Positions 1 through 64,000 of a stretch of DNA of 64,000 nt are shown here, in pieces. The stretch comes from Halothece sp. PCC 7418 (GTDB taxonomy: Bacteria; Cyanobacteriota; Cyanobacteriia; Cyanobacteriales; Rubidibacteraceae): the NCBI RefSeq assembly GCF_000317635.1, contig NC_019779.1, forward strand, positions 2,108,001-2,172,000, read 5' to 3'. Position 1 is the stretch's first letter. The number at the start of each line of letters is the position of its first letter. Both the position numbers and the translations under genes were made by a program. Below the pieces are notes generated by a model that did not search any database, had not been told where the DNA came from, and was given only the letters and a program-made list of their open reading frames with translations.

Positions 1-767
1 TAGGCTGCACCATTGTTGATACCACTTGTCCTTGGGTTTCTAAAGTTTGGAACTCGGTAGAAAAGCATAAAAAACGCAGTTATACGTCTATCATTCACGG
101 GAAATATCACCACGAAGAAACCGTTGCAACCAGTTCTTTTGCTGAGAAATATTTAGTGGTTCTCAACTTAGAAGAAGCGCAATATGTTGCGGACTATATT
201 CTACGGGGTGGCGACAAAGAAGAATTTATGAAAAAGTTTGATCAAGCCTCTTCTCCTGGTTTTGATCCTGATGTGGATTTAGAAAAAGTGGGAATTGCCA
301 ATCAAACCACCATGCTGAAAAGCGAAACCGAACAAATTGGCAAATTATTCGAGCGTACCATGTTAGAAAAATATGGTCCCACCGAATTTAACAACCATTT
401 TATGAGTTTTAATACCATTTGCGATGCCACGCAAGAACGACAAGACGCAATGTTTGATTTAGTCAAAGAAGACTTGTCAGTATTAGTGGTTATTGGTGGA
501 TTTAATTCGTCTAATACCACGCATTTACAAGAAATCGGAATTGAACATGGGATTCCCTCTTATCATATTGATGCTGGAAACCGCATTTTAGAGGGCAATA
601 AAATTGAACATAAACCCCTCGGTAAAGATTTAGAAATTGCTGAAAATTGGCTTCCTGAAGGAGAAATCACAGTTGGCATCACTTCGGGTGCATCCACCCC
701 TGACCAAGCAGTTGAGGAAGTGATTCAGAAAATTTTAGAAGCAAAAAGTGCAGCATTAGTGAGTTAA
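1..767 (+). CDS. ispH: 4-hydroxy-3-methylbut-2-enyl diphosphate reductase, 3' part
   Basis: This is the C-terminal part of IspH, the last enzyme of the MEP isoprenoid pathway, which reduces HMBPP to IPP and DMAPP with a [4Fe-4S] cluster. The frame is already open at base 3 and runs to a TAA at 765-767, so the start lies before the window. Two of the three cluster cysteines are visible, in [10 protein letters not shown] near the window start and in [11 protein letters not shown]. The family signatures [13 protein letters not shown] and ITSGASTPD are present in the right order. A GTG at 156 lies inside the conserved domain and is not the true start. The identification is secure; only the N-terminal third is missing. 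Confidence 0.95.
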
Positions 768-1247
768 CTTAGCCTCAGGATTCAGCAACATTTCACCCTT
801 ACCTGAAAGTTCTTGAATACAGCTTCAAGTCTTTTGGGTAACGATTTTTAATTTTCAATTTGACAGTAGGGTGGGTATTGCCCACCTACCATCATTTTGG
901 TAATGCGCCGTTATGAGGAACTTACTCAAACTTGACCATAGCTTTTAAAAGCCTGATAGAGTCTGATGTCCACTTCCTGCTTCCTTTCCATTGGATCTTT
1001 CCTAGCAACGTCGGCGTTATCTAGTCCACAGGCTAACACGATGTAACTCACCGCTAAAAATGACTTATTCTTTAACTGTCTTGGTTATCGATCAGTTAAA
1101 CTTAGCCACCCCACGATTATAGTATTTAATTTGACCAACTAAGTTAAGAAATGGTTAACTTTTAACTTTCTGTTAAAAGCCCTCTGGAATCGAATCAATG
1201 ATAAAGTGCTAAAGATGAAACGATAAAAATCTGATGTGGAGATAGTT
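768..1247. other. intergenic region between ispH and rpiA
   Basis: This 480-bp stretch has no convincing gene. It contains the palindromic hairpin at 866-889. It is AT-rich just upstream of rpiA, where that promoter should lie. A GGAG Shine-Dalgarno sequence at 1238-1241 precedes the rpiA ATG. A 42-codon GTG-started minus-strand frame at 926-1051 was considered and not called. Confidence 0.5.
866..889. repeat. palindromic hairpin GTAGG..CCTAC
   Basis: An inverted repeat with arms of about nine pairs (GTAGGgTGGG against CCCACCTAC) and a short TATTG loop lies about 100 bp after ispH. GTAGGGTGGG..CCCACC palindromes of this kind are dispersed in many cyanobacterial genomes. There is no strong T-run after it on either strand, so it is more likely a dispersed repeat than a dedicated terminator. 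Confidence 0.55.
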
Positions 1248-1955
1248 ATGGCAGATCAAGACCTATCTAAAATTATGAAACAGGAAGTTGGAAAAGCAGC
1301 AGCCGATCGCGTTCAATCCAATTCCATTGTAGGGTTAGGCACCGGTTCCACGACCGCTTATGCCATTCAGTATATCGGAGAACGGTTACAAAAAGGAGAA
1401 CTCACCAATATTCAAGGGATTCCTACCTCGTTTCAGGCGGAAGTATTATCCAAACAATATGGGATTCCTTTAACCACCTTAGATGCAGTGGATCATATTG
1501 ATATTGCGATTGATGGGGCGGATGAAGTTGATCCCAATAAGAATTTGATTAAAGGCGGTGGCGCAGCCCATACCCGAGAGAAAGTCGTGGATTCCCTAGC
1601 GGATCAGTTTATTGTGGTGGTGGATAGTGGGAAGTTAGTGGAGAAACTGGGTTCTACCTTCCTCTTACCAGTAGAAGTGATTCCCATGGCGATTACGCCC
1701 GTGATGAGAAAATTAGCCCAGTTGGGAGGCAAGCCCGAGTTACGGATGGGCGTGAAAAAAGCAGGTCCCGTTGTTACGGATCAAGGAAATTTAGTTATTG
1801 ATATCAAATTTGATGACATTCCGAATCCGAGGGAGTTAGAAAGAGAAATTAATAATATCCCTGGCGTCTTAGAAAATGGGCTATTTGTCGGTGTTGCGGA
1901 TGTGGTTTTAGTGGGTGAAGTCAAAGGCGATCAAGCCAGTGTTCGCGAATTTTAA
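1248..1955 (+). CDS. rpiA: ribose-5-phosphate isomerase A
   Basis: RpiA interconverts ribose-5-phosphate and ribulose-5-phosphate in the Calvin cycle and pentose phosphate pathway. The protein has the full set of family motifs: GLGTGSTT near the N-terminus (phosphate binding), [18 protein letters not shown] and [10 protein letters not shown]. Its length of about 235 residues is normal. The open frame extends to a GTG at 1236, but the ATG at 1248 has a GGAG ribosome-binding site at 1238-1241 and starts where the family does, so I chose it. The gene stands alone and converges on the acyl-CoA synthetase gene. Confidence 0.96.
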
Positions 1956-1985
1956 CCTATTTTTCTAGATCGGGAACAGAGAAGG

Positions 1986-2007
1986 AAAAAGGGAGGTTCT
2001 CCCTCCC
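1986..2007 (-). terminator. rho-independent terminator of the minus-strand synthetase gene
   Basis: On the minus strand a GGGAGG/CCTCCC stem with a five-base loop is followed by TTTTTCC. It lies 25 bp after the stop codon of the acyl-CoA synthetase gene, between it and convergent rpiA. Confidence 0.65.
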
Positions 2008-2032
2008 CTAAACCTTTCTCCAATGACAAGAT

Positions 2033-4798
2033 TTAAAGATCGAGTTCAGCAAGCATCATCCCTTCTTCTTCATCTTTTTCTAAGTTAAATCCCATCCGTT
2101 CGCAAATCTTTTGCATGGGACGGTTTTCAGGGAGAATGTAGGCAACCATCCGTTCCAGTTGTTCTTCTTTGGCAATGTTGACTAATTGACGTAGAAATTC
2201 TGTCCCTAAGCCTTGGCGTTGATAGGAGTCACTAATCAGCATTCCAAATTCAACGGTGCGAGTACCTTTAATTTGACTGAATCGTCCCACACCAAGAATT
2301 TCATGATTGCCCTGTTCATCTTCATGATCGGCAACCAGCGCCATTTCCCGATCATAATCAATAAAACAGATGCGAGTGAGGCGGGTATGAGTTACCCGAT
2401 GGGCTTGGCTAATGAGATGAGCATACCGTAAATAAACACTTTCTTCGGATAAAGTCCCGTGAAACGCACGGACTAACGGTTCATCTTCAGGACGAATCGG
2501 GCGGATGGTAACTGGGATTTTGTTGTTCAGTTCCCATTGCGTGATATATTGCGTGGGATAAGGACGAACAGCAAGTTGAGGGCGAACAGTCGTTTCACCA
2601 CTATGTAAAACCACTCGCGCATCAAGAGCAATACTGCCTCCATCTTCTGCGGTTCGGGCTAAGAGGGGATTAATATCAATTTCTTTAATCTCTGGTTGTT
2701 CCACCACCAGTTGACTAAATTGCACTAAAAGCTGTTCGAGGGCTTCTAAGTCAATATTCGAGCGACCTCTGACCCCTTGTAGGGCGCTATAAATGCGGGT
2801 TTGTTCCATCATCCGTCGGGCAAGAGTGGTATTGAGAGGAGGCAGCCCAAGGGCGCGATCCTTAAACACTTCCACCAATGATCCCCCTGTGCCAAAGAGT
2901 AAGACCGAACCGAACTGGGGATCAAGGCTACTACCTAAAATCAGTTCATAACCATCGAGTTTCACCATCGGTTGCACGGTTACCCCTTGGAAATGTTCAC
3001 CGGGGACGGCCCCCTGAATGCTGTTATAAGCCGATGTCACTGCGTCTGCATCTTTGAGGTTGAGTTTAACGCCCCCAACATCTGTTTTATGGGTGATGGT
3101 TTCAGAAGAGAGTTTTAACACCACAGGATAACCCATCGCTTCGGCTTGGGCGACGGCTTCTTCTGCGCTGGTGGCAAGACGGGTTTCCACCGTGGGAATA
3201 TGATATGCAGCCAGGAGTTGTTTTGATTCGTATTCGGTGAGCAGGCTGCGTCCTGTGGCTTTAACGTGACTGAGGATCTGTCGGACTTGTGCGCGATCGG
3301 GTTCTGTGCCTTCACCGAGAAGGGGGGTTTCATAAATTCCCTCTAAGTTGTAGCTATAACGCCACATCAGGTTAAACACTTGCGCTGCGGTGTCAGGATA
3401 AGGAAGCGTGAAGATATTGGCTTCGTTAAGAATTTTTTCTCCCGCTTCGACACTGTTTCCCCCCATCCAACTGGCCAGAAGGGGTTTGCCTTTGAGATTA
3501 GAAAACTCACAGAGCGTTTCCGCAATTTTGGTGGGGTTGGTCATCGCTTGCGGGGTGAGAATCACCAGTAAGCCATCGCTGTTGGGATCTTGAGCAACAA
3601 TTTCGATCGCGCTTTTATAGCGTTCAGGATCGGCATCTCCTAAAATATCAATGGGATTGCCATGACTCCAGTGGGTGGGCAAACATTCATTCAACCGCGC
3701 GATGGTATCTGGGGCGAGTTGGGCTAACTTTCCACCATTACGAATCAAAGCATCCGTGGCTAAAACCCCTGGACCCCCCGCATTGGTTAAAATAGTTAAA
3801 CGATCGCCGCGAGGACGAGGTTGTTTCGCCAGAATTTCTGACAGATTAAACAAATCATCAATCGTATCGACTCGTAAGACCCCACAACGGCGGAAGGCAG
3901 TATCTAAAACATCATCACTCCCAGCTAGAGCCCCAGTATGAGACGCAGCAGCCTTGGCAGCAGCAGAAGTGCGTCCAGATTTAATGACAATGATCGGTTT
4001 GGTGAGGGCAACTTCTCGCGCTGCGGACAAAAACGATCGCGCATCGCCAATGGACTCCATATAAATGACAATACTGTCAGTATGAGGATCATCTCCCAGA
4101 TAATCAATCAAGTCTCCCCAATTGACATCTAACATTGAACCAATGGAGACAAAGGCACTAAAGCCGACATTTTCCCGAAAACTCCAATCTAAAATTGAAG
4201 TACATAACGCCCCACTTTGGCTAATAAAGCCGACATTACCAGGGAGAGCCATGGCACTGCCAAAGGTGGCATTCAGACCATGATGGGGGTTCATCACGCC
4301 CAAACAATTCGGTCCAATAATCCGTAAGTGATGGGCTTGGGCTTCTGCTTTAATTTCTTGTTCTAAAGCAATGCCTTCTTCCCCAATTTCCTTAAAACCA
4401 GCGGAGATAATAATTGCTCCTTTAACGCCCTTGCGGGTGCAATCTTTAACAACACGAGACACAGTGGGGGCGGGAGTTGCAATCAGGGCAAGATCAACCG
4501 CATCAGGAATACTTTCTAAATTGGGATAGGCTTTAATTCCTAAAACACTATCTCGTTTGGGATTCACCGGATAAACGGTACCGCCAAAAGGATTACTAAT
4601 TAAATTCCAGAGTAGCGTGCGTCCCACACTTCCCTGTTTTTCACTAGCACCAATGACAGCAACCGTTTGTGGGTTAAAAATTGCATCTAAAGGTTGACGC
4701 ATCCCCAAGAAATCATGGGCAGGATCATGGGTTCGATTTTGGGCTTGAATCATAGCTTTCAACGTTTCATCTGACGTTACCTCCACTGTAATCTGCAA
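2033..4798 (-). CDS. ADP-forming acyl-CoA synthetase fused to GNAT acetyltransferase (Pat-like)
   Basis: This 921-residue fusion has the layout of bacterial protein lysine acetyltransferases of the YfiQ/Pat type. In order it has a CoA-binding Rossmann domain (about 35-165, [14 protein letters not shown]), succinyl-CoA-ligase-like domains ([21 protein letters not shown] with the usual catalytic His), an ATP-grasp domain (about 510-720, [18 protein letters not shown]) and a C-terminal GNAT domain (about 755-915) with the acetyl-CoA loop [10 protein letters not shown]. In enteric bacteria such proteins acetylate acetyl-CoA synthetase and other enzymes, and the synthetase part is often inactive. 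Here the catalytic His is retained, so synthetase activity cannot be excluded. It is preceded by divergent spacing from ugd and followed by a terminator. Confidence 0.88.
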
Positions 4799-4839
4799 GC
4801 CCCTGTGCTAAACGGAAAAAACGCTTAAGATATTCAGGC

Positions 4840-6216
4840 TTAACGTCCCATTCCCACGTAATGAAAACCAATCTCTTGTAAGCCTTCTCGATCTAAGAAA
4901 TTACGTCCATCAATGATCACTGGTGTATTCATTAATCCTGCCATTTTTTCATAATCAAGGGATAAGAATTGTTGCCAATCCGTTACTAAAACTAACGCAT
5001 CGCAATGATCAGCAAGGCGTTCTGCGTCTGTCTCAACGATTACATTTGATAAACCATCGCGAATTCCAGACTGAGAAACAATCGGATCATAAGCCTTCAC
5101 TTTCGCCCCCAAACGGGTTAATTCGGCAATAATATTTAAGGCTGGTGCGTCCCGCATATCGTCGGTATTGGGCTTAAAAGTGAGTCCAAGTAAACCAATC
5201 ACTTTTCCCTTCAGGATTTTGAGTTCTTTTTGCAGTTTTTCCACCACTAAAAGACGTTGGCGTTTGTTAACACTAACCGCAGATTTTAAGAGTTCAGCTT
5301 CATAGTTATAATCATCCGCCGTGTGGATTAAGGCGGAAACATCTTTCGGAAAACAAGATCCGCCCCAACCAATTCCCGCTTGTAAGAACTTGTGTCCAAT
5401 GCGAGAATCTAGACCAATGCCTTTGGCAACTTGTGTCACATCCGCCCCAACGCGATCGCAGATGTTCGCCACTTCATTGACAAAACTAATCTTGGTAGCG
5501 AGGAAAGCATTTGCTGCATATTTAATCATCTCCGCAGAACTGAGATCTGTAACGACCACATCCACGGGCGAAAGAGATTGATCTTCAGCAAAATCTCGTT
5601 TCACAATCGGCTGATATAACTCCTGCATCAGTTTCAGGGCTTTATCACTATTTCCCCCCAAAACAATGCGATCTGGGTTAAACGTATCATAAACCGCAGA
5701 GCCTTCTCGTAAAAACTCGGGATTACTCACCACATCAAACTCTGCTTCTCGCGCCGACTTCAGATCGCCATTGCTTCCCAACTCTTGCAGACGTTCACTG
5801 ACTCCATCAAGAACAATCATCCGCACCCAGTCACCCGAACCAATGGGAACTGTGGATTTATTGACAATGACTTTGTAATTCCCATCCAGATGAAACCCAA
5901 TTCCTTTCGCCACTGCTTCCACATAGCGCGTATCACTTTCACCATTAGGGAGGGCTGGTGTTCCCACAGCAATAAAGAGAATTTCACCATGTTGAACCCC
6001 TTTTCCTAAATCTGTAGTGAACTCTAAGCGACCTGCTTCAGTAGAAGCCTGCATTAGTTCGGACAGTTGCGGTTCATAAATTGGCGGTTGTCCGCCTTGC
6101 ATTAATTTGACTTTTTCCGCGTTGTTATCAACACAAATCACATCATGACCTGCATAAGATAAACAAACGCCTGTCACTAAGCCAACATATCCCGTTCCAA
6201 TCACACAAACACGCAT
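4840..6216 (-). CDS. ugd: UDP-glucose 6-dehydrogenase
   Basis: Ugd oxidises UDP-glucose to UDP-glucuronate in two NAD-dependent steps. The 458-residue protein begins with the dinucleotide-binding motif GTGYVGLVTGVCL, carries the substrate-contact region NPEFLREGSA and the catalytic cysteine in GWGGSCFPKDV, and ends with the UDP-binding domain (GLTFKPNTDDMRDAPA). Length and motif order are those of the family. It lies 66 bp after the UDP-glucuronate decarboxylase gene on the same strand, which uses its product, so the two probably form an operon supplying UDP-glucuronate and UDP-xylose for cell-surface polysaccharide. Confidence 0.95.
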   Translation of the reverse strand: MRVCVIGTGYVGLVTGVCLSYAGHDVICVDNNAEKVKLMQGGQPPIYEPQLSELMQASTEAGRLEFTTDLGKGVQHGEILFIAVGTPALPNGESDTRYVEAVAKGIGFHLDGNYKVIVNKSTVPIGSGDWVRMIVLDGVSERLQELGSNGDLKSAREAEFDVVSNPEFLREGSAVYDTFNPDRIVLGGNSDKALKLMQELYQPIVKRDFAEDQSLSPVDVVVTDLSSAEMIKYAANAFLATKISFVNEVANICDRVGADVTQVAKGIGLDSRIGHKFLQAGIGWGGSCFPKDVSALIHTADDYNYEAELLKSAVSVNKRQRLLVVEKLQKELKILKGKVIGLLGLTFKPNTDDMRDAPALNIIAELTRLGAKVKAYDPIVSQSGIRDGLSNVIVETDAERLADHCDALVLVTDWQQFLSLDYEKMAGLMNTPVIIDGRNFLDREGLQEIGFHYVGMGR

Positions 6217-6281
6217 AAGTAAAAACCCTTATTTTAGTTTTAGATTACCCTAATTCTTCCAATTTGATGCCAGTCGTTCGG

Positions 6282-8228
6282 TTATTTCTGAGTAACAGAA
6301 TGGAAAGAATACCGATCGCGAAAATCCTCAATCAAGAATTCTAACCCAGTTTGAAGCGGAACACGCGGTTCCCAGCCTAAAATTTCTTTGGCTTTGGTAA
6401 TGTCAGGTTGGCGCTTTCTTGGATCATCTTCTGGTAAGGGTTTATACGCAATTTCGAGTTCAGGATTAATCATATTCTGAATCATCTGCGCCAATTCGAG
6501 AATCGTATATTCTCCAGGGTTTCCTAAATTCACCGGTCCAATATAATCGCCATTCATCAAGCGAATCAACCCATCCACGAGATCAGAAACATAGCAGAAA
6601 CTCCGAGTTTGCGATCCATCGCCATAAACGGTAATCGGTTCATTCCGCAAAGATTGCGCGACAAAATTACTCACCACCCGACCATCATTTTCTAACATCC
6701 GAGGTCCATAGGTGTTAAAAATGCGGGCGACGCGAATATCAACACCATTATCACGGTGATAGTCAAACGCAAGGGTTTCCGCAATACGCTTTCCTTCATC
6801 GTAGCAATTCCCACACAGAGCCACTTTCCCGTTCCGACGAACAAAAATCACATGGTTGGTAACATTCACACAATAAACATTTCCAGAATAGGGAATTTTT
6901 TCAGGAGGCGTGAGTGCTGCTTCAATGGGATTACGAATGTTAACACAGTAGAGATCGCGATTATACTTAGCATGAGAAGAGATATTAGCAGCAAAACCAC
7001 ACCTTAACGCTAATTCTTGAACATCATCTGCAAGTTGTTTCGATTTAGTGTAATAGCAGTAAGCATCTCCCCGTGGTGAACCATCTCCTAGCAATAACGC
7101 ATCAAGAAGAATACGAGACTGACGAGGAGATAAGCGGAGATATTCCCGAGGAATATATTTATCTCCTGATTTGCCAAGGGGTGACAAAATATTTGCCAAC
7201 TGTTGAGAACAAATTCGGAATTGGTGATGATCGGATTGGAAGAATTTAAAGCCCATTTTTTGCAAACATTGAGCTATTCTTTCTCGTTTTTCAGGATTTT
7301 CTTGGGCGATCAGGATATTGTAATCAGCAACATTATAATTGCGACCATTAACCACTCTCTCCCGCCGGCGAACATGAACACATCCTTCTGAAATATAATA
7401 TCCGAGAAATTCTAACCAAGTATCCATTGCAACTTGGGGAACATTGATCTTCGCGTTACGTGGGGGAGATTCTAGAGTAAACCATTCTTGTTCTTCACCA
7501 CTAAAAGTTCCACCCGTTAAGACTTTCCAAGCGTTCCAATGTCTAGATTCATCGGCTTGCAGAAATCTTAATTTTCCTGTTTTACTGCGAACATACATTT
7601 TATGATTGGGCGTAACACAGAAATCATATTTCCCATTGGCAAACCGCAAGAGATGTCCCACATAAGGCTGTACAATGTATTCATCTGGAACATGGTACTC
7701 TACCTGATTGTCAGGATTGAGAGTGGCAACAGGCACATCAGGAGATAATTCTGGAAAGGGAGTCCAACCTGTCGCTGTTAAAATTTCTGTTTCTCGATCA
7801 TAGCAGCTACGAATTCCAGTACAACTCACATTTCCGCGATATTCTTCGGGTTGGGGATGCACTTCTGGGTCGCCATACACTTCTGAGGTGGAAGCCAGCA
7901 AAAACCGCGCCTTGACTCGTTTGGCTAACCCTAACATATGTAACGTTCCCATGACGTTAGTTTTAACCGTCTTCACAGGATTAAACTGGTAATGAATCGG
8001 AGAAGCGGGACAAGCCAGGTGATAAACTTGATCCACTTCTAAACGGATGGGTTCAGTAATATCGTGACGAATCGCTTCAAAATAAGGATTATTCAGCCAA
8101 TGTTTAATATTATCTTTGCGTCCGGTGTAGAAGTTATCCAGACAAATCACTTCGTGTCCTTCCGACATTAACCGATCAATGAGATGGGAACCAATAAACC
8201 CAGCACCGCCAGTTACTAAAATTCTCAT
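6282..8228 (-). CDS. uxs: UDP-glucuronate decarboxylase (UDP-xylose synthase) precursor containing an intein
   Basis: The mature enzyme is an extended short-chain dehydrogenase that converts UDP-glucuronate to UDP-xylose. The precursor is 648 residues. Residues 1-141 carry the N-terminal Rossmann motif [10 protein letters not shown], the DNFYTGRK segment and the STSEVYGDP segment. Residues 475-648 carry CYDEGKR, which holds the catalytic Tyr and Lys of YxxxK, and the C-terminal substrate domain ([20 protein letters not shown]). Residues 142-474 are an intein. Without it the exteins join as GIRS-CYDEGKR, giving a 315-residue protein of normal family length. The enzyme should need splicing to be active. 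The gene is upstream of ugd and diverges from the TrkA-N channel-like gene. Confidence 0.93.
6807..7805 (-). mobile_element. LAGLIDADG intein inside the UDP-glucuronate decarboxylase
   Basis: The inserted 333 residues have intein blocks in order. Block A starts with Cys1 ([14 protein letters not shown]). Block B has TPNH (precursor residues 206-209). Two LAGLIDADG-type helices follow, FLGYYISEG (about 274-282) and [12 protein letters not shown] (about 374-385). Block F is [13 protein letters not shown]. The intein ends in ...ALCGN with Cys+1 as the first C-extein residue. It therefore has Gly instead of the usual penultimate His before the terminal Asn. Both acidic residues of the endonuclease helices (Glu and Asp) appear present, so the homing endonuclease may be intact. 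The insertion point is exactly one residue before the catalytic Tyr. Confidence 0.93.
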
Positions 8229-8342
8229 TTTGCCAACCGAATTACGATAAGTTTAATCTTAAATTACCCTTGTCTGGTTAGGATGTCTAGGGGAGTCGTC
8301 GTTAACTTTTTCTCTGAGAAAGGGTGGAAAAAGTATAGATGT

Positions 8343-10349
8343 ATGAAAAAAGCTGACCATTTTATTGTCTGTGGGCTGGGGTCTCTCGGTCAACACTGTG
8401 TTGTCGCTTTAAGTAAGTTTGGGGTTAGCGTCACCGCGATCGAGCAGATTGAACCGCGACAATGGGACATTCCTCATTTACCAAGTTTATTAACGGATTT
8501 AGTCCTTGGGGATTCTCGAGATGCAGAAACACTAGAGGCTGCTAAAATTAGCCAATGTCTGGCGTTAATTATTGTCACTAGCAATGAACGGATTAATGCT
8601 GAAACCGCTGTATCCGCCCGTTCTCTTGCGCCTAATACCCGCTTAGTGATTCGTTCCGGACAAGAGAATTTGAATCAAATGTTAGGAGAACACTTAGGTA
8701 ATTTTATCGCATTTGAACCGACTCAACTTTCAGCAGATGCCTTTGCTTTAGCTGCATTGGGAACAGAAACCCAAGGCTTATTTTATCTTGATCGAGGAAA
8801 TGATGATGAAAAACAACTGTTTCATGTGATTAAGCGTCAGATTAAATCTACCGATCGATGGTGTAATCAAAGAACATTGCAAAGCCTAAATACACCAAGG
8901 CGAAAAGTTTTATCTTATCAACCTTTTTTTGCTTCAAAGTCCTCTAGTTTGTTCTACCATTGGTATCCAGAACAAATCGTAAGAGCAGGAGATATTATCA
9001 CTTATGTTGAACTCCAAGATTTTTTAAATTCTGATTCTTTTTTGTTCGATTCTCAAGTCCAAACTCACAAAAATATTCAAAAAAAATTAACCGTTTCCTA
9101 TGTTCGGAGAAAGTTGAAAAAGCTATACAACAAAATACTGAATTTACCCGTGCGAGGGGTTGCTTTTATTTGTGGAACGGTTGTAATTAGTTTAATTGCT
9201 GTTGGAACATTAGTTTTATCATCATTTTTTCCTGATGCAACCATTTTATCTTCTTTTTATGCCACCGTTGTTTTGTTATTAGGCGGGTATGCTGATTTAT
9301 TTGGTGAAGTCGAGGCGAGTGATAAAATTCAGTGGTGGCTGCAACTTTTTAGTCTGAGCTTAACGATAGCAGGAACGGTTTTAGTTGGGGTTTTATATGC
9401 GTTAGTTACCGAATCACTTTTATCCTCTAAGTTTGACTTATCTCAACGTCGCCCTCCCGTTCCTGAACAGGATCATATTATCATTATCGGAATTCGTCGG
9501 GTGGGACAGCGAGTTTCTAGGATTTTACTCGATTTAAAGCAATCTTTACTAGGTGTTCCTTTAGATCCTGAGTTTGATCGTAATATCTTACCTGAAATTC
9601 CAATTTTATATGGAAGTTTGAAAGAATCTTTAGAAAAAGCGAATCTTAAAGGAGCAAAAAGTGTTATTGTTGGGACAGAAGATGAAATGTTGAATTTAGA
9701 AATTAGTTTGACGATTCATCGGATTAATCCTGATTGCCAGTTAATCATTCGGACATTTGAACAGCGATTAAGTGAAAGTTTATTACAGTTATTACCTAAT
9801 GCAGGTGTATTATGCGCTTATGCGGTGGCAGCAGAAGCATTTGTAGGGTCTGCATTTGGAGAAAATATTATTGATTTATTCCGCTTAAATGAACAAAATG
9901 TATTAGTCACTGAATATAAAATAGAAGCGGGAGATACGTTAGATGGTTTATTATTAGCAGATATTGCTTATGGCTATAATGTTGTGCCAATTTTGCATCA
10001 AAAAGAAGGACAATCGGTTAAGTTGATGCCATCGGATGATATTTGTTTAGGGGTGCGCGATCGCGTGGTAGTGCTAACTACGATGAAGGGATTAAAAAGA
10101 GTCGAATCCGGTCAACTGAAATCTGGCAAAATTTGGCAAGTGGAAGTTCAAAAAGCCCAGAGTGCAGAAGCCTTATTTGAGGGAGGAAATATTTTAGTCC
10201 GAATTACAGGCTGTTCTTTACACGAAGGTCGAGAAATGATGAATGATTTACCGCAATTAATCCCAATGAAACTCTATTATCACCAAGCCCATCGACTAAT
10301 TCGAGAATTAAAAAAAGTACGAGTGGAAGCTAATTTAGCTAAACAGTAG
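8343..10349 (+). CDS. TrkA-N / two-helix channel-like protein with second NAD-binding RCK-type domain
   Basis: The protein starts with a TrkA-N NAD-binding fold (HFIVCGLGSLGQH) and has a second one after the membrane part (DHIIIIGIRRVGQRV), followed by a TrkA-C-like tail. Between them, about residues 270-365, lies a membrane unit of helix, re-entrant segment and helix, as in K+ channels. The pore position reads LGGYADLF where K+ channels have TVGYGD. It may be a cation channel or regulatory relative, and the ion is not predictable. An upstream ATG at 8283 is in frame, but the ATG at 8343 sits directly before the Rossmann fold and leaves room for a promoter shared with divergent uxs, so I prefer it. 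About 668 residues. Confidence 0.8.
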   Translation: MKKADHFIVCGLGSLGQHCVVALSKFGVSVTAIEQIEPRQWDIPHLPSLLTDLVLGDSRDAETLEAAKISQCLALIIVTSNERINAETAVSARSLAPNTRLVIRSGQENLNQMLGEHLGNFIAFEPTQLSADAFALAALGTETQGLFYLDRGNDDEKQLFHVIKRQIKSTDRWCNQRTLQSLNTPRRKVLSYQPFFASKSSSLFYHWYPEQIVRAGDIITYVELQDFLNSDSFLFDSQVQTHKNIQKKLTVSYVRRKLKKLYNKILNLPVRGVAFICGTVVISLIAVGTLVLSSFFPDATILSSFYATVVLLLGGYADLFGEVEASDKIQWWLQLFSLSLTIAGTVLVGVLYALVTESLLSSKFDLSQRRPPVPEQDHIIIIGIRRVGQRVSRILLDLKQSLLGVPLDPEFDRNILPEIPILYGSLKESLEKANLKGAKSVIVGTEDEMLNLEISLTIHRINPDCQLIIRTFEQRLSESLLQLLPNAGVLCAYAVAAEAFVGSAFGENIIDLFRLNEQNVLVTEYKIEAGDTLDGLLLADIAYGYNVVPILHQKEGQSVKLMPSDDICLGVRDRVVVLTTMKGLKRVESGQLKSGKIWQVEVQKAQSAEALFEGGNILVRITGCSLHEGREMMNDLPQLIPMKLYYHQAHRLIRELKKVRVEANLAKQ

Positions 10350-10460
10350 TTCTTTATAGCGCTAGGGAAGAGGCAATAGTTTATTATGAAAGGGGTTTAG
10401 CGATCAGTAATGTCCTAACCCAAGTTTGTAGTTCTTTACAAAAAATATAATGAGATATCA

Positions 10461-11291
10461 ATGCGACCTCAAAAACGATTTGCTCAACATTGGTTAAAAA
10501 GTGAAAAGGCTTTACAAGAAATTATTACAGCAGCCCAGTTAAGCCCTGAAGATGTGGTTTTAGAAATTGGACCAGGAACGGGAATTTTAACCAAGGAATT
10601 ATTAAAAACTGTCAAAAAAGTGAGCGCGATCGAGCTTGATCAAGCCTTGATGAAACATCTCCAAGAAAAATTTAGACAAAAAGACAATTTAATTCTGATT
10701 CAAGGAGACTTTCTTAAACTTGAGCTAGAGTCAATTCTGAGAGAAAAACCGAATAAAGTCGTTGCCAATATTCCTTATAATATTACAGGACCAATTCTTG
10801 AAAAATTACTCGGATCAATTGCTGAACCCAATAGAAAATATGATAGAATTATTTTATTAGTACAGAAAGAAATTGCAGAACGAATTTGTGCTGAATCAGG
10901 CTCAAAAACCTTTGGTGCATTATCAGTCAGGACTCAATATCTTGCTGAATGTGAATTAATTTCACTTGTTCCCGCTAAAGCCTTTTCTCCACCGCCAAAA
11001 GTTGATTCAGCGATTATTTCTCTCACCCCCCGTGTTTTTCCACAGTCTGCAACTTCTCCAAAGCTATTAGAAAAACTGGTTAAACTGGGCTTTGCAAACC
11101 GTCGTAAAATGTTACGAAATAATTTAAAGAGTGTGATTTCTCCAGAGGAGTTAGAAACAATTTTAAAAAAACTAGAAATTAGTTCCATGGTGAGGGCGGA
11201 AGCAATTAGCGTTTTTGATTGGGTTCGACTCGCAAATTGTGTCGAATTACGAATCCCCAGTCGAATCCGTTACAAACACAGTAGTACATAA
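10461..11291 (+). CDS. rsmA: 16S rRNA dimethyladenosine transferase
   Basis: RsmA (KsgA) dimethylates two adjacent adenines near the 3' end of 16S rRNA during 30S maturation. The start RPQKRFAQHWLKSE is the usual substrate-binding N-terminus, followed by the SAM motif LEIGPGTGILT, the acidic SAM contact EL-D and the target-adenine motif NIPYNITGP. The C-terminal domain has FANRRKMLRNNLK. Its 276 residues are normal. The last 45 bp overlap the 3' end of convergent dndE. Confidence 0.95.
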   Translation: MRPQKRFAQHWLKSEKALQEIITAAQLSPEDVVLEIGPGTGILTKELLKTVKKVSAIELDQALMKHLQEKFRQKDNLILIQGDFLKLELESILREKPNKVVANIPYNITGPILEKLLGSIAEPNRKYDRIILLVQKEIAERICAESGSKTFGALSVRTQYLAECELISLVPAKAFSPPPKVDSAIISLTPRVFPQSATSPKLLEKLVKLGFANRRKMLRNNLKSVISPEELETILKKLEISSMVRAEAISVFDWVRLANCVELRIPSRIRYKHSST

Positions 11292-11651
11292 ATCTCCAAT
11301 ACTTCTTAAATTGGGATCACCTGCTAAATAACTAATTCCCCGATGTAAATGTAAGCGAAACTGCTCAGCAAGGGTTTCTGCATCTGTTCCCAGACCATCT
11401 TGATAACAGCGTTGTTTCAGCGCAAGAATAAACACATTGGACATTTCCCCCCCAAACACCCGCCAAGTTAGTTCTAGGTTGCTATCCGATGGAATGGGAA
11501 CTGGTGACGGCTTCGTGGGTTCAGCGAGAGACCGACAAAACGCCCATCGGCAAAGAATATTCCATTGCTCGATTTTGGTATAACGTTTGAGTTTAATCAG
11601 TTGTTCCCGTCCGGTTTTAGATAGGCGGATACGTTCGAGGGGGGGTTCCAT
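11247..11651 (-). CDS. dndE: DndE-like DNA sulfur modification protein, orphan
   Basis: The protein resembles DndE, the small subunit of the DndCDE phosphorothioation machinery that binds nicked DNA. Recognisable segments are ERIRLSKTGREQLIKLKR, the WNILCRWAFC motif, LTWRVFGGE, LKQRCYQDGL and FRLHLHRGISYLAGD. The frame is open to 11717, but the first residues of that extension are encoded by heptamer repeats (NEERRTNNQ), so the ATG at 11651 before EPPLERIRL is the credible start, giving 134 residues. No dndA, B, C or D genes are within the window. The gene lies between proS and rsmA, and its end overlaps rsmA tail-to-tail by 45 bp. An orphan of this kind may have another DNA-binding role. Confidence 0.85.
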   Translation of the reverse strand: MEPPLERIRLSKTGREQLIKLKRYTKIEQWNILCRWAFCRSLAEPTKPSPVPIPSDSNLELTWRVFGGEMSNVFILALKQRCYQDGLGTDAETLAEQFRLHLHRGISYLAGDPNLRSIGDLCTTVFVTDSTGDS

Positions 11652-11701
11652 ATTTTGGTTATTTGTTCTTCGTTCTTCGTTCTTTGCTAACTGGTCACTG
11701 G

Positions 11702-13498
11702 TTACTGATTTAACCAAGAACTAATGGTTCTAACCACATCAGCAATGGGGATGTCTTCGGAAGATTGGTCGGCGCGTTTGACCACTTCTACTTTTCCTTG
11801 TTTGAGAGAGCGTCCAGTCACGATGCGGTAGGGAATACCAATGAGATCGGCATCTTTAAATTTAACCCCGGCTCGTTCATCGCGATCATCGAGTAAGACT
11901 TCAAAACCCGCTTCGGATAACTGTTGGTAGAGGGTTTCGGCAGTTTCCGATTGTTGGCTATCAGTAATATTGGGAACAGTGATTACCACTTGGTAGGGCG
12001 CGATCGCGCTGGGCCAAATAATGCCGTTTTTATCATAGGATTGCTCCACCGCAGCTTGTGCTAAACGAGAGACGCCAATGCCATAACAGCCCATATACAA
12101 GGGTTTTTCTGCTCCTTGTTCGTTGGTATAAGTTGCCCCCATCGCTTCGGAATATTTCGTTCCCAGTTGGAAAATATGTCCCACTTCAATGCCACGGGCG
12201 GTTTTGAGTTGCTGATTGGGATCATGAACAGCGCGATCGCGCACTTGCGCTTCCCGCACATCCACCACTGTTTCTGGGCGAGTAAACTGTTCTCCCCAAT
12301 TTGCCCCCACAACGTGATATCCCGTTTCATTCGACCCAGTAACAAAGTTTTCCAGATTCACTGCGGTTTCATCAATTAAGCGTAAAAACTTCGGTTCGAC
12401 GGTCTGACTGCCTTGAATATAATCATCACTCAAATCAGGCGCAATATACCCCAAGGGTAAGGCTTTTGTTGCCCATTTTTTCTGGGCTTCCACATCAGGG
12501 ACATTTAAGCCAATTAACGCTTGTGCGCCGTAAGTAGGGGCTAAACTAGCCAGGAAATTATTCAGTTTGACATCATTAACATCTTGATCCCCACGAATAC
12601 TAACCAAGACTAAAACTTGTTTCTCGTTGTCATAAACCGCTTCGTAGAGAACATTTTTAACAACGGTTGTCGGAGAACAGCCTAAAAACTCGCAAAGCGT
12701 CGCAATGGTGGCGGTATTGGGGGTATCTCGTTTTTCATAAGTCGTGAAAGGAGACGGTTCCGCCTCTGGGGGAATCGAAACTGCTTTTTCTAAGTTGGCT
12801 GCATATTTCCCATCTTCGGTATAAAGGACTTCATCTTCCCCCGCATCAGCAAGCACCATAAACTCTTGCGATGCCGATCCCCCGATCGCGCCCGAATCAG
12901 CTTCGACGGCGGTAAAATTTAAGCCACACCGTCGGAGAATATTGGCATAGGCTTGACCCATTAAATTGTAGGTTTCCTTTAAACTTTCAGGATCAGCATT
13001 AAAGGAATAGGCATCTTTCATAATGAACTCACGACCGCGCATCAGTCCGAAACGGGGGCGAATCTCATCTCGGAATTTGGTTTGAATTTGATATAAATTT
13101 TGGGGGAGTTGACGATAAGAGCGAATACTATCCCGCGCGATCGCGGTGATTACTTCTTCGTGTGTGGGGCCCAGTCCTAATTGTCGCTCTTGGCGGTCGA
13201 TGAGGGCAAACATAATCCCTTCTGCCTTGGTGTAGGTTTCCCAACGCCCTGATTCCTGCCATAATTCTGAAGGTTGCAATTGTGGCAGTAAACATTCTTG
13301 TGCGCCGGCGGCGTTCATTTCCTCACGAACAATTTGGGAAACTTTATTGAGAACACGCCACATCAGGGGAAGATAAGCATAGAGTCCACTGCCAATGCGA
13401 CGAATGTAACCCGCTCGTAGCAAGAGTTGATGGCTCGGAATTTCTGCTTCGGCTGGGGTTTCCCTTAGTGTCACTAAGAGCATCTGAGACATCCGCAT
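11702..13498 (-). CDS. proS: prolyl-tRNA synthetase
   Basis: ProRS charges tRNA-Pro. The 598-residue bacterial-type enzyme has the class II catalytic domain at the N-terminus ([23 protein letters not shown], then [16 protein letters not shown]), the inserted YbaK-like editing domain in the middle (about 240-400) and the C-terminal anticodon-binding domain ([28 protein letters not shown]). The motif 3 region [10 protein letters not shown] is intact. The start ATG at 13498 fits the family ([19 protein letters not shown]). Confidence 0.96.
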
Positions 13499-13688
13499 GG
13501 TTTGTTTTTCCTTAAATCAGTTAATTGAGTTTACGCTTAGGTTACTGTATCGCGTTTATCCTCTGAAAATTCCTAATCCCTCCACAATAGCATCACAACG
13601 TCATAGCATGATGTTAGCAAGGTAAATTGACACCGCCATCATTGGTTTCTTTTAGTAATTTCGTTAAAATTTAAGAGCTTTTCACCGA

Positions 13689-14561
13689 ATGCTGCTTTCT
13701 ATGAACAAACGTTTTACCTCAGCAGTTTTTTTGCTTGCAGGACTCTTTTTTCCGACCTCGGTTTCGGCTCAATTTATAAGTAATGAAAACAGTTGTCCCG
13801 CCCCGATTCTTTCTCGGCTCGATCGTCACCAAATTCAGGCGGGTGAAACGGTGGAAAGTATTGCTCAACAATATAACTTATTACCAGAAACGTTAATTCG
13901 TCTCAATCCCAGTTTGCAACAAGATACACTTCCAGTCGGGACAGAAATTTTGATTCCCCCCTTTAATGGGGTGCGCATTGAAGTCCCAGCAGGGACAACT
14001 TGGGAAGATTTAGAAACCGCTTATGGGGTGCGTGCAGATGTGTTATTTGAACTCAATGGCTGTGCTGCACAACCAAAAGTTGTTTTTTTACCGGGTGTTG
14101 CTTGGCAAAGTGAAGACCCGAAAGCGGTTTACACCTATACTGGGCTTACTCATTATCCCCTCTCACAGTTGGGAGAGATCCTGCTAGATTATGGCTGGTA
14201 TCAGAACCCTGAAATCCAACAACGCAGTTTACACAGTGGAATTGACCTCAGCGCACCTGTAGGAACGTCTGTATTAGCAGCAGAAGCAGGAACTGTCACC
14301 TTTGCTGGACAACATCCCATCTATGGCAATTTTATTATTATTAGCCATCCTGGAGGGAAACAAACCCGCTATGGTCACTTAAAAACGATCGCGCTGCAAA
14401 ATAACCAAACCGTAACCGCGGGACAAACCATTGGTACAGTGGGCACAACTGGAAAACCTCATGCTGCCGGTCCCCATCTGCATTTTGAAGTCCGTTATAA
14501 AACCGCCCAAGGCTGGGTTGCCCAAGATCCAGAAATTCATCTCAGCGCCATTTCCAAATAA
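13689..14561 (+). CDS. secreted LysM and M23-family peptidoglycan endopeptidase
   Basis: The protein begins with a signal peptide (basic start, FLLAGLFFPTSVSAQ), so it is exported. Two LysM-like peptidoglycan-binding modules follow (HQIQAGETVESIAQQYNL, then a degenerate VEVPAGTTWEDLETAY). The C-terminal domain is an M23 zinc peptidase: HSGIDLSAPVGTSV supplies the first ligands (HxxxD), and HLHFEV the HxH. Family members cut peptide cross-bridges of the wall or act as activators of amidases. Starts at 13689 and 13701 are both possible. The gene converges on the Rieske oxygenase gene with an 8-bp gap. Confidence 0.88.
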   Translation: MLLSMNKRFTSAVFLLAGLFFPTSVSAQFISNENSCPAPILSRLDRHQIQAGETVESIAQQYNLLPETLIRLNPSLQQDTLPVGTEILIPPFNGVRIEVPAGTTWEDLETAYGVRADVLFELNGCAAQPKVVFLPGVAWQSEDPKAVYTYTGLTHYPLSQLGEILLDYGWYQNPEIQQRSLHSGIDLSAPVGTSVLAAEAGTVTFAGQHPIYGNFIIISHPGGKQTRYGHLKTIALQNNQTVTAGQTIGTVGTTGKPHAAGPHLHFEVRYKTAQGWVAQDPEIHLSAISK

Positions 14562-14569
14562 TTAATCTT

Positions 14570-15661
14570 CTAGCTCTTTAAAAACTCTCGAATTAAGGCT
14601 TGTTGATGCAAAATTCGATGTTCTAACTGGTTGGCAATTCCAGCCTCATATCCGCCACTTTCGTACCCTTTTTGCACCATTTCTGTTACTGCCATGTCCT
14701 CTTTCATAAACGCTGCAAACTCTTGAGATAACTCTTCAGCAGGAGGACTAAAATTAGGAATCCCATAAATTTCTAAATGAACTTGACAGGAATGAACCGT
14801 TAACGGATCAATGCGAATCCAAGCCAAAACACCATTGGGTAAAGCTAAGAAATGTAAGTTTGGAAAAATACCATAGGTAAAGAAACCATTACGGGCTTTT
14901 TCCGAGGGAATGGTGTCTAAAATCGGATGATCTTTCCGCCATTGTGCTGTGGTTGGGGTGTAGAGTAAATTGACATAAGTATCAAAATAATGTTCATAAT
15001 AACGGACTGCCCCTTGTACTTTATTTAAAGTATTGCGATGGACAATGGGAACATGATAATCACATAACGTATTGTCATGATAAACCTTCCAGTTACAAGC
15101 AACTTCATCGGTTTGTTGAACCAATTGTTTGGTTTCTGGGAGTCGATAGCCTTGAATCGTCTGTGGAATGCTGCCCAGAAATGTTTTTAGATCAGGGACA
15201 TTAGGATTAAAAGAAACAAATAAAAAACCTTCCCATATTTCACAACGAACCGACTTTAAAGGATAATCTTCGAGTTTAAAAGTTTCTGGAAATCGTTCTT
15301 GGGATGGCGTTCCCATGAGCTTTCCCTCTAAACTATACACCCAAGCATGATAAGGACAGACTAATTGTTTCAGCGACTGTTGTCCTGATTCTGAACATAG
15401 TAGGGAAGCACGATGAGGACACAAATTATAATAAGCTCGGATGGAATATTCTTCAGTTTTGATCAGTAAAATACTGGTATCAGCAATTTCAGTAACGAAA
15501 ACATTATTATCATTGAATAACTGGTCAATATCGCCAACATAAACCCAAGTTTGACGAAAAATCTTTTCTTTTTCTTGAGAAACTAACTTAGGATTCGTAT
15601 AGAAATCGGCGGAAAAAAAGTGCTGTAAATGGTTGGGTGCTGCTCCTAAATCGGGGGTCAT
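14570..15661 (-). CDS. Rieske non-haem iron oxygenase, alpha-subunit type, last gene of the guanidine operon
   Basis: This is a complete Rieske-type ring-hydroxylating or demethylating oxygenase of 363 residues. The [2Fe-2S] ligands are C81, H83, C102 and H105 (CPHR, CPYH). The mononuclear iron ligands are probably H203, H208 and D322, in DYHVPIVH and EDMAVTEMVQKG. No reductase or ferredoxin gene is adjacent. Its ATG overlaps the stop of the ABC ATPase gene by four bases (ATGA), so it is translationally coupled to a guanidine-type import operon. The family includes glycine betaine, stachydrine and carnitine oxygenases that remove N-methyl groups. Dealkylation of a substituted guanidine is a plausible but untested role. 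Confidence 0.88.
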   Translation of the reverse strand: MTPDLGAAPNHLQHFFSADFYTNPKLVSQEKEKIFRQTWVYVGDIDQLFNDNNVFVTEIADTSILLIKTEEYSIRAYYNLCPHRASLLCSESGQQSLKQLVCPYHAWVYSLEGKLMGTPSQERFPETFKLEDYPLKSVRCEIWEGFLFVSFNPNVPDLKTFLGSIPQTIQGYRLPETKQLVQQTDEVACNWKVYHDNTLCDYHVPIVHRNTLNKVQGAVRYYEHYFDTYVNLLYTPTTAQWRKDHPILDTIPSEKARNGFFTYGIFPNLHFLALPNGVLAWIRIDPLTVHSCQVHLEIYGIPNFSPPAEELSQEFAAFMKEDMAVTEMVQKGYESGGYEAGIANQLEHRILHQQALIREFLKS

Positions 15662-16449
15662 TTTGCTAAAATTTCTTGCTCAACACTATTCTGTTTAAGA
15701 AGTTGGGTGATTTTTTCCCGATACTGTTGAAATTCCGAAAGGGCTTTGACATGATAAGAGCCTCTTTCTATTTGATGCTCGGGTAGATTAATTTTAACTT
15801 CTTCTTGGACAGTACCAGGACGCGCACTTAACACATAAATTCGTTGGGCTAAAAAAACCGCTTCTTCCACATCATGAGTAATCATTAAAATCGTTGTACT
15901 GGTGCGTTGCCAAATATCTAATAAAAACTGTTGCATGGTTTCTTTAGTTTGCACATCTAACGCCCCAAAAGGTTCATCCATCAGTAAAATTTTCGGTTCA
16001 CAAGCTAAGGCTCTAGCAATGGCAACTCGTTGTTTCATCCCACCAGAAAGGGCTTTTGGTAGCGCATCTTTAAACTGAGTTAAACCCACAACATTGAGAT
16101 AATAAGAAATGCGATCTCTGCGTTCGGCGCGAGGAACTCCTTGTAACTTTAAACCAAATTCGACATTTTTAGCGACATTCAGCCAAGGATAAAGGGTGTA
16201 GCGTTGAAAAACCATCCCGCGATCGCGCCCTGGTCCAATAATAGGAATATTATCAACAGTAATTTCTCCAGAGGTGGGATAATCTAACCCTGCAATTAAG
16301 CGTAATAAGGTTGATTTCCCTGAACCAGAAGCACCCACAGCACAAACTAATTCTCCGCTTTCAATATGTAAATTAATATCTTTCAGGGCGAGAAACTTAC
16401 CTTGTTTGGTGGGAAATTCTTTATAGAGATTTTTAACTTCTAAGTGCAT
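15658..16449 (-). CDS. ABC transporter ATPase of the putative guanidine importer
   Basis: This 263-residue nucleotide-binding subunit belongs to the nitrate/sulfonate/taurine (NrtD/SsuB/TauB) group. It has Walker A GASGSGKST, Q-loop VFQRYTLYPW, signature LSGGMKQR, Walker B ILLMDEP and the His of ITHD. It follows the permease gene by 21 bp and overlaps the oxygenase gene by 4 bp. Homologous transporter genes lie beside the guanidine hydrolase genes in other cyanobacteria, so guanidine or a close relative is the likely cargo. Confidence 0.9.
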   Translation of the reverse strand: MHLEVKNLYKEFPTKQGKFLALKDINLHIESGELVCAVGASGSGKSTLLRLIAGLDYPTSGEITVDNIPIIGPGRDRGMVFQRYTLYPWLNVAKNVEFGLKLQGVPRAERRDRISYYLNVVGLTQFKDALPKALSGGMKQRVAIARALACEPKILLMDEPFGALDVQTKETMQQFLLDIWQRTSTTILMITHDVEEAVFLAQRIYVLSARPGTVQEEVKINLPEHQIERGSYHVKALSEFQQYREKITQLLKQNSVEQEILAK

Positions 16450-16470
16450 AATTTTAATTTTATGTAATCC

Positions 16471-17298
16471 TTAAAATGCCCATTTACAAAACAGTCTTAA
16501 TGAAGCACGAAAGGAGAGATCAATCAGGAATCCAATTAATCCTAAAACAATCAAACAAGCAAAAATTTCATCAGTTTTTAGAAACTTCTGCGCCAGTAAA
16601 ATTCGTTTTCCTAACCCTTGTTCAGCAGCCACTAATTCCGCAACAATCACTAAATTCCAAGAGGTAGCAATATTAATCCGAAAGGCATCAATAATATTGG
16701 GAATCACATAAGGGGTAATGACCTGAAATAAAACTTGCCACCGTAACCCACCTAAAGTGTAAGTCGTTTCAATTAACTCTTTCGGAACAAACTTCACCGC
16801 ATCCATAATCATCAGCACATTAAAGAAAATGGTGCCAATAAAAATCAGTAAAATTTTCGGTTCTTCCCCAATGCCTAAATAAAGAATAAGTAAGGGAATA
16901 AAAGCGGGGGCGGGCATATACCGTAAAATGCCAATAATCGGTTCAAATAAAGACCGAATACTGGCAAAAGCCCCCATGCCAATACCAATCGGGATCGCAA
17001 TTAAACCAGCTAAGAAAAATCCCCCCACCACTCGTAAAAAACTGGCAATGGTATCTTGAATTAAATATCCTTTTTCCCACAACCGACCAAAGGCTTCTCC
17101 CACTTGTAACGGACTTGGCAGAAACACATCCTCGACTCCTCCAAAACTAGCTAATAACCACCACAATGAAAATGGAATCACCACAGAAATTACCATTAAA
17201 GCCCACTGTAAAGGCTGCGGGATATCTTCAGCAATGCGCCAGAATATTGTTGGAGGCAATCCTTGCGTTTGACCGTTATTTTTGAGGGCTTTTGACAT
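16471..17298 (-). CDS. ABC transporter permease of the putative guanidine importer
   Basis: This inner-membrane permease of 275 residues has about six hydrophobic helices (for example LQWALMVISVVIPFSLWWLL and VVGGFFLAGLIAIPIGIGMG). The EAA loop that contacts the ATPase is recognisable as ELIETTYTLGG followed by ITPYVIPNIIDAFRI. It is of the NrtB/SsuC type. The gene lies 9 bp after the solute-binding protein gene and 21 bp before the ATPase gene, so the three subunits are co-transcribed. Confidence 0.9.
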   Translation of the reverse strand: MSKALKNNGQTQGLPPTIFWRIAEDIPQPLQWALMVISVVIPFSLWWLLASFGGVEDVFLPSPLQVGEAFGRLWEKGYLIQDTIASFLRVVGGFFLAGLIAIPIGIGMGAFASIRSLFEPIIGILRYMPAPAFIPLLILYLGIGEEPKILLIFIGTIFFNVLMIMDAVKFVPKELIETTYTLGGLRWQVLFQVITPYVIPNIIDAFRINIATSWNLVIVAELVAAEQGLGKRILLAQKFLKTDEIFACLIVLGLIGFLIDLSFRASLRLFCKWAF

Positions 17299-17307
17299 AA
17301 TTAATCT

Positions 17308-18345
17308 TTACTGGTTTTCCGCATAGGTTTTAACAAAACTGTCATTCAGTAAATTGCTTAAATCAGGTTTTTCGGGAATAAAATCAACGCTAACCATAAA
17401 ATCAGCCATTTCTTGGGCAGCATAAGGCATATATTTCATCGTATCGCCCTCACTAAATGCTTCCAGATTATCTTCCAAAGTAAACATTTTTGTTCCTTCT
17501 TTAAATAGCTGCAATTCTTCTGTGGTGACATCGGCACGTTGCGCCATAATTTCGTCAGATCGCGCGGGATTATTTTCCATAAATGCTAAGACATCAAACC
17601 AAGTATTTACTAATGCTTGAACTTGGTCAGGACGCTCATCAATTAGTTTTTGGCTGGTCACTAATAAATCTGGAATTGCCCCAGGAAACGCAGCGGAAGT
17701 AATTAATTCATGACTCCCTTCTCGTTTTAGCGCAGTTAACCAAAAGGGAGGAAATGCACCCACTGCATCCACTTGTCCAGCTGCAAACGCAGCAGCAGCA
17801 GCCCCAGTTTCTAAGTCAACAATATTGACATCACTGCGGGACATTCCTTCTTCTTCTAACGCTAAAGACAAGAGAAAATCATCAACAACTCCTGCTTCCA
17901 CGGCAACATCTTTTCCTTCTAATTCTGGAATCGATTGGATTTCTTCAGCAGCAATAATTTTGTCATTTCCGGCGGAGTTATCATTGACTAAAACGACAAC
18001 TTCCCCATTAACCGCATCTTCTACAAAAGAAACCGTATCATTCAAAGTTTGACAGTTGGCATCGAGTTGTCCAGCTGCGAGGGCTTCCATGGAAGCTAGA
18101 TACCCATCAAACCATTGCAGTTTGACATTTGCCCCATTTTTCTCAAATAGACCTTCTTCTTGCGCGATCGCCCAGGGCCACCAACCTGCCCAATTACTAT
18201 ACCCTAAAACAACGGGTTCACTGCTCGCTTGATTCCCATTAGAATTATCTGTAGTGGGGGAATTATTACTCGTATTACAACTGACAGCTAATAATAAACT
18301 GAGACAAAATAAACTCAACTGTGTTAAGAATTTGGGTAACTTCAT
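17308..18345 (-). CDS. ABC transporter solute-binding lipoprotein of the putative guanidine importer
   Basis: The 345-residue protein has a lipoprotein signal ending in LLLAVSC (lipobox Cys about residue 23) and a Ser/Asn-rich linker, so it should be tethered to the outer face of the plasma membrane. The mature part is of the NMT1/SsuA-like type (VVLGYSNWAGWWPWAIAQEEGLF). The Trp-rich stretch GYSNWAGWWPW near the start of the binding domain could line a pocket for a planar cation such as guanidinium; this is inference. It is 12 bp after hypB and 9 bp before the permease gene. Confidence 0.88.
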   Translation of the reverse strand: MKLPKFLTQLSLFCLSLLLAVSCNTSNNSPTTDNSNGNQASSEPVVLGYSNWAGWWPWAIAQEEGLFEKNGANVKLQWFDGYLASMEALAAGQLDANCQTLNDTVSFVEDAVNGEVVVLVNDNSAGNDKIIAAEEIQSIPELEGKDVAVEAGVVDDFLLSLALEEEGMSRSDVNIVDLETGAAAAAFAAGQVDAVGAFPPFWLTALKREGSHELITSAAFPGAIPDLLVTSQKLIDERPDQVQALVNTWFDVLAFMENNPARSDEIMAQRADVTTEELQLFKEGTKMFTLEDNLEAFSEGDTMKYMPYAAQEMADFMVSVDFIPEKPDLSNLLNDSFVKTYAENQ

Positions 18346-18357
18346 AATCCTTTTTTC

Positions 18358-19044
18358 TTAATGAACAACAACGGGAACAGTTACTTGCTGCTGCACCCAA
18401 TTGAACCAACGATCTAATCCTTCTCCTGTTTTTGCCGAAACAGGAATAATTGTGACATTCGGGTTCATTTGGCGGACATTATTTTCAATGCGTTTAATGT
18501 CAATTTCTAAATGGGGGGCTAAGTCCATTTTGGTCACTAACAGACAATCCGCTTCTTGAAACATAACCGGATATTTGAGGGGTTTATCTTCCCCTTCGGT
18601 AACACTAAGAAGCGCAACTTTTGCGTGTTCTCCTACTTCAAATTCAGCAGGACAAACTAAGTTGCCAACATTTTCAACAAAGATTAAATCAAAGTCTTGG
18701 GGATTATAATTATGTTGAAGCTGATGTAACCCACCGGCGACCATTTTGGCATCCAGATGACAAGACCGTCCGGTATTAATAGCAATAATCGGAACATCAT
18801 ATTGGCGGAGTCGTTCGGCATCTAATTCTGTGGTCATATCTCCTTCAATAACCGCCAGTTTCAATGCAGGCGATAATTGAGAGAGCGTTTTTTCTAAGAG
18901 AACCGTTTTTCCTGCCCCGGGACTACTCATTAAATTTAAGCAAATAATTCCCCAAGCATCAAAATGGTCTCGGTTATGATCGGCTTCGGTTTGGTTCGCG
19001 TGAAGGAGATTAACGCCTAAGGCTGCATCGAAGGTTTGGTGCAT
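18358..19044 (-). CDS. hypB: HypB-like nickel-insertion GTPase (GhaB-type)
   Basis: HypB is a SIMIBI GTPase that delivers Ni2+ to target enzymes together with HypA. This 228-residue protein has Walker A SSPGAGKT, the metal-site region [20 protein letters not shown], and the guanine-specificity motif TKMD. It lacks the His-rich N-terminal nickel store of some HypB proteins. It directly follows hypA and the guanidine hydrolase gene (20 bp spacing). No hydrogenase genes are in the window, so the likely client is the guanidine hydrolase, as known for the paired accessory proteins of cyanobacterial GdmH. Confidence 0.9.
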
Positions 19045-19064
19045 TTTTTTAGGTCAAAAAGTTT

Positions 19065-19433
19065 CTAAACAGCAAGTGATTCTTGGGTCGTGTATTCAAT
19101 GTGATCAATTTTTAATTCTCGTCCAGACCGAATATCTTCCATGGGAGAATGACAAGTGGGACAAGCATAGTGTTCACCATATTTTGGGAAATATTCTTGT
19201 TGACAAGGATGACAAAATGCAATGAGCGGACTATTTTGAATAACCAGTTCTACCCCTTCTAAAAAAGAGTTCTGGGTTTGCACTTCAAAGGCAAACTGGA
19301 GACTAACTGGTTCTACACAAGTAAACTCTCCAACTAATAGATGAATCTTCTGGATCTGAGGAGGACTGGGTTGTTGATGCCACCACTCTTTTACCGTTTG
19401 AATTAAGGCTTTTGTCATGTCTGTTTCGTGCAT
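19065..19433 (-). CDS. hypA: HypA-like nickel metallochaperone (GhaA-type)
   Basis: This 122-residue protein has the HypA N-terminus MHETD, where His2 is the nickel ligand, and a zinc domain with CHPC and CPTC. HypA works with HypB to insert nickel. It sits 16 bp after the guanidine hydrolase gene and 20 bp before hypB. Its placement between the hydrolase and hypB, and the lack of hydrogenase structural genes nearby, point to maturation of the hydrolase rather than of a hydrogenase. Confidence 0.9.
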   Translation of the reverse strand: MHETDMTKALIQTVKEWWHQQPSPPQIQKIHLLVGEFTCVEPVSLQFAFEVQTQNSFLEGVELVIQNSPLIAFCHPCQQEYFPKYGEHYACPTCHSPMEDIRSGRELKIDHIEYTTQESLAV

Positions 19434-19449
19434 TTGCCAGTCTCCTTAT

Positions 19450-20610
19450 TTACTGCCAATAATCGGCGGTTTCTTGCGCTTCTTCATGAATATAAGTAGG
19501 CTTTTGTTCACGAGGAAGTTGTCCGGAAAGCACTAAATGAGCCATGGCATCACAAATCACTCGCGTTGCCATTAAAGCGGTCATATCACTGACATCATAA
19601 GGAGGAGAAACTTCCACCACTTCTAATCCACAAACTGGAGCTTGCTGCACAATTTTTCCTAATAAATAAAGGGCTTCTCGGGGTAATAAACCACCCGGTT
19701 CGGGCCAACCCGTACCGGGAACAAAGCCAGCATCAATACAATCAATATCAAAGCTAATATAAACACAATCCGTACCATCTAAAGCCCGTTCCAAGGCAAA
19801 ATCTACCGCAGCATCTAAGCCCATTTCTGTAATATCGGTAACGGTGAGAATATTGGTTTCTCGTTCTCGACAAACTTTGACCCCTTGGCGAGGCACTTGC
19901 CAACCCCCAATTCCCAGTTGAACCAGATTTTTTGCTGGGGCATTTTTAATATTTGTCGCATGAAACCAAGGGCAAGTGTGCATCCGTTCATCAAGGTCAC
20001 TTTCTTGGGTATCCACATGACGATCAAAGTGAATAATTCCGACTTTTTTATCTCCTAAATGACGACAAACCCCGCGCACTGTTGGAAAACCAATGGAGTG
20101 ATCGCCCCCTAAAATAATCGGCAGCGCCCCCGATTTAAAAATATGGGCAATGCCTTTAGAAATTTGGTCAAACGACTTTTCATTATTGCCTGGAATCGTA
20201 AAGATATCCCCGACATCACAAAGGGTAATTTGTTCTCTTAAATCAACGCCCAGTTCAAAGTTATAGGGGGTATAAAGGGCGGAAATTTTACGGATGCCTT
20301 GGGGTCCGAAGCGCGTTCCAGGGCGGTAGGTAGTGCCAGAATCATGGGGAACGCCGACAATGGCGACATCATAGTTCCCAACTTGTTTGACATCTTCCAC
20401 GTAAGGGGCTTTCAAAAAAGTGTTAATTCCTGCGTAGTGTGGCAGTTCACCGCGAGAAAAAGTGGAAATGCTGCGATCGCGAATACTATCGGCTGCTTCT
20501 AAACCGTAGTCTAACCCTTGGGAGACTTCTTGTTGCCACCCTGTTAAGGGGAGTTGACTTTCTTTTTCTAAGGCGCGGTTAGCTTCACTGGGTTGATTTT
20601 GCTCACTCAT
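19450..20610 (-). CDS. gdmH: nickel-dependent guanidine hydrolase (ureohydrolase family)
   Basis: The 386-residue protein is a ureohydrolase (arginase/agmatinase fold) with all six metal ligands: H171 in GGDHS, D196, H198 and D200 in HFDRHVD, and D288 and D290 in SFDID. It is longer at the N-terminus than agmatinase (about 306 residues in E. coli) and has the variant GTGWPEPGG. GdmH of cyanobacteria hydrolyses guanidine to urea and ammonia with nickel loaded by HypA/HypB-like proteins. The guanidine riboswitch upstream and the hypA-hypB genes downstream both support this over agmatinase. The ribosome-binding site is AGGAGG at 20623-20628. Confidence 0.88.
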   Translation of the reverse strand: MSEQNQPSEANRALEKESQLPLTGWQQEVSQGLDYGLEAADSIRDRSISTFSRGELPHYAGINTFLKAPYVEDVKQVGNYDVAIVGVPHDSGTTYRPGTRFGPQGIRKISALYTPYNFELGVDLREQITLCDVGDIFTIPGNNEKSFDQISKGIAHIFKSGALPIILGGDHSIGFPTVRGVCRHLGDKKVGIIHFDRHVDTQESDLDERMHTCPWFHATNIKNAPAKNLVQLGIGGWQVPRQGVKVCRERETNILTVTDITEMGLDAAVDFALERALDGTDCVYISFDIDCIDAGFVPGTGWPEPGGLLPREALYLLGKIVQQAPVCGLEVVEVSPPYDVSDMTALMATRVICDAMAHLVLSGQLPREQKPTYIHEEAQETADYWQ

Positions 20611-20635
20611 TTATGGCGAATTCCTCCTAAAATAC

Positions 20636-20681
20636 AAAAAAAGGAGACCTCTCAACAGTGATCACTGTTATTGAGACCTCC
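20636..20681 (-). terminator. riboswitch-controlled terminator before gdmH
   Basis: On the minus strand a long hairpin (outer stem GGAGGUCUC, inner AACAGUG/CACUGUU) is followed by seven Us. Its 5' arm shares bases 20673-20681 with the 3' end of the guanidine aptamer, so ligand binding and terminator folding are mutually exclusive. This predicts transcription only when guanidine is present. Confidence 0.88.
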
Positions 20682-20778
20682 CGGGCTTTTGTCCCGCCGT
20701 GTTGCTCTTTCAATTTGAGAGAGCCCGCTTCTCTTGGACCAGACACCACGCTAGCAGCGCGATCGGAACCCTAGAAGC
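20673..20778 (-). promoter_or_regulatory. guanidine-I (ykkC) riboswitch aptamer
   Basis: Read on the minus strand, the leader has the ykkC/guanidine-I conserved blocks in order: CTAGGGTTCCG, then CTGGTCCAAGAGA, a variable hairpin (GGGCTCTCTCAAATTGAAAGAG), ACACGGCGGGACAAAAGCCCGGGAG. The class senses free guanidinium. Its 3' edge overlaps the 5' arm of the terminator, the usual ON-switch layout. It lies 60 bp upstream of gdmH. Confidence 0.93.
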
Positions 20779-20900
20779 ATTTGATGGTATTAAATTAATT
20801 TAATGTCTAAGTTTTATTGTGAAGGAGAAATTGAGAAGATACAGTAACATCCGCTACCAAAGTATAAAACCGCAGCTAATCCGCCTTGACCAAATAAAGC

Positions 20901-22805
20901 CTAATGCTCGCTAGATTGCCGAGTTTTCAGCCAGTTTTGGAAGGCTTCGGGTAAGTGAGTTCTGTCTAAAAAGGCGTGCAGTTCTTCCCCTTCTAGGGTT
21001 TCTTTTTGCAAGAGAACCTGAGCCGTTTCTTCGAGTAACTCCCGATTGTACTCTAGAATGCCTTTTGCGACATGAAGTGCGCCATTAATCAGCCCTTGCA
21101 GTTGGTTGTCAATCATTTCTGCGATTTTAGGACTCACTTGGCGACGAGGGTTCATATAATCCTCTAGGAATTGTCCTTTGATTTTTTCATAAGCAACCGG
21201 TCCGAGTTCATCGCTCATTCCGTAAAGGGTAATCGCTCGCTCTGCTAGATCCGTGGCTTTTTGAATATCATCGGCTGCTCCCGTTGAGATTTCGCCAAAT
21301 ACAAGCTGTTCCGCAGAGCGTCCACCGAGTAAAGTGGTGAGTTGCCCGCGAATTTCACTTTCACTGAGCAAGAACCGATCTTCTTCCGGAAGCTGCAAGG
21401 TATATCCTAATGCTCCTGTCCCGCGTGGGACGATGGAAATTTTTTCCACTGGGTTGGCTCCAGGCATTAGACTGCCAACGATCGCGTGACCGACTTCATG
21501 ATAAGCGACAATCTGTTTCTCTTTTTCACCAAGGACTCTTGACTTTCTTTCTAAACCAGCAACAACTCGCTCGATCGCGCTGTTAAAATCAGCAAAGGTT
21601 ACCGCTTCCCGTTGATTTCGGGCTGCTAATAAAGCAGCTTCATTGACTAAGTTCGCTAAATCGGCACCGGCAAACCCCACAGCCCGGGCAGCAATCTTTT
21701 CTAAATCCACATCATCCGCCAGTTTGACTCCTTGAATATGGACTTTGAGAATTGCTTCTCGACCTTGTTTATCAGGACGATCTACCACCACTTGCCGATC
21801 AAAGCGACCAGGACGCTGCAAGGCTGGATCTAACACTTCTGGGCGGTTGGTTGCAGCTAAGATAATCACCCCTGTATTTGCCTCAAAACCATCCATTTCT
21901 GAGAGCAATTGATTCAGGGTTTGTTCTCGTTCATCATTAACCCCACTATAGGGACCCACTGCTGCTCGTGACTTACCGAGAGCATCCAATTCATCAATAA
22001 AGACAATACAAGGTGCTTGATGTTTGGCTTGTTCAAAGAGATCCCGCACCCGAGAAGCACCAACCCCCACAAATAACTCATTAAATTCTGATCCAGAAAT
22101 GCTAAAGAAAGGAACTCCTGCTTCTCCAGCTACTGCTCTGGCGAGGAGGGTTTTTCCCGTTCCAGGCGGGCCCACCAGTAAAACCCCTTTGGGAATTTTT
22201 GCGCCCAAACGAATATAGCGTTCCGCCCGTTGGAGGAAATCAACAATTTCTTCCAGTTCGGCTTTGGCTTCATCCACACCCGCCACATCATTAAAAGTAA
22301 CCCCGGTATGCCCTTCTGAATAAACGCGAACTTTGCTTTTACCAATGGTGAGCGCAGCTGGACCTTCCCCTTGCCCACGGCTAAAAAGCCACGCCCAAAT
22401 CCCCAAGAACAGCAGAGGAGGTAAGACCCAAGATAAAATATTCCCCAACCCTTCCCAGTTACTGGGAGGAGGCGCAGAAAACTCAACCTCATGTTCTCGT
22501 AAAATCTGAGGTAGTTCTAGATCCATCGCCACGGGGGTTGTGGTGAAAATGGGCGCTTCCTTCTCTGAGTCCGATTTCAGAACATATTCAATGCGGTCGG
22601 GACTGATGGTGGCTCGTTCGACTTTTCCCGCCTGAACATCTTGAATAAATTGGCTATAGGCAACTTCTGGCGGTTGTGACTTCAAAACCGTTGCGAAGAG
22701 AAAATTAATTAAGAATAATAGCGTCAGAAAAATTAAGAAGCTATCGCCAAACTGGCTCGGTTTTGGCTCTTTGCGCGATCGCTGCGTTTCAGTTTCGATT
22801 GGCAT
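20901..22805 (-). CDS. ftsH: ATP-dependent zinc metalloprotease FtsH
   Basis: FtsH is a membrane-anchored hexameric AAA protease that removes damaged membrane proteins, in cyanobacteria including photosystem II D1. This 634-residue protein has two N-terminal membrane helices (about 25-42 and 120-140), AAA motifs GPPGTGKT and [11 protein letters not shown], the second region of homology RPGRFDRQV and the zinc site HEVGH. The length is normal. Cyanobacteria have about four paralogues and the sequence alone does not say which this is. The gene is separated from gdmH by the riboswitch leader. Confidence 0.95.
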
Positions 22806-23023
22806 CGCTCAACCTCCCACTATCAATTATCCCAGTGAGGAGTAATCAACGATTGTGCCTGAAACTGATGAGAAAATGATTACTCCTGTTGGGTTTTCCC
22901 TTCTAACTTGATTGTAAGCAAATGAGGGAAGACATCGGAGTAGGAAGTGAGTAGGGAAAACAGCACTCAACCGACTGAGAAAACACGACTTTTTGATCTC
23001 AAAATCAAAAGAATTTGTTTTTT

Positions 23024-23608
23024 CTAATCGAGATATTTCTTTAGATAAGGGGAAAAGACTTCGTAGATTAAGGTTAACGGTTGTCCGTTATGCCAAAACA
23101 GATAATGTCGTCCCCAAAATGGACCCGTTTGTTGAAAGGCGTTTTCTAGTTCTGGAGAATGCCCGTAATAAATGCCTTGAATATCGCGATACAGTTCGGT
23201 GTGGAGTCGAGAGAGATTATCCCAAATCGGTAAAGCACGGTTTTGTAAATATTCATCCACTTCTTGCGCTTTCCACCAAGAAACGGCATAGGCGAGACGT
23301 TGACCGGATGCAGTGCGTAACCAAACTTGACGACGGAGGCGTGGTTCAGGAACCGCTTCTATGCCAACTGGTGCGCGATCGCGCTGATTACCAATGGGTG
23401 ACATATCAATGACATCCACTTCAATCGGTTCTCTTGTCAGTAATCGTAAATGACGAGTGGGAGACCCATCTCCGAGGAGTAAAATCTGCCAAGCAGGGGC
23501 AAGTTGTTCATGAGGAAGTCCCGTTTTAACCACGTCTTCCCCCCCTTGCCAAAGCGGATCGAGGGCGTACCAGTTCGTTTCTAGAGTGGGAGTCGGTTGC
23601 CAGTTCAA
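23024..23608 (-). CDS. chorismate--pyruvate lyase-like protein (DUF98 family)
   Basis: The 194-residue protein resembles the cyanobacterial chorismate lyases that make 4-hydroxybenzoate for plastoquinone, distinct from UbiC. Typical segments are [21 protein letters not shown]-like RRQVWLRTASG, LAYAVSWW and LPIWDNLSRL, followed by ELYRDIQGIYYG. The Arg in GDGSPTRHL and the Glu in the C-terminal LIYEVFSP are probable active-site residues by family analogy. It is a single-gene unit. Confidence 0.82.
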   Translation of the reverse strand: MNWQPTPTLETNWYALDPLWQGGEDVVKTGLPHEQLAPAWQILLLGDGSPTRHLRLLTREPIEVDVIDMSPIGNQRDRAPVGIEAVPEPRLRRQVWLRTASGQRLAYAVSWWKAQEVDEYLQNRALPIWDNLSRLHTELYRDIQGIYYGHSPELENAFQQTGPFWGRHYLFWHNGQPLTLIYEVFSPYLKKYLD

Positions 23609-23665
23609 AATGCCAATTGATCTCTTTTACAAAACTTAATCTCTTTTCCTATCATAACGGGTCTT

Positions 23666-23693
23666 GGTCATTGGTCATTGGTCATTGGTCATT
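23666..23693 (+). repeat. heptamer tandem repeat GGTCATT x4
   Basis: Four tandem copies of GGTCATT, followed by related TTGTTCTTGGGTCACTG text, lie between the chorismate lyase gene and tRNA-Leu. Heptameric short tandem repeats of this kind are common in cyanobacterial intergenic DNA. Confidence 0.8.
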
Positions 23694-23754
23694 TGTTCTT
23701 GGGTCACTGCTATAACGCTGAGCCACATGCAGCGAAATTACTAATTATTAATTA

Positions 23755-23790
23755 TAAAAAAGCTGCTCACTGCAAGTGCAATGAGCAGCA
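23755..23790 (-). terminator. terminator of tRNA-Leu
   Basis: On the minus strand GCTGCTCA..TGAGCAGC forms an eight-pair stem, extended by an inner TGCA pairing, and is followed by six Ts. It lies directly downstream of the tRNA. Confidence 0.85.
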
Positions 23791-23794
23791 ATAA

Positions 23795-23876
23795 TGCGGA
23801 TGGCGAGACTCGAACTCGCAAGGCGTGAGCCACACGCCCCTCAAGCGTGCGTGTCTACCAATTCCACCACATCCGC
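23795..23876 (-). tRNA. tRNA-Leu (GAG)
   Basis: The minus strand folds as a class II tRNA: acceptor GCGGATG/CATCCGC with discriminator A, a D-arm with GGTAGAC, an anticodon stem CACGC/GCGTG around loop TTGAGGG (anticodon GAG), a long variable arm GGCTCACGCC and a T-arm with GTTCGAGTC. The 3' CCA is not encoded. The length is 82 nt. Confidence 0.96.
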
Positions 23877-24045
23877 AGGGATGTCAGCCTTTTTTTTGAG
23901 ACCTTTATGACTATAACACATCAATTCTGGTTTTGGGAAGGATCAATCTGCAAAGTTTCTTTATTCCTTGTCTAAATTTGTGTTCCCCTCTTCGGATATC
24001 CTAGTAAACGGCGATAATCATAAAAATTTTTAGGAGTCACTATAA

Positions 24046-24420
24046 ATGGTTGGTATCATCAAAAATCTCTTTGGTGGGAAAGATAACTATTACGCAGAAT
24101 TAGACGAAGACCAAGAACCTGCAGCCAGCGCAAGTCAGCAAACACAGCAGTCGCAGCCTGAACCCTCTCCCCAAAAGACAGAACAACCGAAGGCGGAAGC
24201 AACTGCGACTCAATCTCAAAGCGCACCCGCACCGTCAGTTCCCTCACAGCCTACACCTGTTCCCCAAAGTCAGACGACCGAAAAAGATCTCTTAACTGGA
24301 GAAACCTTCGCGCCGACTTATCTGATTCCGAAGCCCACAATCCCTCGCCGTCGTCCTGGGGTGAATATGGGTCAATTTATGGATATGGCGCGGGATATGA
24401 AAACTCCTCGCAATCAATAA
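24046..24420 (+). CDS. conserved hypothetical protein, disordered Gln/Pro-rich
   Basis: I do not recognise a function. The 124-residue protein has a short folded-looking start (MVGIIKNLFGGKDNYYAELDED), a long Gln/Ser/Pro/Ala-rich middle (about 25-85) that should be disordered, and a basic C-terminal motif (PTYLIPKPTIPRRRPGVNMG) that looks conserved. A TAGGAGT ribosome-binding site precedes the ATG, and the reading frame ends just past the convergent cbiET stop, overlapping it by 7 bp. It may be an adaptor or scaffold. Confidence 0.75.
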   Translation: MVGIIKNLFGGKDNYYAELDEDQEPAASASQQTQQSQPEPSPQKTEQPKAEATATQSQSAPAPSVPSQPTPVPQSQTTEKDLLTGETFAPTYLIPKPTIPRRRPGVNMGQFMDMARDMKTPRNQ

Positions 24421-25679
24421 CGATCGCGCCAAGCGGTAAGCAAGGTAACTGGATTCAAGGGGGATAAGCGAGTCAGATGGGCAAAATTTAACGATCGCGC
24501 AATTTGAACTTGCAAAACGCGATCGCGCCACTGATTTTCCCTTAACCATTGCCTTGCGCTTTCTAAATTTTCTAGGGTAGCAAGGGCAAAAACCATCCGA
24601 CCGTTCACCGCTAACCTTTCTTCACAAACGGTTAGAATCTCGCTCATCTTCCCGCCACTTCCACCGATAAAAATACGGTCTGGGGTTTGTGATGGGGGAA
24701 GTTGATCAGGGGCTTTCCCTTGAATCGCAGTAACATTTGTAACAGCGAGGCGTTCACAATTCTGATTTATAAGAGAAACGCCCATCGCTGTTTTTTCGAT
24801 AGCGTAAACTTGCGAGGTGGGAAACAATCGTGCAATTTCAATAGCAACTGCACCGGTTCCTGCGCCAATATCCCAGATGATTTGTTGGGGTTTTAAGGCA
24901 AGTTCAGCTAAAATTAAGGGTCTAATTTCTCGCTTCGTCATTAACCCAGGGCGGTCTGGAAAGCTGAGAAAGGTTTCATCACTTAAGCCCAAACTAGGGA
25001 GTTCTTCTAAAGAAGGAAGTGGAGATTCTTCTCGAATTAAAATAACAACATTGAGCGGGGAAAATTGAGATTGTTTAACGGTTTCTAAGTCCAAACATTG
25101 ACAGTTTTCTTCCTCTCCTTCTAGGTTTTCACAAATCCAAAACTGATAAGAAAAAGGCAGATCAAGAGCGGTTATCAGTTGCGCGATCGCGCTGGGATTA
25201 TTTTCAGCATCTGTCAGAATGCCAATCTTTTCATCTCCTCGTTGAATCGCCTTTACTAAAGCCTCGGTACTGCGCCCATGGGAACTAATCAAAGTTGCAT
25301 CTTGCCAAGGAATTTTGATGCGATTAAAGGCAAGTTGCAGGGAAGATAAATGGGGATGAAAGACTAATTGTTCTGGGGAAAAATGCTCTAATAACAAACG
25401 ACCTAAACCAAAAAATAATGGGTCACCACTAGTGAGAATCACTATATTTTCTGCTGGTTCGAGATAAGTTTTTATTTGCGCGATCGCGCTTTGTAAATTC
25501 CCCAGTTTGATTGGAATTACATCTTGATCCGAACAATAACTGAGTTGACGCTCACTCCCCACTAAAACCGTTGCTTCCTCAACAATTGCTCTGACTTTTT
25601 CTGTTAATCCCGCTTTCCCTTCTAAACCAATTCCAACCACATGAAGAAGCGGTGATTGCTTAATCATTTTCCTCTGCAC
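24414..25679 (-). CDS. cobL: precorrin-6Y C5,15-methyltransferase (decarboxylating)
   Basis: CobL/CbiET adds methyl groups at C5 and C15 of the corrin ring and removes the acetate carboxyl at C12. The 421-residue protein has both halves fused: CbiE (about 10-205; VGIGLEGKAGLT, LTSGDPLFFGLGRLLLE, HPHLSSLQLAFNRI) and CbiT (about 235-420; TKREIRPLILAEL, IWDIGAGTGAVAIEIA, IFIGGSGGKM). It overlaps the upstream cbiC gene by 20 bp, so the two cobalamin genes are one operon. Confidence 0.94.
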   Translation of the reverse strand: MQRKMIKQSPLLHVVGIGLEGKAGLTEKVRAIVEEATVLVGSERQLSYCSDQDVIPIKLGNLQSAIAQIKTYLEPAENIVILTSGDPLFFGLGRLLLEHFSPEQLVFHPHLSSLQLAFNRIKIPWQDATLISSHGRSTEALVKAIQRGDEKIGILTDAENNPSAIAQLITALDLPFSYQFWICENLEGEEENCQCLDLETVKQSQFSPLNVVILIREESPLPSLEELPSLGLSDETFLSFPDRPGLMTKREIRPLILAELALKPQQIIWDIGAGTGAVAIEIARLFPTSQVYAIEKTAMGVSLINQNCERLAVTNVTAIQGKAPDQLPPSQTPDRIFIGGSGGKMSEILTVCEERLAVNGRMVFALATLENLESARQWLRENQWRDRVLQVQIARSLNFAHLTRLSPLNPVTLLTAWRDRY

Positions 25680-26280
25680 TTAACACCAATAACGCATTCA
25701 TGATCGCCCCCGCAACCGCCGATCCCCCTTTGCGCCCATCTACTCGAATTTGAGGCACAGATGTCTCGGCGAGGGCTTGTTTCGACTCTACCACCGAGAC
25801 AAACCCCACTGGTGCGCCAATGACTAAACTGGGGTTTGCGCTTCCTTGCGCGATCGCGTCACATAGGGCTAATAGTGCAGTGGGCGCATTACCAATCACA
25901 TAAATTCCTTGGGGATAATCGGCGATACAGTTGCGTAAACCCGTTTCCGTGCGGGTTTTCCCCTCGGGAACAGTTTTTGCAGCGTCTAGGGCGCAAATAA
26001 TGGGGTTATGAGACGTTTTATTCACCAGCCCCTGAATCCCCTTTTGTACCATTCCTACATCGACAATAATCGGGGTTTGATTTTGAATAGCTGTAATTGC
26101 CTTTTCTACAGCGCGATCGCTGAAATAAAACAGCTTTAAAAACTCAAAATCTGCCGTTGCATGAATTGCCCGCCGAACGACATGATATTCTTCCCGTGAA
26201 TAAGAATGTTTTCCTACTTCTTGATCAATAATCTCAAAGCTAGCTTCAACAATCGGATGATTTAAAGAGATTTTCTTCAT
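25660..26280 (-). CDS. cobH: precorrin-8X methylmutase
   Basis: CobH/CbiC moves a methyl group from C11 to C12 to form hydrogenobyrinate or cobyrinate. The 206-residue protein shows HPIVEASFEIID, RRAIHATADFEF with the catalytic His, VDVGMVQKGI, NAPTALLAL and GAPVGFVSVVESK. The length is normal. Its end overlaps the start of the cobL gene. No cobalamin riboswitch is visible upstream, where heptamer repeats lie instead. Confidence 0.94.
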   Translation of the reverse strand: MKKISLNHPIVEASFEIIDQEVGKHSYSREEYHVVRRAIHATADFEFLKLFYFSDRAVEKAITAIQNQTPIIVDVGMVQKGIQGLVNKTSHNPIICALDAAKTVPEGKTRTETGLRNCIADYPQGIYVIGNAPTALLALCDAIAQGSANPSLVIGAPVGFVSVVESKQALAETSVPQIRVDGRKGGSAVAGAIMNALLVLSAEEND

Positions 26281-26340
26281 AATTTGAAACTTAAATTAGA
26301 AGAGACAAAGTAACACAGTGACTAACTTTACACTTCCCAA

Positions 26341-26411
26341 ATGACTAGTGACCAATGACCAATGACTAATGACCAATGACTAATGACTAATGACCAATGA
26401 CCAATGACTAA
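26341..26411. repeat. degenerate heptamer array ATGACyA
   Basis: About ten tandem units of ATGACCA or ATGACTA fill the space between the cobH start and the end of the 2H-phosphoesterase-like gene. There are no unique spacers, so it is not a CRISPR. The mixed C/T position suggests unequal copying of two unit types. Confidence 0.8.
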
Positions 26412-26417
26412 AAAATA

Positions 26418-27215
26418 TTACTTTTCCCCAAAGGTAATCGCTGGAAAATCGTCTTCTCGTTTAAATGAAGTCATATCAGAAAACTTGCGTAATTCTGCAC
26501 GATAAACCGTCAAAATTTTCGGATCAGCTTCTAGCCATTGATCATTAATTGCGGTTAAAGTAGTACAAATTTCATCCCGTTTTTCTGCTGCAGGAACTTG
26601 TCCAAAATAGCCTAAAGTTACATGAGCTAAGAAATGATAATGCTGTTCTAAACCGAGAGATAATAAACCTTGGTTTTGATAAATCGCACGGCGCAGTTGA
26701 ATCAGTTGCTGATAAGAATTTTCGTCTTTCGGTAGCAACCCAACCACGATCGCGCGCGGACGAATAATTAACCCTAAAAGCTGCCACTGTAAAGGTTTAG
26801 CCACATAAGTTTCTTTTTGATATTGCTCAAAACTAGCTGCAATTTGGTTTTGTAGTTGGGTTTCAAAGTGAGGATTTTTCTCAACTGCCGTTTTAAATTC
26901 ATCTCCCCAAATTAAATCCGCGAGAGTGACATGAAAACTGGGAGGCGGAACGGGTAAAATAAAGTCTTGGGGGAGTTGACTTAATAACCGTTTCTGGGTT
27001 TGCGCTAAGTGGTGATAGAATGAGTCATTTGCCCCATCATCTTCATAAGGAGGCGTAACGACACTATACCCTGGAAAAGGCTGTGCTTCTACTCTGCCCT
27101 GTTCATCCCGTTGGAACTTTGGGGATTCTTGAATATTCTTTAACTGTGTCGGATACAGACTCGGCTGGGATAATCGTCCGACTTGTTCGACATACTTTTG
27201 ATAGGCTTCGTCCAA
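26418..27215 (-). CDS. 2H phosphoesterase-like protein (DUF1868)
   Basis: This 265-residue protein has two HxT motifs, FHVTLAD (about residue 113) and AHVTLGYF (about 212), the signature of the 2H phosphoesterase superfamily (2'-5' RNA ligases, cyclic phosphodiesterases). The N-terminal part with FPGYSVVTPPY resembles DUF1868. Family members act on 2'-5' or cyclic phosphates of RNA or nucleotides, but the substrate here is unknown. It is flanked by repeat arrays on both sides and appears to be monocistronic. Confidence 0.75.
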   Translation of the reverse strand: MDEAYQKYVEQVGRLSQPSLYPTQLKNIQESPKFQRDEQGRVEAQPFPGYSVVTPPYEDDGANDSFYHHLAQTQKRLLSQLPQDFILPVPPPSFHVTLADLIWGDEFKTAVEKNPHFETQLQNQIAASFEQYQKETYVAKPLQWQLLGLIIRPRAIVVGLLPKDENSYQQLIQLRRAIYQNQGLLSLGLEQHYHFLAHVTLGYFGQVPAAEKRDEICTTLTAINDQWLEADPKILTVYRAELRKFSDMTSFKREDDFPAITFGEK

Positions 27216-27285
27216 GGCTAATTGATCTCCTACTAACCCTTATATCACCACAATAAAGGAAAAAGTGACTGTTTACCAATTTTTT

Positions 27286-27313
27286 GTCCTTCGTCCTTTG
27301 TCCTTTGTCCTTT
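27286..27313 (+). repeat. heptamer tandem repeat GTCCTTT/C x4
   Basis: Four tandem heptamers, GTCCTTC then three GTCCTTT, lie in the divergent region between the 2H-phosphoesterase-like gene and holA. Confidence 0.8.
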
Positions 27314-27431
27314 GTTATTTAATAATACTGTTTCTAAAAAGTTAAGTTACAGTTGATCCCCCCTAACCTCCTCACGCTTGGCTCCGGCTTCGCAAGGTTA
27401 GTTGATCGAAATGGTATAACGAATGACAGGC

Positions 27432-27475
27432 GTTCCATGGAACATCTCTACCTAATGACTAATGACTAATGACTA
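27432..27475. repeat. GTTCCATGGAAC palindrome followed by TAATGAC x3
   Basis: The 12-base perfect palindrome GTTCCATGGAAC (27432-27443), flanked by CTCTAC, matches a repeat family dispersed in cyanobacteria. It is followed by three TAATGAC heptamers (27453-27473) ending a few bases before the holA start codon, in the space where a Shine-Dalgarno sequence would be expected. Confidence 0.7.
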
Positions 27476-27479
27476 AATT

Positions 27480-28466
27480 ATGCCAATCTACTTTTTTTGG
27501 GGAGAAGATGAATATCGTTTAAATCAAGCGGTGACGGCTTTGCGGGAAAAAGTGGTTGATCCGCTTTGGGGAGAGTTTAATGAAGATGTGATTGCTGGGG
27601 ATAAACCAGAGGCGGTAACAGAAGCTCTGTATCAAGCCTTAACGCCTCCATTTGGGGCGGGAAGTCGTTTGGTATGGGTTATGCAAACCACTCTAGGTCA
27701 ACGTTGCTCTAGCGAGCTCTTATCGGAGTTAGAGCGCACATTCCCCCAACTTCCTGAAACGTCTCATCTTCTCTTGACCAGTGACAAAAAGCCCGATGGA
27801 CGCTTAAAGTCAACGAAACTTCTAAAACAATATGCGGTCATTAAAGAGTTTGCAGTGATTCCGCCGTGGAAAACTGACCAGCTTTTAGCGCAAGTGGAAA
27901 CCGTTGCTCAAGAAAAAGGGGTACAACTGACGACATCCGCTAAGGAAAGGTTAGCCGAGGCGGTTGGGAATAATACGCGGTTGTTATCTCAGGAATTAGA
28001 AAAACTGTCTCTTTATGCAGTGGGAAAAAATGTTGCTCTTGATGACAGCGCGATCGCGCAACTGGTGAGCGCTAGCACCCACAATAGTTTACAATTGGCA
28101 AAAGCCATTAGTCAGGGCAATACAAACCAAGCGCTACAGCTTGTCACTGATTTATTACATCGCAATGAACCTGCTTTAAAGATTGTTGCCGTGTTAGTGG
28201 GACAATTTCGGACCTGGTTTTGGATTAAACTGAAAATGGAACAAGGAGAAAGAGACAACCAAGTGATTGCAAAAGCAGCAGAAATTAATAACCCAAAGCG
28301 AGTTTATTTTTTGCGTCAAGAAGTACAGTCACTTTCGGTTCAGCAATTTTTAAGGGCTTTCCCTCTTCTTTGCACCCTAGAAACCAATCTTAAACGCGGA
28401 CACCCCCCAGAAATGACCCTGCAAACCCACATCATTCAACTCTCTCAAGTGTTTCAAAGCAGTTAG
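27480..28466 (+). CDS. holA: DNA polymerase III subunit delta
   Basis: HolA is the delta subunit of the clamp loader, which opens the beta sliding clamp. The 328-residue protein starts MPIYFFWGEDEYRLNQAV, the usual N-terminal motif, has the LTSDKKPDGRLKSTKLLK segment, and carries the C-terminal helical collar (NNTRLLSQELEKLSLY, HNSLQLAKAISQGN, RQEVQSLSVQQFLRAF). The length is normal. A heptamer repeat directly precedes the ATG. Confidence 0.92.
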   Translation: MPIYFFWGEDEYRLNQAVTALREKVVDPLWGEFNEDVIAGDKPEAVTEALYQALTPPFGAGSRLVWVMQTTLGQRCSSELLSELERTFPQLPETSHLLLTSDKKPDGRLKSTKLLKQYAVIKEFAVIPPWKTDQLLAQVETVAQEKGVQLTTSAKERLAEAVGNNTRLLSQELEKLSLYAVGKNVALDDSAIAQLVSASTHNSLQLAKAISQGNTNQALQLVTDLLHRNEPALKIVAVLVGQFRTWFWIKLKMEQGERDNQVIAKAAEINNPKRVYFLRQEVQSLSVQQFLRAFPLLCTLETNLKRGHPPEMTLQTHIIQLSQVFQSS

Positions 28467-28607
28467 TTATTTGTTCTATGGGTAGTTGAGTTCTCCCGAT
28501 CTCCCCTTGCTCACTTGCAGAAACTTTTTCAGGTTGCAAGTCGTCTCATAGCGAAGAATAGACAATTGTCTTAACAACAAGTTGATTTCGATCTATATTG
28601 CTCACTT

Positions 28608-29066
28608 ATGACACGCCCTCACTCACACCTTATTCAAGTTATTTTGGTAACGAGTACCTTGCTTTTCTCCATGGATGGACTTGATATAATCAGCAACCGC
28701 TTGTTTGATGGGAAGCGATTGCAAGTTAGTGCGATTGCTCAAGCCCAAAATTACAGTGAGGAAACGTTAGAAAATTATGCTAGGGCTGTCCTCGCGATCG
28801 AGCCGTTGCGTCAAGAGACATGGCAGGAGATCCAAAGGATCTTAAACTCACAAGAGATTCCCAGCATTGCTTGCAATAGTGCAGACAGCTATGAAGATTT
28901 GCCCTCAGAAGCGCGATCGCTGATTGTGGATTACTGTAACGAATCCAAAACGATTGTGGAACAAAACAACTTAACCGTTTCAGAATTTAATCAGATTACT
29001 GCTGATGTGCAATCGAATGACCAACTGAAACAGCAAGTCCAAGCCAAAATGCGAGAATTGCAATAA
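28608..29066 (+). CDS. DUF4168 secreted protein
   Basis: This 152-residue protein has an N-terminal hydrophobic segment consistent with export, and an Ala-rich region ending IAQAQNYSEETLENYARA. The rest matches the DUF4168 pattern of cyanobacterial and proteobacterial small secreted helical proteins (YSEETLENYARAVLAIEPLRQ). Two cysteines (IACNS and VDYCNES) could form a disulfide. The function is unknown. Confidence 0.75.
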   Translation: MTRPHSHLIQVILVTSTLLFSMDGLDIISNRLFDGKRLQVSAIAQAQNYSEETLENYARAVLAIEPLRQETWQEIQRILNSQEIPSIACNSADSYEDLPSEARSLIVDYCNESKTIVEQNNLTVSEFNQITADVQSNDQLKQQVQAKMRELQ

Positions 29067-29069
29067 AGG

Positions 29070-30020
29070 CTAAACAAAGGTTAACTCTCCCACCACCTCT
29101 AAGCGCTTAAATTCAGCAAGACTCATAAACTTTTCTGCTAAATTTTCGGACACACTGGGACTAATCCAACCCATCTGCATTAAAAGATGAATCGCTGTGG
29201 CATATTTGGCTCGTTTTGAGCCATCGAGGGCTTTAATTGCCAAGCCCATTCCTTCCCCAATCCGACCAATACACTGTACCCCTTCCGCGCCAGATTTACT
29301 GACTAATTCTCCATTACTGGCTTTCATCAATTCTGTATCAAATGAACCTTCTCCCGCAATCAGTTCAGGATAATGGGTCATCGCACGACTAATTCGTTCT
29401 AAATACAAGTCATCTCCAGAACACAGGTGAGCATATAAGGTCGCCATTTGGGAAAGCTGCATAAAGTAGGTGGGCGCACCACAATCATCCTGAACCCCGA
29501 TAAACTCTGCACCAGGCATCTGTAACAACTCACCGACGCTTCTGAGAATTAATTCTTGGATGGGACTGCGATGGCGGAGATACTGACTCAGGGGCCAGCC
29601 ATTTTGTTGGCAAGCAGCAAGCATTCCTGCGTGTTTTCCAGAACAGTTGTGTTCGAGAGGGCTGCGTTTTCCTTCAGGAATCGGACACCTTAAAGCAGTG
29701 GGTTCGATATCAGCACGCCAGAGAATATTAAAGACTTGTCGCGCTTGTTGTACGGTTCCTTGGTGGGAACTGCACATAATGGCAAGGTCTTTATCGGTAA
29801 GTTGAAATTGCTCAAATGCCCCACTCTTTACGGTTGGTAAGGCTTGAAAGGGTTTGAGAGAAGACCGAATAAAAGAAGCTGTTTCAGAATTACCAGCAAA
29901 GGATAAAATCCGCCCTCGATCGTCACAGACTAGGGCGTGAACTTGATGGAGAGATTCGACGATTCCTTCTCGCAGGAGATGAACTTCGACTTCTGGAGTG
30001 TGCGTCCGTTTTTTGCTCAT
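29070..30020 (-). CDS. L-asparaginase of the rhizobial-type II family
   Basis: This 316-residue protein belongs to the Asparaginase_II family (Rhizobium etli AnsA type), which is unrelated to the E. coli enzymes. Typical stretches are VEVHLLREGIVESLHQ, the serine-rich SSLKPFQALP, AIMCSSHQG, EHNCSGKHAGMLA, QDDCGAPTYF and KSGAEGVQC. It hydrolyses asparagine to aspartate and ammonia in the rhizobial member. It converges on the DUF4168 gene with a 3-bp gap and lies 15 bp after the CGLD27 gene. Confidence 0.88.
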   Translation of the reverse strand: MSKKRTHTPEVEVHLLREGIVESLHQVHALVCDDRGRILSFAGNSETASFIRSSLKPFQALPTVKSGAFEQFQLTDKDLAIMCSSHQGTVQQARQVFNILWRADIEPTALRCPIPEGKRSPLEHNCSGKHAGMLAACQQNGWPLSQYLRHRSPIQELILRSVGELLQMPGAEFIGVQDDCGAPTYFMQLSQMATLYAHLCSGDDLYLERISRAMTHYPELIAGEGSFDTELMKASNGELVSKSGAEGVQCIGRIGEGMGLAIKALDGSKRAKYATAIHLLMQMGWISPSVSENLAEKFMSLAEFKRLEVVGELTFV

Positions 30021-30035
30021 AAATGATTGATCAAT

Positions 30036-30551
30036 CTAGAAAAAAGAGGTAAGAAGTTGCCAGGCAGTCAAGTCGATCGCGCTGAGAGCAATCAAGAGTC
30101 CCACTGTCATCTGTAACCGTTGCAAGATGGGTTGAATCTGATAAGACACCACCAGTCGATCGCGCTCTAAAACTGCTTCTGGCTTTTCCCAAGTTTGTCC
30201 ATCGTACCAGCCCGACTCTTCATAAGGAATCTCCGCTTTATGCAGACGAGTGCGAATATAAGACCATCCTAAGTATAATCTCACAACTATAAACACGACT
30301 AATAAACTTGCTCCCAGTGCGCCACAGCAGAAAAACTCTAGAGGATGAGTCTGAATCGGAAAACTGGCTGCGGTGAGAGGTCCCGCCAACAGCCACCCCC
30401 AACCCCATGTCCAGAGCAGTTTGCGTAGATAAGCCCAGCGACCGAATGTCACCCAGCGAAAGGGCCAATCGGTTTTCAGTTGCTCATATTCATTCAGGGG
30501 GAGTTGTTCTGGGGGAACGGGACAAGGCTGAGACGAGGATAAATCTCTCAT
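30036..30551 (-). CDS. CGLD27-family membrane protein (DUF1230)
   Basis: CGLD27 is a conserved cyanobacterial and chloroplast protein. The 171-residue protein has the characteristic start CPVPPEQLPLNEYEQL, a membrane part with three hydrophobic stretches (about 45-62, 75-95 and 147-165) and the motif ESGWYDGQTWEKP. In plants and algae members are linked to photosynthesis or iron-limitation fitness; the biochemical role is unknown. It follows rsfS by 5 bp and is probably in the same operon. Confidence 0.86.
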   Translation of the reverse strand: MRDLSSSQPCPVPPEQLPLNEYEQLKTDWPFRWVTFGRWAYLRKLLWTWGWGWLLAGPLTAASFPIQTHPLEFFCCGALGASLLVVFIVVRLYLGWSYIRTRLHKAEIPYEESGWYDGQTWEKPEAVLERDRLVVSYQIQPILQRLQMTVGLLIALSAIDLTAWQLLTSFF

Positions 30552-30556
30552 GCCAC

Positions 30557-30976
30557 TTAACCTGCTTCTGCTTGTTGAACGGTTTCAAAATCAATGCGTT
30601 TGGCGTGTCCCCAAAAGGCTTCAATTCCATAAAACTCTCGCTCTTCTGGGAGTAAAATATGAGCAATTACATCGCCATAATCGAGTAAAATCCAGTTCCG
30701 TTCCTTTTGTCCTTCTGTGCGTACTGGGGCAGCATTAAATTGCTGTTCGACTGTATCTTGGATGGCATCAGAAATCGCTTTGACTTGAGTGCGAGAGTAT
30801 CCTGTACTGATCACGAAGTAATCGGCAAGGTAGGAGACATCCACCACTTCTAAAAGGACAATATCTCCAGCTTTCCGACTATCTGCAGCGTGCGCGATCG
30901 TCCAGGCCAGTGTTTCTGCAGCAGCCAAGGTGGGCGTGTTGGGGGACGTTGGATTAGAATTAGGCTGATGATTCAT
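30557..30976 (-). CDS. rsfS: ribosome silencing factor
   Basis: RsfS binds ribosomal protein uL14 and blocks 50S-30S joining when nutrients fall. The 139-residue protein carries the family core: ADYFVISTGYSRTQVKAIS, a charged R-TEGQKERNWILLDYGDVI segment and LLPEEREFYGIE. The first 20 residues (NSNPTSPNTPTL) are a disordered extension. It lies 106 bp after yqeK, a frequent partner of rsfS. Confidence 0.93.
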   Translation of the reverse strand: MNHQPNSNPTSPNTPTLAAAETLAWTIAHAADSRKAGDIVLLEVVDVSYLADYFVISTGYSRTQVKAISDAIQDTVEQQFNAAPVRTEGQKERNWILLDYGDVIAHILLPEEREFYGIEAFWGHAKRIDFETVQQAEAG

Positions 30977-31082
30977 GAAATACGTTTGAAGGTTTGCTTG
31001 CTGAGTCTGACAATATACTAAGTGAACTTACCCCTAAGATAGCGTGGATTCATTGAGATCGGGATTCAATGATAAACAGGGG

Positions 31083-31694
31083 TTAACATTTTTCGGCCTG
31101 CATTGCCCAGTTACGAGTGGCGACAGTTCGCGGATGGATGGGACGACCTTTTTTGATTAATTTTTTTATAGCAAGGTCACAGACTTGATAAACGCCACGA
31201 TAGAGATTTTCTTGGGTTGCTTCCCGCATTGCGTTCAGTTCGGGTGTATCGCCACGATTCGGTTCCAGTTTGTCCGCCACAAAGACAATACAACTGGTTG
31301 GTGACATTTCCGCGTTCCCCAAGGTATGCTGCGCGATCGCGCTTAAAATTTCTTCATCTTTTACGGCAAAGGTTTCTTTGGCTACAATCGCACTGACATC
31401 GGCGTGTAATAAATGAGGGCGAACGGCGCAAATGCTATCAATGGTCACTCCTTTTTCCTGGGCGATGGTTAACAATTTATCCGCAGCAAAGTATTTCGCC
31501 AAATCGTGCATTAACCCTGCTGTTTGTGCTTTTTCTTCATCCACTTCATGACACTGGGCTAACTCTTGTGACATTTGTTCAACCCCTAAAATATGCTGCA
31601 CCCGCGCCTTGGGAACATTGTGTTCTAACCATTGAATTACTGCTTCTCGATCAACAATCGAAATTTTGTTTGTTGTTCTTTGTTCTTTGTTCAT
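31083..31694 (-). CDS. yqeK: HD-domain Ap4A hydrolase-like protein YqeK
   Basis: YqeK proteins are HD phosphohydrolases that cleave diadenosine tetraphosphate. The metal ligands are seen in PKARVQHILGVEQMS, LMHDLAKYF (HD), HLLHADVSA and AQHTLGNAEMS. The length is 203 residues. Its N-terminus, about ten residues MNKEQRTTNK, is encoded by the adjoining heptamer repeat, and no other in-frame ATG, GTG or TTG lies upstream of the conserved part, so the repeat supplies the start codon. It is followed by rsfS. Confidence 0.88.
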   Translation of the reverse strand: MNKEQRTTNKISIVDREAVIQWLEHNVPKARVQHILGVEQMSQELAQCHEVDEEKAQTAGLMHDLAKYFAADKLLTIAQEKGVTIDSICAVRPHLLHADVSAIVAKETFAVKDEEILSAIAQHTLGNAEMSPTSCIVFVADKLEPNRGDTPELNAMREATQENLYRGVYQVCDLAIKKLIKKGRPIHPRTVATRNWAMQAEKC

Positions 31695-31712
31695 TGTTCT
31701 TTGTTCATTGGT
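31667..31712. repeat. degenerate heptamer array TTTGTTC / ATTGTTC
   Basis: About six heptamers, TTTGTTC and TTGTTCA variants, overlap the 5' end of yqeK. On the minus strand they read as the codons for the first residues of YqeK, including its ATG. Confidence 0.75.
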
Positions 31713-31736
31713 TTAAGGGCGAACAACCGTTTGTCC

Positions 31737-32156
31737 CTAGTGATCACTGTCTTTTTCCCAGTCGGGACAATGTTCATCTTCCCAACCATAGGGGTGCATC
31801 GCGCAAACAAAAAGGTTTTCCCCATAAATATAACCATGATAATGCCGACAGCCTTGACAGGCAGGATGGGTATTTTGATCAGGAGTTACTTTTGAGGTAA
31901 TGACAAACTCGTCCTCATCTTCTAATTCTTCAATAAACCAATCGAAATCCGAATCCCATAAAACCCAAAGTTCTTCCCACTCTTGCCAAAACTCTTCTAA
32001 TTCTTCGTGCAGTGTTGTTTCTACTTCTTGCACCGCTTCTTCCCAAGCTGAGGGAAATTCTGTGGTGAATTGTTCCAACTCCACAAAAAAGTTTTCGATT
32101 TCTTCGTTAACTGCATCGCAGAACGCAAAAAAGTCTTTTGTCCAATTATCCATCAT
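31737..32156 (-). CDS. acidic Trp/Glu-rich protein with C-terminal four-Cys motif
   Basis: I do not recognise a function. The 139-residue protein has a very acidic helical middle rich in Glu and Trp (EFWQEWEELWVLWDSDFDWF) and a C-terminal Cys set (ACQGCRHYHG, FVCAMHPYG, EHCPDW) that could bind a metal. Its start codon overlaps the stop of the upstream 408-residue protein gene by 4 bp, so the two are translationally coupled and probably work together. The gene ends 43 bp from the yqeK start. Similar small proteins occur in other cyanobacteria as far as I can judge. Confidence 0.7.
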   Translation of the reverse strand: MMDNWTKDFFAFCDAVNEEIENFFVELEQFTTEFPSAWEEAVQEVETTLHEELEEFWQEWEELWVLWDSDFDWFIEELEDEDEFVITSKVTPDQNTHPACQGCRHYHGYIYGENLFVCAMHPYGWEDEHCPDWEKDSDH

Positions 32157-33379
32157 GATTCAGTTTCATCGCTTCCAAGAATAACTAATTCGGGAATCAA
32201 TTCCCATTCCTCTAAAGGAGACATTTCTGTTTCTGGTTTTGACCACACATATTCTTTCGTTTCGGTCGATGTTGAAGGGTTTGGGGGATTGTCGGGAAGG
32301 TTGGGTAAGGTGGGGGGCGTTGTCTTTTTCTGTTTTCGGGCTGTTGATAGTTTTGGGGGGAATATCCCTGGCGATCGCGCGGACGTTTCCTGAGAGACTT
32401 GATCGGTACTAGAAGATAACGGGGATAAGGGGGCGGGGGGATGAGACACTGCTGCTTCGCTAATTGCGCCGATCAAAATGGGTTCTAGTTTTTCCCAGTT
32501 CGCACTGACGGTAAAGGGTTGACGGGCGAAGATCGGGTTTTCACTTTGAGGGGTTGCTGCGGAAAGAATGATTTCTCCTTCTAAAAGATAACTGTCACAA
32601 GGAGAGGAAACGGTGAGGGAGTAGCAGAAGGTTAAGGGGAAGGGTTGATCCCGCAGGCGAGGGGATAATTCAGCAACGGTTTCACCTGTTCTCGGGTCGC
32701 GCAGGGAAATTTGCAAACACAGTTGCGGATGAGGGGGATGTCGTTGGGTGGTAATTTCTCCAGACAGAATGATTGGTTTGGAGGTTTCTGTGAGGAGAAT
32801 TTCTTCGTCTAAATGGAGGGTGTAATCGTTGGGGGAAGATTGATCTTCTATTTCTAAGGAAGGGGTGAGGCTTGGGAAGAAATCATCCACAATGTCTTCT
32901 AACATCTGATCGGCATCTTCTAGTAAGCGCGATCGCAGTTCGCTCAAGTCTTCTTCTGGGGTTTCTGGGGTCTCTTCTGGCGGATCGGGGCGTTTGGCTA
33001 ACTTTCCTTTGCTTTGAGAGGGGAAATGAACCGCAGCTTGTTCGAGGTTGAGGGTGACTCGTAAGGATAAGGTGATTTCCCAATGGTCTCCCATCAGTTC
33101 TGAGAGAATATCTCCTCGACTGTGTAGATCCCACATCCCAGGGCTTAGTCCGATCTCAGGAACTAAAATCGCAAATCCTGTTTCATCGAGTTGACAAGAC
33201 TGTTGATAAATTTTTTCTCCATTGCGGAGACTAAGTTCAACTTCGATCCATTCTTTGGGGCGATGGGGCGCACGGGCTGCAATTTTGTACCGCCCATTGG
33301 GAAATTCTGGCTGAGGCGAGTTAACGCTCAACCAGTTTTCCGTACCGACTTTTTGCAGGAAAAATTCCCAGTTTTCCAT
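32153..33379 (-). CDS. conserved hypothetical protein with N-terminal beta domain and Pro-rich tail
   Basis: I cannot name this 408-residue protein. The first 110 residues are a beta-rich domain (WLSVNSPQPEFPNGRYKIAA, IEVELSLRNGEKIYQ), followed by an acidic linker, a second beta-rich domain (about 195-300, TETSKPIILSGEI), and a Pro/Ser/Thr-rich segment. There is no signal peptide or membrane helix. It lies 12 bp after hisS and overlaps the acidic Cys protein gene by 4 bp. Confidence 0.7.
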   Translation of the reverse strand: MENWEFFLQKVGTENWLSVNSPQPEFPNGRYKIAARAPHRPKEWIEVELSLRNGEKIYQQSCQLDETGFAILVPEIGLSPGMWDLHSRGDILSELMGDHWEITLSLRVTLNLEQAAVHFPSQSKGKLAKRPDPPEETPETPEEDLSELRSRLLEDADQMLEDIVDDFFPSLTPSLEIEDQSSPNDYTLHLDEEILLTETSKPIILSGEITTQRHPPHPQLCLQISLRDPRTGETVAELSPRLRDQPFPLTFCYSLTVSSPCDSYLLEGEIILSAATPQSENPIFARQPFTVSANWEKLEPILIGAISEAAVSHPPAPLSPLSSSTDQVSQETSARSPGIFPPKLSTARKQKKTTPPTLPNLPDNPPNPSTSTETKEYVWSKPETEMSPLEEWELIPELVILGSDETES

Positions 33380-33391
33380 GATCGTTTTCGG

Positions 33392-34675
33392 CTAGTTCCG
33401 ATTCTTGGCTTGCAAAATTTGCTGACGGAGTTCCTCGTTATTGGCAAGAAGTTCCTGCTGATTGATAACAGTTTGTTCTTGCGTTGCCATCCATTTTAAG
33501 TTAATTGTCCCTTCTTCAACCTCAGTATCGCCTAAAATTAAACAGGCGATCGCGCCGTTTCTGTCAGCCCGTTTAAATTGTTTTTTCAGTTGACTCCCAC
33601 TGAGGTCTAATTCGACACGCCAGCCTTGATGACGCAAGGTTTGAGCAATGGTTAAGGCTTTAGCGGGGGCGCGATCGCCGCGAGAGACAACATAAAAGTC
33701 TAATTCAGGATCGGGAACGGCTTTCAGTTCCTTCAACAGCAAAATCAACCGTTCCATTCCAATCGCCCAGCCCATCGCTGGGGTTTCATTTCCGCCGAGT
33801 TCAGCAATTAAGCCGTCATAGCGTCCACCGCCACAAACTGTGGCTTGTGCGCCTAAATCCGCCGATTGAATCTCAAATGCGGTATGGGTGTAATAATCTA
33901 AACCGCGCACTAAGTTCGAGTTGAGGGTGTAGTCAATGCCTAAATCGGTGAGTTGGGTTTGGACTTGCTCAAAGTGTTTCCGTGACTCGTCTCCAAGATG
34001 ATCGATCAGACGGGGGGCTGCTTGGAGAATGGCTTGGGTTTGTTCGTCTTTACTGTCGAGAATCCGCAGGGGGTTACGGGTGAGACGATCTTGAGAGTCT
34101 GCATCCAGTTTGTCTTTGTAGGGGGTTAAATATTCCACCAGTGCGTTGCGATACCGTTGGCGATCTTCGGTATTCCCGACGGAGTTGAGTTGTAAGCTGA
34201 GATGTTTTAAGCCGAGGGTTTCTAAAATATCTGTCGCCAGCGCGATCGTTTCTACATCCGCCACAGGAGAAGGAGAACCAATCAACTCTAGTCCAATCTG
34301 GTGAAATTGCCGTTGTCGTCCCGCTTGTGGGCGTTCATAACGAAACATGGGGCCTGCGTACCATAACCGTTGGATGCCTTGATTATGCAGTCCATGTTCA
34401 ATAAACGCACGAACGACACCTGCTGTTCCTTCGGGTCTGAGGGTACAGCTGCGATCGCCGCGATCGCGAAAGGTGTACATTTCTTTACTGACGACATCAG
34501 TGGCTTCTCCGATCCCGCGTTCAAATAACGCTGTTTGTTCAAAAATGGGCGCTCGAATCTCGGTATAAGCTGCCTTGGTTAGAATTTCCTTAGCAACGGT
34601 TTCCACTTCCTGCCAGTAACTGACTTCTTCTGGCAATATATCTCTCGTTCCGCGTAAAGCACTAATTTTTCCCAT
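33392..34675 (-). CDS. hisS: histidyl-tRNA synthetase
   Basis: HisRS charges tRNA-His. The 427-residue enzyme has class II motifs 1 to 3: the TRDILPEEV start, the motif 2 loop [18 protein letters not shown], the histidine-A motif [16 protein letters not shown] and [14 protein letters not shown], and motif 3 [11 protein letters not shown]. The C-terminal anticodon domain follows ([19 protein letters not shown]). Length is normal. It is preceded by a dense repeat tract. Confidence 0.96.
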
Positions 34676-34685
34676 ATTTTACTTG

Positions 34686-34803
34686 GTTCTTCGTTCTTGG
34701 TTATTCGTTATTCGTTATTCGTTCTGTGTTATTTGTTCATTAGTTATTCGTTGTTTGGTCACTGGTCACTGCTTACTGCTCACTGGTCACTGCTTACTGC
34801 TCA
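34686..34803. repeat. mixed heptamer tract TTATTCG / GGTCACT / TGCTCAC
   Basis: This tract between the hisS start and the neighbouring coiled-coil gene contains TTATTCG units, then alternating GGTCACT and CTTACTGCTCACT blocks. It differs in unit sequence from the TTTGTTC arrays elsewhere, so several unit types coexist. It slightly overlaps the end of the coiled-coil gene. Confidence 0.75.
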
Positions 34804-35282
34804 CCTGATTGGTTCAATAGGGGACGCGCTACCATAAAACCAATTCCAGAAAAGGTAAAAATAATCATGACAACCGCAGCAATTACAAACCAACCATTAA
34901 TTTCATCATTACCACTCTGGCTTTCTTGCTCTACAGGATAATGCACTTGTTCATGACTAAACCACTGTTCTTGAGTCGGGGGGTCAGAATAATTGTCTGT
35001 TGGCTGAACAGGCTTAGTTTTCTGCTGAGTGCGGGCTTTTTGATCGTAGTGATTTAAGGTATTTTCTAATCGCTGGACAGACTGCACCAATTTTTTGATT
35101 TCCAGTCGTAAGGTTTGATTTTCCTGATGCAGATCGTGATTATTTTCCTTTAAATCCTGTAATTGCTGTTGTGCCGATTGTAATTCCCCTGCCAGTTCCC
35201 GATATACAGACATGGGAACCGTGGGCGTATTTTTCTGAGGAGGCGGAGACGAAATCCCCTGAAAACGAGATTTTGAGGTCAT
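34794..35282 (-). CDS. coiled-coil protein with C-terminal membrane anchor
   Basis: No function is recognised. The 162-residue protein has a central heptad-rich coiled coil (about 30-90, ELQSAQQQLQDLKENNHDL) and one membrane helix near the C-terminus (WFVIAAVVMIIFTFSGIGFMV), so it is a tail-anchored cytoplasmic protein. A TTG at 35297 is in frame, but I prefer the ATG at 35282 with a GGAAA sequence upstream. It lies 4 bp after thiD, close to ftsZ, so a link to septum or membrane organisation is possible but unproven. Confidence 0.7.
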   Translation of the reverse strand: MTSKSRFQGISSPPPQKNTPTVPMSVYRELAGELQSAQQQLQDLKENNHDLHQENQTLRLEIKKLVQSVQRLENTLNHYDQKARTQQKTKPVQPTDNYSDPPTQEQWFSHEQVHYPVEQESQSGNDEINGWFVIAAVVMIIFTFSGIGFMVARPLLNQSGEQ

Positions 35283-35301
35283 GATTAAGATTTCCAACTA
35301 A

Positions 35302-36111
35302 CTATTGATTGTGACGTTGCAAGGGGAAAAAATGTCCTACAGGGCCACTGCCTGCTCCTAAGTCTAAAGCAGATTCTAAAGCAGTGGTAAGATATTCTTT
35401 AGCAATGTGTACTGCGGTTTTTAAGTCTTTCCCGAAAGCAATATGAGCCGCGATCGCTGCGGAAAGGGTGCAACCAGTGCCATGATTATTTTGAGTCTCA
35501 ACAGGTTGGGCTTGCAAAATGTCAAACGCTTCCCCATCAAACCAAACATCAGCCCCTCGCGCTTCTCCAGACATTGCTCCTCCTTTGACTAAAACAGATT
35601 TTGCGCCATTGCGAACAATAATTTCTGCTGCAGATTTCATTTCATCAAGGGTTTGAATGTTGTCCAACCCGCTCAACATTTGCGCTTCATAACGATTAGG
35701 GGTCACTAACGCAGCGAGGGGAATCAACTGTTTTAGGGCTTCTACCGCCGAATCATCCAATAACTGCGCGCCACTGCGAGACACCATCACGGGATCTAAA
35801 ACTAAGATGGATTGTAATTGATAGGTTTCAATCATGCGTCCCACCGCCTGAATAATCCCCGCATTGAGGAGCATTCCTGTTTTCACCCCTTGCACTCCAA
35901 TATCATCCACAACGGACTGAATTTGGGCGGTGACGGCTTCTGGTGCTAAGGGATCGACCCGTTGCACGCCTACGGTATTTTGAGCCGTGACACAGGTAAT
36001 AGCACTGGTGCCGTGGACTTGTTGAAAAGCGAAGGTTTTTAAATCGGCTTGGATTCCCGCCCCGCCTCCACTATCCGATCCCGCGATCGTTAAGGCTGTT
36101 GGATAGGTCAA
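35302..36111 (-). CDS. thiD: hydroxymethylpyrimidine/phosphomethylpyrimidine kinase
   Basis: ThiD phosphorylates HMP and HMP-P in thiamine biosynthesis. The 269-residue protein has the start TIAGSDSGGGAGIQADLKTF, the LDPVMVSRSGAQLL segment, TPNRYEA and the ATP-site motif NNHGTGCTLSAAIAA with the catalytic Cys. It is a normal full-length copy. It is 17 bp after ftsZ, so it is likely expressed with it. thiL lies 8 kb away. No TPP riboswitch is visible upstream. Confidence 0.95.
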   Translation of the reverse strand: MTYPTALTIAGSDSGGGAGIQADLKTFAFQQVHGTSAITCVTAQNTVGVQRVDPLAPEAVTAQIQSVVDDIGVQGVKTGMLLNAGIIQAVGRMIETYQLQSILVLDPVMVSRSGAQLLDDSAVEALKQLIPLAALVTPNRYEAQMLSGLDNIQTLDEMKSAAEIIVRNGAKSVLVKGGAMSGEARGADVWFDGEAFDILQAQPVETQNNHGTGCTLSAAIAAHIAFGKDLKTAVHIAKEYLTTALESALDLGAGSGPVGHFFPLQRHNQ

Positions 36112-36128
36112 TGCAAACTCTCCTTCAC

Positions 36129-37406
36129 TTAGCGACGACGACGGCGTTGTAAAAACTCAGGGATATCTAACCCTTTATTTTCCCCATCAGATTTCGTTTC
36201 TGGCTTGGTTTTTTGCGGTAAGGGAGAAGGATTTTTGGTTTGAGGGGTGGTTTTAGTTTCTTTTTTCTGTGTTTTCTTCGGCTCTTCCCCAGAAAAGCCC
36301 GTAGCAATCACGGTAATTCTAATTTCCCCTTCCATTTTTTCATCGTCAATCACCGCACCAAAAATAATATTGGCATTGGGATCGACGTTATCATAAATCG
36401 TTTCTGCTGCCGTATTCACTTCATGAAGCGTTAAATCGCTCCCGCCAGTAATATTAAAGACGACTCCTTTTGCTCCTTGAATGGAAGATTCCAGAAGGGG
36501 AGAAGAGATCGCCCCTGTCGCTGCTTCTGCTGCCCGAGATTTTCCAGAGGCTGTACCAATCCCCATCAATGCTGATCCCGCATCTGCCATCACCGCCCGA
36601 ACATCCGCAAAATCCACATTGACTAATCCAGGAATGGTAATAATATCCGAGATTCCTTGCACCCCTTGTCGGAGGATATCGTCAGCAACACGGAAAGCAT
36701 CTTGAACGGGGGTTTGTTCGTCAATTACGGAAAGTAATTTATTATTGGGAATAACAATCAGGGTATCAACGCGAGTTTGCAGGGCTGATGTCCCTTCTTC
36801 CGCTTGGCTCGTGCGACGACGACCCTCAAAGGTAAAGGGACGGGTCACAACGCCAACGGTCAAACAACCCATTTCTTTGGCGACTTCAGCAACAATGGGG
36901 GCTGCTCCTGTGCCAGTTCCTCCGCCCATGCCTGCGGTAATGAAGGCGAGATCCGTATTTTCTAGGGCACTGGAAATTTCATCGCGGGATTCTTCTGCTG
37001 CTTTTTGCCCAATGGAAGGATTTCCCCCAGCCCCTAAGCCTCGGGTCAACTTTTCGCCTACTTGCAGGCGGTTGGGCGCACTCGCTCGGGATAGAGCTTG
37101 GGCATCGGTATTAATTGCCCAGAATTCAACACCAGTGACATCACTAGCAATCATTCTGTTAACTGCATTACAACCAGCCCCCCCAACGCCAATTACTTTA
37201 ATTCTTGCCACATTTCCTGGCACGATATTGTCGCTCCTTGCTTCTGTTTTCGTGGATTTAGGATCATTGCTATGAGATGAGTTCAGTAGTTCATCTAAAT
37301 TCAAATCGTCATCAAAGGAATGATTATCATCACTAGACATATTCATAGAAAACCGATTTTGTTTGGGACTTTTCTGATCTTCAGTTATCATTGCTGAAGT
37401 GAACAA
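36129..37406 (-). CDS. ftsZ: cell division GTPase FtsZ
   Basis: FtsZ polymerises into the Z-ring at the division site. The 425-residue protein has an Asp/Ser-rich N-terminal extension of about 60 residues, typical of cyanobacteria, then [20 protein letters not shown], the tubulin-type GTP motif [12 protein letters not shown] and the T7 loop region. The linker is Lys/Thr/Pro-rich and the C-terminal peptide is [13 protein letters not shown], which binds partners. It is followed by thiD and preceded by ftsQ, 178 bp upstream on the same strand. Confidence 0.97.
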
Positions 37407-37584
37407 TTATAGAGAAACCTTGTTATAGCGGTCTTCTCATCTATATTTATAGAGATAAAAATAAAATGATTACCTTCTCCGAGGATTGCTATTAGCTTAG
37501 CTTAAATCTTGTCGGTAGTAACATTTTAAGAAATATTATAAGGTGAATTGCCACTGCTAGGATATACTTAGATTTTTTGAGGAG

Positions 37585-38382
37585 TTATTTTTCGTCAGAC
37601 AGGAGCTCAATCAGGATAAAATCAGGGTCTTTCAAGTTGATATAGCGCATTTGATCAGGTGGCTGTTGCTCTGGGAGATTTTTGAGTTTTGCTAAGACTT
37701 GGAATTGTTGGGGAAGGGTTTCTAAATTCCCCCCGAGATGAACTTCACCGAGTTCGGTTTCTAAAATGAGGTTGGCTGGGTCTTGCCAGTTCACGGTATG
37801 GACGGTGATGGGGAGGGCTTGCAGTTGCGGGTAAAGTTTCGCCCATTGCAGGCGATCGTGAGGTTGATAACCAATGACTTTCAACTGCGGAGGGGTGAAG
37901 GTTTCTGAGGAACGATAACTTTCTACAGACATCCACATTCCTTTCGCGTCGATATAGCCTTTCTCTTGTGGGTTGATGGCACTGGGGTTAGGAAGTGTTA
38001 CGGCAACTGGTTGGCGTTCTGTGACGGCAATGGTAACCCGAGGGGGATAGAGTTCGCGAGCAACACTGACGTGCGCGATCGGAGCTTGGTTTTGCAGAAT
38101 TTCCTTGATCTGATCGGGAGTTAGGGTCAGAATCGATTGAGAGGTCGTCTCTTCCACTAGGCTTTTAATCGTTTCACTACTTAGGTATTGATTGCCTTGA
38201 ATTCCGACTTGTTGCGGTTGACGAATTGTCCATTTCGGTAGTAAACTCAACCACACCAGCCCTCCCATTAAACTGGAAACGAGGACAAAACGCCAGCAAG
38301 ATTGGATGATTTTGATTTGTCTTTGCTGCTTGAGCGCCAATCTCCGACCTTTGATGTCAACAGCAGAAGAAGTGGATGTCAT
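37585..38382 (-). CDS. ftsQ: cell division protein FtsQ-like
   Basis: FtsQ is a bitopic divisome protein. The 265-residue protein has a short cytoplasmic basic start, one membrane helix (FVLVSSLMGGLVWLSLL, about 32-48), then a POTRA domain (VGIQGNQYLSSETIKSLVEET) and the FtsQ beta domain (VTERQPVAVTLPN, KVIGYQPHDRLQW). It lies upstream of ftsZ on the same strand, the conserved dcw-like order in cyanobacteria. The region between has an AT-rich stretch that may hold the ftsZ promoter. Confidence 0.88.
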   Translation of the reverse strand: MTSTSSAVDIKGRRLALKQQRQIKIIQSCWRFVLVSSLMGGLVWLSLLPKWTIRQPQQVGIQGNQYLSSETIKSLVEETTSQSILTLTPDQIKEILQNQAPIAHVSVARELYPPRVTIAVTERQPVAVTLPNPSAINPQEKGYIDAKGMWMSVESYRSSETFTPPQLKVIGYQPHDRLQWAKLYPQLQALPITVHTVNWQDPANLILETELGEVHLGGNLETLPQQFQVLAKLKNLPEQQPPDQMRYINLKDPDFILIELLSDEK

Positions 38383-38542
38383 AAATTTTCTCGAATCTAG
38401 TCATGAATTTTTTGAATTCAGTTTAAAGTTACCGCACCAAATGGAATTTGCGAAATTTTTTCTTTCTTAGTACCGAGGAAAACCTGTGCTAGGGTAGGCT
38501 TAACCCTTCATATTTTCTTATGAGTACAATTCCCCTAGGTAT

Positions 38543-39832
38543 ATGGTTATGACAAAACGTGGATTAGTTCTTGGGGCGACTGCAGCCATGTTGACCACAG
38601 TTGCTGTCACTGGCGCGGGGCTTCATTTATCGCAAAGTCAGGCTTTTTTCCGAGAGAGTCCAAAAGAGTTGGTTGATGAAGTCTGGCAGATTGTTAATCG
38701 CCAGTATGTTGATGCTACCTTTAATCAAGTGGATTGGCGCGCAATCCGACAGGAATATTTAGATCGTAGCTATGAAGACAAAGAAGCAGCGTATGAGGCG
38801 ATTCATCAAATGCTGGAAACCCTCGATGATCCATACACGCGCTTCATGGAACCGGAAGAATTTAAGAATTTGCAGATTGATACCTCTGGTGAGTTAACTG
38901 GGGTTGGTATTCAAATTGCTTTAGATGAAGAAACCGATTATATTCGCGTTATTTCTCCGATTGAGGATACGCCAGCGTATGAAGCGGGAATTTTGGCCCG
39001 AGATTTGATCATTGCTATTGATGGTCAGAGTACCAAAGGGATGGACTTAAATGAAGCTGTGAAACTGATTCGAGGTCAGCCAGGATCTGAGGTGACCTTA
39101 ACGATTCAGCGTCAAAATCGAGCAGTGGATTATGAGATTACTCGGGCGCGGATTGAGGTGCATCCAGTGCGATCGCGCTTGCATGAAACTCCTCAAGGAG
39201 AAGACATTGGCTATATTCGCCTCAATCAGTTTAGCTCTAATTCTCCTGAAGAAATGCGGACCGCCATTAAAGAACTGCAAGACAAGAAGGTAGAAGGCTA
39301 TGTGTTAGATTTACGCTCAAATCCTGGGGGATTACTCTACGCCAGTGTGGAAATTGCTCGGATGTGGATTGATGAAGGGAAAATTGTTTCCACGGTGGAT
39401 CGTCAAGGGGAAGTGGAACGCCAAAAAGCGAAAGGGAATTCCCTCAGTGATCAACCGTTAGTCGTCCTCGTGGACGGGGGATCAGCAAGTGCGAGTGAGA
39501 TTCTCTCGGGTGCGTTACAAGATCATAACCGAGCGGTGGTTGTGGGAACGAAAACCTTTGGCAAAGGGCTGGTGCAGTCGGTACGCAGTTTAGGAGATGG
39601 CTCAGGCATTGCTGTAACGGTTGCGAAGTATCTCACCCCTGACGGGCGGGATATTAATAAAGAAGGGATTAAACCAGATATTGTCTCCGAAATGAGTGAA
39701 GCCCAGCAAAAAGAGCTCCAGCGCGATCGCGGTAAAATTGGAACTCTCGATGATCCGCAATTTGCTAAAGCCCTTTCGGTCTTGAAGCAAGAAATCGCCA
39801 AACAAGAGACACATCTGGGGGTGAGTCAGTAA
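38543..39832 (+). CDS. C-terminal processing peptidase (S41 family)
   Basis: Members of this family cut C-terminal extensions of exported proteins, CtpA in cyanobacteria processing the D1 precursor. The 429-residue protein has an N-terminal export signal (ATAAMLTTVAVTGAGLHL), a PDZ domain (about 110-190; GVGIQIALDEETDY, AYEAGILARDLIIAIDG), the GYIRLNQF motif and the catalytic Ser in GGSASASEILSGAL with the Lys in TKTFGKGLVQS. The paralogue (CtpA, B or C) is not clear from sequence. It is followed closely by a small membrane protein. Confidence 0.92.
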   Translation: MVMTKRGLVLGATAAMLTTVAVTGAGLHLSQSQAFFRESPKELVDEVWQIVNRQYVDATFNQVDWRAIRQEYLDRSYEDKEAAYEAIHQMLETLDDPYTRFMEPEEFKNLQIDTSGELTGVGIQIALDEETDYIRVISPIEDTPAYEAGILARDLIIAIDGQSTKGMDLNEAVKLIRGQPGSEVTLTIQRQNRAVDYEITRARIEVHPVRSRLHETPQGEDIGYIRLNQFSSNSPEEMRTAIKELQDKKVEGYVLDLRSNPGGLLYASVEIARMWIDEGKIVSTVDRQGEVERQKAKGNSLSDQPLVVLVDGGSASASEILSGALQDHNRAVVVGTKTFGKGLVQSVRSLGDGSGIAVTVAKYLTPDGRDINKEGIKPDIVSEMSEAQQKELQRDRGKIGTLDDPQFAKALSVLKQEIAKQETHLGVSQ

Positions 39833-39836
39833 TCAG

Positions 39837-40178
39837 ATGCGGTTAGTGATCAAGTTGATTGGGTTAGCCCTCGTCATTGCAGGGGTTTATCTCTTGGGAC
39901 AAAACATTTATTTCGTGACTGATGGTTCTCCCTACTGGTGGCGGGGGGTGGCTGCAGATGGCTCAATCTTGTTTCTCACGTTTGGGGTTTTGTTATTTTT
40001 CACGATGCCCCAAGAAGGGAAATTTTTGGGGGCGGGCGCGATCGCGATCGGCATTCTTCTGGTTTTTGTCAGTAGTCGCGCTGTTTTGCAACCGACCACC
40101 CTTTGGCATTTTGTCGGATCGTTAGCCTGTTTTGTCGGGGGATATCAACTAATTACCACTGGGCGCATCAATTTGTGA
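39837..40178 (+). CDS. four-helix small membrane protein
   Basis: No function is recognised. The 113-residue protein has four predicted membrane helices (LVIKLIGLALVIAGVYLL, ILFLTFGVLLFFTM, AIAIGILLVFVSSRAVL, FVGSLACFVGGYQLI). The start lies 4 bp after the stop of the C-terminal protease, so it is in the same operon and may help or anchor the protease or be an unrelated membrane protein. Confidence 0.75.
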   Translation: MRLVIKLIGLALVIAGVYLLGQNIYFVTDGSPYWWRGVAADGSILFLTFGVLLFFTMPQEGKFLGAGAIAIGILLVFVSSRAVLQPTTLWHFVGSLACFVGGYQLITTGRINL

Positions 40179-40226
40179 GAGGAAGGAGAATGAAGATGGC
40201 TGTTTACCCCTCCCTCTCACTAGCCT

Positions 40227-40676
40227 TTAGGACTGAGAAGAATCCGATTGGTCGTCAGTTGTCGAATGATGAGGCGCGGTTAAAATAGACCAAGCTGCTT
40301 GGGCTGCTTCATTGAGGCGATTACCAAAGCTCTCAAACTCTTTGACTAAAGATTCCCAATTTTTTTCTGCATCCATCTGAACTAACTTGATAGATTCCTC
40401 AATTCTTTCGGGGTCAAAGTTGAGCTTTTCGACTTCCGTACGGACATTACGGACTGCTTCCAGATAATTGTCTTTGGCAAATTCTCCTGCTTTTTGTGTT
40501 TCCGATTGGGCTTTGCGTGTAATGGCTTCAATCAGTTCTTTCGTTTCGTTTTTTACCGATTCTGGGGCATCTGGTAAATTTTGATCCACTAAAGAATTAG
40601 TGCGTTCGCTGACTTCAATGGCACTGCTTTCAGGGGTGGTCTGGGCTTGATTATTCGGATCAGTAGATTGTGTCAT
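40227..40676 (-). CDS. conserved hypothetical helical protein
   Basis: No function is recognised. The 149-residue protein has no membrane helix. It starts with a disordered Gln/Thr/Ser-rich stretch and continues as amphipathic helices with many Glu and Lys (KNETKELIEAITRKAQSETQ, VEKLNFDPERIEESIKLVQ), reminiscent of apolipoprotein- or LEA-like surface helices. It converges on the four-helix membrane protein gene. An LEA-like stress role would be a guess. Confidence 0.7.
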   Translation of the reverse strand: MTQSTDPNNQAQTTPESSAIEVSERTNSLVDQNLPDAPESVKNETKELIEAITRKAQSETQKAGEFAKDNYLEAVRNVRTEVEKLNFDPERIEESIKLVQMDAEKNWESLVKEFESFGNRLNEAAQAAWSILTAPHHSTTDDQSDSSQS

Positions 40677-40898
40677 AGTTACCTCCTTAAATTAACGCAA
40701 TTTACAACTAAATTTTTACTGAAATAACAAATATCAACCGAATTAGCTGTTTCTGTCTCTTAATCAGCGCGAGAGATTCTTATTCTCTCCTACTCACAAC
40801 TTGCCAAAAAAATCAAAAAATGACATCTACCGAGAGAAACGATTTGTTCCCGAACCTAATATAGTGAATATGATCTGATCGCGTGTGAGAAAGTAGCT

Positions 40899-42287
40899 TT
40901 GACTGAACCTGTTTCTTCCCTCGAAAACACCCACCATAGCGAAATCCCTCAGTTGGTCAAAAATCAACTGGAGATGTTGCTGGAAAATGGCAACTTAGAA
41001 GGCGCAAAATCGCTGCTTGTCCCTGTCAAAGCAGTGGATATTGCTGAGGCGATCGAAAACCTGCCAGAATCCATGCAGGCGATCGCGTTTCGTTTGCTGT
41101 CTAAAACCGAAGCCATCGACGTTTACGAACATCTTGACTCTAGCGTTCAGCAAGCCCTGATTGAAGAATTCAAGCGTCAGGAAGTAATTGAAATTGTCGA
41201 TCAGATGTCTCCTGATGATCGCGCTCGCTTATTTGATGAACTTCCCGCGAAAGTGGTGCGTCGCTTACTGGCGCACATGAGTCCGAAAGAGCGTAAGAGT
41301 ACCGCTTTACTTCTAGGCTATCAGGAAGATACTGCGGGTCGGATCATGACACCGGAGTATATTTCCCTCAAAGATACGCTAACCGTGGGACAAGCCTTGG
41401 AACGAATTCGGAAATTAGCCAATGCTTCTGAAATTATTTATTATCTTTATGTGACTGATGCCTCTCGCCATCTCACGGGAATTGTTTCTTTGCGGGATTT
41501 AGTCGTAACCGATCCCGATGTTTCTCTCTCAGAGATTGTCACCCGAGAAGTGGTTTCCGTTTATACCGATACCGACCAAGAAGAAGTCGCCCGTTTGATT
41601 CAACGGTATGATTTATTAGCGATTCCTGTGGTTGATCGAGAACAGCGTCTGGTGGGAGTGGTGACCGTGGATGATGTCATGGATATCTTAGAACAAGAAA
41701 CCACTGAAGATATCTATACCCTCGGTGGCGTACAATCTGATGGCGATAATTATTTCCAAACCAACTTATTAGCTGTCGCACGAAAGCGGGTGGTGTGGTT
41801 ATTTGTCTTGCTGCTAACCAATACCGTTACAGGAAGTATTATTCAATCTCACGAAGCCATTTTACAGCAAGTGGTCACTTTAGCTGCCTTTATTCCACTG
41901 TTAACAGGAACAGGGGGAAATGTCGGCGCACAATCTTCAACCGTTGTTATTCGCGGTTTAAACACCGATGAAATACGGTCTCTGGGGGCGAGTTATGTCA
42001 TTTTTCGGGAAGCGATCGCGGGGGTCTTATTGGGAACAATTTTAGGCTCTGTTGCAACCTTATGGTCATATTGGTTACAAGGAAATTTAATGGTCTCTTT
42101 TGCGGTGGGAGCAAGTCTCATCGCGATCGCGCTTCTCGCCTCTGTCGCTGGATCGGCCCTACCTTTTCTCTTTCGCGCCTTAGGGTTAGATCCCGCCTTA
42201 ATGTCGGCCCCTTTTATTACCACTGCTGTGGATGTGCTTGGGGTTTTAATTTATTTCACCATTGCGCGAGTCGTATTAGGATTATAA
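40899..42287 (+). CDS. mgtE: magnesium transporter MgtE
   Basis: MgtE is a homodimeric Mg2+ channel gated by cytosolic domains. The 462-residue protein has the N-domain (about 20-135), two CBS domains (about 140-265; AGRIMTPEYISL and DLLAIPVVDREQRLVGVVTVDDVMD), and five membrane helices with the pore motif LTGTGGNVGAQSSTVVIRG. A TTG start at 40899 is used; I see no ATG that fits better. Length is normal. Confidence 0.94.
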   Translation: MTEPVSSLENTHHSEIPQLVKNQLEMLLENGNLEGAKSLLVPVKAVDIAEAIENLPESMQAIAFRLLSKTEAIDVYEHLDSSVQQALIEEFKRQEVIEIVDQMSPDDRARLFDELPAKVVRRLLAHMSPKERKSTALLLGYQEDTAGRIMTPEYISLKDTLTVGQALERIRKLANASEIIYYLYVTDASRHLTGIVSLRDLVVTDPDVSLSEIVTREVVSVYTDTDQEEVARLIQRYDLLAIPVVDREQRLVGVVTVDDVMDILEQETTEDIYTLGGVQSDGDNYFQTNLLAVARKRVVWLFVLLLTNTVTGSIIQSHEAILQQVVTLAAFIPLLTGTGGNVGAQSSTVVIRGLNTDEIRSLGASYVIFREAIAGVLLGTILGSVATLWSYWLQGNLMVSFAVGASLIAIALLASVAGSALPFLFRALGLDPALMSAPFITTAVDVLGVLIYFTIARVVLGL

Positions 42288-42365
42288 ACCTCAGTTTGAT
42301 GCCAAGTGCGAGAAGCGTGTACATTAAGGTTGAGATGTTTTTTAAAATAAAAACTAAAATTCAGT

Positions 42366-43559
42366 ATGCTAAATCGAGAAAAACTGCTGGAACAGTTACG
42401 ATTGTTAGCTAGAACCAGCATTATTACCGTCTTACTTTTGAGTTTATCGGTTGGACTCAGTGGTGCGTGGTGGAACTTCTGGAGTGATGACTCCCAAAAC
42501 CAAGATAAACAGAAGCGGGAAAGTATTCTCGCCCAAGGAGAAGCAATCACCGATCCCACTGCTTTACTCCGCTACTCCCTCCCTTTTGATAATTATCCCG
42601 CCCGTCAATTACAAGATAGTATTGAAGATATTGGCTTGCGATTACGCGGTAAACGCTGGGGTCCTATTAGCAAAGACTTGAAAACGGCTAGCCGTGTTCT
42701 CAACTCCAAAACAGAGCAACTGTTAGCGGGAGTGCCTGAGCCAAATCGGGAAAGAGCTAAGGAGCTATTACCACAAATCAAAGAAAATGTCAACAAATTA
42801 AGAGAAGTTGTTGAGGATCGTGAGCTAGAAACCATTTGGCTTGCTCGTCGGGAGGTTTTAGAGCAACTTGATGAGTTTGAGGCTCTATATGTGGAAGAAT
42901 TTCCCTTTTCAGTTCCCGAAGAATATGCCGATCTCCCGCAACTGAAAGGACGCGCCCGCGTCGAAGTGGAAACCAATAAAGGGGATTTAACCGTCGTTGT
43001 TGATGGCTATAGTGCGCCTGTTACCGCAGGTAACTTTGTGGATTTAGTCGATCGCGGTTTTTATGATGGCTTAGAAGTGAATCGCGTCAATGATTTTGCG
43101 GTGCAAACCGGTGATCCGCCAGGACCCGAGGAAGGTTTTGTTGATCCTGAAACGGGAGAATATCGCTCCATTCCCTTAGAAATTCTGGTTAGAGGCGACG
43201 AAAAGCCAGTTTATGGGTCAACCCTCGAAGAAATTGGTAGATACCAAGATCAGCCTGTATTGCCCTTCTCCGCAAATGGTGCGGTCGCGATCGCGCGTCC
43301 GAGTGGTGACCCCAATGGCGGATCGTCTCAATTCTTCTTCTTCAAATTTGATACCGAATTAACCCCACCTGGCTTTAACTTTATGGACGGGCGTTATGCT
43401 ATCTTTGGTTACACCGTAGAAGGGGATGAAATTCTGGAAGATATGCAAGAAGGGGATAAAATTATTTCAGCGCAGGTGGTCAGTGGTCTAGAAAACTTAC
43501 AACGTCCCCAAGATACGTCTCAAACGGCTGCTAATAGCGACGATGACATCAGAAGCTAA
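42366..43559 (+). CDS. peptidylprolyl isomerase, cyclophilin type, exported
   Basis: The 397-residue protein resembles the thylakoid-lumen cyclophilin TLP38/CYP38 of plants, needed for photosystem II assembly. It has an N-terminal export helix (TSIITVLLLSLSVGLSGAWW), a helical domain (about 60-190), and a cyclophilin domain (about 200-370; VEVETNKGDLTVVVDGYSAPVTAGNFVDLV, RPSGDPNGGSSQFFFF). Whether it keeps isomerase activity is unclear; in CYP38 it is lost. Its 3' end overlaps the thiL start by 17 bp. Confidence 0.88.
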   Translation: MLNREKLLEQLRLLARTSIITVLLLSLSVGLSGAWWNFWSDDSQNQDKQKRESILAQGEAITDPTALLRYSLPFDNYPARQLQDSIEDIGLRLRGKRWGPISKDLKTASRVLNSKTEQLLAGVPEPNRERAKELLPQIKENVNKLREVVEDRELETIWLARREVLEQLDEFEALYVEEFPFSVPEEYADLPQLKGRARVEVETNKGDLTVVVDGYSAPVTAGNFVDLVDRGFYDGLEVNRVNDFAVQTGDPPGPEEGFVDPETGEYRSIPLEILVRGDEKPVYGSTLEEIGRYQDQPVLPFSANGAVAIARPSGDPNGGSSQFFFFKFDTELTPPGFNFMDGRYAIFGYTVEGDEILEDMQEGDKIISAQVVSGLENLQRPQDTSQTAANSDDDIRS

Positions 43560-44571
43560 GCTCACCGTTGCTGATATTGGGGAACAAGGGCTCCTGGCAA
43601 AATTGCATCGCTTTTGTTCGGCGAATATCGTGGGGGATGACGCTGCTGTCATCAACTGGAGCAGTGATCATTCCCTCGTTGTGACTACAGATGTGTTAGT
43701 GGATGGCGTTCATTTTAGCGATGGTATGGCGCAACCGAATGTTCACACGACCACACCCGAAGACGTTGGTTGGCGAGCCGTTGCTGCTAATTTATCTGAT
43801 TTGGCTGCGATGGGGGCGACTCCTTGCGGAATTACCGTTGGCTTGAGTTTACCAAAAACAGTCCCTGTTGGTTGGGTGGAACGTCTCTATCAAGGCTTAA
43901 GTGAGTGTTTAGAAGCATACGAAGCGGTGTTATGGGGAGGAGATGTCACTTGCTCTTCTTTGGTTACGATTGCCATTAGCGCGATCGGAAAAATTGATCC
44001 GCAGCGAGTGATTCGTCGTCAGGATGCAAAAGTTGGAGATGTCATCTTAGTGACAGGAGAACATGGCTTATCCCGTGCTGGGTTAGAGTTACTATTACAC
44101 CCCCAACGACAGTCTGAACTTGATGCTGTCAGTTGCGAACACCTGATTCATGCCCACCAACGTCCCCAACCCAGATTAGATATTTTGCCGTTGCTATGGG
44201 AGATTTTACCTGAATTCCGTGTCGCTGGAATGGATAGTAGTGATGGTTTAGCTGATGCTATTTTACAAATTTGTCGTGCGAGTGGGGTGGGAGCAAAAGT
44301 TGATTTAGATTTACTTCCCATTCCCCCAGCCCTCTCACAATGGGTTTCTCCCGAACAAGCAATAGAATGGGCGTTATATGGGGGAGAAGATTTTGAATTA
44401 GTGTTAGCCCTCCCTAGGGAAGCTGCAAAGCAATTAGAACAAAAGTCTGGAAATCCCACGAGAATTATTGGTGAAATCACTTCTCAACCACAGGTAGAAG
44501 CAAAAAGCAGTTTGTTGTCTCACAATTCGACACTGAACTTAAGCCAAGGGTTTCAACATTGGGGACTATAG
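43543..44571 (+). CDS. thiL: thiamine-monophosphate kinase
   Basis: ThiL phosphorylates thiamine monophosphate to thiamine diphosphate. The 342-residue protein has GDDAAVINW, the metal-binding VVTTDVLVDGVHF, RAVAANLSDLAAMGA, LWGGDVTCSS, GMDSSDGLADAILQICRASGVG and the C-terminal YGGEDFELVLAL. It overlaps the cyclophilin gene by 17 bp in a different frame and is probably co-transcribed. Its TAG stop lies in the first bases of a MITE-like repeat (CTATAGC). Confidence 0.95.
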   Translation: MTSEAKLTVADIGEQGLLAKLHRFCSANIVGDDAAVINWSSDHSLVVTTDVLVDGVHFSDGMAQPNVHTTTPEDVGWRAVAANLSDLAAMGATPCGITVGLSLPKTVPVGWVERLYQGLSECLEAYEAVLWGGDVTCSSLVTIAISAIGKIDPQRVIRRQDAKVGDVILVTGEHGLSRAGLELLLHPQRQSELDAVSCEHLIHAHQRPQPRLDILPLLWEILPEFRVAGMDSSDGLADAILQICRASGVGAKVDLDLLPIPPALSQWVSPEQAIEWALYGGEDFELVLALPREAAKQLEQKSGNPTRIIGEITSQPQVEAKSSLLSHNSTLNLSQGFQHWGL

Positions 44572-44761
44572 CAGTTTTCACGCTTCTTGAGGGACATTCT
44601 AAATTTTTGTTCTTTGTTCTTTGTTCTTTGTTCTTTGTTCTTTGTTCTTTGTTCTTTGTTCTTTGTTCTTTGTTCTTCGTTCTTTGTTGGTTGTTAATCA
44701 ATGAACCATGAACATCCACCGACTCGCATTACGTACCTCAACCAACGAGGAAAGGCTATAG
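44566..44761. repeat. MITE-like element copy A with internal TTTGTTC heptamer tract
   Basis: This 196-bp element begins CTATAGCAGTTTTC and ends GAAAGGCTATAG, so its termini are inverted. Ten perfect TTTGTTC heptamers occupy 44606-44675, followed by one TTCGTTC. The flanks around the tract are repeated in opposite orientation at 63631-63818. There is no open reading frame of its own apart from repetitive heptamer translation. The first TIR bases contain the stop codon of thiL. A possible TA target duplication is consistent with IS630/Tc1-type MITEs but not proven. Confidence 0.75.
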
Positions 44762-44820
44762 TTGACCAACGCTCAGGCGCAGGGGACTTCCGTTTTCCGA
44801 AGGCGTAATCTTTTGCTGGT

Positions 44821-44846
44821 GTTGGGTTTCGTCATCTCAACCCAAC
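44821..44846. repeat. GTTGGGTT..AACCCAAC palindrome
   Basis: Eight-base arms (GTTGGGTT and AACCCAAC) enclose a ten-base loop, followed by CTACG. Such GTTGGGTTTCGT...CAACCCAACCTAC hairpins are dispersed widely in cyanobacteria. The copy lies downstream of the TPR protein gene on its minus strand and could also help end transcription. Confidence 0.7.
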
Positions 44847-44880
44847 CTACGTTTTGAATCTTTTGTTGAAGAGCGCGGGA

Positions 44881-45837
44881 CTACTTTTTCTTTTTACCAA
44901 ATAATCCCCCAAGGAGTCCGCGATTCCCATTGGCTTTTTTCCCACCATCTGTTCCTTGACCCTGTTTTAAGAGTTTTTCTAAAACTTGTTTTCCTTCTAA
45001 AGCCATTTCATTTTTCGGATCAATTTGGAGGGCTTTGTTGATATGAATTTTTGCCATCCCCAGTTGATTTTGTTTGACATACGCCAATCCTAATAAGGTA
45101 TGAGCTTGACTATTTTGAGAATTTAGTTTTAACGCCTCCCGCAACTCCATAATTGCTTTGGTATAATCTTGTTTATCAATAAACTGCTTTCCTCGACGGA
45201 GATAAGGTTCAACCATTTTTGCCATTTTCTCTTCGGGAGAAACCTGCTCTTGCGTTTCTTTTGACGAGGGAGCTTCCCTTGGTTTAGGCTCAGAAGATTC
45301 AGGGGTTTTGGGTTGAACAGAAACTTTTTTTTGAGCAGCAACTTCACCATTTTTTAGCATCAAGTAAACCAAATTAAACTCACTCAGTAAAGCAATTTTT
45401 TGAAGTGCTTTATCTAAATCTTGATATTGCTGATTAATAATCGAGTTCAAATATTTTTGATAAATCGAGTCCAGATTTCCCTTTTCTCCAGCTTGCGCCA
45501 ATTCCTGAGCTTTTTTACTTTTAAGACGTAATTTCCCTTGTTGCGCCACCCGAGTGCCAATTTGTTGTAAAACTAATAAGTGTTCACTACAAGCTGATTG
45601 ATTTTTAAATAAATTTTCATAGGCTGGATTGACTAATTTAGATAATAATTGATCGGCTAGATCATTGTCTTCTTGTTTATTTAAGTGTCTGATATCTGGA
45701 AACAAAAGACGAGTCACTTTTAAATAGCGTTTACGCACTAGATCCGAAGAAGCACCAATGGGAACGCCCAGAACAGCATGATAATCAACAATATTAAACT
45801 GAAATAGTCCGCATTTAATAGGTGCAAGTGTTGGCAT
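44881..45837 (-). CDS. J-like and TPR domain protein
   Basis: The 318-residue protein has an N-terminal J-domain-like segment (DYHAVLGVPIGASSDLVRKRYLKV). The HPD tripeptide needed to stimulate DnaK is replaced by FPD. It continues with a helical middle, a Pro/Lys/Glu-rich linker (about 180-205), and two tetratricopeptide-like repeats (AIMELREALKLNSQNSQAH, AKIHINKALQIDPKNEMAL) before a basic C-terminal tail (GLFGKKKK). It is presumably an adaptor or scaffold rather than a true Hsp40. It lies alone between repeats and the inositol phosphatase gene. Confidence 0.8.
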   Translation of the reverse strand: MPTLAPIKCGLFQFNIVDYHAVLGVPIGASSDLVRKRYLKVTRLLFPDIRHLNKQEDNDLADQLLSKLVNPAYENLFKNQSACSEHLLVLQQIGTRVAQQGKLRLKSKKAQELAQAGEKGNLDSIYQKYLNSIINQQYQDLDKALQKIALLSEFNLVYLMLKNGEVAAQKKVSVQPKTPESSEPKPREAPSSKETQEQVSPEEKMAKMVEPYLRRGKQFIDKQDYTKAIMELREALKLNSQNSQAHTLLGLAYVKQNQLGMAKIHINKALQIDPKNEMALEGKQVLEKLLKQGQGTDGGKKANGNRGLLGGLFGKKKK

Positions 45838-45952
45838 TGGAGACTCCTGATTGTGACAGTACGGAAAAAACGCTAACTCTAGTATGGTTGATTTTACTCA
45901 CCAAGCCTGTGATCTAACCGAGGTTCAGGCGCAAACTGAGGTGACGGGGAAT

Positions 45953-46756
45953 TCACTGAGGAGTGTTCAGTAGTGCTTCACTGAGGACAGAATGGATCTT
46001 GGGGTTACTAGCAAGAATTCTCCCTTCCGAGAGGGAAACTGGACTGCCATCATAGGAACTAATTTTGCCTCCCGCTTCTGCCACTATAACCATTCCCGCA
46101 GCCAGATCCCAAGGGGACAATCCTCGCTCCCAATACCCATCAACCCGTCCACTCGCCACGTCTGCTAAATCCAGTGCTGCCGAGCCACTGCGCCGTACCC
46201 CTTGGGTGAGATGGGTAAGATGACAAAATTCGGCATAGTTATTATCGCTGGTTTCTCGCCGATCATAAGCAAAGCCAGTAACTAATAAACTGTGGGCGAG
46301 CTCGTCTGTTTTAGAAACTTGAATGGGTTGACGGTTGCAACTTGCGCCCCAACCTGTGGCTGCTCGAAACAGTTCTTTTCGGGCGGGATTATAAACGACT
46401 CCCACCTGCGGGACCCCAGCAATGAGTAAGCCAATAGAAACGGCATAAATTGGGTATTGGTGAGCGTAATTCGTCGTCCCATCGAGGGGATCAATAGCCC
46501 AGAGATACTCCGCTTGTTGTTTGCCAAAAGAACCGGATTCTTCCGCTAAAATACTATGGTTCGGAAAATGACGTTGGATGATTTCTAAAATCACTGTTTC
46601 CGAAGCGCGATCGGCATTGGTTACTAAGTCTCCCGACCGTCCTTTCTCTTCCACTTGACTTAAGTTTCCCCAATAGTCTTGGAGGACTGCACCAGCAGCA
46701 AGGGCAGCTTCAGTGGCAATTTCTAAATAGGTTTTGAGTTGGTCGGTTGTTTCCAT
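45953..46756 (-). CDS. inositol monophosphatase family protein
   Basis: This 267-residue phosphatase has the metal site of the family: LAEESG, WAIDPLDGTTNYAH and WDLAAGMVIVAEAGG. Family members act on inositol-1-phosphate, histidinol-phosphate, PAP or related sugars, and which of these is not clear from sequence. The length is standard. The gene diverges from the atp operon. Confidence 0.9.
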   Translation of the reverse strand: METTDQLKTYLEIATEAALAAGAVLQDYWGNLSQVEEKGRSGDLVTNADRASETVILEIIQRHFPNHSILAEESGSFGKQQAEYLWAIDPLDGTTNYAHQYPIYAVSIGLLIAGVPQVGVVYNPARKELFRAATGWGASCNRQPIQVSKTDELAHSLLVTGFAYDRRETSDNNYAEFCHLTHLTQGVRRSGSAALDLADVASGRVDGYWERGLSPWDLAAGMVIVAEAGGKISSYDGSPVSLSEGRILASNPKIHSVLSEALLNTPQ

Positions 46757-48519
<1,763 letters not shown>

Positions 48520-48603
48520 TCTAACTAGAGCTAGACCATGGGACATCGTGAGGGGACTGCTCCCCCTCTCCCCTTAAGTTGTAAATGAGTTGATAAAAAA
48601 AAT

Positions 48604-49020
48604 ATGAGTTTAACTGTGCGCGTTATTACTCCAGATAATACGGTCTGGGATTCCTCTGCTGAAGAAGTGATTTTACCGAGTACAACGGGACAATTAGGGA
48701 TTTTAAGCGGTCACGCCCCTTTACTCAGTGCTTTAGACATTGGGGTGATGCGGGTGCGTCCGCAAAAAGATTGGCTTAGCATCTCTGTTGCAGGTGGCTT
48801 TGCGGAAGTAGAAGAAGATGAAGTGACAATTTTAGTGAATAGTGCGGAGCGTGGGGAAAATATTGACCCCGAAAAAGCCCGTGAGATTTATGAATCGGCA
48901 AAAACTCGCTTAGAACAGGCACAAGAAGCCGATCAACGTCAAGAGATTATTCAGGCAACTCAGGCTCTGAAAAAAGCGCGATCGCGCTTACAAGCGGCCA
49001 CAGGAAAAGCACCGGCATAA
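48604..49020 (+). CDS. atpC: ATP synthase subunit epsilon
   Basis: The epsilon subunit couples rotation and inhibits ATP hydrolysis. The 138-residue protein has the N-terminal beta sandwich ([39 protein letters not shown]) and a C-terminal helical pair rich in Ala/Glu/Arg ([18 protein letters not shown]). It follows the beta gene in the arrangement typical of cyanobacteria (called atpE there). Between the genes is a short hairpin-rich spacer. Confidence 0.95.
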
Positions 49021-49029
49021 TGTTTTTTG

Positions 49030-49082
49030 CAGTTACCAGTAACCAGCGATTCCTTGAAATCAAATTGGGTAACTGGTAACTG
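49030..49082. terminator. long inverted repeat after atp epsilon
   Basis: Arms of 15 bases (CAGTTACCAGTAACC against GGTAACTGGTAACTG, 14 pairs) enclose a 23-base loop. It lies between the convergent epsilon and PSRP-3 genes and may stop transcription from both sides. The arms are built of GGTAACT heptamer-like units, so it is also related to the local repeats. There is no T-run. Confidence 0.55.
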
Positions 49083-49096
49083 ATCACTGGCCACTG

Positions 49097-49420
49097 TTAA
49101 TTACTACCCGCAAAGACAATATTCGGAAAATGTTGTTGAGCATCCACCATTGGGGTGTGCTTAATGTTTTCTTGCCAATAATTGATTACTTCTGTAGCTT
49201 GGTTGAGGAGATCAATTTTTTCTTCTTCGGTAATCCAACTTTTGGATTCTAATTCTTCTTTTAATTGTTCCCAAGCATCGTTACGGGGCCAGAAGAAATA
49301 GGCAGTGAGAGGGCTCGTCCCTTTCCCGACGACATGATCCACCGCAACAGCGACATTTTCATCTAACCATAAAACTTTTAAAATAAAACGCGATTCGGAA
49401 GAGACTTCGACAGTTTCCAT
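49097..49420 (-). CDS. ycf65: ribosomal protein PSRP-3 / Ycf65
   Basis: PSRP-3 (cS23) is a 30S subunit protein of plastids and cyanobacteria. The 107-residue sequence has [39 protein letters not shown] and the C-terminal [16 protein letters not shown], all strongly conserved. The start at 49420 ([10 protein letters not shown]) fits. It is transcribed toward the epsilon gene. Confidence 0.93.
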
Positions 49421-49475
49421 TGAGTTACATCATTATTGCTAATTGTACAGTCCTCTATTTTAACGGATATTCTTC

Positions 49476-50258
49476 ATGTCATCACCGCAAGCAATTGTAA
49501 TTTTTGATATTGATGGCGTTGTGCGCGATGTTGCTGGATCTTATCGACGCGCGATCGCTGATACGGTAGAACAATTAACGAATGGTGCTTATCGTCCCTC
49601 CCCAGAAGCCATTGACGATCTCAAAGGGGAAGGCATTTGGAATAATGATTGGGAAGCCTCACGGGAACTGGTCTATCGCTATTTTGAATCTCAAGGTGAA
49701 CCGAGACAAAATTTAGACGTTGACTACACTGAGTTAATCGCCTTTTTTCAGTCTCGTTATCGAGGAACTGATCCAGACCACTGGGATGGTTACATTACGG
49801 ATGAACCCCTGTTGATGAGTGAAAACTATTTACAAGCACTGACCTCGGATGGCATTCTCTGGGGGTTTTTTAGTGGTGCGCCCCGAGCCTCAGCCCACTA
49901 TGTTTTACAACAGCGATTAGGGTTACGCTCTCCCTTGATTGTGGCGATGGAAGATGCCCCAGGCAAGCCAGATCCAACGGGATTATTTGCCACGGTGGAA
50001 CAACTTGATCCTGATGAGGCTCTACCCGTATTCTATGCAGGAGATACCGTTGCCGATATGCAAACGATTCAAAACGCGCAACTGCTACAACCGCATCGAA
50101 AGTGGTGCGCGATCGGAATCTTACCGCCTCATCTTCTTAACGGATCATCACAGCGCGTTGAGCAGTATCAACAAAAACTGCAAGAGGCTGGGGCGATGAT
50201 GGTCTTGAAAAATGTTGAGGAATTATCATCAAAACTCGTGCAAGAAATACTGACGTGA
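49476..50258 (+). CDS. HAD-superfamily IA hydrolase (TIGR01548-like)
   Basis: The 260-residue protein has the HAD motif I DIDGVVRD, motif II in GFFSGAPRAS, the motif III Lys in GKPDPTG, and motif IV YAGDTVADMQ. It belongs to the group seen in cyanobacteria and plants as a putative phosphatase. The substrate is unknown. It diverges from PSRP-3 with a 55-bp gap, so a shared promoter region is likely. Confidence 0.82.
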   Translation: MSSPQAIVIFDIDGVVRDVAGSYRRAIADTVEQLTNGAYRPSPEAIDDLKGEGIWNNDWEASRELVYRYFESQGEPRQNLDVDYTELIAFFQSRYRGTDPDHWDGYITDEPLLMSENYLQALTSDGILWGFFSGAPRASAHYVLQQRLGLRSPLIVAMEDAPGKPDPTGLFATVEQLDPDEALPVFYAGDTVADMQTIQNAQLLQPHRKWCAIGILPPHLLNGSSQRVEQYQQKLQEAGAMMVLKNVEELSSKLVQEILT

Positions 50259-50641
50259 AGAATAGCCAGTAATAATTCTTAACATTAAACGAATTTTCGG
50301 GATGATAGGGCAGCGGTCTTGCTCAGTTCCCTGTTCTGTTATAAAATGCTTGTAGCAGGATGGGTAGTAGTGCAAATTTTAAAAAAACAAAACTGAAACA
50401 ACGATTAATTCGTGTGTCACCTCTCGCAACTCCTCAAAAATAGAGGGAGGAAAAAACATAAAGTTTTGATAAGTTTATCATGATTAAACTCACAAAAATT
50501 TGACAAAAAAGTAAAAATATGGTATGGGATGAAAGCGCGATCAGGCAGGTTGAATTTGCTCATAGTTACTTGGCTGGTGAAGTTGTGGGAAAGGGGAAAA
50601 AATTATAGATAATTTCAGGAGACTATGTTAGCGTTATCACT
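50259..50641. other. intergenic region between HAD hydrolase and cyclase genes
   Basis: This 383-bp stretch between convergent genes has no convincing gene. It contains a near-palindrome TGATAAGTTTATCA at about 50467 and AT-rich text. I see no terminator with a clear T-run, no repeats of the heptamer type and no RNA gene. Confidence 0.4.
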
Positions 50642-52261
50642 TTAGAGTAACTCCTTGTTACCTCTCAAGAAGGATGTTGGATATTTGTCCATAAAATCCG
50701 AACGATGAGGAATCACTTCAAAAATAGGAGTTAAGTGCTCACTCCCCTTGAGTTTGAGCTTTGTGATTTGTTGATAAGTAAAGGCTAACTCATCAATATT
50801 GAGTAAGTCTTGTTCAAATTGGAGACGTTCCACCACTGCTGTGGTCATCCAAATTTTGTTGGGGGGAGTTTGGGTCATCACATAAGCAGCACGATTGACT
50901 GGTGCGCCAAGGGCATTGTAATCACGGCGACTGTGAGACTGACCAAGTTCCCCAGCAAAGACAGTTCCCCAGGCTAATCCCATTTGACACTGCACTTGAA
51001 TACTGTGATCGCCAAGGGTAACTGTTGGCAACTGAGAAATGAGTTCGAGAGCCTGAGTAGCAACAGTGACAGCGCGGATAGAATCATCAGTGCGAGAGGT
51101 GGGAACACCAAAATAAATCAGAATATCGGAGTAAAGATGGTAAGTCCAATTTTGCAAAAAACCATCTTTGGCTTCCACTAAAGCATTAATCTGCGCGAAT
51201 AAATAGGATAGACTTTCCATAAGCTGTTGCTCTTCCTGTTGGCAAGTGACCGCATCAATCGCTTCAGGAAGCCCGAGAAGATTGATAAACAACACAGTCG
51301 CTCCCGAGAGAGTCGGGGGAATCGCGCGATCGCGTGCATTTTCTACCAGCAACTTTAAAACAGGAGGTGCGATATAACTGCTCAAAGGAGTCGTTTTCAT
51401 GACCAAATGCTGAATTTCTCGGATCATCTCCTCTTCTGTCTTATTCAGGAGTAAACTCCCTTTCCGACGTCGTCGCGGTGTAATTTCAAATCGACCTAAA
51501 GCAGAACTGGTGAGATCATCTTCAACCAAACAATACCCCGATTGATGAGGAAGGAAGTGAAAGTAATCTTGGACAGACTGAGCCGTTTCTTCAGTCACAC
51601 AAACCCGCCCAACAACCCCTGATCCTTCGGTTTTTTTCGTCTGACGGACCGCAGCACCGAGTAAAATGCGCATCATCCGCATCGGAGTTCCAACATCTGC
51701 ACTAAAAAAGTGACCACTATGAATGCCAATGCGCATGCCCAAGGGATGGGAGTCAGCGCCAACCGCGATCGCGTCGAATTCCATCATCATTCGCTGTAAC
51801 CTCAACCCTGCTCGTATTGCCTTGGTAGTCGCTCGTTCTGAATTAAGATCATCAAATTGAACCAAAGTGGCATCCCCCGTAAATTCCAGCAAGTCTCCTT
51901 CGGAAGCATTGATAATATCAATCGTGCGAGAAAAATAAGTATTCAGTAACTGAGCCAGAAAGCGAGATCCCACTGCTCCTTGCTGGCTGCAGCTTTGGGT
52001 TAAAGAGGTAAATCCAGCCAAATCGGTAAACATCAGTGTCCCTGTTTGCCACTGCCAATTGAGCTCTCCGGGTTGAGGCAGACGCTCGGTGACACTCAAA
52101 GGTAAATAGTGAAACAGTAAATGTTCTAAGGTTCGGAGGTGCTTGATCACGGCTAGTAGCGTTGACTCAGTTGGCTGCATCCATAAACGAGCTTGCAACG
52201 TAGCAGGCAACTGAATTCTCAATTGAGCTTCTTGGGAAACTAAAGACTCAGGAAGCGACAT
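50642..52261 (-). CDS. tandem class III nucleotide cyclase, second domain degenerate
   Basis: The 539-residue protein has two class III cyclase homology domains without a membrane segment. The first (about 75-245) has the metal Asp motif FTDLAGFTSLT and the second Asp region EGDLLEFTGDATLVQF, so it may be catalytic. The second (about 315-500) lacks the first Asp (VLFINLLGL) and is probably a regulatory or dimer partner domain. The layout recalls soluble adenylyl cyclases in which two unequal domains form one site. Whether it makes cAMP or cGMP cannot be told here. It lies beside a decayed insertion element and upstream of a sensor-like cluster on the opposite strand. Confidence 0.85.
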   Translation of the reverse strand: MSLPESLVSQEAQLRIQLPATLQARLWMQPTESTLLAVIKHLRTLEHLLFHYLPLSVTERLPQPGELNWQWQTGTLMFTDLAGFTSLTQSCSQQGAVGSRFLAQLLNTYFSRTIDIINASEGDLLEFTGDATLVQFDDLNSERATTKAIRAGLRLQRMMMEFDAIAVGADSHPLGMRIGIHSGHFFSADVGTPMRMMRILLGAAVRQTKKTEGSGVVGRVCVTEETAQSVQDYFHFLPHQSGYCLVEDDLTSSALGRFEITPRRRRKGSLLLNKTEEEMIREIQHLVMKTTPLSSYIAPPVLKLLVENARDRAIPPTLSGATVLFINLLGLPEAIDAVTCQQEEQQLMESLSYLFAQINALVEAKDGFLQNWTYHLYSDILIYFGVPTSRTDDSIRAVTVATQALELISQLPTVTLGDHSIQVQCQMGLAWGTVFAGELGQSHSRRDYNALGAPVNRAAYVMTQTPPNKIWMTTAVVERLQFEQDLLNIDELAFTYQQITKLKLKGSEHLTPIFEVIPHRSDFMDKYPTSFLRGNKELL

Positions 52262-52379
52262 AAATTTGATCAGACCACTGGATATGTTTTAGAACAAGTG
52301 TGTCAATATGATTTGATATGTTTCTGCTAGAGATCGGGATTTCATTTCTGGTTACGCCAGTTTCGGCAACTGTTAATAA

Positions 52380-52562
52380 TCCTTGGATTATAGCAAAATA
52401 TCGAGGGTGATCAACAAATACATTCGCCCCTATGAAGGTCGTTATGGCAGTGGTGGAATCAATACAATGCTGGCGGTGGGAATTGCCAGTCTCAATGAAA
52501 TTCGTCGCAGCCACAGTAGAGGTTATCGCAGGATGGTTGTCGTTCCTCGCTCAAAAGGGTGA
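52380..52562 (+). pseudogene. orphan protein fragment upstream of IS remnant
   Basis: The plus-strand frame from 52380 to the TGA at 52560-52562 reads as a protein-like fragment (NKYIRPYEGRYGSGGINTML, AVGIASLNEIRRSHSRGYRR, MVVVPRSKG) with no start codon near a domain border. It meets a truncated transposase. I do not recognise the parent gene. It looks like the remains of a gene cut by the mobile element or by a later deletion. Confidence 0.45.
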
Positions 52563-53358
52563 TGATGGGAGTAGAAAATGATAACCTAATTAACGTTTTC
52601 AACCAATGGGCAAGGGAATTAATTCCTAAATATAAAAATACTGATTGCATATCAATTGACGGTAAAAGTATTCGGTCAACCTTGACGGATTCTTTTGGGA
52701 ATAAGCAAAATTTTGCTTCAATTGTTTCTTGGTTTTCTCAGGAAAGTGGGTTAGTTTTAGCCCTCGAAAAATTGGAAAACAAAAAGACTTCAGAAATTCA
52801 CTGTGTTCAAGACATGGTAAAAAATCTACCATTAGAGAATCAAGTCTTTACTCTCGATGCTGTTCACTGTCAAAAAGAAACTGTTCAAGGGATTAATGAG
52901 TCGAATAATGATTATTTGATTGCTGTCAAAAAAACCAGCCTGAATTGTATAAACAGTTAGAAGAAATTCCTCAAATAACTGTTCCTATTCAAGAATGCAT
53001 TTATACAGAAACGAGTCACGGAAGACCAGTTAATCGTCAAGTGTCGGTCTTTAAAGTTCCCAAAACTATTCAACAAATCTGGCAAGGGAGTCAGTATTTT
53101 ATCAAAGTGGAAAGAAAAGGCAATCGAAAGCAGAAACCCTATCATCAAATTGTTTATTATTTGAGTAGTTATTATCAAACATCTAAAAAGTTTAGCAAAC
53201 AAATTCAAGGACATTGGACGATCGAGAATCAGCTACATTGGGTAAAAGATGTGATCTTTAAGGAGGATTCATCGGCAATACACCATTTGGAGACAGCAGT
53301 TAACTTCTCAGTTTTAAGAACAATTGGGATGAATCTTTTCAGACTATTAGGCTTTTGA
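52559..53358 (+). pseudogene. ISAs1-family transposase, truncated and frameshifted
   Basis: Two adjacent frames give one transposase. The first (52559-52960) carries SIDGKSIR with the first catalytic Asp and FTLDAVHCQK with the second. The second (52945-53358) carries GHWTIENQLHWVKD with the catalytic Glu. They join if one base is added at the A7 run 52928-52934, reading VKKNQPELYKQLEE. About 100 N-terminal residues are absent compared with the usual 370-380. The gene is thus doubly damaged, though the DDE triad is present. Confidence 0.88.
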
Positions 53359-53385
53359 TCAATTACCGAAGCCCGAAGATGGCTA

Positions 53386-53414
53386 GGCAACAGGCTTTCG
53401 CTGTTGCCTATTTT
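53386..53414 (+). terminator. terminator hairpin after the transposase
   Basis: GGCAACAG and CTGTTGCC form eight pairs around a seven-base loop and are followed by TATTTTGAT. It lies inside the element's right end and would stop transposase transcription. Confidence 0.6.
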
Positions 53415-53436
53415 GATAGAATGAAACAGCCCTGCC

Positions 53437-53511
53437 TATGGTTATGGGGATTTTCCAGATGGTAAATCAGGACGATCACTGGCAACGCTCACCTCTAAAA
53501 TTAAACAGTAA
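53437..53511 (+). pseudogene. orphan C-terminal protein fragment right of the IS
   Basis: Immediately outside the IS right end a frame reads YGYGDFPDGKSGRSLATLTS then KIKQ and a TAA at 53509-53511. It looks like the C-terminus of a protein that was interrupted. It may or may not belong to the same gene as the fragment left of the element, as the left junction is deleted. Confidence 0.35.
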
Positions 53512-53582
53512 TCGATGACCATTGATCAGCATTTTGCTAATGATGCCAGTTTTTAGAATTAAGTAGAGGGAAGTCAATTCTC

Positions 53583-55061
53583 ATGATGAATGATCACAAA
53601 ATCATCCGTTATCTGAGTCGCAGGTTACGCCAGAATCCCATGGTGGAGACGTTTAAAGTTGTTGTTCGTTATTTTCCCAAGCGACCGCGACAACCGTCGA
53701 AAATCCTGCTCGCGATCGCGATGTTTAGTTTAGTTGTGGCTTGCGACGGATTCACTCCCAATTTCAACAACTTGGCAAATCAGGTCAATGATGAGACGTT
53801 AGAAGTGTGGTGGAGTGAAGGCTATTATCCCGAAGAGACCAATGCCATTCGTGATGCGGTTCGCTCATGGTCGGCAGAATCTGATACCAAGATTAATCTA
53901 CAATTTTTCAGTGAAAAAGATCTCACGCAGCAAACCCAAAGTGCCCTCAGTTCAGGGAGTTTACCTGATATCATCTATGGTTATACCCTAGATTTTGGGC
54001 TCGCTCCCCGTTTGGCTTGGGAAGGAAAATTAGCGGATACAACTGATATGATCGAGCCCGTTCAAGACCAGTTTGTTCCAGAAGCCTTAGAAAGTGTTAC
54101 TTACTTTAATCAAGCGGATAATAATCGTAGCTTTTATGCCGTCCCCATCGCCCAAAACGCATTTTACGTTCATTATTGGCGCAGTCTGTTAGAAAAAACA
54201 GGCCTGAGTGATCCAGAAAATATTCCTCAAGATTGGAATGCTTTTTGGCAATTCTGGGTCAATCGTCAAAGTGAGGTTGATCAGGAAAATGGAAAGACCA
54301 TTTATGGGTTAGGTTTACCGATGTCACCAGCAGCGACAGATACCCACTATTTTTTTGAGCAAATGCTAGAAGCCTATGATGTTAGAGTTTTAGATGGAAA
54401 TGGTCAATTTATTTTAAATAACCCAAACGGTATCAACCAATTAACTCAGGTCTTGTCTCAAGTCACCAACTTTTATAAACAAGGTTATGTTCCACCCAAT
54501 GCCGTGAACTGGTCTGATCCAGATAACAATGTTGCTTTTCTCAGTCGGCGGTTGTTAATGACAGTTAACGCAACCCTTTCTATTCCTGGTTCACAACGCC
54601 AAGCCCCCTCAACTTACCAAGAGGATATGGTTACCATGGAGTGGCCCCAGAAACCCAGTGGTGATCCTATGCGCTATATTGTATCAACCAAACAGATGGT
54701 GATTCCTAAGGATACAAACCAACTGCAGGCAGCCAAAGATTTAGTCTCCTATTTAATTCAACCAGAAGTGTTGGGTAAATTCAACAAGGGATCACAAGGT
54801 CGCTTTTTCCCCGTGATGTCTGACCTGATTAGCGACCCATTTTGGAATGATCCCTCAGATCCACATATTTCTGCTTCTGCAGATTATTTTGAACGCACTC
54901 GCTCGCCATATACCAAGCTCAATCCAGCTTATGGCGAAGTACAAACCAATCAAATTTGGGGGAAAGCCTTGGTCAGTATTGTCCAAGATGGGGTTTCTCC
55001 TGCTGAAGCTGCGGAGGAAGCAATTGATGAAATTAATCTTATTTTTGAAGAGTGGGAATAG
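53583..55061 (+). CDS. extracellular solute-binding lipoprotein, family 1 (sugar-type)
   Basis: The 492-residue protein has a long N-terminal extension of about 45 residues before a lipobox-like segment (AIAMFSLVVAC). The mature part is of the family 1 substrate-binding type (LEVWWSEGYYPEETNAIRDA, LPDIIYGYTLDFGLAPRLAWEGKLADTTD). Its cargo is unknown. No permease or ATPase is adjacent; instead two membrane Cache-type proteins follow by 4 and 14 bp, so the protein may feed a sensor rather than a transporter. A Met at residue 21 of the precursor could be the real start. Confidence 0.82.
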   Translation: MMNDHKIIRYLSRRLRQNPMVETFKVVVRYFPKRPRQPSKILLAIAMFSLVVACDGFTPNFNNLANQVNDETLEVWWSEGYYPEETNAIRDAVRSWSAESDTKINLQFFSEKDLTQQTQSALSSGSLPDIIYGYTLDFGLAPRLAWEGKLADTTDMIEPVQDQFVPEALESVTYFNQADNNRSFYAVPIAQNAFYVHYWRSLLEKTGLSDPENIPQDWNAFWQFWVNRQSEVDQENGKTIYGLGLPMSPAATDTHYFFEQMLEAYDVRVLDGNGQFILNNPNGINQLTQVLSQVTNFYKQGYVPPNAVNWSDPDNNVAFLSRRLLMTVNATLSIPGSQRQAPSTYQEDMVTMEWPQKPSGDPMRYIVSTKQMVIPKDTNQLQAAKDLVSYLIQPEVLGKFNKGSQGRFFPVMSDLISDPFWNDPSDPHISASADYFERTRSPYTKLNPAYGEVQTNQIWGKALVSIVQDGVSPAEAAEEAIDEINLIFEEWE

Positions 55062-55065
55062 TTAA

Positions 55066-56025
55066 ATGCACTTGCCCTTGTCACCGAATACGAAGTGGAA
55101 TGAACGAATTAGACTTTTGATTGCATGGTTTCCTTGGCTTGCACTCACAGCAACCAGCATTACTGCTTTTCTGGTTTATGTTTCTTTGCGTCAGCGTATT
55201 GTTGCACCCACTTTGAAACAATTGGACAATGTTTCTGATGTGAAAGAAGAACAATTGAATCGATGGTTTAGCAATCAAAAACAGATGGTTCTAAAATCCT
55301 CTCAAATTCTCAGTGAATCTCCCATTCTTGCCGAGAGCTTGGAGGCAGGTGAGGTAAGTTCCCAACAATCTCAGCAAATAGAAACCCTTTTAAGCGATTT
55401 AGATTTATTTTCTCGCCGTTATTCGGTTGCACTATTGAATCATAGTAGTATTATTGTTTATGCCACAGATCAATCAAAACAAGGGCAATATCAACCCATT
55501 CAAAACAGTAGTACTTACCTCTCCCCTAATAACTTGACTCAGTTCGTTCCCAACTTCTATGCTTCTTCCATTGATGGTGTGCCCATGATTACGTTTGCCA
55601 CTCCTCTCATCAATGAGGAAGGAGAACGCATTGGTTTTTTAGCAGTTGATTTGGATTTAGATGCATTGAACCAGCGCGTTCGTCAATCTCCTTACTCAAA
55701 TAATGTTCCACCTGAAATCCGATCAGCATTAGAAACCTATTTAGTCGGTCGCATTTCTCCTGTGGAAAATGAATTGGTTGCTCAATCCCAATCATCCGCT
55801 TCATCTGATCAGAGCATTAATAGTTTTGGCATTGATCGCGCGATTCTTGGACGACATAGTGTTTTTCGCTCAGCAAGACAGTCTGTTGCTTGGATTTATG
55901 GTGTTGGTTTAAGTTTAACTGCTGTAATCTCACTATTTCTGTATCTGATTCAACCGAGCATCATCACGATTACTCAATCTTCACAAGCAGTTCCTTACCC
56001 ACAGGATCATTCGTCACAGCAATAA
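55066..56025 (+). CDS. membrane Cache-domain protein without output domain
   Basis: The 319-residue protein has one membrane helix near residues 15-37 (LLIAWFPWLALTATSITAF), a large extracellular domain (about 40-270) of the double-Cache type (VALLNHSSIIVYATD, MITFATPLINEEGERIGFLAVDLDLDAL) and a second helix (about 278-297). It ends 20 residues after that helix with no kinase, HAMP or cyclase domain. It starts 4 bp after the solute-binding lipoprotein gene and is followed by a related Cache-HAMP gene. Confidence 0.8.
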   Translation: MHLPLSPNTKWNERIRLLIAWFPWLALTATSITAFLVYVSLRQRIVAPTLKQLDNVSDVKEEQLNRWFSNQKQMVLKSSQILSESPILAESLEAGEVSSQQSQQIETLLSDLDLFSRRYSVALLNHSSIIVYATDQSKQGQYQPIQNSSTYLSPNNLTQFVPNFYASSIDGVPMITFATPLINEEGERIGFLAVDLDLDALNQRVRQSPYSNNVPPEIRSALETYLVGRISPVENELVAQSQSSASSDQSINSFGIDRAILGRHSVFRSARQSVAWIYGVGLSLTAVISLFLYLIQPSIITITQSSQAVPYPQDHSSQQ

Positions 56026-56039
56026 GTAGGATAATTTTA

Positions 56040-57323
56040 ATGAAATTTTTGCGAAAAAGTTTACTCTTTCAACTGGTTGGTTCTTTTTATTTACTGTCTT
56101 TAGTGACAGTTTCAATTGTTGCCTTTACCGCTTACAACCGAGCTAAATTTTATCTCACCAATTCTTTATTCGAGCGCCTTAATGTTGCCGTTGCGCTGAG
56201 GAACTATGAGTTAGAACAGTGGTTTAATAATCAACGTCGAGAAGCGATCTTACTTGCTGAGTTACCCAAGACAAAAACCATTGTCAAACAATTGAATGAC
56301 ACAACCGAGAAAGAACCTGAAAAATCTCTAGATCAGTTTTATGAGCGAGTGGTTGATCTGCAGCCTGACATTGAAGAAGTATCGATTCTAACGAAAGGGG
56401 GAATTGTTTTACTTTCCACCAATAATGACCTTGAAGGAACGTATTTGGGATTGGGGAATACAACAACCTATTTTGAACGAAATGAGTCCAATGTGATCCC
56501 AACCATTTATCAGTCTCCTCAAACTGGACAATCGACGATTTCTCTAGCAACCCCTATTTTAGATGCTCAGGGTAATCGTAAGGCAGTGCTGGCAATGACA
56601 TTAAATTTAGATGCCATTGATAACTTGATTCGAGAACGAACGGGACTGGGAGAAAGTGGCGAAACGTATTTAGTGTATCGGGTTGGTGGTGAGAATCGCT
56701 TGATTGCAGGACAGGAATCGGTTACTGAGTTATCTGATAACACCGAGGAGATCAGTAGTAAGGGCATTAATTTAGCAATGAATGGCGAGAGCGATCGCGG
56801 GTTGTATCAAAATTATAAGGGAGTACCTGTGATTGGAGTCTATGAATGGGTGGAACGCAGTGGTGTTGCTTTAATTGCAGAAATGTCTCAAAAGGAAGCC
56901 TTTCAACCGGCGGTAAGATTAGCCCGAGAAATTATTTATATTGGCATTGGTGTCGCTACTTTAATGCTAGTGTTAGTGTATTTACTGGCTCGTCAAATTG
57001 CCAAACCGATTTTAACCATAACCACAGCAGCCCAAGACATTGAGAATGGAAAGTTTATATTATCAGGGCTGAAACCAATTCAATCCCGTTTAGATGAGTT
57101 GGGTCATTTAGCGACCGTCTTTGAGCAGATGGCGGATAAAGTTTACGAACGTGAGGAAAAGTTACAACAAAGAGTTACCGAACTCCGTATTGAAATTGAC
57201 CACAAGAAAAAAGCCAAACAAGTCAAAGAGATTGTAGAAACAGATTTCTTTCAAGATTTAGAAAATAAAGCAAAATCCCTACGAAAACGTAATTCCTCAA
57301 AGAGTCAGTCCAAATCCGATTAA
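56040..57323 (+). CDS. Cache-HAMP membrane protein without catalytic output domain
   Basis: The 427-residue protein has two membrane helices (about 10-32 and 297-320) around an extracellular Cache domain (EEVSILTKGGIVLLSTNNDLEG, AVLAMTLNLDAIDNLIRERTG). A HAMP domain follows (RQIAKPILTITTAAQDIENGKF) and a coiled coil ending in a conserved-looking motif (VETDFFQDLENKAKSLRKR) and a basic Ser/Lys-rich tail. There is no kinase, phosphatase or cyclase. A frame from 55890 is open, but the ATG at 56040 follows the stop of the previous Cache gene and begins at the first membrane helix. Confidence 0.82.
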   Translation: MKFLRKSLLFQLVGSFYLLSLVTVSIVAFTAYNRAKFYLTNSLFERLNVAVALRNYELEQWFNNQRREAILLAELPKTKTIVKQLNDTTEKEPEKSLDQFYERVVDLQPDIEEVSILTKGGIVLLSTNNDLEGTYLGLGNTTTYFERNESNVIPTIYQSPQTGQSTISLATPILDAQGNRKAVLAMTLNLDAIDNLIRERTGLGESGETYLVYRVGGENRLIAGQESVTELSDNTEEISSKGINLAMNGESDRGLYQNYKGVPVIGVYEWVERSGVALIAEMSQKEAFQPAVRLAREIIYIGIGVATLMLVLVYLLARQIAKPILTITTAAQDIENGKFILSGLKPIQSRLDELGHLATVFEQMADKVYEREEKLQQRVTELRIEIDHKKKAKQVKEIVETDFFQDLENKAKSLRKRNSSKSQSKSD

Positions 57324-57891
57324 GTTGCCAATTGTTTCTGCCATTTTTCTGTTCCTTTGCGAGTCGGTGTTCCTTTCTCGGTAAAAGCCCAAATTGCTTG
57401 CTTATTTTCAGGACCATAACTAATATGAATGGGGCGAGAGTGGCCCGTGCTAGTCAAACCATAATAATAAATAGAATCAAAAGGGAGGGGAATAGAAACG
57501 ATCCAATCAATAACTTTTTCGCTCTCAACATTTAAAATCATAAAATCACAAGCTGCCCCTAACCGTTTACAATAGTAATTCTTATTACGATTAAGTTCAT
57601 GGGCCATGTGCTGATCGCGTATGGGGTCAACGCGACCGTTTCTTCGTCCTGTCTTCGGATTTTTTTAGTTAAAAAATGCTTTAAATTAGTTGAGCAAAAT
57701 CCGTAAGTGAGTCGAAAGTTTTCTAGTCCAAAGTGATCAATGATGGGGTCAATAATATAAGTGTTTAAGTTCTTGATCGCCGTAATACTTTCTGAAGATT
57801 GGGGATAGGGGTTAATTTTATCTTGATATTTTTGATAAGTTTGGCTACAAGTACAAAAGGCTTCTAAAGACAAGTATTTTCCGATTTCCAT
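57320..57891 (-). pseudogene. frameshifted gene for an M15-like protein
   Basis: Two minus-strand frames, 57559-57891 and 57320-57607, join at an A7 run (T7 at 57660-57666 on the plus strand). With one base added, the second frame continues FLTKKNPKTGRRNG to VDPIRDQHMAHELNRNKNYYC, KRLGAACDFM and RPIHISYGPENKQAIW. The pattern RLTYGFCS ... GAACDF ... HISYG resembles M15-type D-Ala-D-Ala peptidases (RxxxG, HxxGxAxD, H), but the first zinc His is Arg (KRLGAACDF), so activity is doubtful. About 190 residues in all. It converges on leuS. Confidence 0.6.
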
Positions 57892-58033
57892 AGTTTCATT
57901 AGTGAGGTAGTAAATCGCTATCTCTATTTAATGCTACCATTGGCGATTCACAAACAACAGTGATGGTACTGTTGGAGTCGATCTTGCTTTAAAATGTGAA
58001 AATGCTGAAATCATTGAAGATAAGTTGCAAACC

Positions 58034-60598
58034 ATGGTAAGTGCATCCAGATATAACCCCGCCGACATCGAACCCAAATGGCAACAATACTGGTTAGAAA
58101 CCAAAGCGGACGAAGCGGACGAAGACCAAAGTAAACCGAAATTTTACGCGCTTTCCATGTTTCCCTATCCCTCAGGAAACCTCCACATGGGTCATGTTCG
58201 CAACTATGTGATCACCGATGTTATGGCGCGATGGCGGGGGATGCAAGGATATCGGGTGCTTCATCCCATGGGCTGGGATGCGTTTGGTTTACCTGCGGAA
58301 AATGCAGCCATTGACCGTGGTGTTCATCCGGCACAATGGACAAATCAGAATATTCAGCAAATGAAAAAACAACTCCAGCAACTGGGGTTATCTTTAGACT
58401 GGAGTCGGGAAGTCGCTACTTGTTCCCCAGATTACTATAAATGGACGCAATGGATTTTTCTCCAGTTTTTCCAAGGGGGACTCGCCTATCAGAAAGAGTC
58501 GGCGGTAAACTGGGATCCAATTGATCAAACGGTTCTCGCCAATGAACAAGTCGATGGCGAAGGACGATCGTGGCGCAGTGGGGCGAAAGTGGAACGAAAA
58601 CTTCTCAAACAGTGGTTTTTGAAAATTACGGAATATGCAGAAGAACTCCTCAATGATTTAGAAAAACTGTCTGGATGGCCCGATCGCGTGAAACTGATGC
58701 AAGAAAACTGGATCGGAAAATCGGTCGGGGCTTATCTGGAATTTCCGATCATCGGAAGAGAGGATAAAATTGGTGTCTTTACCACCCGTCCAGATACGGT
58801 TTATGGGGTGACTTATGTGGTTCTCGCACCTGAACACCCCCTCACCCCACAGGTCACGACAACTGACCAAAAAGAGGCGGTAGAAGCCTTTATTGAAGAA
58901 GTCAGTAATGAAAGCGAACTAGAACGCACCGCCGAAGATAAACCGAAACGCGGTATTCCCACAGGCGGAAAAGCGGTTAACCCCTTCACAGGTGAAGAAA
59001 TCCCGATTTTAATCGCGGATTATGTTCTCTATGAATATGGAACCGGTGCCGTGATGGGAGTTCCCGCCCATGATGCGCGAGATTTTCAGTTTGCAAGCCA
59101 AAACCAGCTTCCCATTAAACAGGTGATTGTTCCCGAAGGAGAAGACCCCAGCGACAAGTTAGAAAACGCCTACACTGAAGCAGGAACAATGATTAATTCC
59201 GATGGGTTTAACGGGATGAACTCAGTGGAAGGGAAACAAGCCATTATTGACTATGCAGAAAAACAAGGTTGGGGAAAAGCCCGCATTCAGTACCGCCTGC
59301 GCGATTGGTTGATTTCTCGTCAACGCTATTGGGGTGCGCCTATTCCCATTATCCATTGTCCTAGTTGTGGGGCGGTTCCCGTACCTGATGAAGATTTACC
59401 CGTGGAACTTCCTGAAAACGTAGAATTTACAGGGCGTGGCGGGTCTCCTCTCACGCAACTGGAAAGCTGGTTAAATGTTCCTTGTCCTTCTTGTGGCGAA
59501 CCCGCAAAACGAGAAACCGATACCATGGACACTTTTATTGATTCGTCTTGGTATTTCCTCCGCTACACGGATGCGAACAATAGCGAAGAGGTCTTTGATC
59601 AGGATAAGGTAAATGATTGGATGCCTGTGGATCAATATGTGGGGGGAATTGAACACGCTATCCTCCATTTATTGTACTCTCGTTTCTTTACGAAAGTCTT
59701 GCGCGATCGCGGACTTTTGAATTGTGACGAACCCTTCCAACGCTTACTCACTCAAGGAATGGTACAAGGGATTACTTATAAAAACCCTCAAACAGGAAAA
59801 TACATCCCTCCCCAAGAGGTAAATGCGGATGATCCGAAAGACCCTAATACAGGGGATGAACTGTCGGTCTTCTTTGAGAAGATGTCGAAGTCAAAATATA
59901 ACGGCGTTGATCCGTTAGAAGTTTTAGATAAATATGGCGCAGATACCGCACGAATGTTTATCTTATTCAAAGCCCCACCCGAAAAAGATTTAGAGTGGGA
60001 TAGTGCAGATGTGGAAGGACAATTCCGCTTTTTGAATAAAGTGTGGCGGTTGGTGATGGAATTTGTCGATCGCGCTTGCGAAGTGCAATCAAAAGATAAC
60101 AACAATCTCTCGAAAGAGGAAAAAGACTTACGCCGTGCAATTCATACCGCCATCAAATCGATTTCTGAAGACTTAGAGGGCGATTATCAGTTTAATACCG
60201 CAGTTTCTGAGTTAATGAAACTGAATAACGCGCTGAATGAGGCAAAATGCAAAGATTCTTCGGTTTATCAAGAAGGAATCGAAGCCTTAGTGAAATTACT
60301 TGCGCCCTTTGCTCCCCACCTCACAGAAGAATTGTGGCACGCCCTCGGAAATGAAGACTCGGTTCATCATCAAACTTGGTTAGAAGCTGATCCTGATGCG
60401 TTAACTGTCGATGAGATTAATTTGGTCATTCAAATTAAAGGAAAAACCCGTGGAACGATTCCCGTCCCCGCTAACGCCAGTCGTGAGGAGTTGGAAACCT
60501 ATGCGCGGGAGTCTGATGCAGCCCAACGTTACTTAGAAGGAAAAGAGGTGAAAAAAGTGATTGTTGTTCCTGGAAAGTTAGTTAATTTTGTGGTTTAA
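58034..60598 (+). CDS. leuS: leucyl-tRNA synthetase
   Basis: LeuRS charges tRNA-Leu. The class I enzyme (about 854 residues) has HIGH as HMGH in [15 protein letters not shown] in KMSKSKYNG, the editing domain with [21 protein letters not shown], and the zinc-type CPSCG pairs ([26 protein letters not shown]). The anticodon domain is at the end. A TTG at 58025 is in frame; the ATG at 58034 is preferred as it begins the conserved [14 protein letters not shown]. The gene stands alone. Confidence 0.96.
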
Positions 60599-60618
60599 AC
60601 AACTCAAGTGTTACGGTT

Positions 60619-60640
60619 GGGAGAAAGGGTTATTTCTCCC
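60619..60640. repeat. GGGAGAAA..TTTCTCCC hairpin after leuS
   Basis: Eight-base arms and a six-base loop form a stable stem about 20 bp after the leuS stop. There is no T-run after it, so it may be a processing site or weak terminator. Confidence 0.5.
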
Positions 60641-60669
60641 ATCAGACTTGACAACAAAAAGAACACTTT

Positions 60670-61242
60670 ATGTCTCAGGAAAATTCTGATTCCACCGATC
60701 ATTTATTGAATGAGGTCAAATCTCAGTTTCAGCAAAAGTCTGATACAAGTGATGATCATGATCGGCTTGCTGATCTGAAGTCTCAGTATCAAGAAAAATC
60801 TCAGAATAAGGGGTCTGAAAACTCTCCTTTAGAAGAGCTAAAATCTAAATTCAAAACTTCATCTTCCGAGTCTCAAGAAAGTAACGAAGATTTATTTGCA
60901 GATATCAAATCTCGTTATCAGCAACAGCAAAAGGCTTCCTCTTCTCAAAAAAGTGATTCTAAAACAGATGAGTTGCTGGGGTCTTTGAAAGCACAACATC
61001 AAACCCAGAAAAAAGAGCAATACGAAGATGATTATCAGCGTAATCGCGAAGAAATATTAAAAGCAGAACAACAGAAACAGAAAAAACGGAAGTATTTAAC
61101 TCAGAAAGCTCAAACTTGGCTGGAAACTCTTGATCCCTATTCCGAGGAGGGGTTTTGGTTTGAAGAGTTTGCGGAAGGTTATCCCTCTCGCTTAGAGGCT
61201 GCTGTGGATTATCTTGCGGTCTTAGAAGATGATTCGGGTTGA
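60670..61242 (+). CDS. Slr1339-type salt-stress-family repeat protein
   Basis: The 190-residue protein has five imperfect repeats spaced 21-26 residues apart, with cores EVKSQFQQKS, DLKSQYQEKS, ELKSKFKTSS, DIKSRYQQQQ and SLKAQHQTQK, joined by Ser/Asp-rich linkers. The C-terminal segment (WLETLDPYSEEGFWFEEFAEGYPSRLEAAVDYLAVL) resembles cyanobacterial Slr1339-family proteins described as salt-stress proteins. That name is from memory and function is unknown. It lies between leuS and a TerD gene. Confidence 0.72.
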   Translation: MSQENSDSTDHLLNEVKSQFQQKSDTSDDHDRLADLKSQYQEKSQNKGSENSPLEELKSKFKTSSSESQESNEDLFADIKSRYQQQQKASSSQKSDSKTDELLGSLKAQHQTQKKEQYEDDYQRNREEILKAEQQKQKKRKYLTQKAQTWLETLDPYSEEGFWFEEFAEGYPSRLEAAVDYLAVLEDDSG

Positions 61243-61318
61243 AAGAGTCAGCGCGATCGTTTTTGTTAAACTAAACAGTAATTCCAACAGATATTAAGTG
61301 AGTCAAAAGAGGTTAAAT

Positions 61319-61894
61319 ATGGGAATTTCTTTACAGAAAGGACAACGGGTTTCGCTGGAAAAAGTTTCTCCTGGTTTAGAAGCTGTTTTTGTCGGTTTAG
61401 GTTGGGATGTCAATCAAACCGATACTGGAAGTGATTTTGATTTAGATACTTCCGTTTTTCTTCTCGGTGAAGATGAAAAACTCCTTTCCGATAACCATTT
61501 AGTTTTTTATAATAATCTGAAAAGTCCCGATCCTGATCATTCTGTAGAGCACATGGGGGATAACCTCACGGGTGCGGGAGAAGGAGATGATGAGGTCATT
61601 ATTATTAATTTGAAAAAAGTTCCAGAAGACGTACAAAAAATTACCTTTGTGGTCACCATTTATGATGCAGAAAAGCGGGGACAAAATTTTGGACAAGTGA
61701 GCAATGCGTTTGTTCGTTTAGTGGATGTTAAAACAAAAGAAGAAGTGCTTCGCTATGACTTAACAGAAGACTATTCCATTGAAACGGCAATGATTATGGG
61801 AGAATTGTATAAGAAAGATGGACAATGGCGGATGAGTGCAGTGGGTGAAGGTTACGAAGGCGGATTACAGACTATTTTAAACCGCTATAGTTAA
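61319..61894 (+). CDS. TerD-family calcium-binding stress protein
   Basis: The protein of 191 residues has the TerD fold: SLQKGQRVSLEKVSPGL, GLGWDVNQ, a calcium-site motif DTGSDFDLDTSVFLL and ITFVVTIYDAEKRGQNFGQV. TerD proteins occur in tellurite-resistance and phage- or stress-related clusters; here it is single, without TerB, TerC or TerE. The frame is open to a GTG at 61298, but the ATG at 61319 has an AAGAGG ribosome-binding site and the family start. A strong terminator follows. Confidence 0.92.
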   Translation: MGISLQKGQRVSLEKVSPGLEAVFVGLGWDVNQTDTGSDFDLDTSVFLLGEDEKLLSDNHLVFYNNLKSPDPDHSVEHMGDNLTGAGEGDDEVIIINLKKVPEDVQKITFVVTIYDAEKRGQNFGQVSNAFVRLVDVKTKEEVLRYDLTEDYSIETAMIMGELYKKDGQWRMSAVGEGYEGGLQTILNRYS

Positions 61895-61901
61895 GTTTTA
61901 G

Positions 61902-61928
61902 ATCCCCCTTTTTTGAGGGGGATTTTTA
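61902..61928 (+). terminator. rho-independent terminator after terD
   Basis: ATCCCCC and GGGGGAT form seven pairs around an eight-base loop and are followed by TTTT. It sits just after the TerD stop codon. Confidence 0.9.
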
Positions 61929-61959
61929 GGGTAAAAATCAATCTATTGGCTGGGGATGA

Positions 61960-63492
61960 ATGATGAAAAATGGAGTTTCTAAAGGACAGCGTTGGCTCAA
62001 GTTACTGGAGACGGGTTTGCTGATTGTTATCGTTGCGGGAATAATTATTTCTATTCAGACACAGCAAGTGGTCTGGGGATTAATTCCGATCGCGCTGACG
62101 ATCATTCTGAATCAAATCAATCAAAATCATCAGCAGCGATCGCAGCAACAGCAATTTCAAAAACTAGAAAGTCTAATTCAAAATTGTCAAGCAGAGGAAG
62201 AAAATCAACAAATTAATCTTTGGAAGTTACAGAAGCAAATTGAAGAATGGCAAGACTTTTTAATTGATTTCCGAGAAACAAACGCGCAAAATACACAAAC
62301 CCTTGAAGAAATTATTGCTGAATTAAGTCAAGTTCAACCCCTGCGAGAAAAGCAGAATAATCTTAACACTCAGATGCAAAAAATTGCTGTCACCCAAGAG
62401 CAATTAATTACCGACTTTAATCATCTTTCCCAAGTCCAAGAAACCTTATCTCAAAGCGTGACCGAGTTGAGTAATCAAGTCCATCAGGATTCAAGAGATG
62501 ATGCTTGGGAGTATTCCCTCCAGCAAACAAACGAAAGATTGAGTTATCTTCATCAACTGCAAAATAAACAACATCAAAATGATCAAGAGGTTGCAATAGA
62601 ATTAAAAGAAAGTTTAGCCACTGTTAAGGAAGAAGTATCACAACTGCGAGAAGAATTAAATCAAAAAACTGAAGTCGCAACCCGTCAATCTTCAAATGAA
62701 GACGTTCGACAGTTACAAAATCAGATTGAAGAAATGACCGAGACTTTCAACTTGCTCAATCAACGTCAAAGGGAAGAAAATGACTATTATCAAAAAGCCA
62801 TAGAACAATTCCGAGAAGATCTAGAAAGTCTCCGCGAACAAATTAACTGGGATTCGCAAACTGAGTTAGATACTATTCATCAATTAGTCCAAGAAAATCA
62901 GCAGCAACAAACACAACTCACTAACGAAATTTCTCAACTGAAAACTGACTATCAGACCTTAGCGCAACAACTTCAAGAAAATACATCTGAGCGAAGGAAT
63001 AACACTTCCATTGATCAGGAAATTGAACGATTACAGTCTTATTTAAAACAAGTGACTCAATTATTAGACTCGGTGGTTAAACGTCAAGCTGAAGAAAAGA
63101 AATCTTTTCAAACTAAAATAGAACAACTTCATCACACCCTAGAATCAGTAATTTCGGAAAACCAGTCTCCCGTTAATTTAAAAGAAGTCGAAACAATCAA
63201 GCAATCCTTAGAACAAACTCGCCAAAAACAAGGGGATTTAGACAGACAAATTTCTCAGATTAAACAACACTTTACTACTCTTCAAAACCGATCCTTTTCG
63301 CAAGATGGAGAAAGTATCACTTCTTCTATTATAGAAGCAAAAATTAACCATTTTCATGATTACCTAAAACAACTCACTGACCTTTTAGACTCTCTCGCCC
63401 AGCGTCAAACTGAAGAAAATCAAGCTCTAAAAGCAAGATTAAGTCATCTACAATCTCAATTAACTGCAGTGGAAACCCGAGAAGATTTGTAG
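61960..63492 (+). CDS. membrane-anchored coiled-coil protein with internal repeats
   Basis: No function is recognised. The 510-residue protein has two N-terminal membrane helices (LLETGLLIVIVAGIIISIQT, about 12-32, and VVWGLIPIALTIIL, about 33-46), then a long Gln/Glu/Lys-rich coiled coil. Three related units of about 40 residues recur (LNQRQREENDYYQKAIEQFR, LDSVVKRQAEEKKSFQTKIE, LDSLAQRQTEENQALKARLS), in which RQxEEN/K is constant. It could be a membrane-spacing or scaffold protein. It is close to TerD, but separated by a terminator. Two starts (61960 and 61963) are equivalent. Confidence 0.75.
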   Translation: MMKNGVSKGQRWLKLLETGLLIVIVAGIIISIQTQQVVWGLIPIALTIILNQINQNHQQRSQQQQFQKLESLIQNCQAEEENQQINLWKLQKQIEEWQDFLIDFRETNAQNTQTLEEIIAELSQVQPLREKQNNLNTQMQKIAVTQEQLITDFNHLSQVQETLSQSVTELSNQVHQDSRDDAWEYSLQQTNERLSYLHQLQNKQHQNDQEVAIELKESLATVKEEVSQLREELNQKTEVATRQSSNEDVRQLQNQIEEMTETFNLLNQRQREENDYYQKAIEQFREDLESLREQINWDSQTELDTIHQLVQENQQQQTQLTNEISQLKTDYQTLAQQLQENTSERRNNTSIDQEIERLQSYLKQVTQLLDSVVKRQAEEKKSFQTKIEQLHHTLESVISENQSPVNLKEVETIKQSLEQTRQKQGDLDRQISQIKQHFTTLQNRSFSQDGESITSSIIEAKINHFHDYLKQLTDLLDSLAQRQTEENQALKARLSHLQSQLTAVETREDL

Positions 63493-63630
63493 TCAAGTCT
63501 TATCTAGGGCTTGCTGAAAAAGTCCATTGGTTGGTTTAGTAAGGCAAGAGGCAAGTTGCCTTATTCTAAGATTTTTCTATCATAGCTACTGTCGAAGAAC
63601 CATTAACTTTTTACATAAGAATTAGATCTG
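63493..63630. other. intergenic region after the coiled-coil gene
   Basis: No gene is seen. With the MITE-like element after it, this gives a 336-bp gap between the coiled-coil gene and the minus-strand gene at the window end. Confidence 0.3.
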
Positions 63631-63818
63631 CTATAGCGTTTCCTAGTTGGTTGAGGTACGTAATGCGAGTCGGTGGATGTTCATGGTTCATGGTTCGTGG
63701 TTCATTGATTAACAACCAACAAATAACAAAGAACAAAGAACGAAGAACGAAGAACAAAAAACAAAGAACAAAGAACCAAAATTTAGAATGTACCTCATGA
63801 GATTGGGAAGTGCTATAT
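63631..63818. repeat. MITE-like element copy B, inverted, with heptamer tract
   Basis: This 188-bp copy matches the 44566-44761 element in reverse orientation: CTATAGCGTTTCC at the left, TGAGATTG..GTGCTATAT at the right, with the shared text GGTACGTAATGCGAGTCGG and the TTGATTAACAACCAAC flank. Its heptamer tract (AACAAAG/AACGAAG, about 63725-63775) is shorter and more degenerate than in copy A. The right terminal ATATAGC differs from CTATAGC by one base. Confidence 0.75.
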
Positions 63819-63828
63819 ATAATGTGTA

Positions 63829-64000
63829 TCAATTAGAAACGACTCTTTGCCATAACCGTTGAATCTCAGCTAAGTCTTGGGCGTTGGGTGTGGATAAAAC
63901 TTGATTTTGAGGATTGACTGCTGCACCTGGAATATTGTTTCCCCAAGGGCTATTTGTCACTCCACTGAGATCCATTCCAGAAATTGCAGGGCGAAAGCCA
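63829..64000 (-). CDS. C-terminal end of an unidentified protein
   Basis: The minus strand is open from the window edge to a TGA at 63829-63831 and encodes the last 56 residues. They include GMDLSGVTNSPWGNNIPGAA and end AEIQRLWQRVVSN. The start lies outside the window. The fragment is too short to identify. It lies 10 bp from the MITE-like element. Confidence 0.6.
   Translation of the reverse strand, partial: GFRPAISGMDLSGVTNSPWGNNIPGAAVNPQNQVLSTPNAQDLAEIQRLWQRVVSN

Follow-up and report, generated by a model that had tools for sequence, protein, structure and literature searches.

The homing-endonuclease inteins TliVMA (7qsu), PhoVMA (7qst), PI-PkoII (2cw7), and PI-SceI (1vde) each combine a splicing domain with an inserted LAGLIDADG domain that has two motifs. 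The insert described here has the same architecture but is only 9 to 17% identical to these four inteins and occupies another host and another site. Inteins of archaeal carbamoyltransferases (L045-L053) and MCM helicases (L054-L065) belong to the same family as this insert, with CYD or CYS starts, GN ends wherever the locus extends that far, and 26 to 40% identity, but they differ in their hosts and sites and in having Thr or Ser at position +1. The archaeal hosts were assigned with a Pfam check on two of each and from the flanking motif for the others. Inteins recovered from IMG/VR by tblastn are also members of the family. Their hosts differ, being a portal protein in one checked case and, by motif, what we take to be papain-like and terminase-like proteins in others.

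The window (the whole stretch of 64,000 nucleotides from Halothece sp. PCC 7418 that was analyzed) contains a gene for UDP-glucuronate decarboxylase (UXS) that is very probably interrupted by a class-1 LAGLIDADG-type homing intein, for which we infer splicing, DNA cutting, and inactivity of the precursor. A sugar-nucleotide enzyme thus joins the list of intein hosts.

Position of the insert in the decarboxylase gene

Positions 6282 to 8228 of the window, on the minus strand, form a single open reading frame of 648 amino acids. Within it, a stop-free, in-frame segment of 333 amino acids with the C-terminal end KVALCGN is located between S141 and C142 of a 315-amino-acid UXS. The features of the region are as follows.

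7806..8228, minus strand: N-extein of UXS, residues 1-141, C-terminal GIRS (open reading frame and UXS1 match)
6807..7805, minus strand: intein, 333 amino acids, at the site designated site a (translation, family alignment, and predicted model)
6282..6806, minus strand: C-extein of UXS, 174 amino acids and stop (open reading frame and UXS1 match)
6798..6806, minus strand: start of the C-extein, C+1-Y-D, with the YxxxK Tyr codon at 6801-6803 (UXS1 alignment and comparisons)
4840..6216, minus strand: next gene on the same strand (open reading frame only)

The host halves matched human UXS1 (4gll and 2b69) with whole-protein E values of about 1e-128 (2.3e-128 for 4gll), and the alignment was split into two parts, query residues 2-144 and 475-643, which meet at CYD. 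The top non-UXS chain in the PDB sequence search with the host protein was UDP-glucose 4-epimerase (4zrm; E = 1.1e-40). The closest characterized proteins over both halves were UXS, and the YxxxK motif was present once the insert was removed (CYDEGK). An earlier note on this DNA had placed a 333-residue insert at 6807-7805, one residue ahead of the catalytic Tyr of YxxxK, with S-C-Y restored upon removal. Translation and the UXS1 alignment confirmed this to the residue, as the C-extein starts C-Y-D-E-G-K and the host flanks read GIRS|CYDEGKR in an enzyme of 315 amino acids.

No second UXS was found in the genome, where the four other matches to the N-half (E ≤ 1e-5) were only 31 to 38% identical. 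The adjacent open reading frame at 4840..6216 presumably encodes a UDP-glucose 6-dehydrogenase (UGDH), which would provide UDP-glucuronate for UXS. A UXS-UGDH fusion, which had been suggested by frames of about 1100 amino acids in relatives, was rejected, as those frames hold a second intein instead.

The intein and the C-extein share a CYD start (TGCTATGAT and TGCTACGAT, respectively), and thus the junction may slide by up to 3 residues when judged by sequence alone. Of the possible junction frames, only C1...N333|C+1 suits the chemistry of splicing. At the DNA level, the first 9 nucleotides of the intein (7797-7805) and of the C-extein (6798-6806) are near-repeats, with 0 to 3 mismatches in the 20 rows that were parsed. 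Slippage between them could excise the intein cleanly.

In the proposed mechanism, the precursor would fold and the acyl group of Ser141 would shift to Cys1, from which transesterification would pass it to Cys+1. Cyclization of Asn333 and formation of the S-C peptide bond would then yield GIRSCYDEGKR within the 315-amino-acid enzyme. The released 333-amino-acid intein would cleave UXS alleles that lack an intein, and repair would copy it into them (homing). Because the Tyr and Lys of YxxxK come directly after the intein, it is reasonable to expect that the unspliced precursor would be inactive.

Splicing and endonuclease motifs

Motifs were located in an alignment of 38 chosen family members from cyanobacteria, two metagenome-assembled genomes (MAGs) labeled as other phyla, archaea, and IMG/VR contigs.

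7803..7805, minus strand: Cys1 codon, N-terminal splice nucleophile (invariant, 38/38)
7602..7613, minus strand: block B, TPNH, intein residues 65-68 (T65 and H68 invariant, 38/38)
7383..7418, minus strand: LAGLIDADG motif 1, residues 130-141, acid E140 (invariant, 38/38)
7080..7109, minus strand: LAGLIDADG motif 2, residues 233-242, acid D241 (invariant, 38/38)
6852..6878, minus strand: presumed block F, residues 310-318, with Cys where many inteins have Asp (family alignment)
6807..6815, minus strand: block G, C331-G332-N333, Gly penultimate and Asn C-terminal (family alignment and allele ends)

The window intein aligned over its full length with nine other cyanobacterial copies at 61 to 92% identity. 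At a cutoff of E ≤ 0.1, the only Pfam match to the insert was LAGLIDADG_3 (E = 1.5e-11; residues 231-291); Intein_splicing (PF14890) did not match it at that cutoff but did match an intein at a second site of UXS (site b, see below). As the Pfam splicing-domain model misses the window intein, related inserts may be underannotated. A PDB sequence search with the insert gave nothing better than E = 0.017. An AlphaFold2 model built from the 38-sequence alignment (pLDDT, 93.4; pTM, 0.91) had the TliVMA and PhoVMA inteins, PI-PkoII, and PI-SceI as its top Foldseek matches, followed by lower matches to I-DmoI and hedgehog Hint. The matches to inteins and to hedgehog Hint are those of a Hint fold. 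The insert has the features of a class-1 intein: Cys1, TxxH in block B, N333 followed by C+1, and precise in-frame insertion with empty homologues. The two motifs, each with its acid (E140 and D241), and the matches to I-DmoI are those of a LAGLIDADG endonuclease.

The exception is the penultimate residue, which is Gly332 rather than the His that is common but not obligatory in class-1 inteins. The earlier claim that all splicing blocks are present therefore held for Cys1, TPNH, block F, and Asn333/Cys+1 but not for the penultimate His, while its two LAGLIDADG helices were both found. Gly332 was nearly invariant among the 38 members, and GN terminated 72 of 80 IMG/VR relatives. The intein ended in CGN in 19 and in CGQ in 10 of the 29 distinct UXS site-a alleles (30 table rows, including one duplicate locus, L072), all of which have Cys1. 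Judged from these sequences, the penultimate Gly is a family trait and no local lesion. A Chlamydomonas ClpP intein with a penultimate Gly reportedly required a Gly-to-His change in order to splice in Escherichia coli.

The noncanonical Gly might indicate that splicing has been lost and that this copy of UXS has become a pseudogene or taken on another role. Nor is there a spare UXS that would prove a need for the enzyme, the other four matches to the N-half in the genome being only 31 to 38% identical. However, Cys1 was kept in 29/29 distinct alleles, the frame is intact, the exteins are conserved, and this is the sole UXS gene. Furthermore, in a comparison with another strain of the genus (G121), dN/dS was 0.046 for the intein (0.031 for the splicing part and 0.061 for the endonuclease part) and 0.019 for the N-extein. 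These values, about 0.03 to 0.06 in both intein parts at a dS of about 1, indicate that both parts are probably maintained by selection, even though dS is near saturation. Thus, it seems extremely unlikely that the intein is dead.

Another possibility is that the intein splices only in some redox or stress state and so switches the supply of UDP-xylose posttranslationally. The cysteines of C331-G-N-C+1 could form a disulfide; CGN|C or CGQ|C was found in 29/29 UXS site-a alleles, the IMG/VR contig described below has CGN|C, and the insert lies at the active site. A stress-sensing intein has been reported (PMC6195587). However, Cys331 often persists in family members whose +1 residue is Ser or Thr, and thus the Cys may be structural. 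Such conditional splicing is considered quite unlikely. The Ter ThyX mini-intein is reported to splice well (PMC3620165). It was considered as a demonstration that an intein ending in CGN|C can splice and was set aside, as the L012 query (a ThyX intein from G118) hit only the UXS intein in one Trichodesmium-matched genome. The L012 intein was 22% identical to the window's over its full length and has the same CGN|C end.

Other intein-domain matches were found in the genome beyond the window. There were six (L188-L193), four of them above the Pfam cutoff, and their hosts, assigned by eye, were dCTP deaminase, GyrB, ThyX, DnaX, and the split DnaE halves. The dCTP deaminase and ThyX genes, each with an intein, are close together. 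In dCTP deaminase, the inteins of the siblings G121 (L016) and the window's genome (L188) are, by eye, apparently at different positions.

Occurrence and probable transfer of site-a inteins

Full-length homologues of the insert were found in 10 of 386 cyanobacterial genomes searched, the window's genome included, all at the same place. With nine other genomes carrying it there, the insert is not a chance feature. Five further genomes had weak matches only; as far as these were read, four were to other genes that carry an intein or an insert resembling one. A scan of genome contigs yielded 47 loci, 26 in UXS at the same codon and 21 archaeal; the labels of the 26 were cyanobacterial (24), "Acidobacteria" (L024), and "Deltaproteobacteria" (L038), the last two being MAGs. 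The 29 distinct cellular alleles comprise these 26 loci (7 of which overlap the 386-genome set), the window, G121, and G157. Thus, 28 other cellular UXS alleles have the insert at the window's codon, 26 in cyanobacteria and 2 in MAGs labeled otherwise. A MAG titled Halothece sp. had an insert 91% identical to the window's. Within the genus, the window's genome, G121, and G326 carry the insert, whereas G054 has an uninterrupted UXS of 317 amino acids; genomes outside the genus also have UXS with no break at this codon. A UXS N-half match at E ≤ 1e-60 was present in at least 228 of 373 cyanobacterial genomes. Found in 10 of 386 sampled genomes, the site-a intein is rare but no one-off.

The earlier identification as an intein agrees with the motifs, the predicted structure, the empty same-genus allele, and the conserved splicing residues. 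The novelty that it implied is not supported, given the same insert at the same codon in the 28 other cellular alleles and one IMG/VR contig. A specially conserved DNA target was not retained as the reason for the site, as conservation in the 24 nucleotides around it was 0.788 versus 0.815 in the surroundings (44 of 56 rows; 12 rows were unparsed).

On a UXS tree of 56 rows, with L002, L072, and L082 excluded as truncated loci, occupation of site a was patchy and required 13 changes; that of site b required 7. The rows were picked partly by intein presence, and these counts are therefore not rates. All 29 rows of site-a UXS inteins grouped in a single clade (support, 100/99), to which the IMG/VR copy was sister (100/100). 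Intein and extein similarities were compared over 378 pairs from 28 alleles (L002 was excluded). The intein was the more similar part in 54 pairs, 47 of which involve L024 and/or L038. This amounts to 47 of the 53 pairs with either MAG and 7 of the 325 pairs with neither. Misbinning cannot account for the excess, because intein and extein share one reading frame. On these sequence comparisons, it points to horizontal transfer involving L024 and L038, in either direction.

These data also bear on whether the intein was fixed by descent, with one ancestral insertion, many losses, and an endonuclease that is now immobile. The single clade and the scarcity of pairs with the more similar intein once L024 and L038 are left out would fit such a history. 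Between the two strains of the genus, moreover, dS was nearly equal in the intein (0.97) and the N-extein (0.99), which, with dS near saturation, fits joint vertical descent of gene and intein and speaks against recent homing between the window and G121. However, the excess intein similarity in pairs with either MAG and the retained endonuclease acids speak against an element fixed by descent, which we regard as fairly unlikely; a homing intein remains the preferred explanation.

A possible carrier of UXS inteins is IMG/VR contig 3300032516_000001 (241,648 bases), in which an epimerase-family gene (L096:3461-6895) has inteins at both sites. Its site-a intein, ending in CGN|C, was 53% identical to the window's, and the joined host part was 43% identical. 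Of 90 loci found in IMG/VR by tblastn, 80 were kept, and L096 alone (1/80) was at the YxxxK site; the site-b intein of the contig, used as a query, found no second IMG/VR contig. Open reading frames adjoining the epimerase gene matched glycosyltransferase, methyltransferase, oxidoreductase, and DNA ligase families. Fifteen of 35 listed open reading frames of ≥200 amino acids, from four 20-kb pieces of the contig, were sampled (10 against PHROGs, 10 against Pfam, and 5 in both). Matches were Mom-like, HNH/homing-endonuclease-like, clamp-loader-like, weakly baseplate-hub-like, and SLT, and most of the others were matchless. The terminase 6N, Gp23, and sheath families were unmatched on the contig, and Gp23 also gave nothing in control genomes. 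Its designation as a virus thus rests mainly on IMG/VR, other support being weak. Plasmid records gave six matches, the best 35% identical and in an archaeal record. Named phage records gave 303 matches, each below 60% identity and the best among those listed at 26%.

A second intein site and comparison with known systems

Site b is 31 codons downstream of site a and carries an intein of 422 to 464 amino acids with only distant similarity to the one at site a. The window's UXS has site a only. Site b was filled, alongside site a, in 12 of the 26 scanned UXS loci and in G121. In searches with a site-b query, UXS was occupied in 7 of 373 genomes (4 with site a and 3 without), and three more genomes had weak matches of about 30% identity in frames of 1206 to 1643 amino acids. 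Loci with site b, with or without site a, were L002, L003, L004, L010, L020, L022, L025-L027, L036, L037, L039-L043, L178, L180, and L181. All 10 CGQ alleles of site a occur in genes bearing the second intein.

Co-occurrence of the two sites gave a Fisher test P value of 6e-5 (4 double, 6 site a only, 3 site b only, and 215 neither, the last being the remainder of at least 228 genomes with a UXS N-half match, not individually read). An association beyond shared ancestry was not retained, as independent pairs on the tree gave a median P of 1 and were too few to reach 0.05.

In the nine site-b copies from Okeania, Hydrocoleum, and Trichodesmium, the acid was absent from motif 1 in 8/8 and from motif 2 in 7/7 pattern-matched copies. 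At site a, the motif-1 Glu was retained in 30/30 rows and the motif-2 Asp in 28/30; the remaining two rows (L040 and L041) have the Asp too, beside an altered Gly. With acids lost at site b and kept at site a, a conserved and a decayed endonuclease are combined in one gene. For such a pair at the MCM-a and MCM-d sites, co-homing has been raised in one study, which reports no support for it in its own case (PMC10643990).

One small gene has two conserved intein sites that lie 93 bp from each other and are each filled separately. As alleles with no intein, with one, and with both occur in one genus, homing, neighbor interference, and horizontal transfer are testable. In a broader reading, UXS would be a two-site intein hot spot whose inteins move among cyanobacteria, other phyla, and large phages, and redox-dependent splicing at CGN|C would license UDP-xylose synthesis posttranslationally. 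If this were true, a parasite of the active site would license UDP-xylose synthesis, but we consider it very unlikely.

Site a may already have been catalogued for Trichodesmium. InBase listed two inteins of a Trichodesmium erythraeum nucleotide-sugar epimerase, "Ter Ndse-1" and "Ter Ndse-2." These may occupy the same two UXS sites, both of which are filled in a T. erythraeum contig (L042). The Trichodesmium site-a copies (L039-L042) terminate in Gln, whereas the window copy terminates in Asn. In the open literature, mostly without subscription papers, no report was found on an intein in UDP-glucuronate (UDP-glucuronic acid) decarboxylase or Ndse, and the accessible parts of sources retrieved for inteins and NAD-dependent epimerases held nothing on a UXS intein.

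The Haloferax MCM-a and MCM-d inteins likewise occupy two neighboring sites in one gene. They differ from the UXS inteins in their gene and domain of life and in that homing was measured there, whereas for UXS it is proposed from sequence (PMC10643990).
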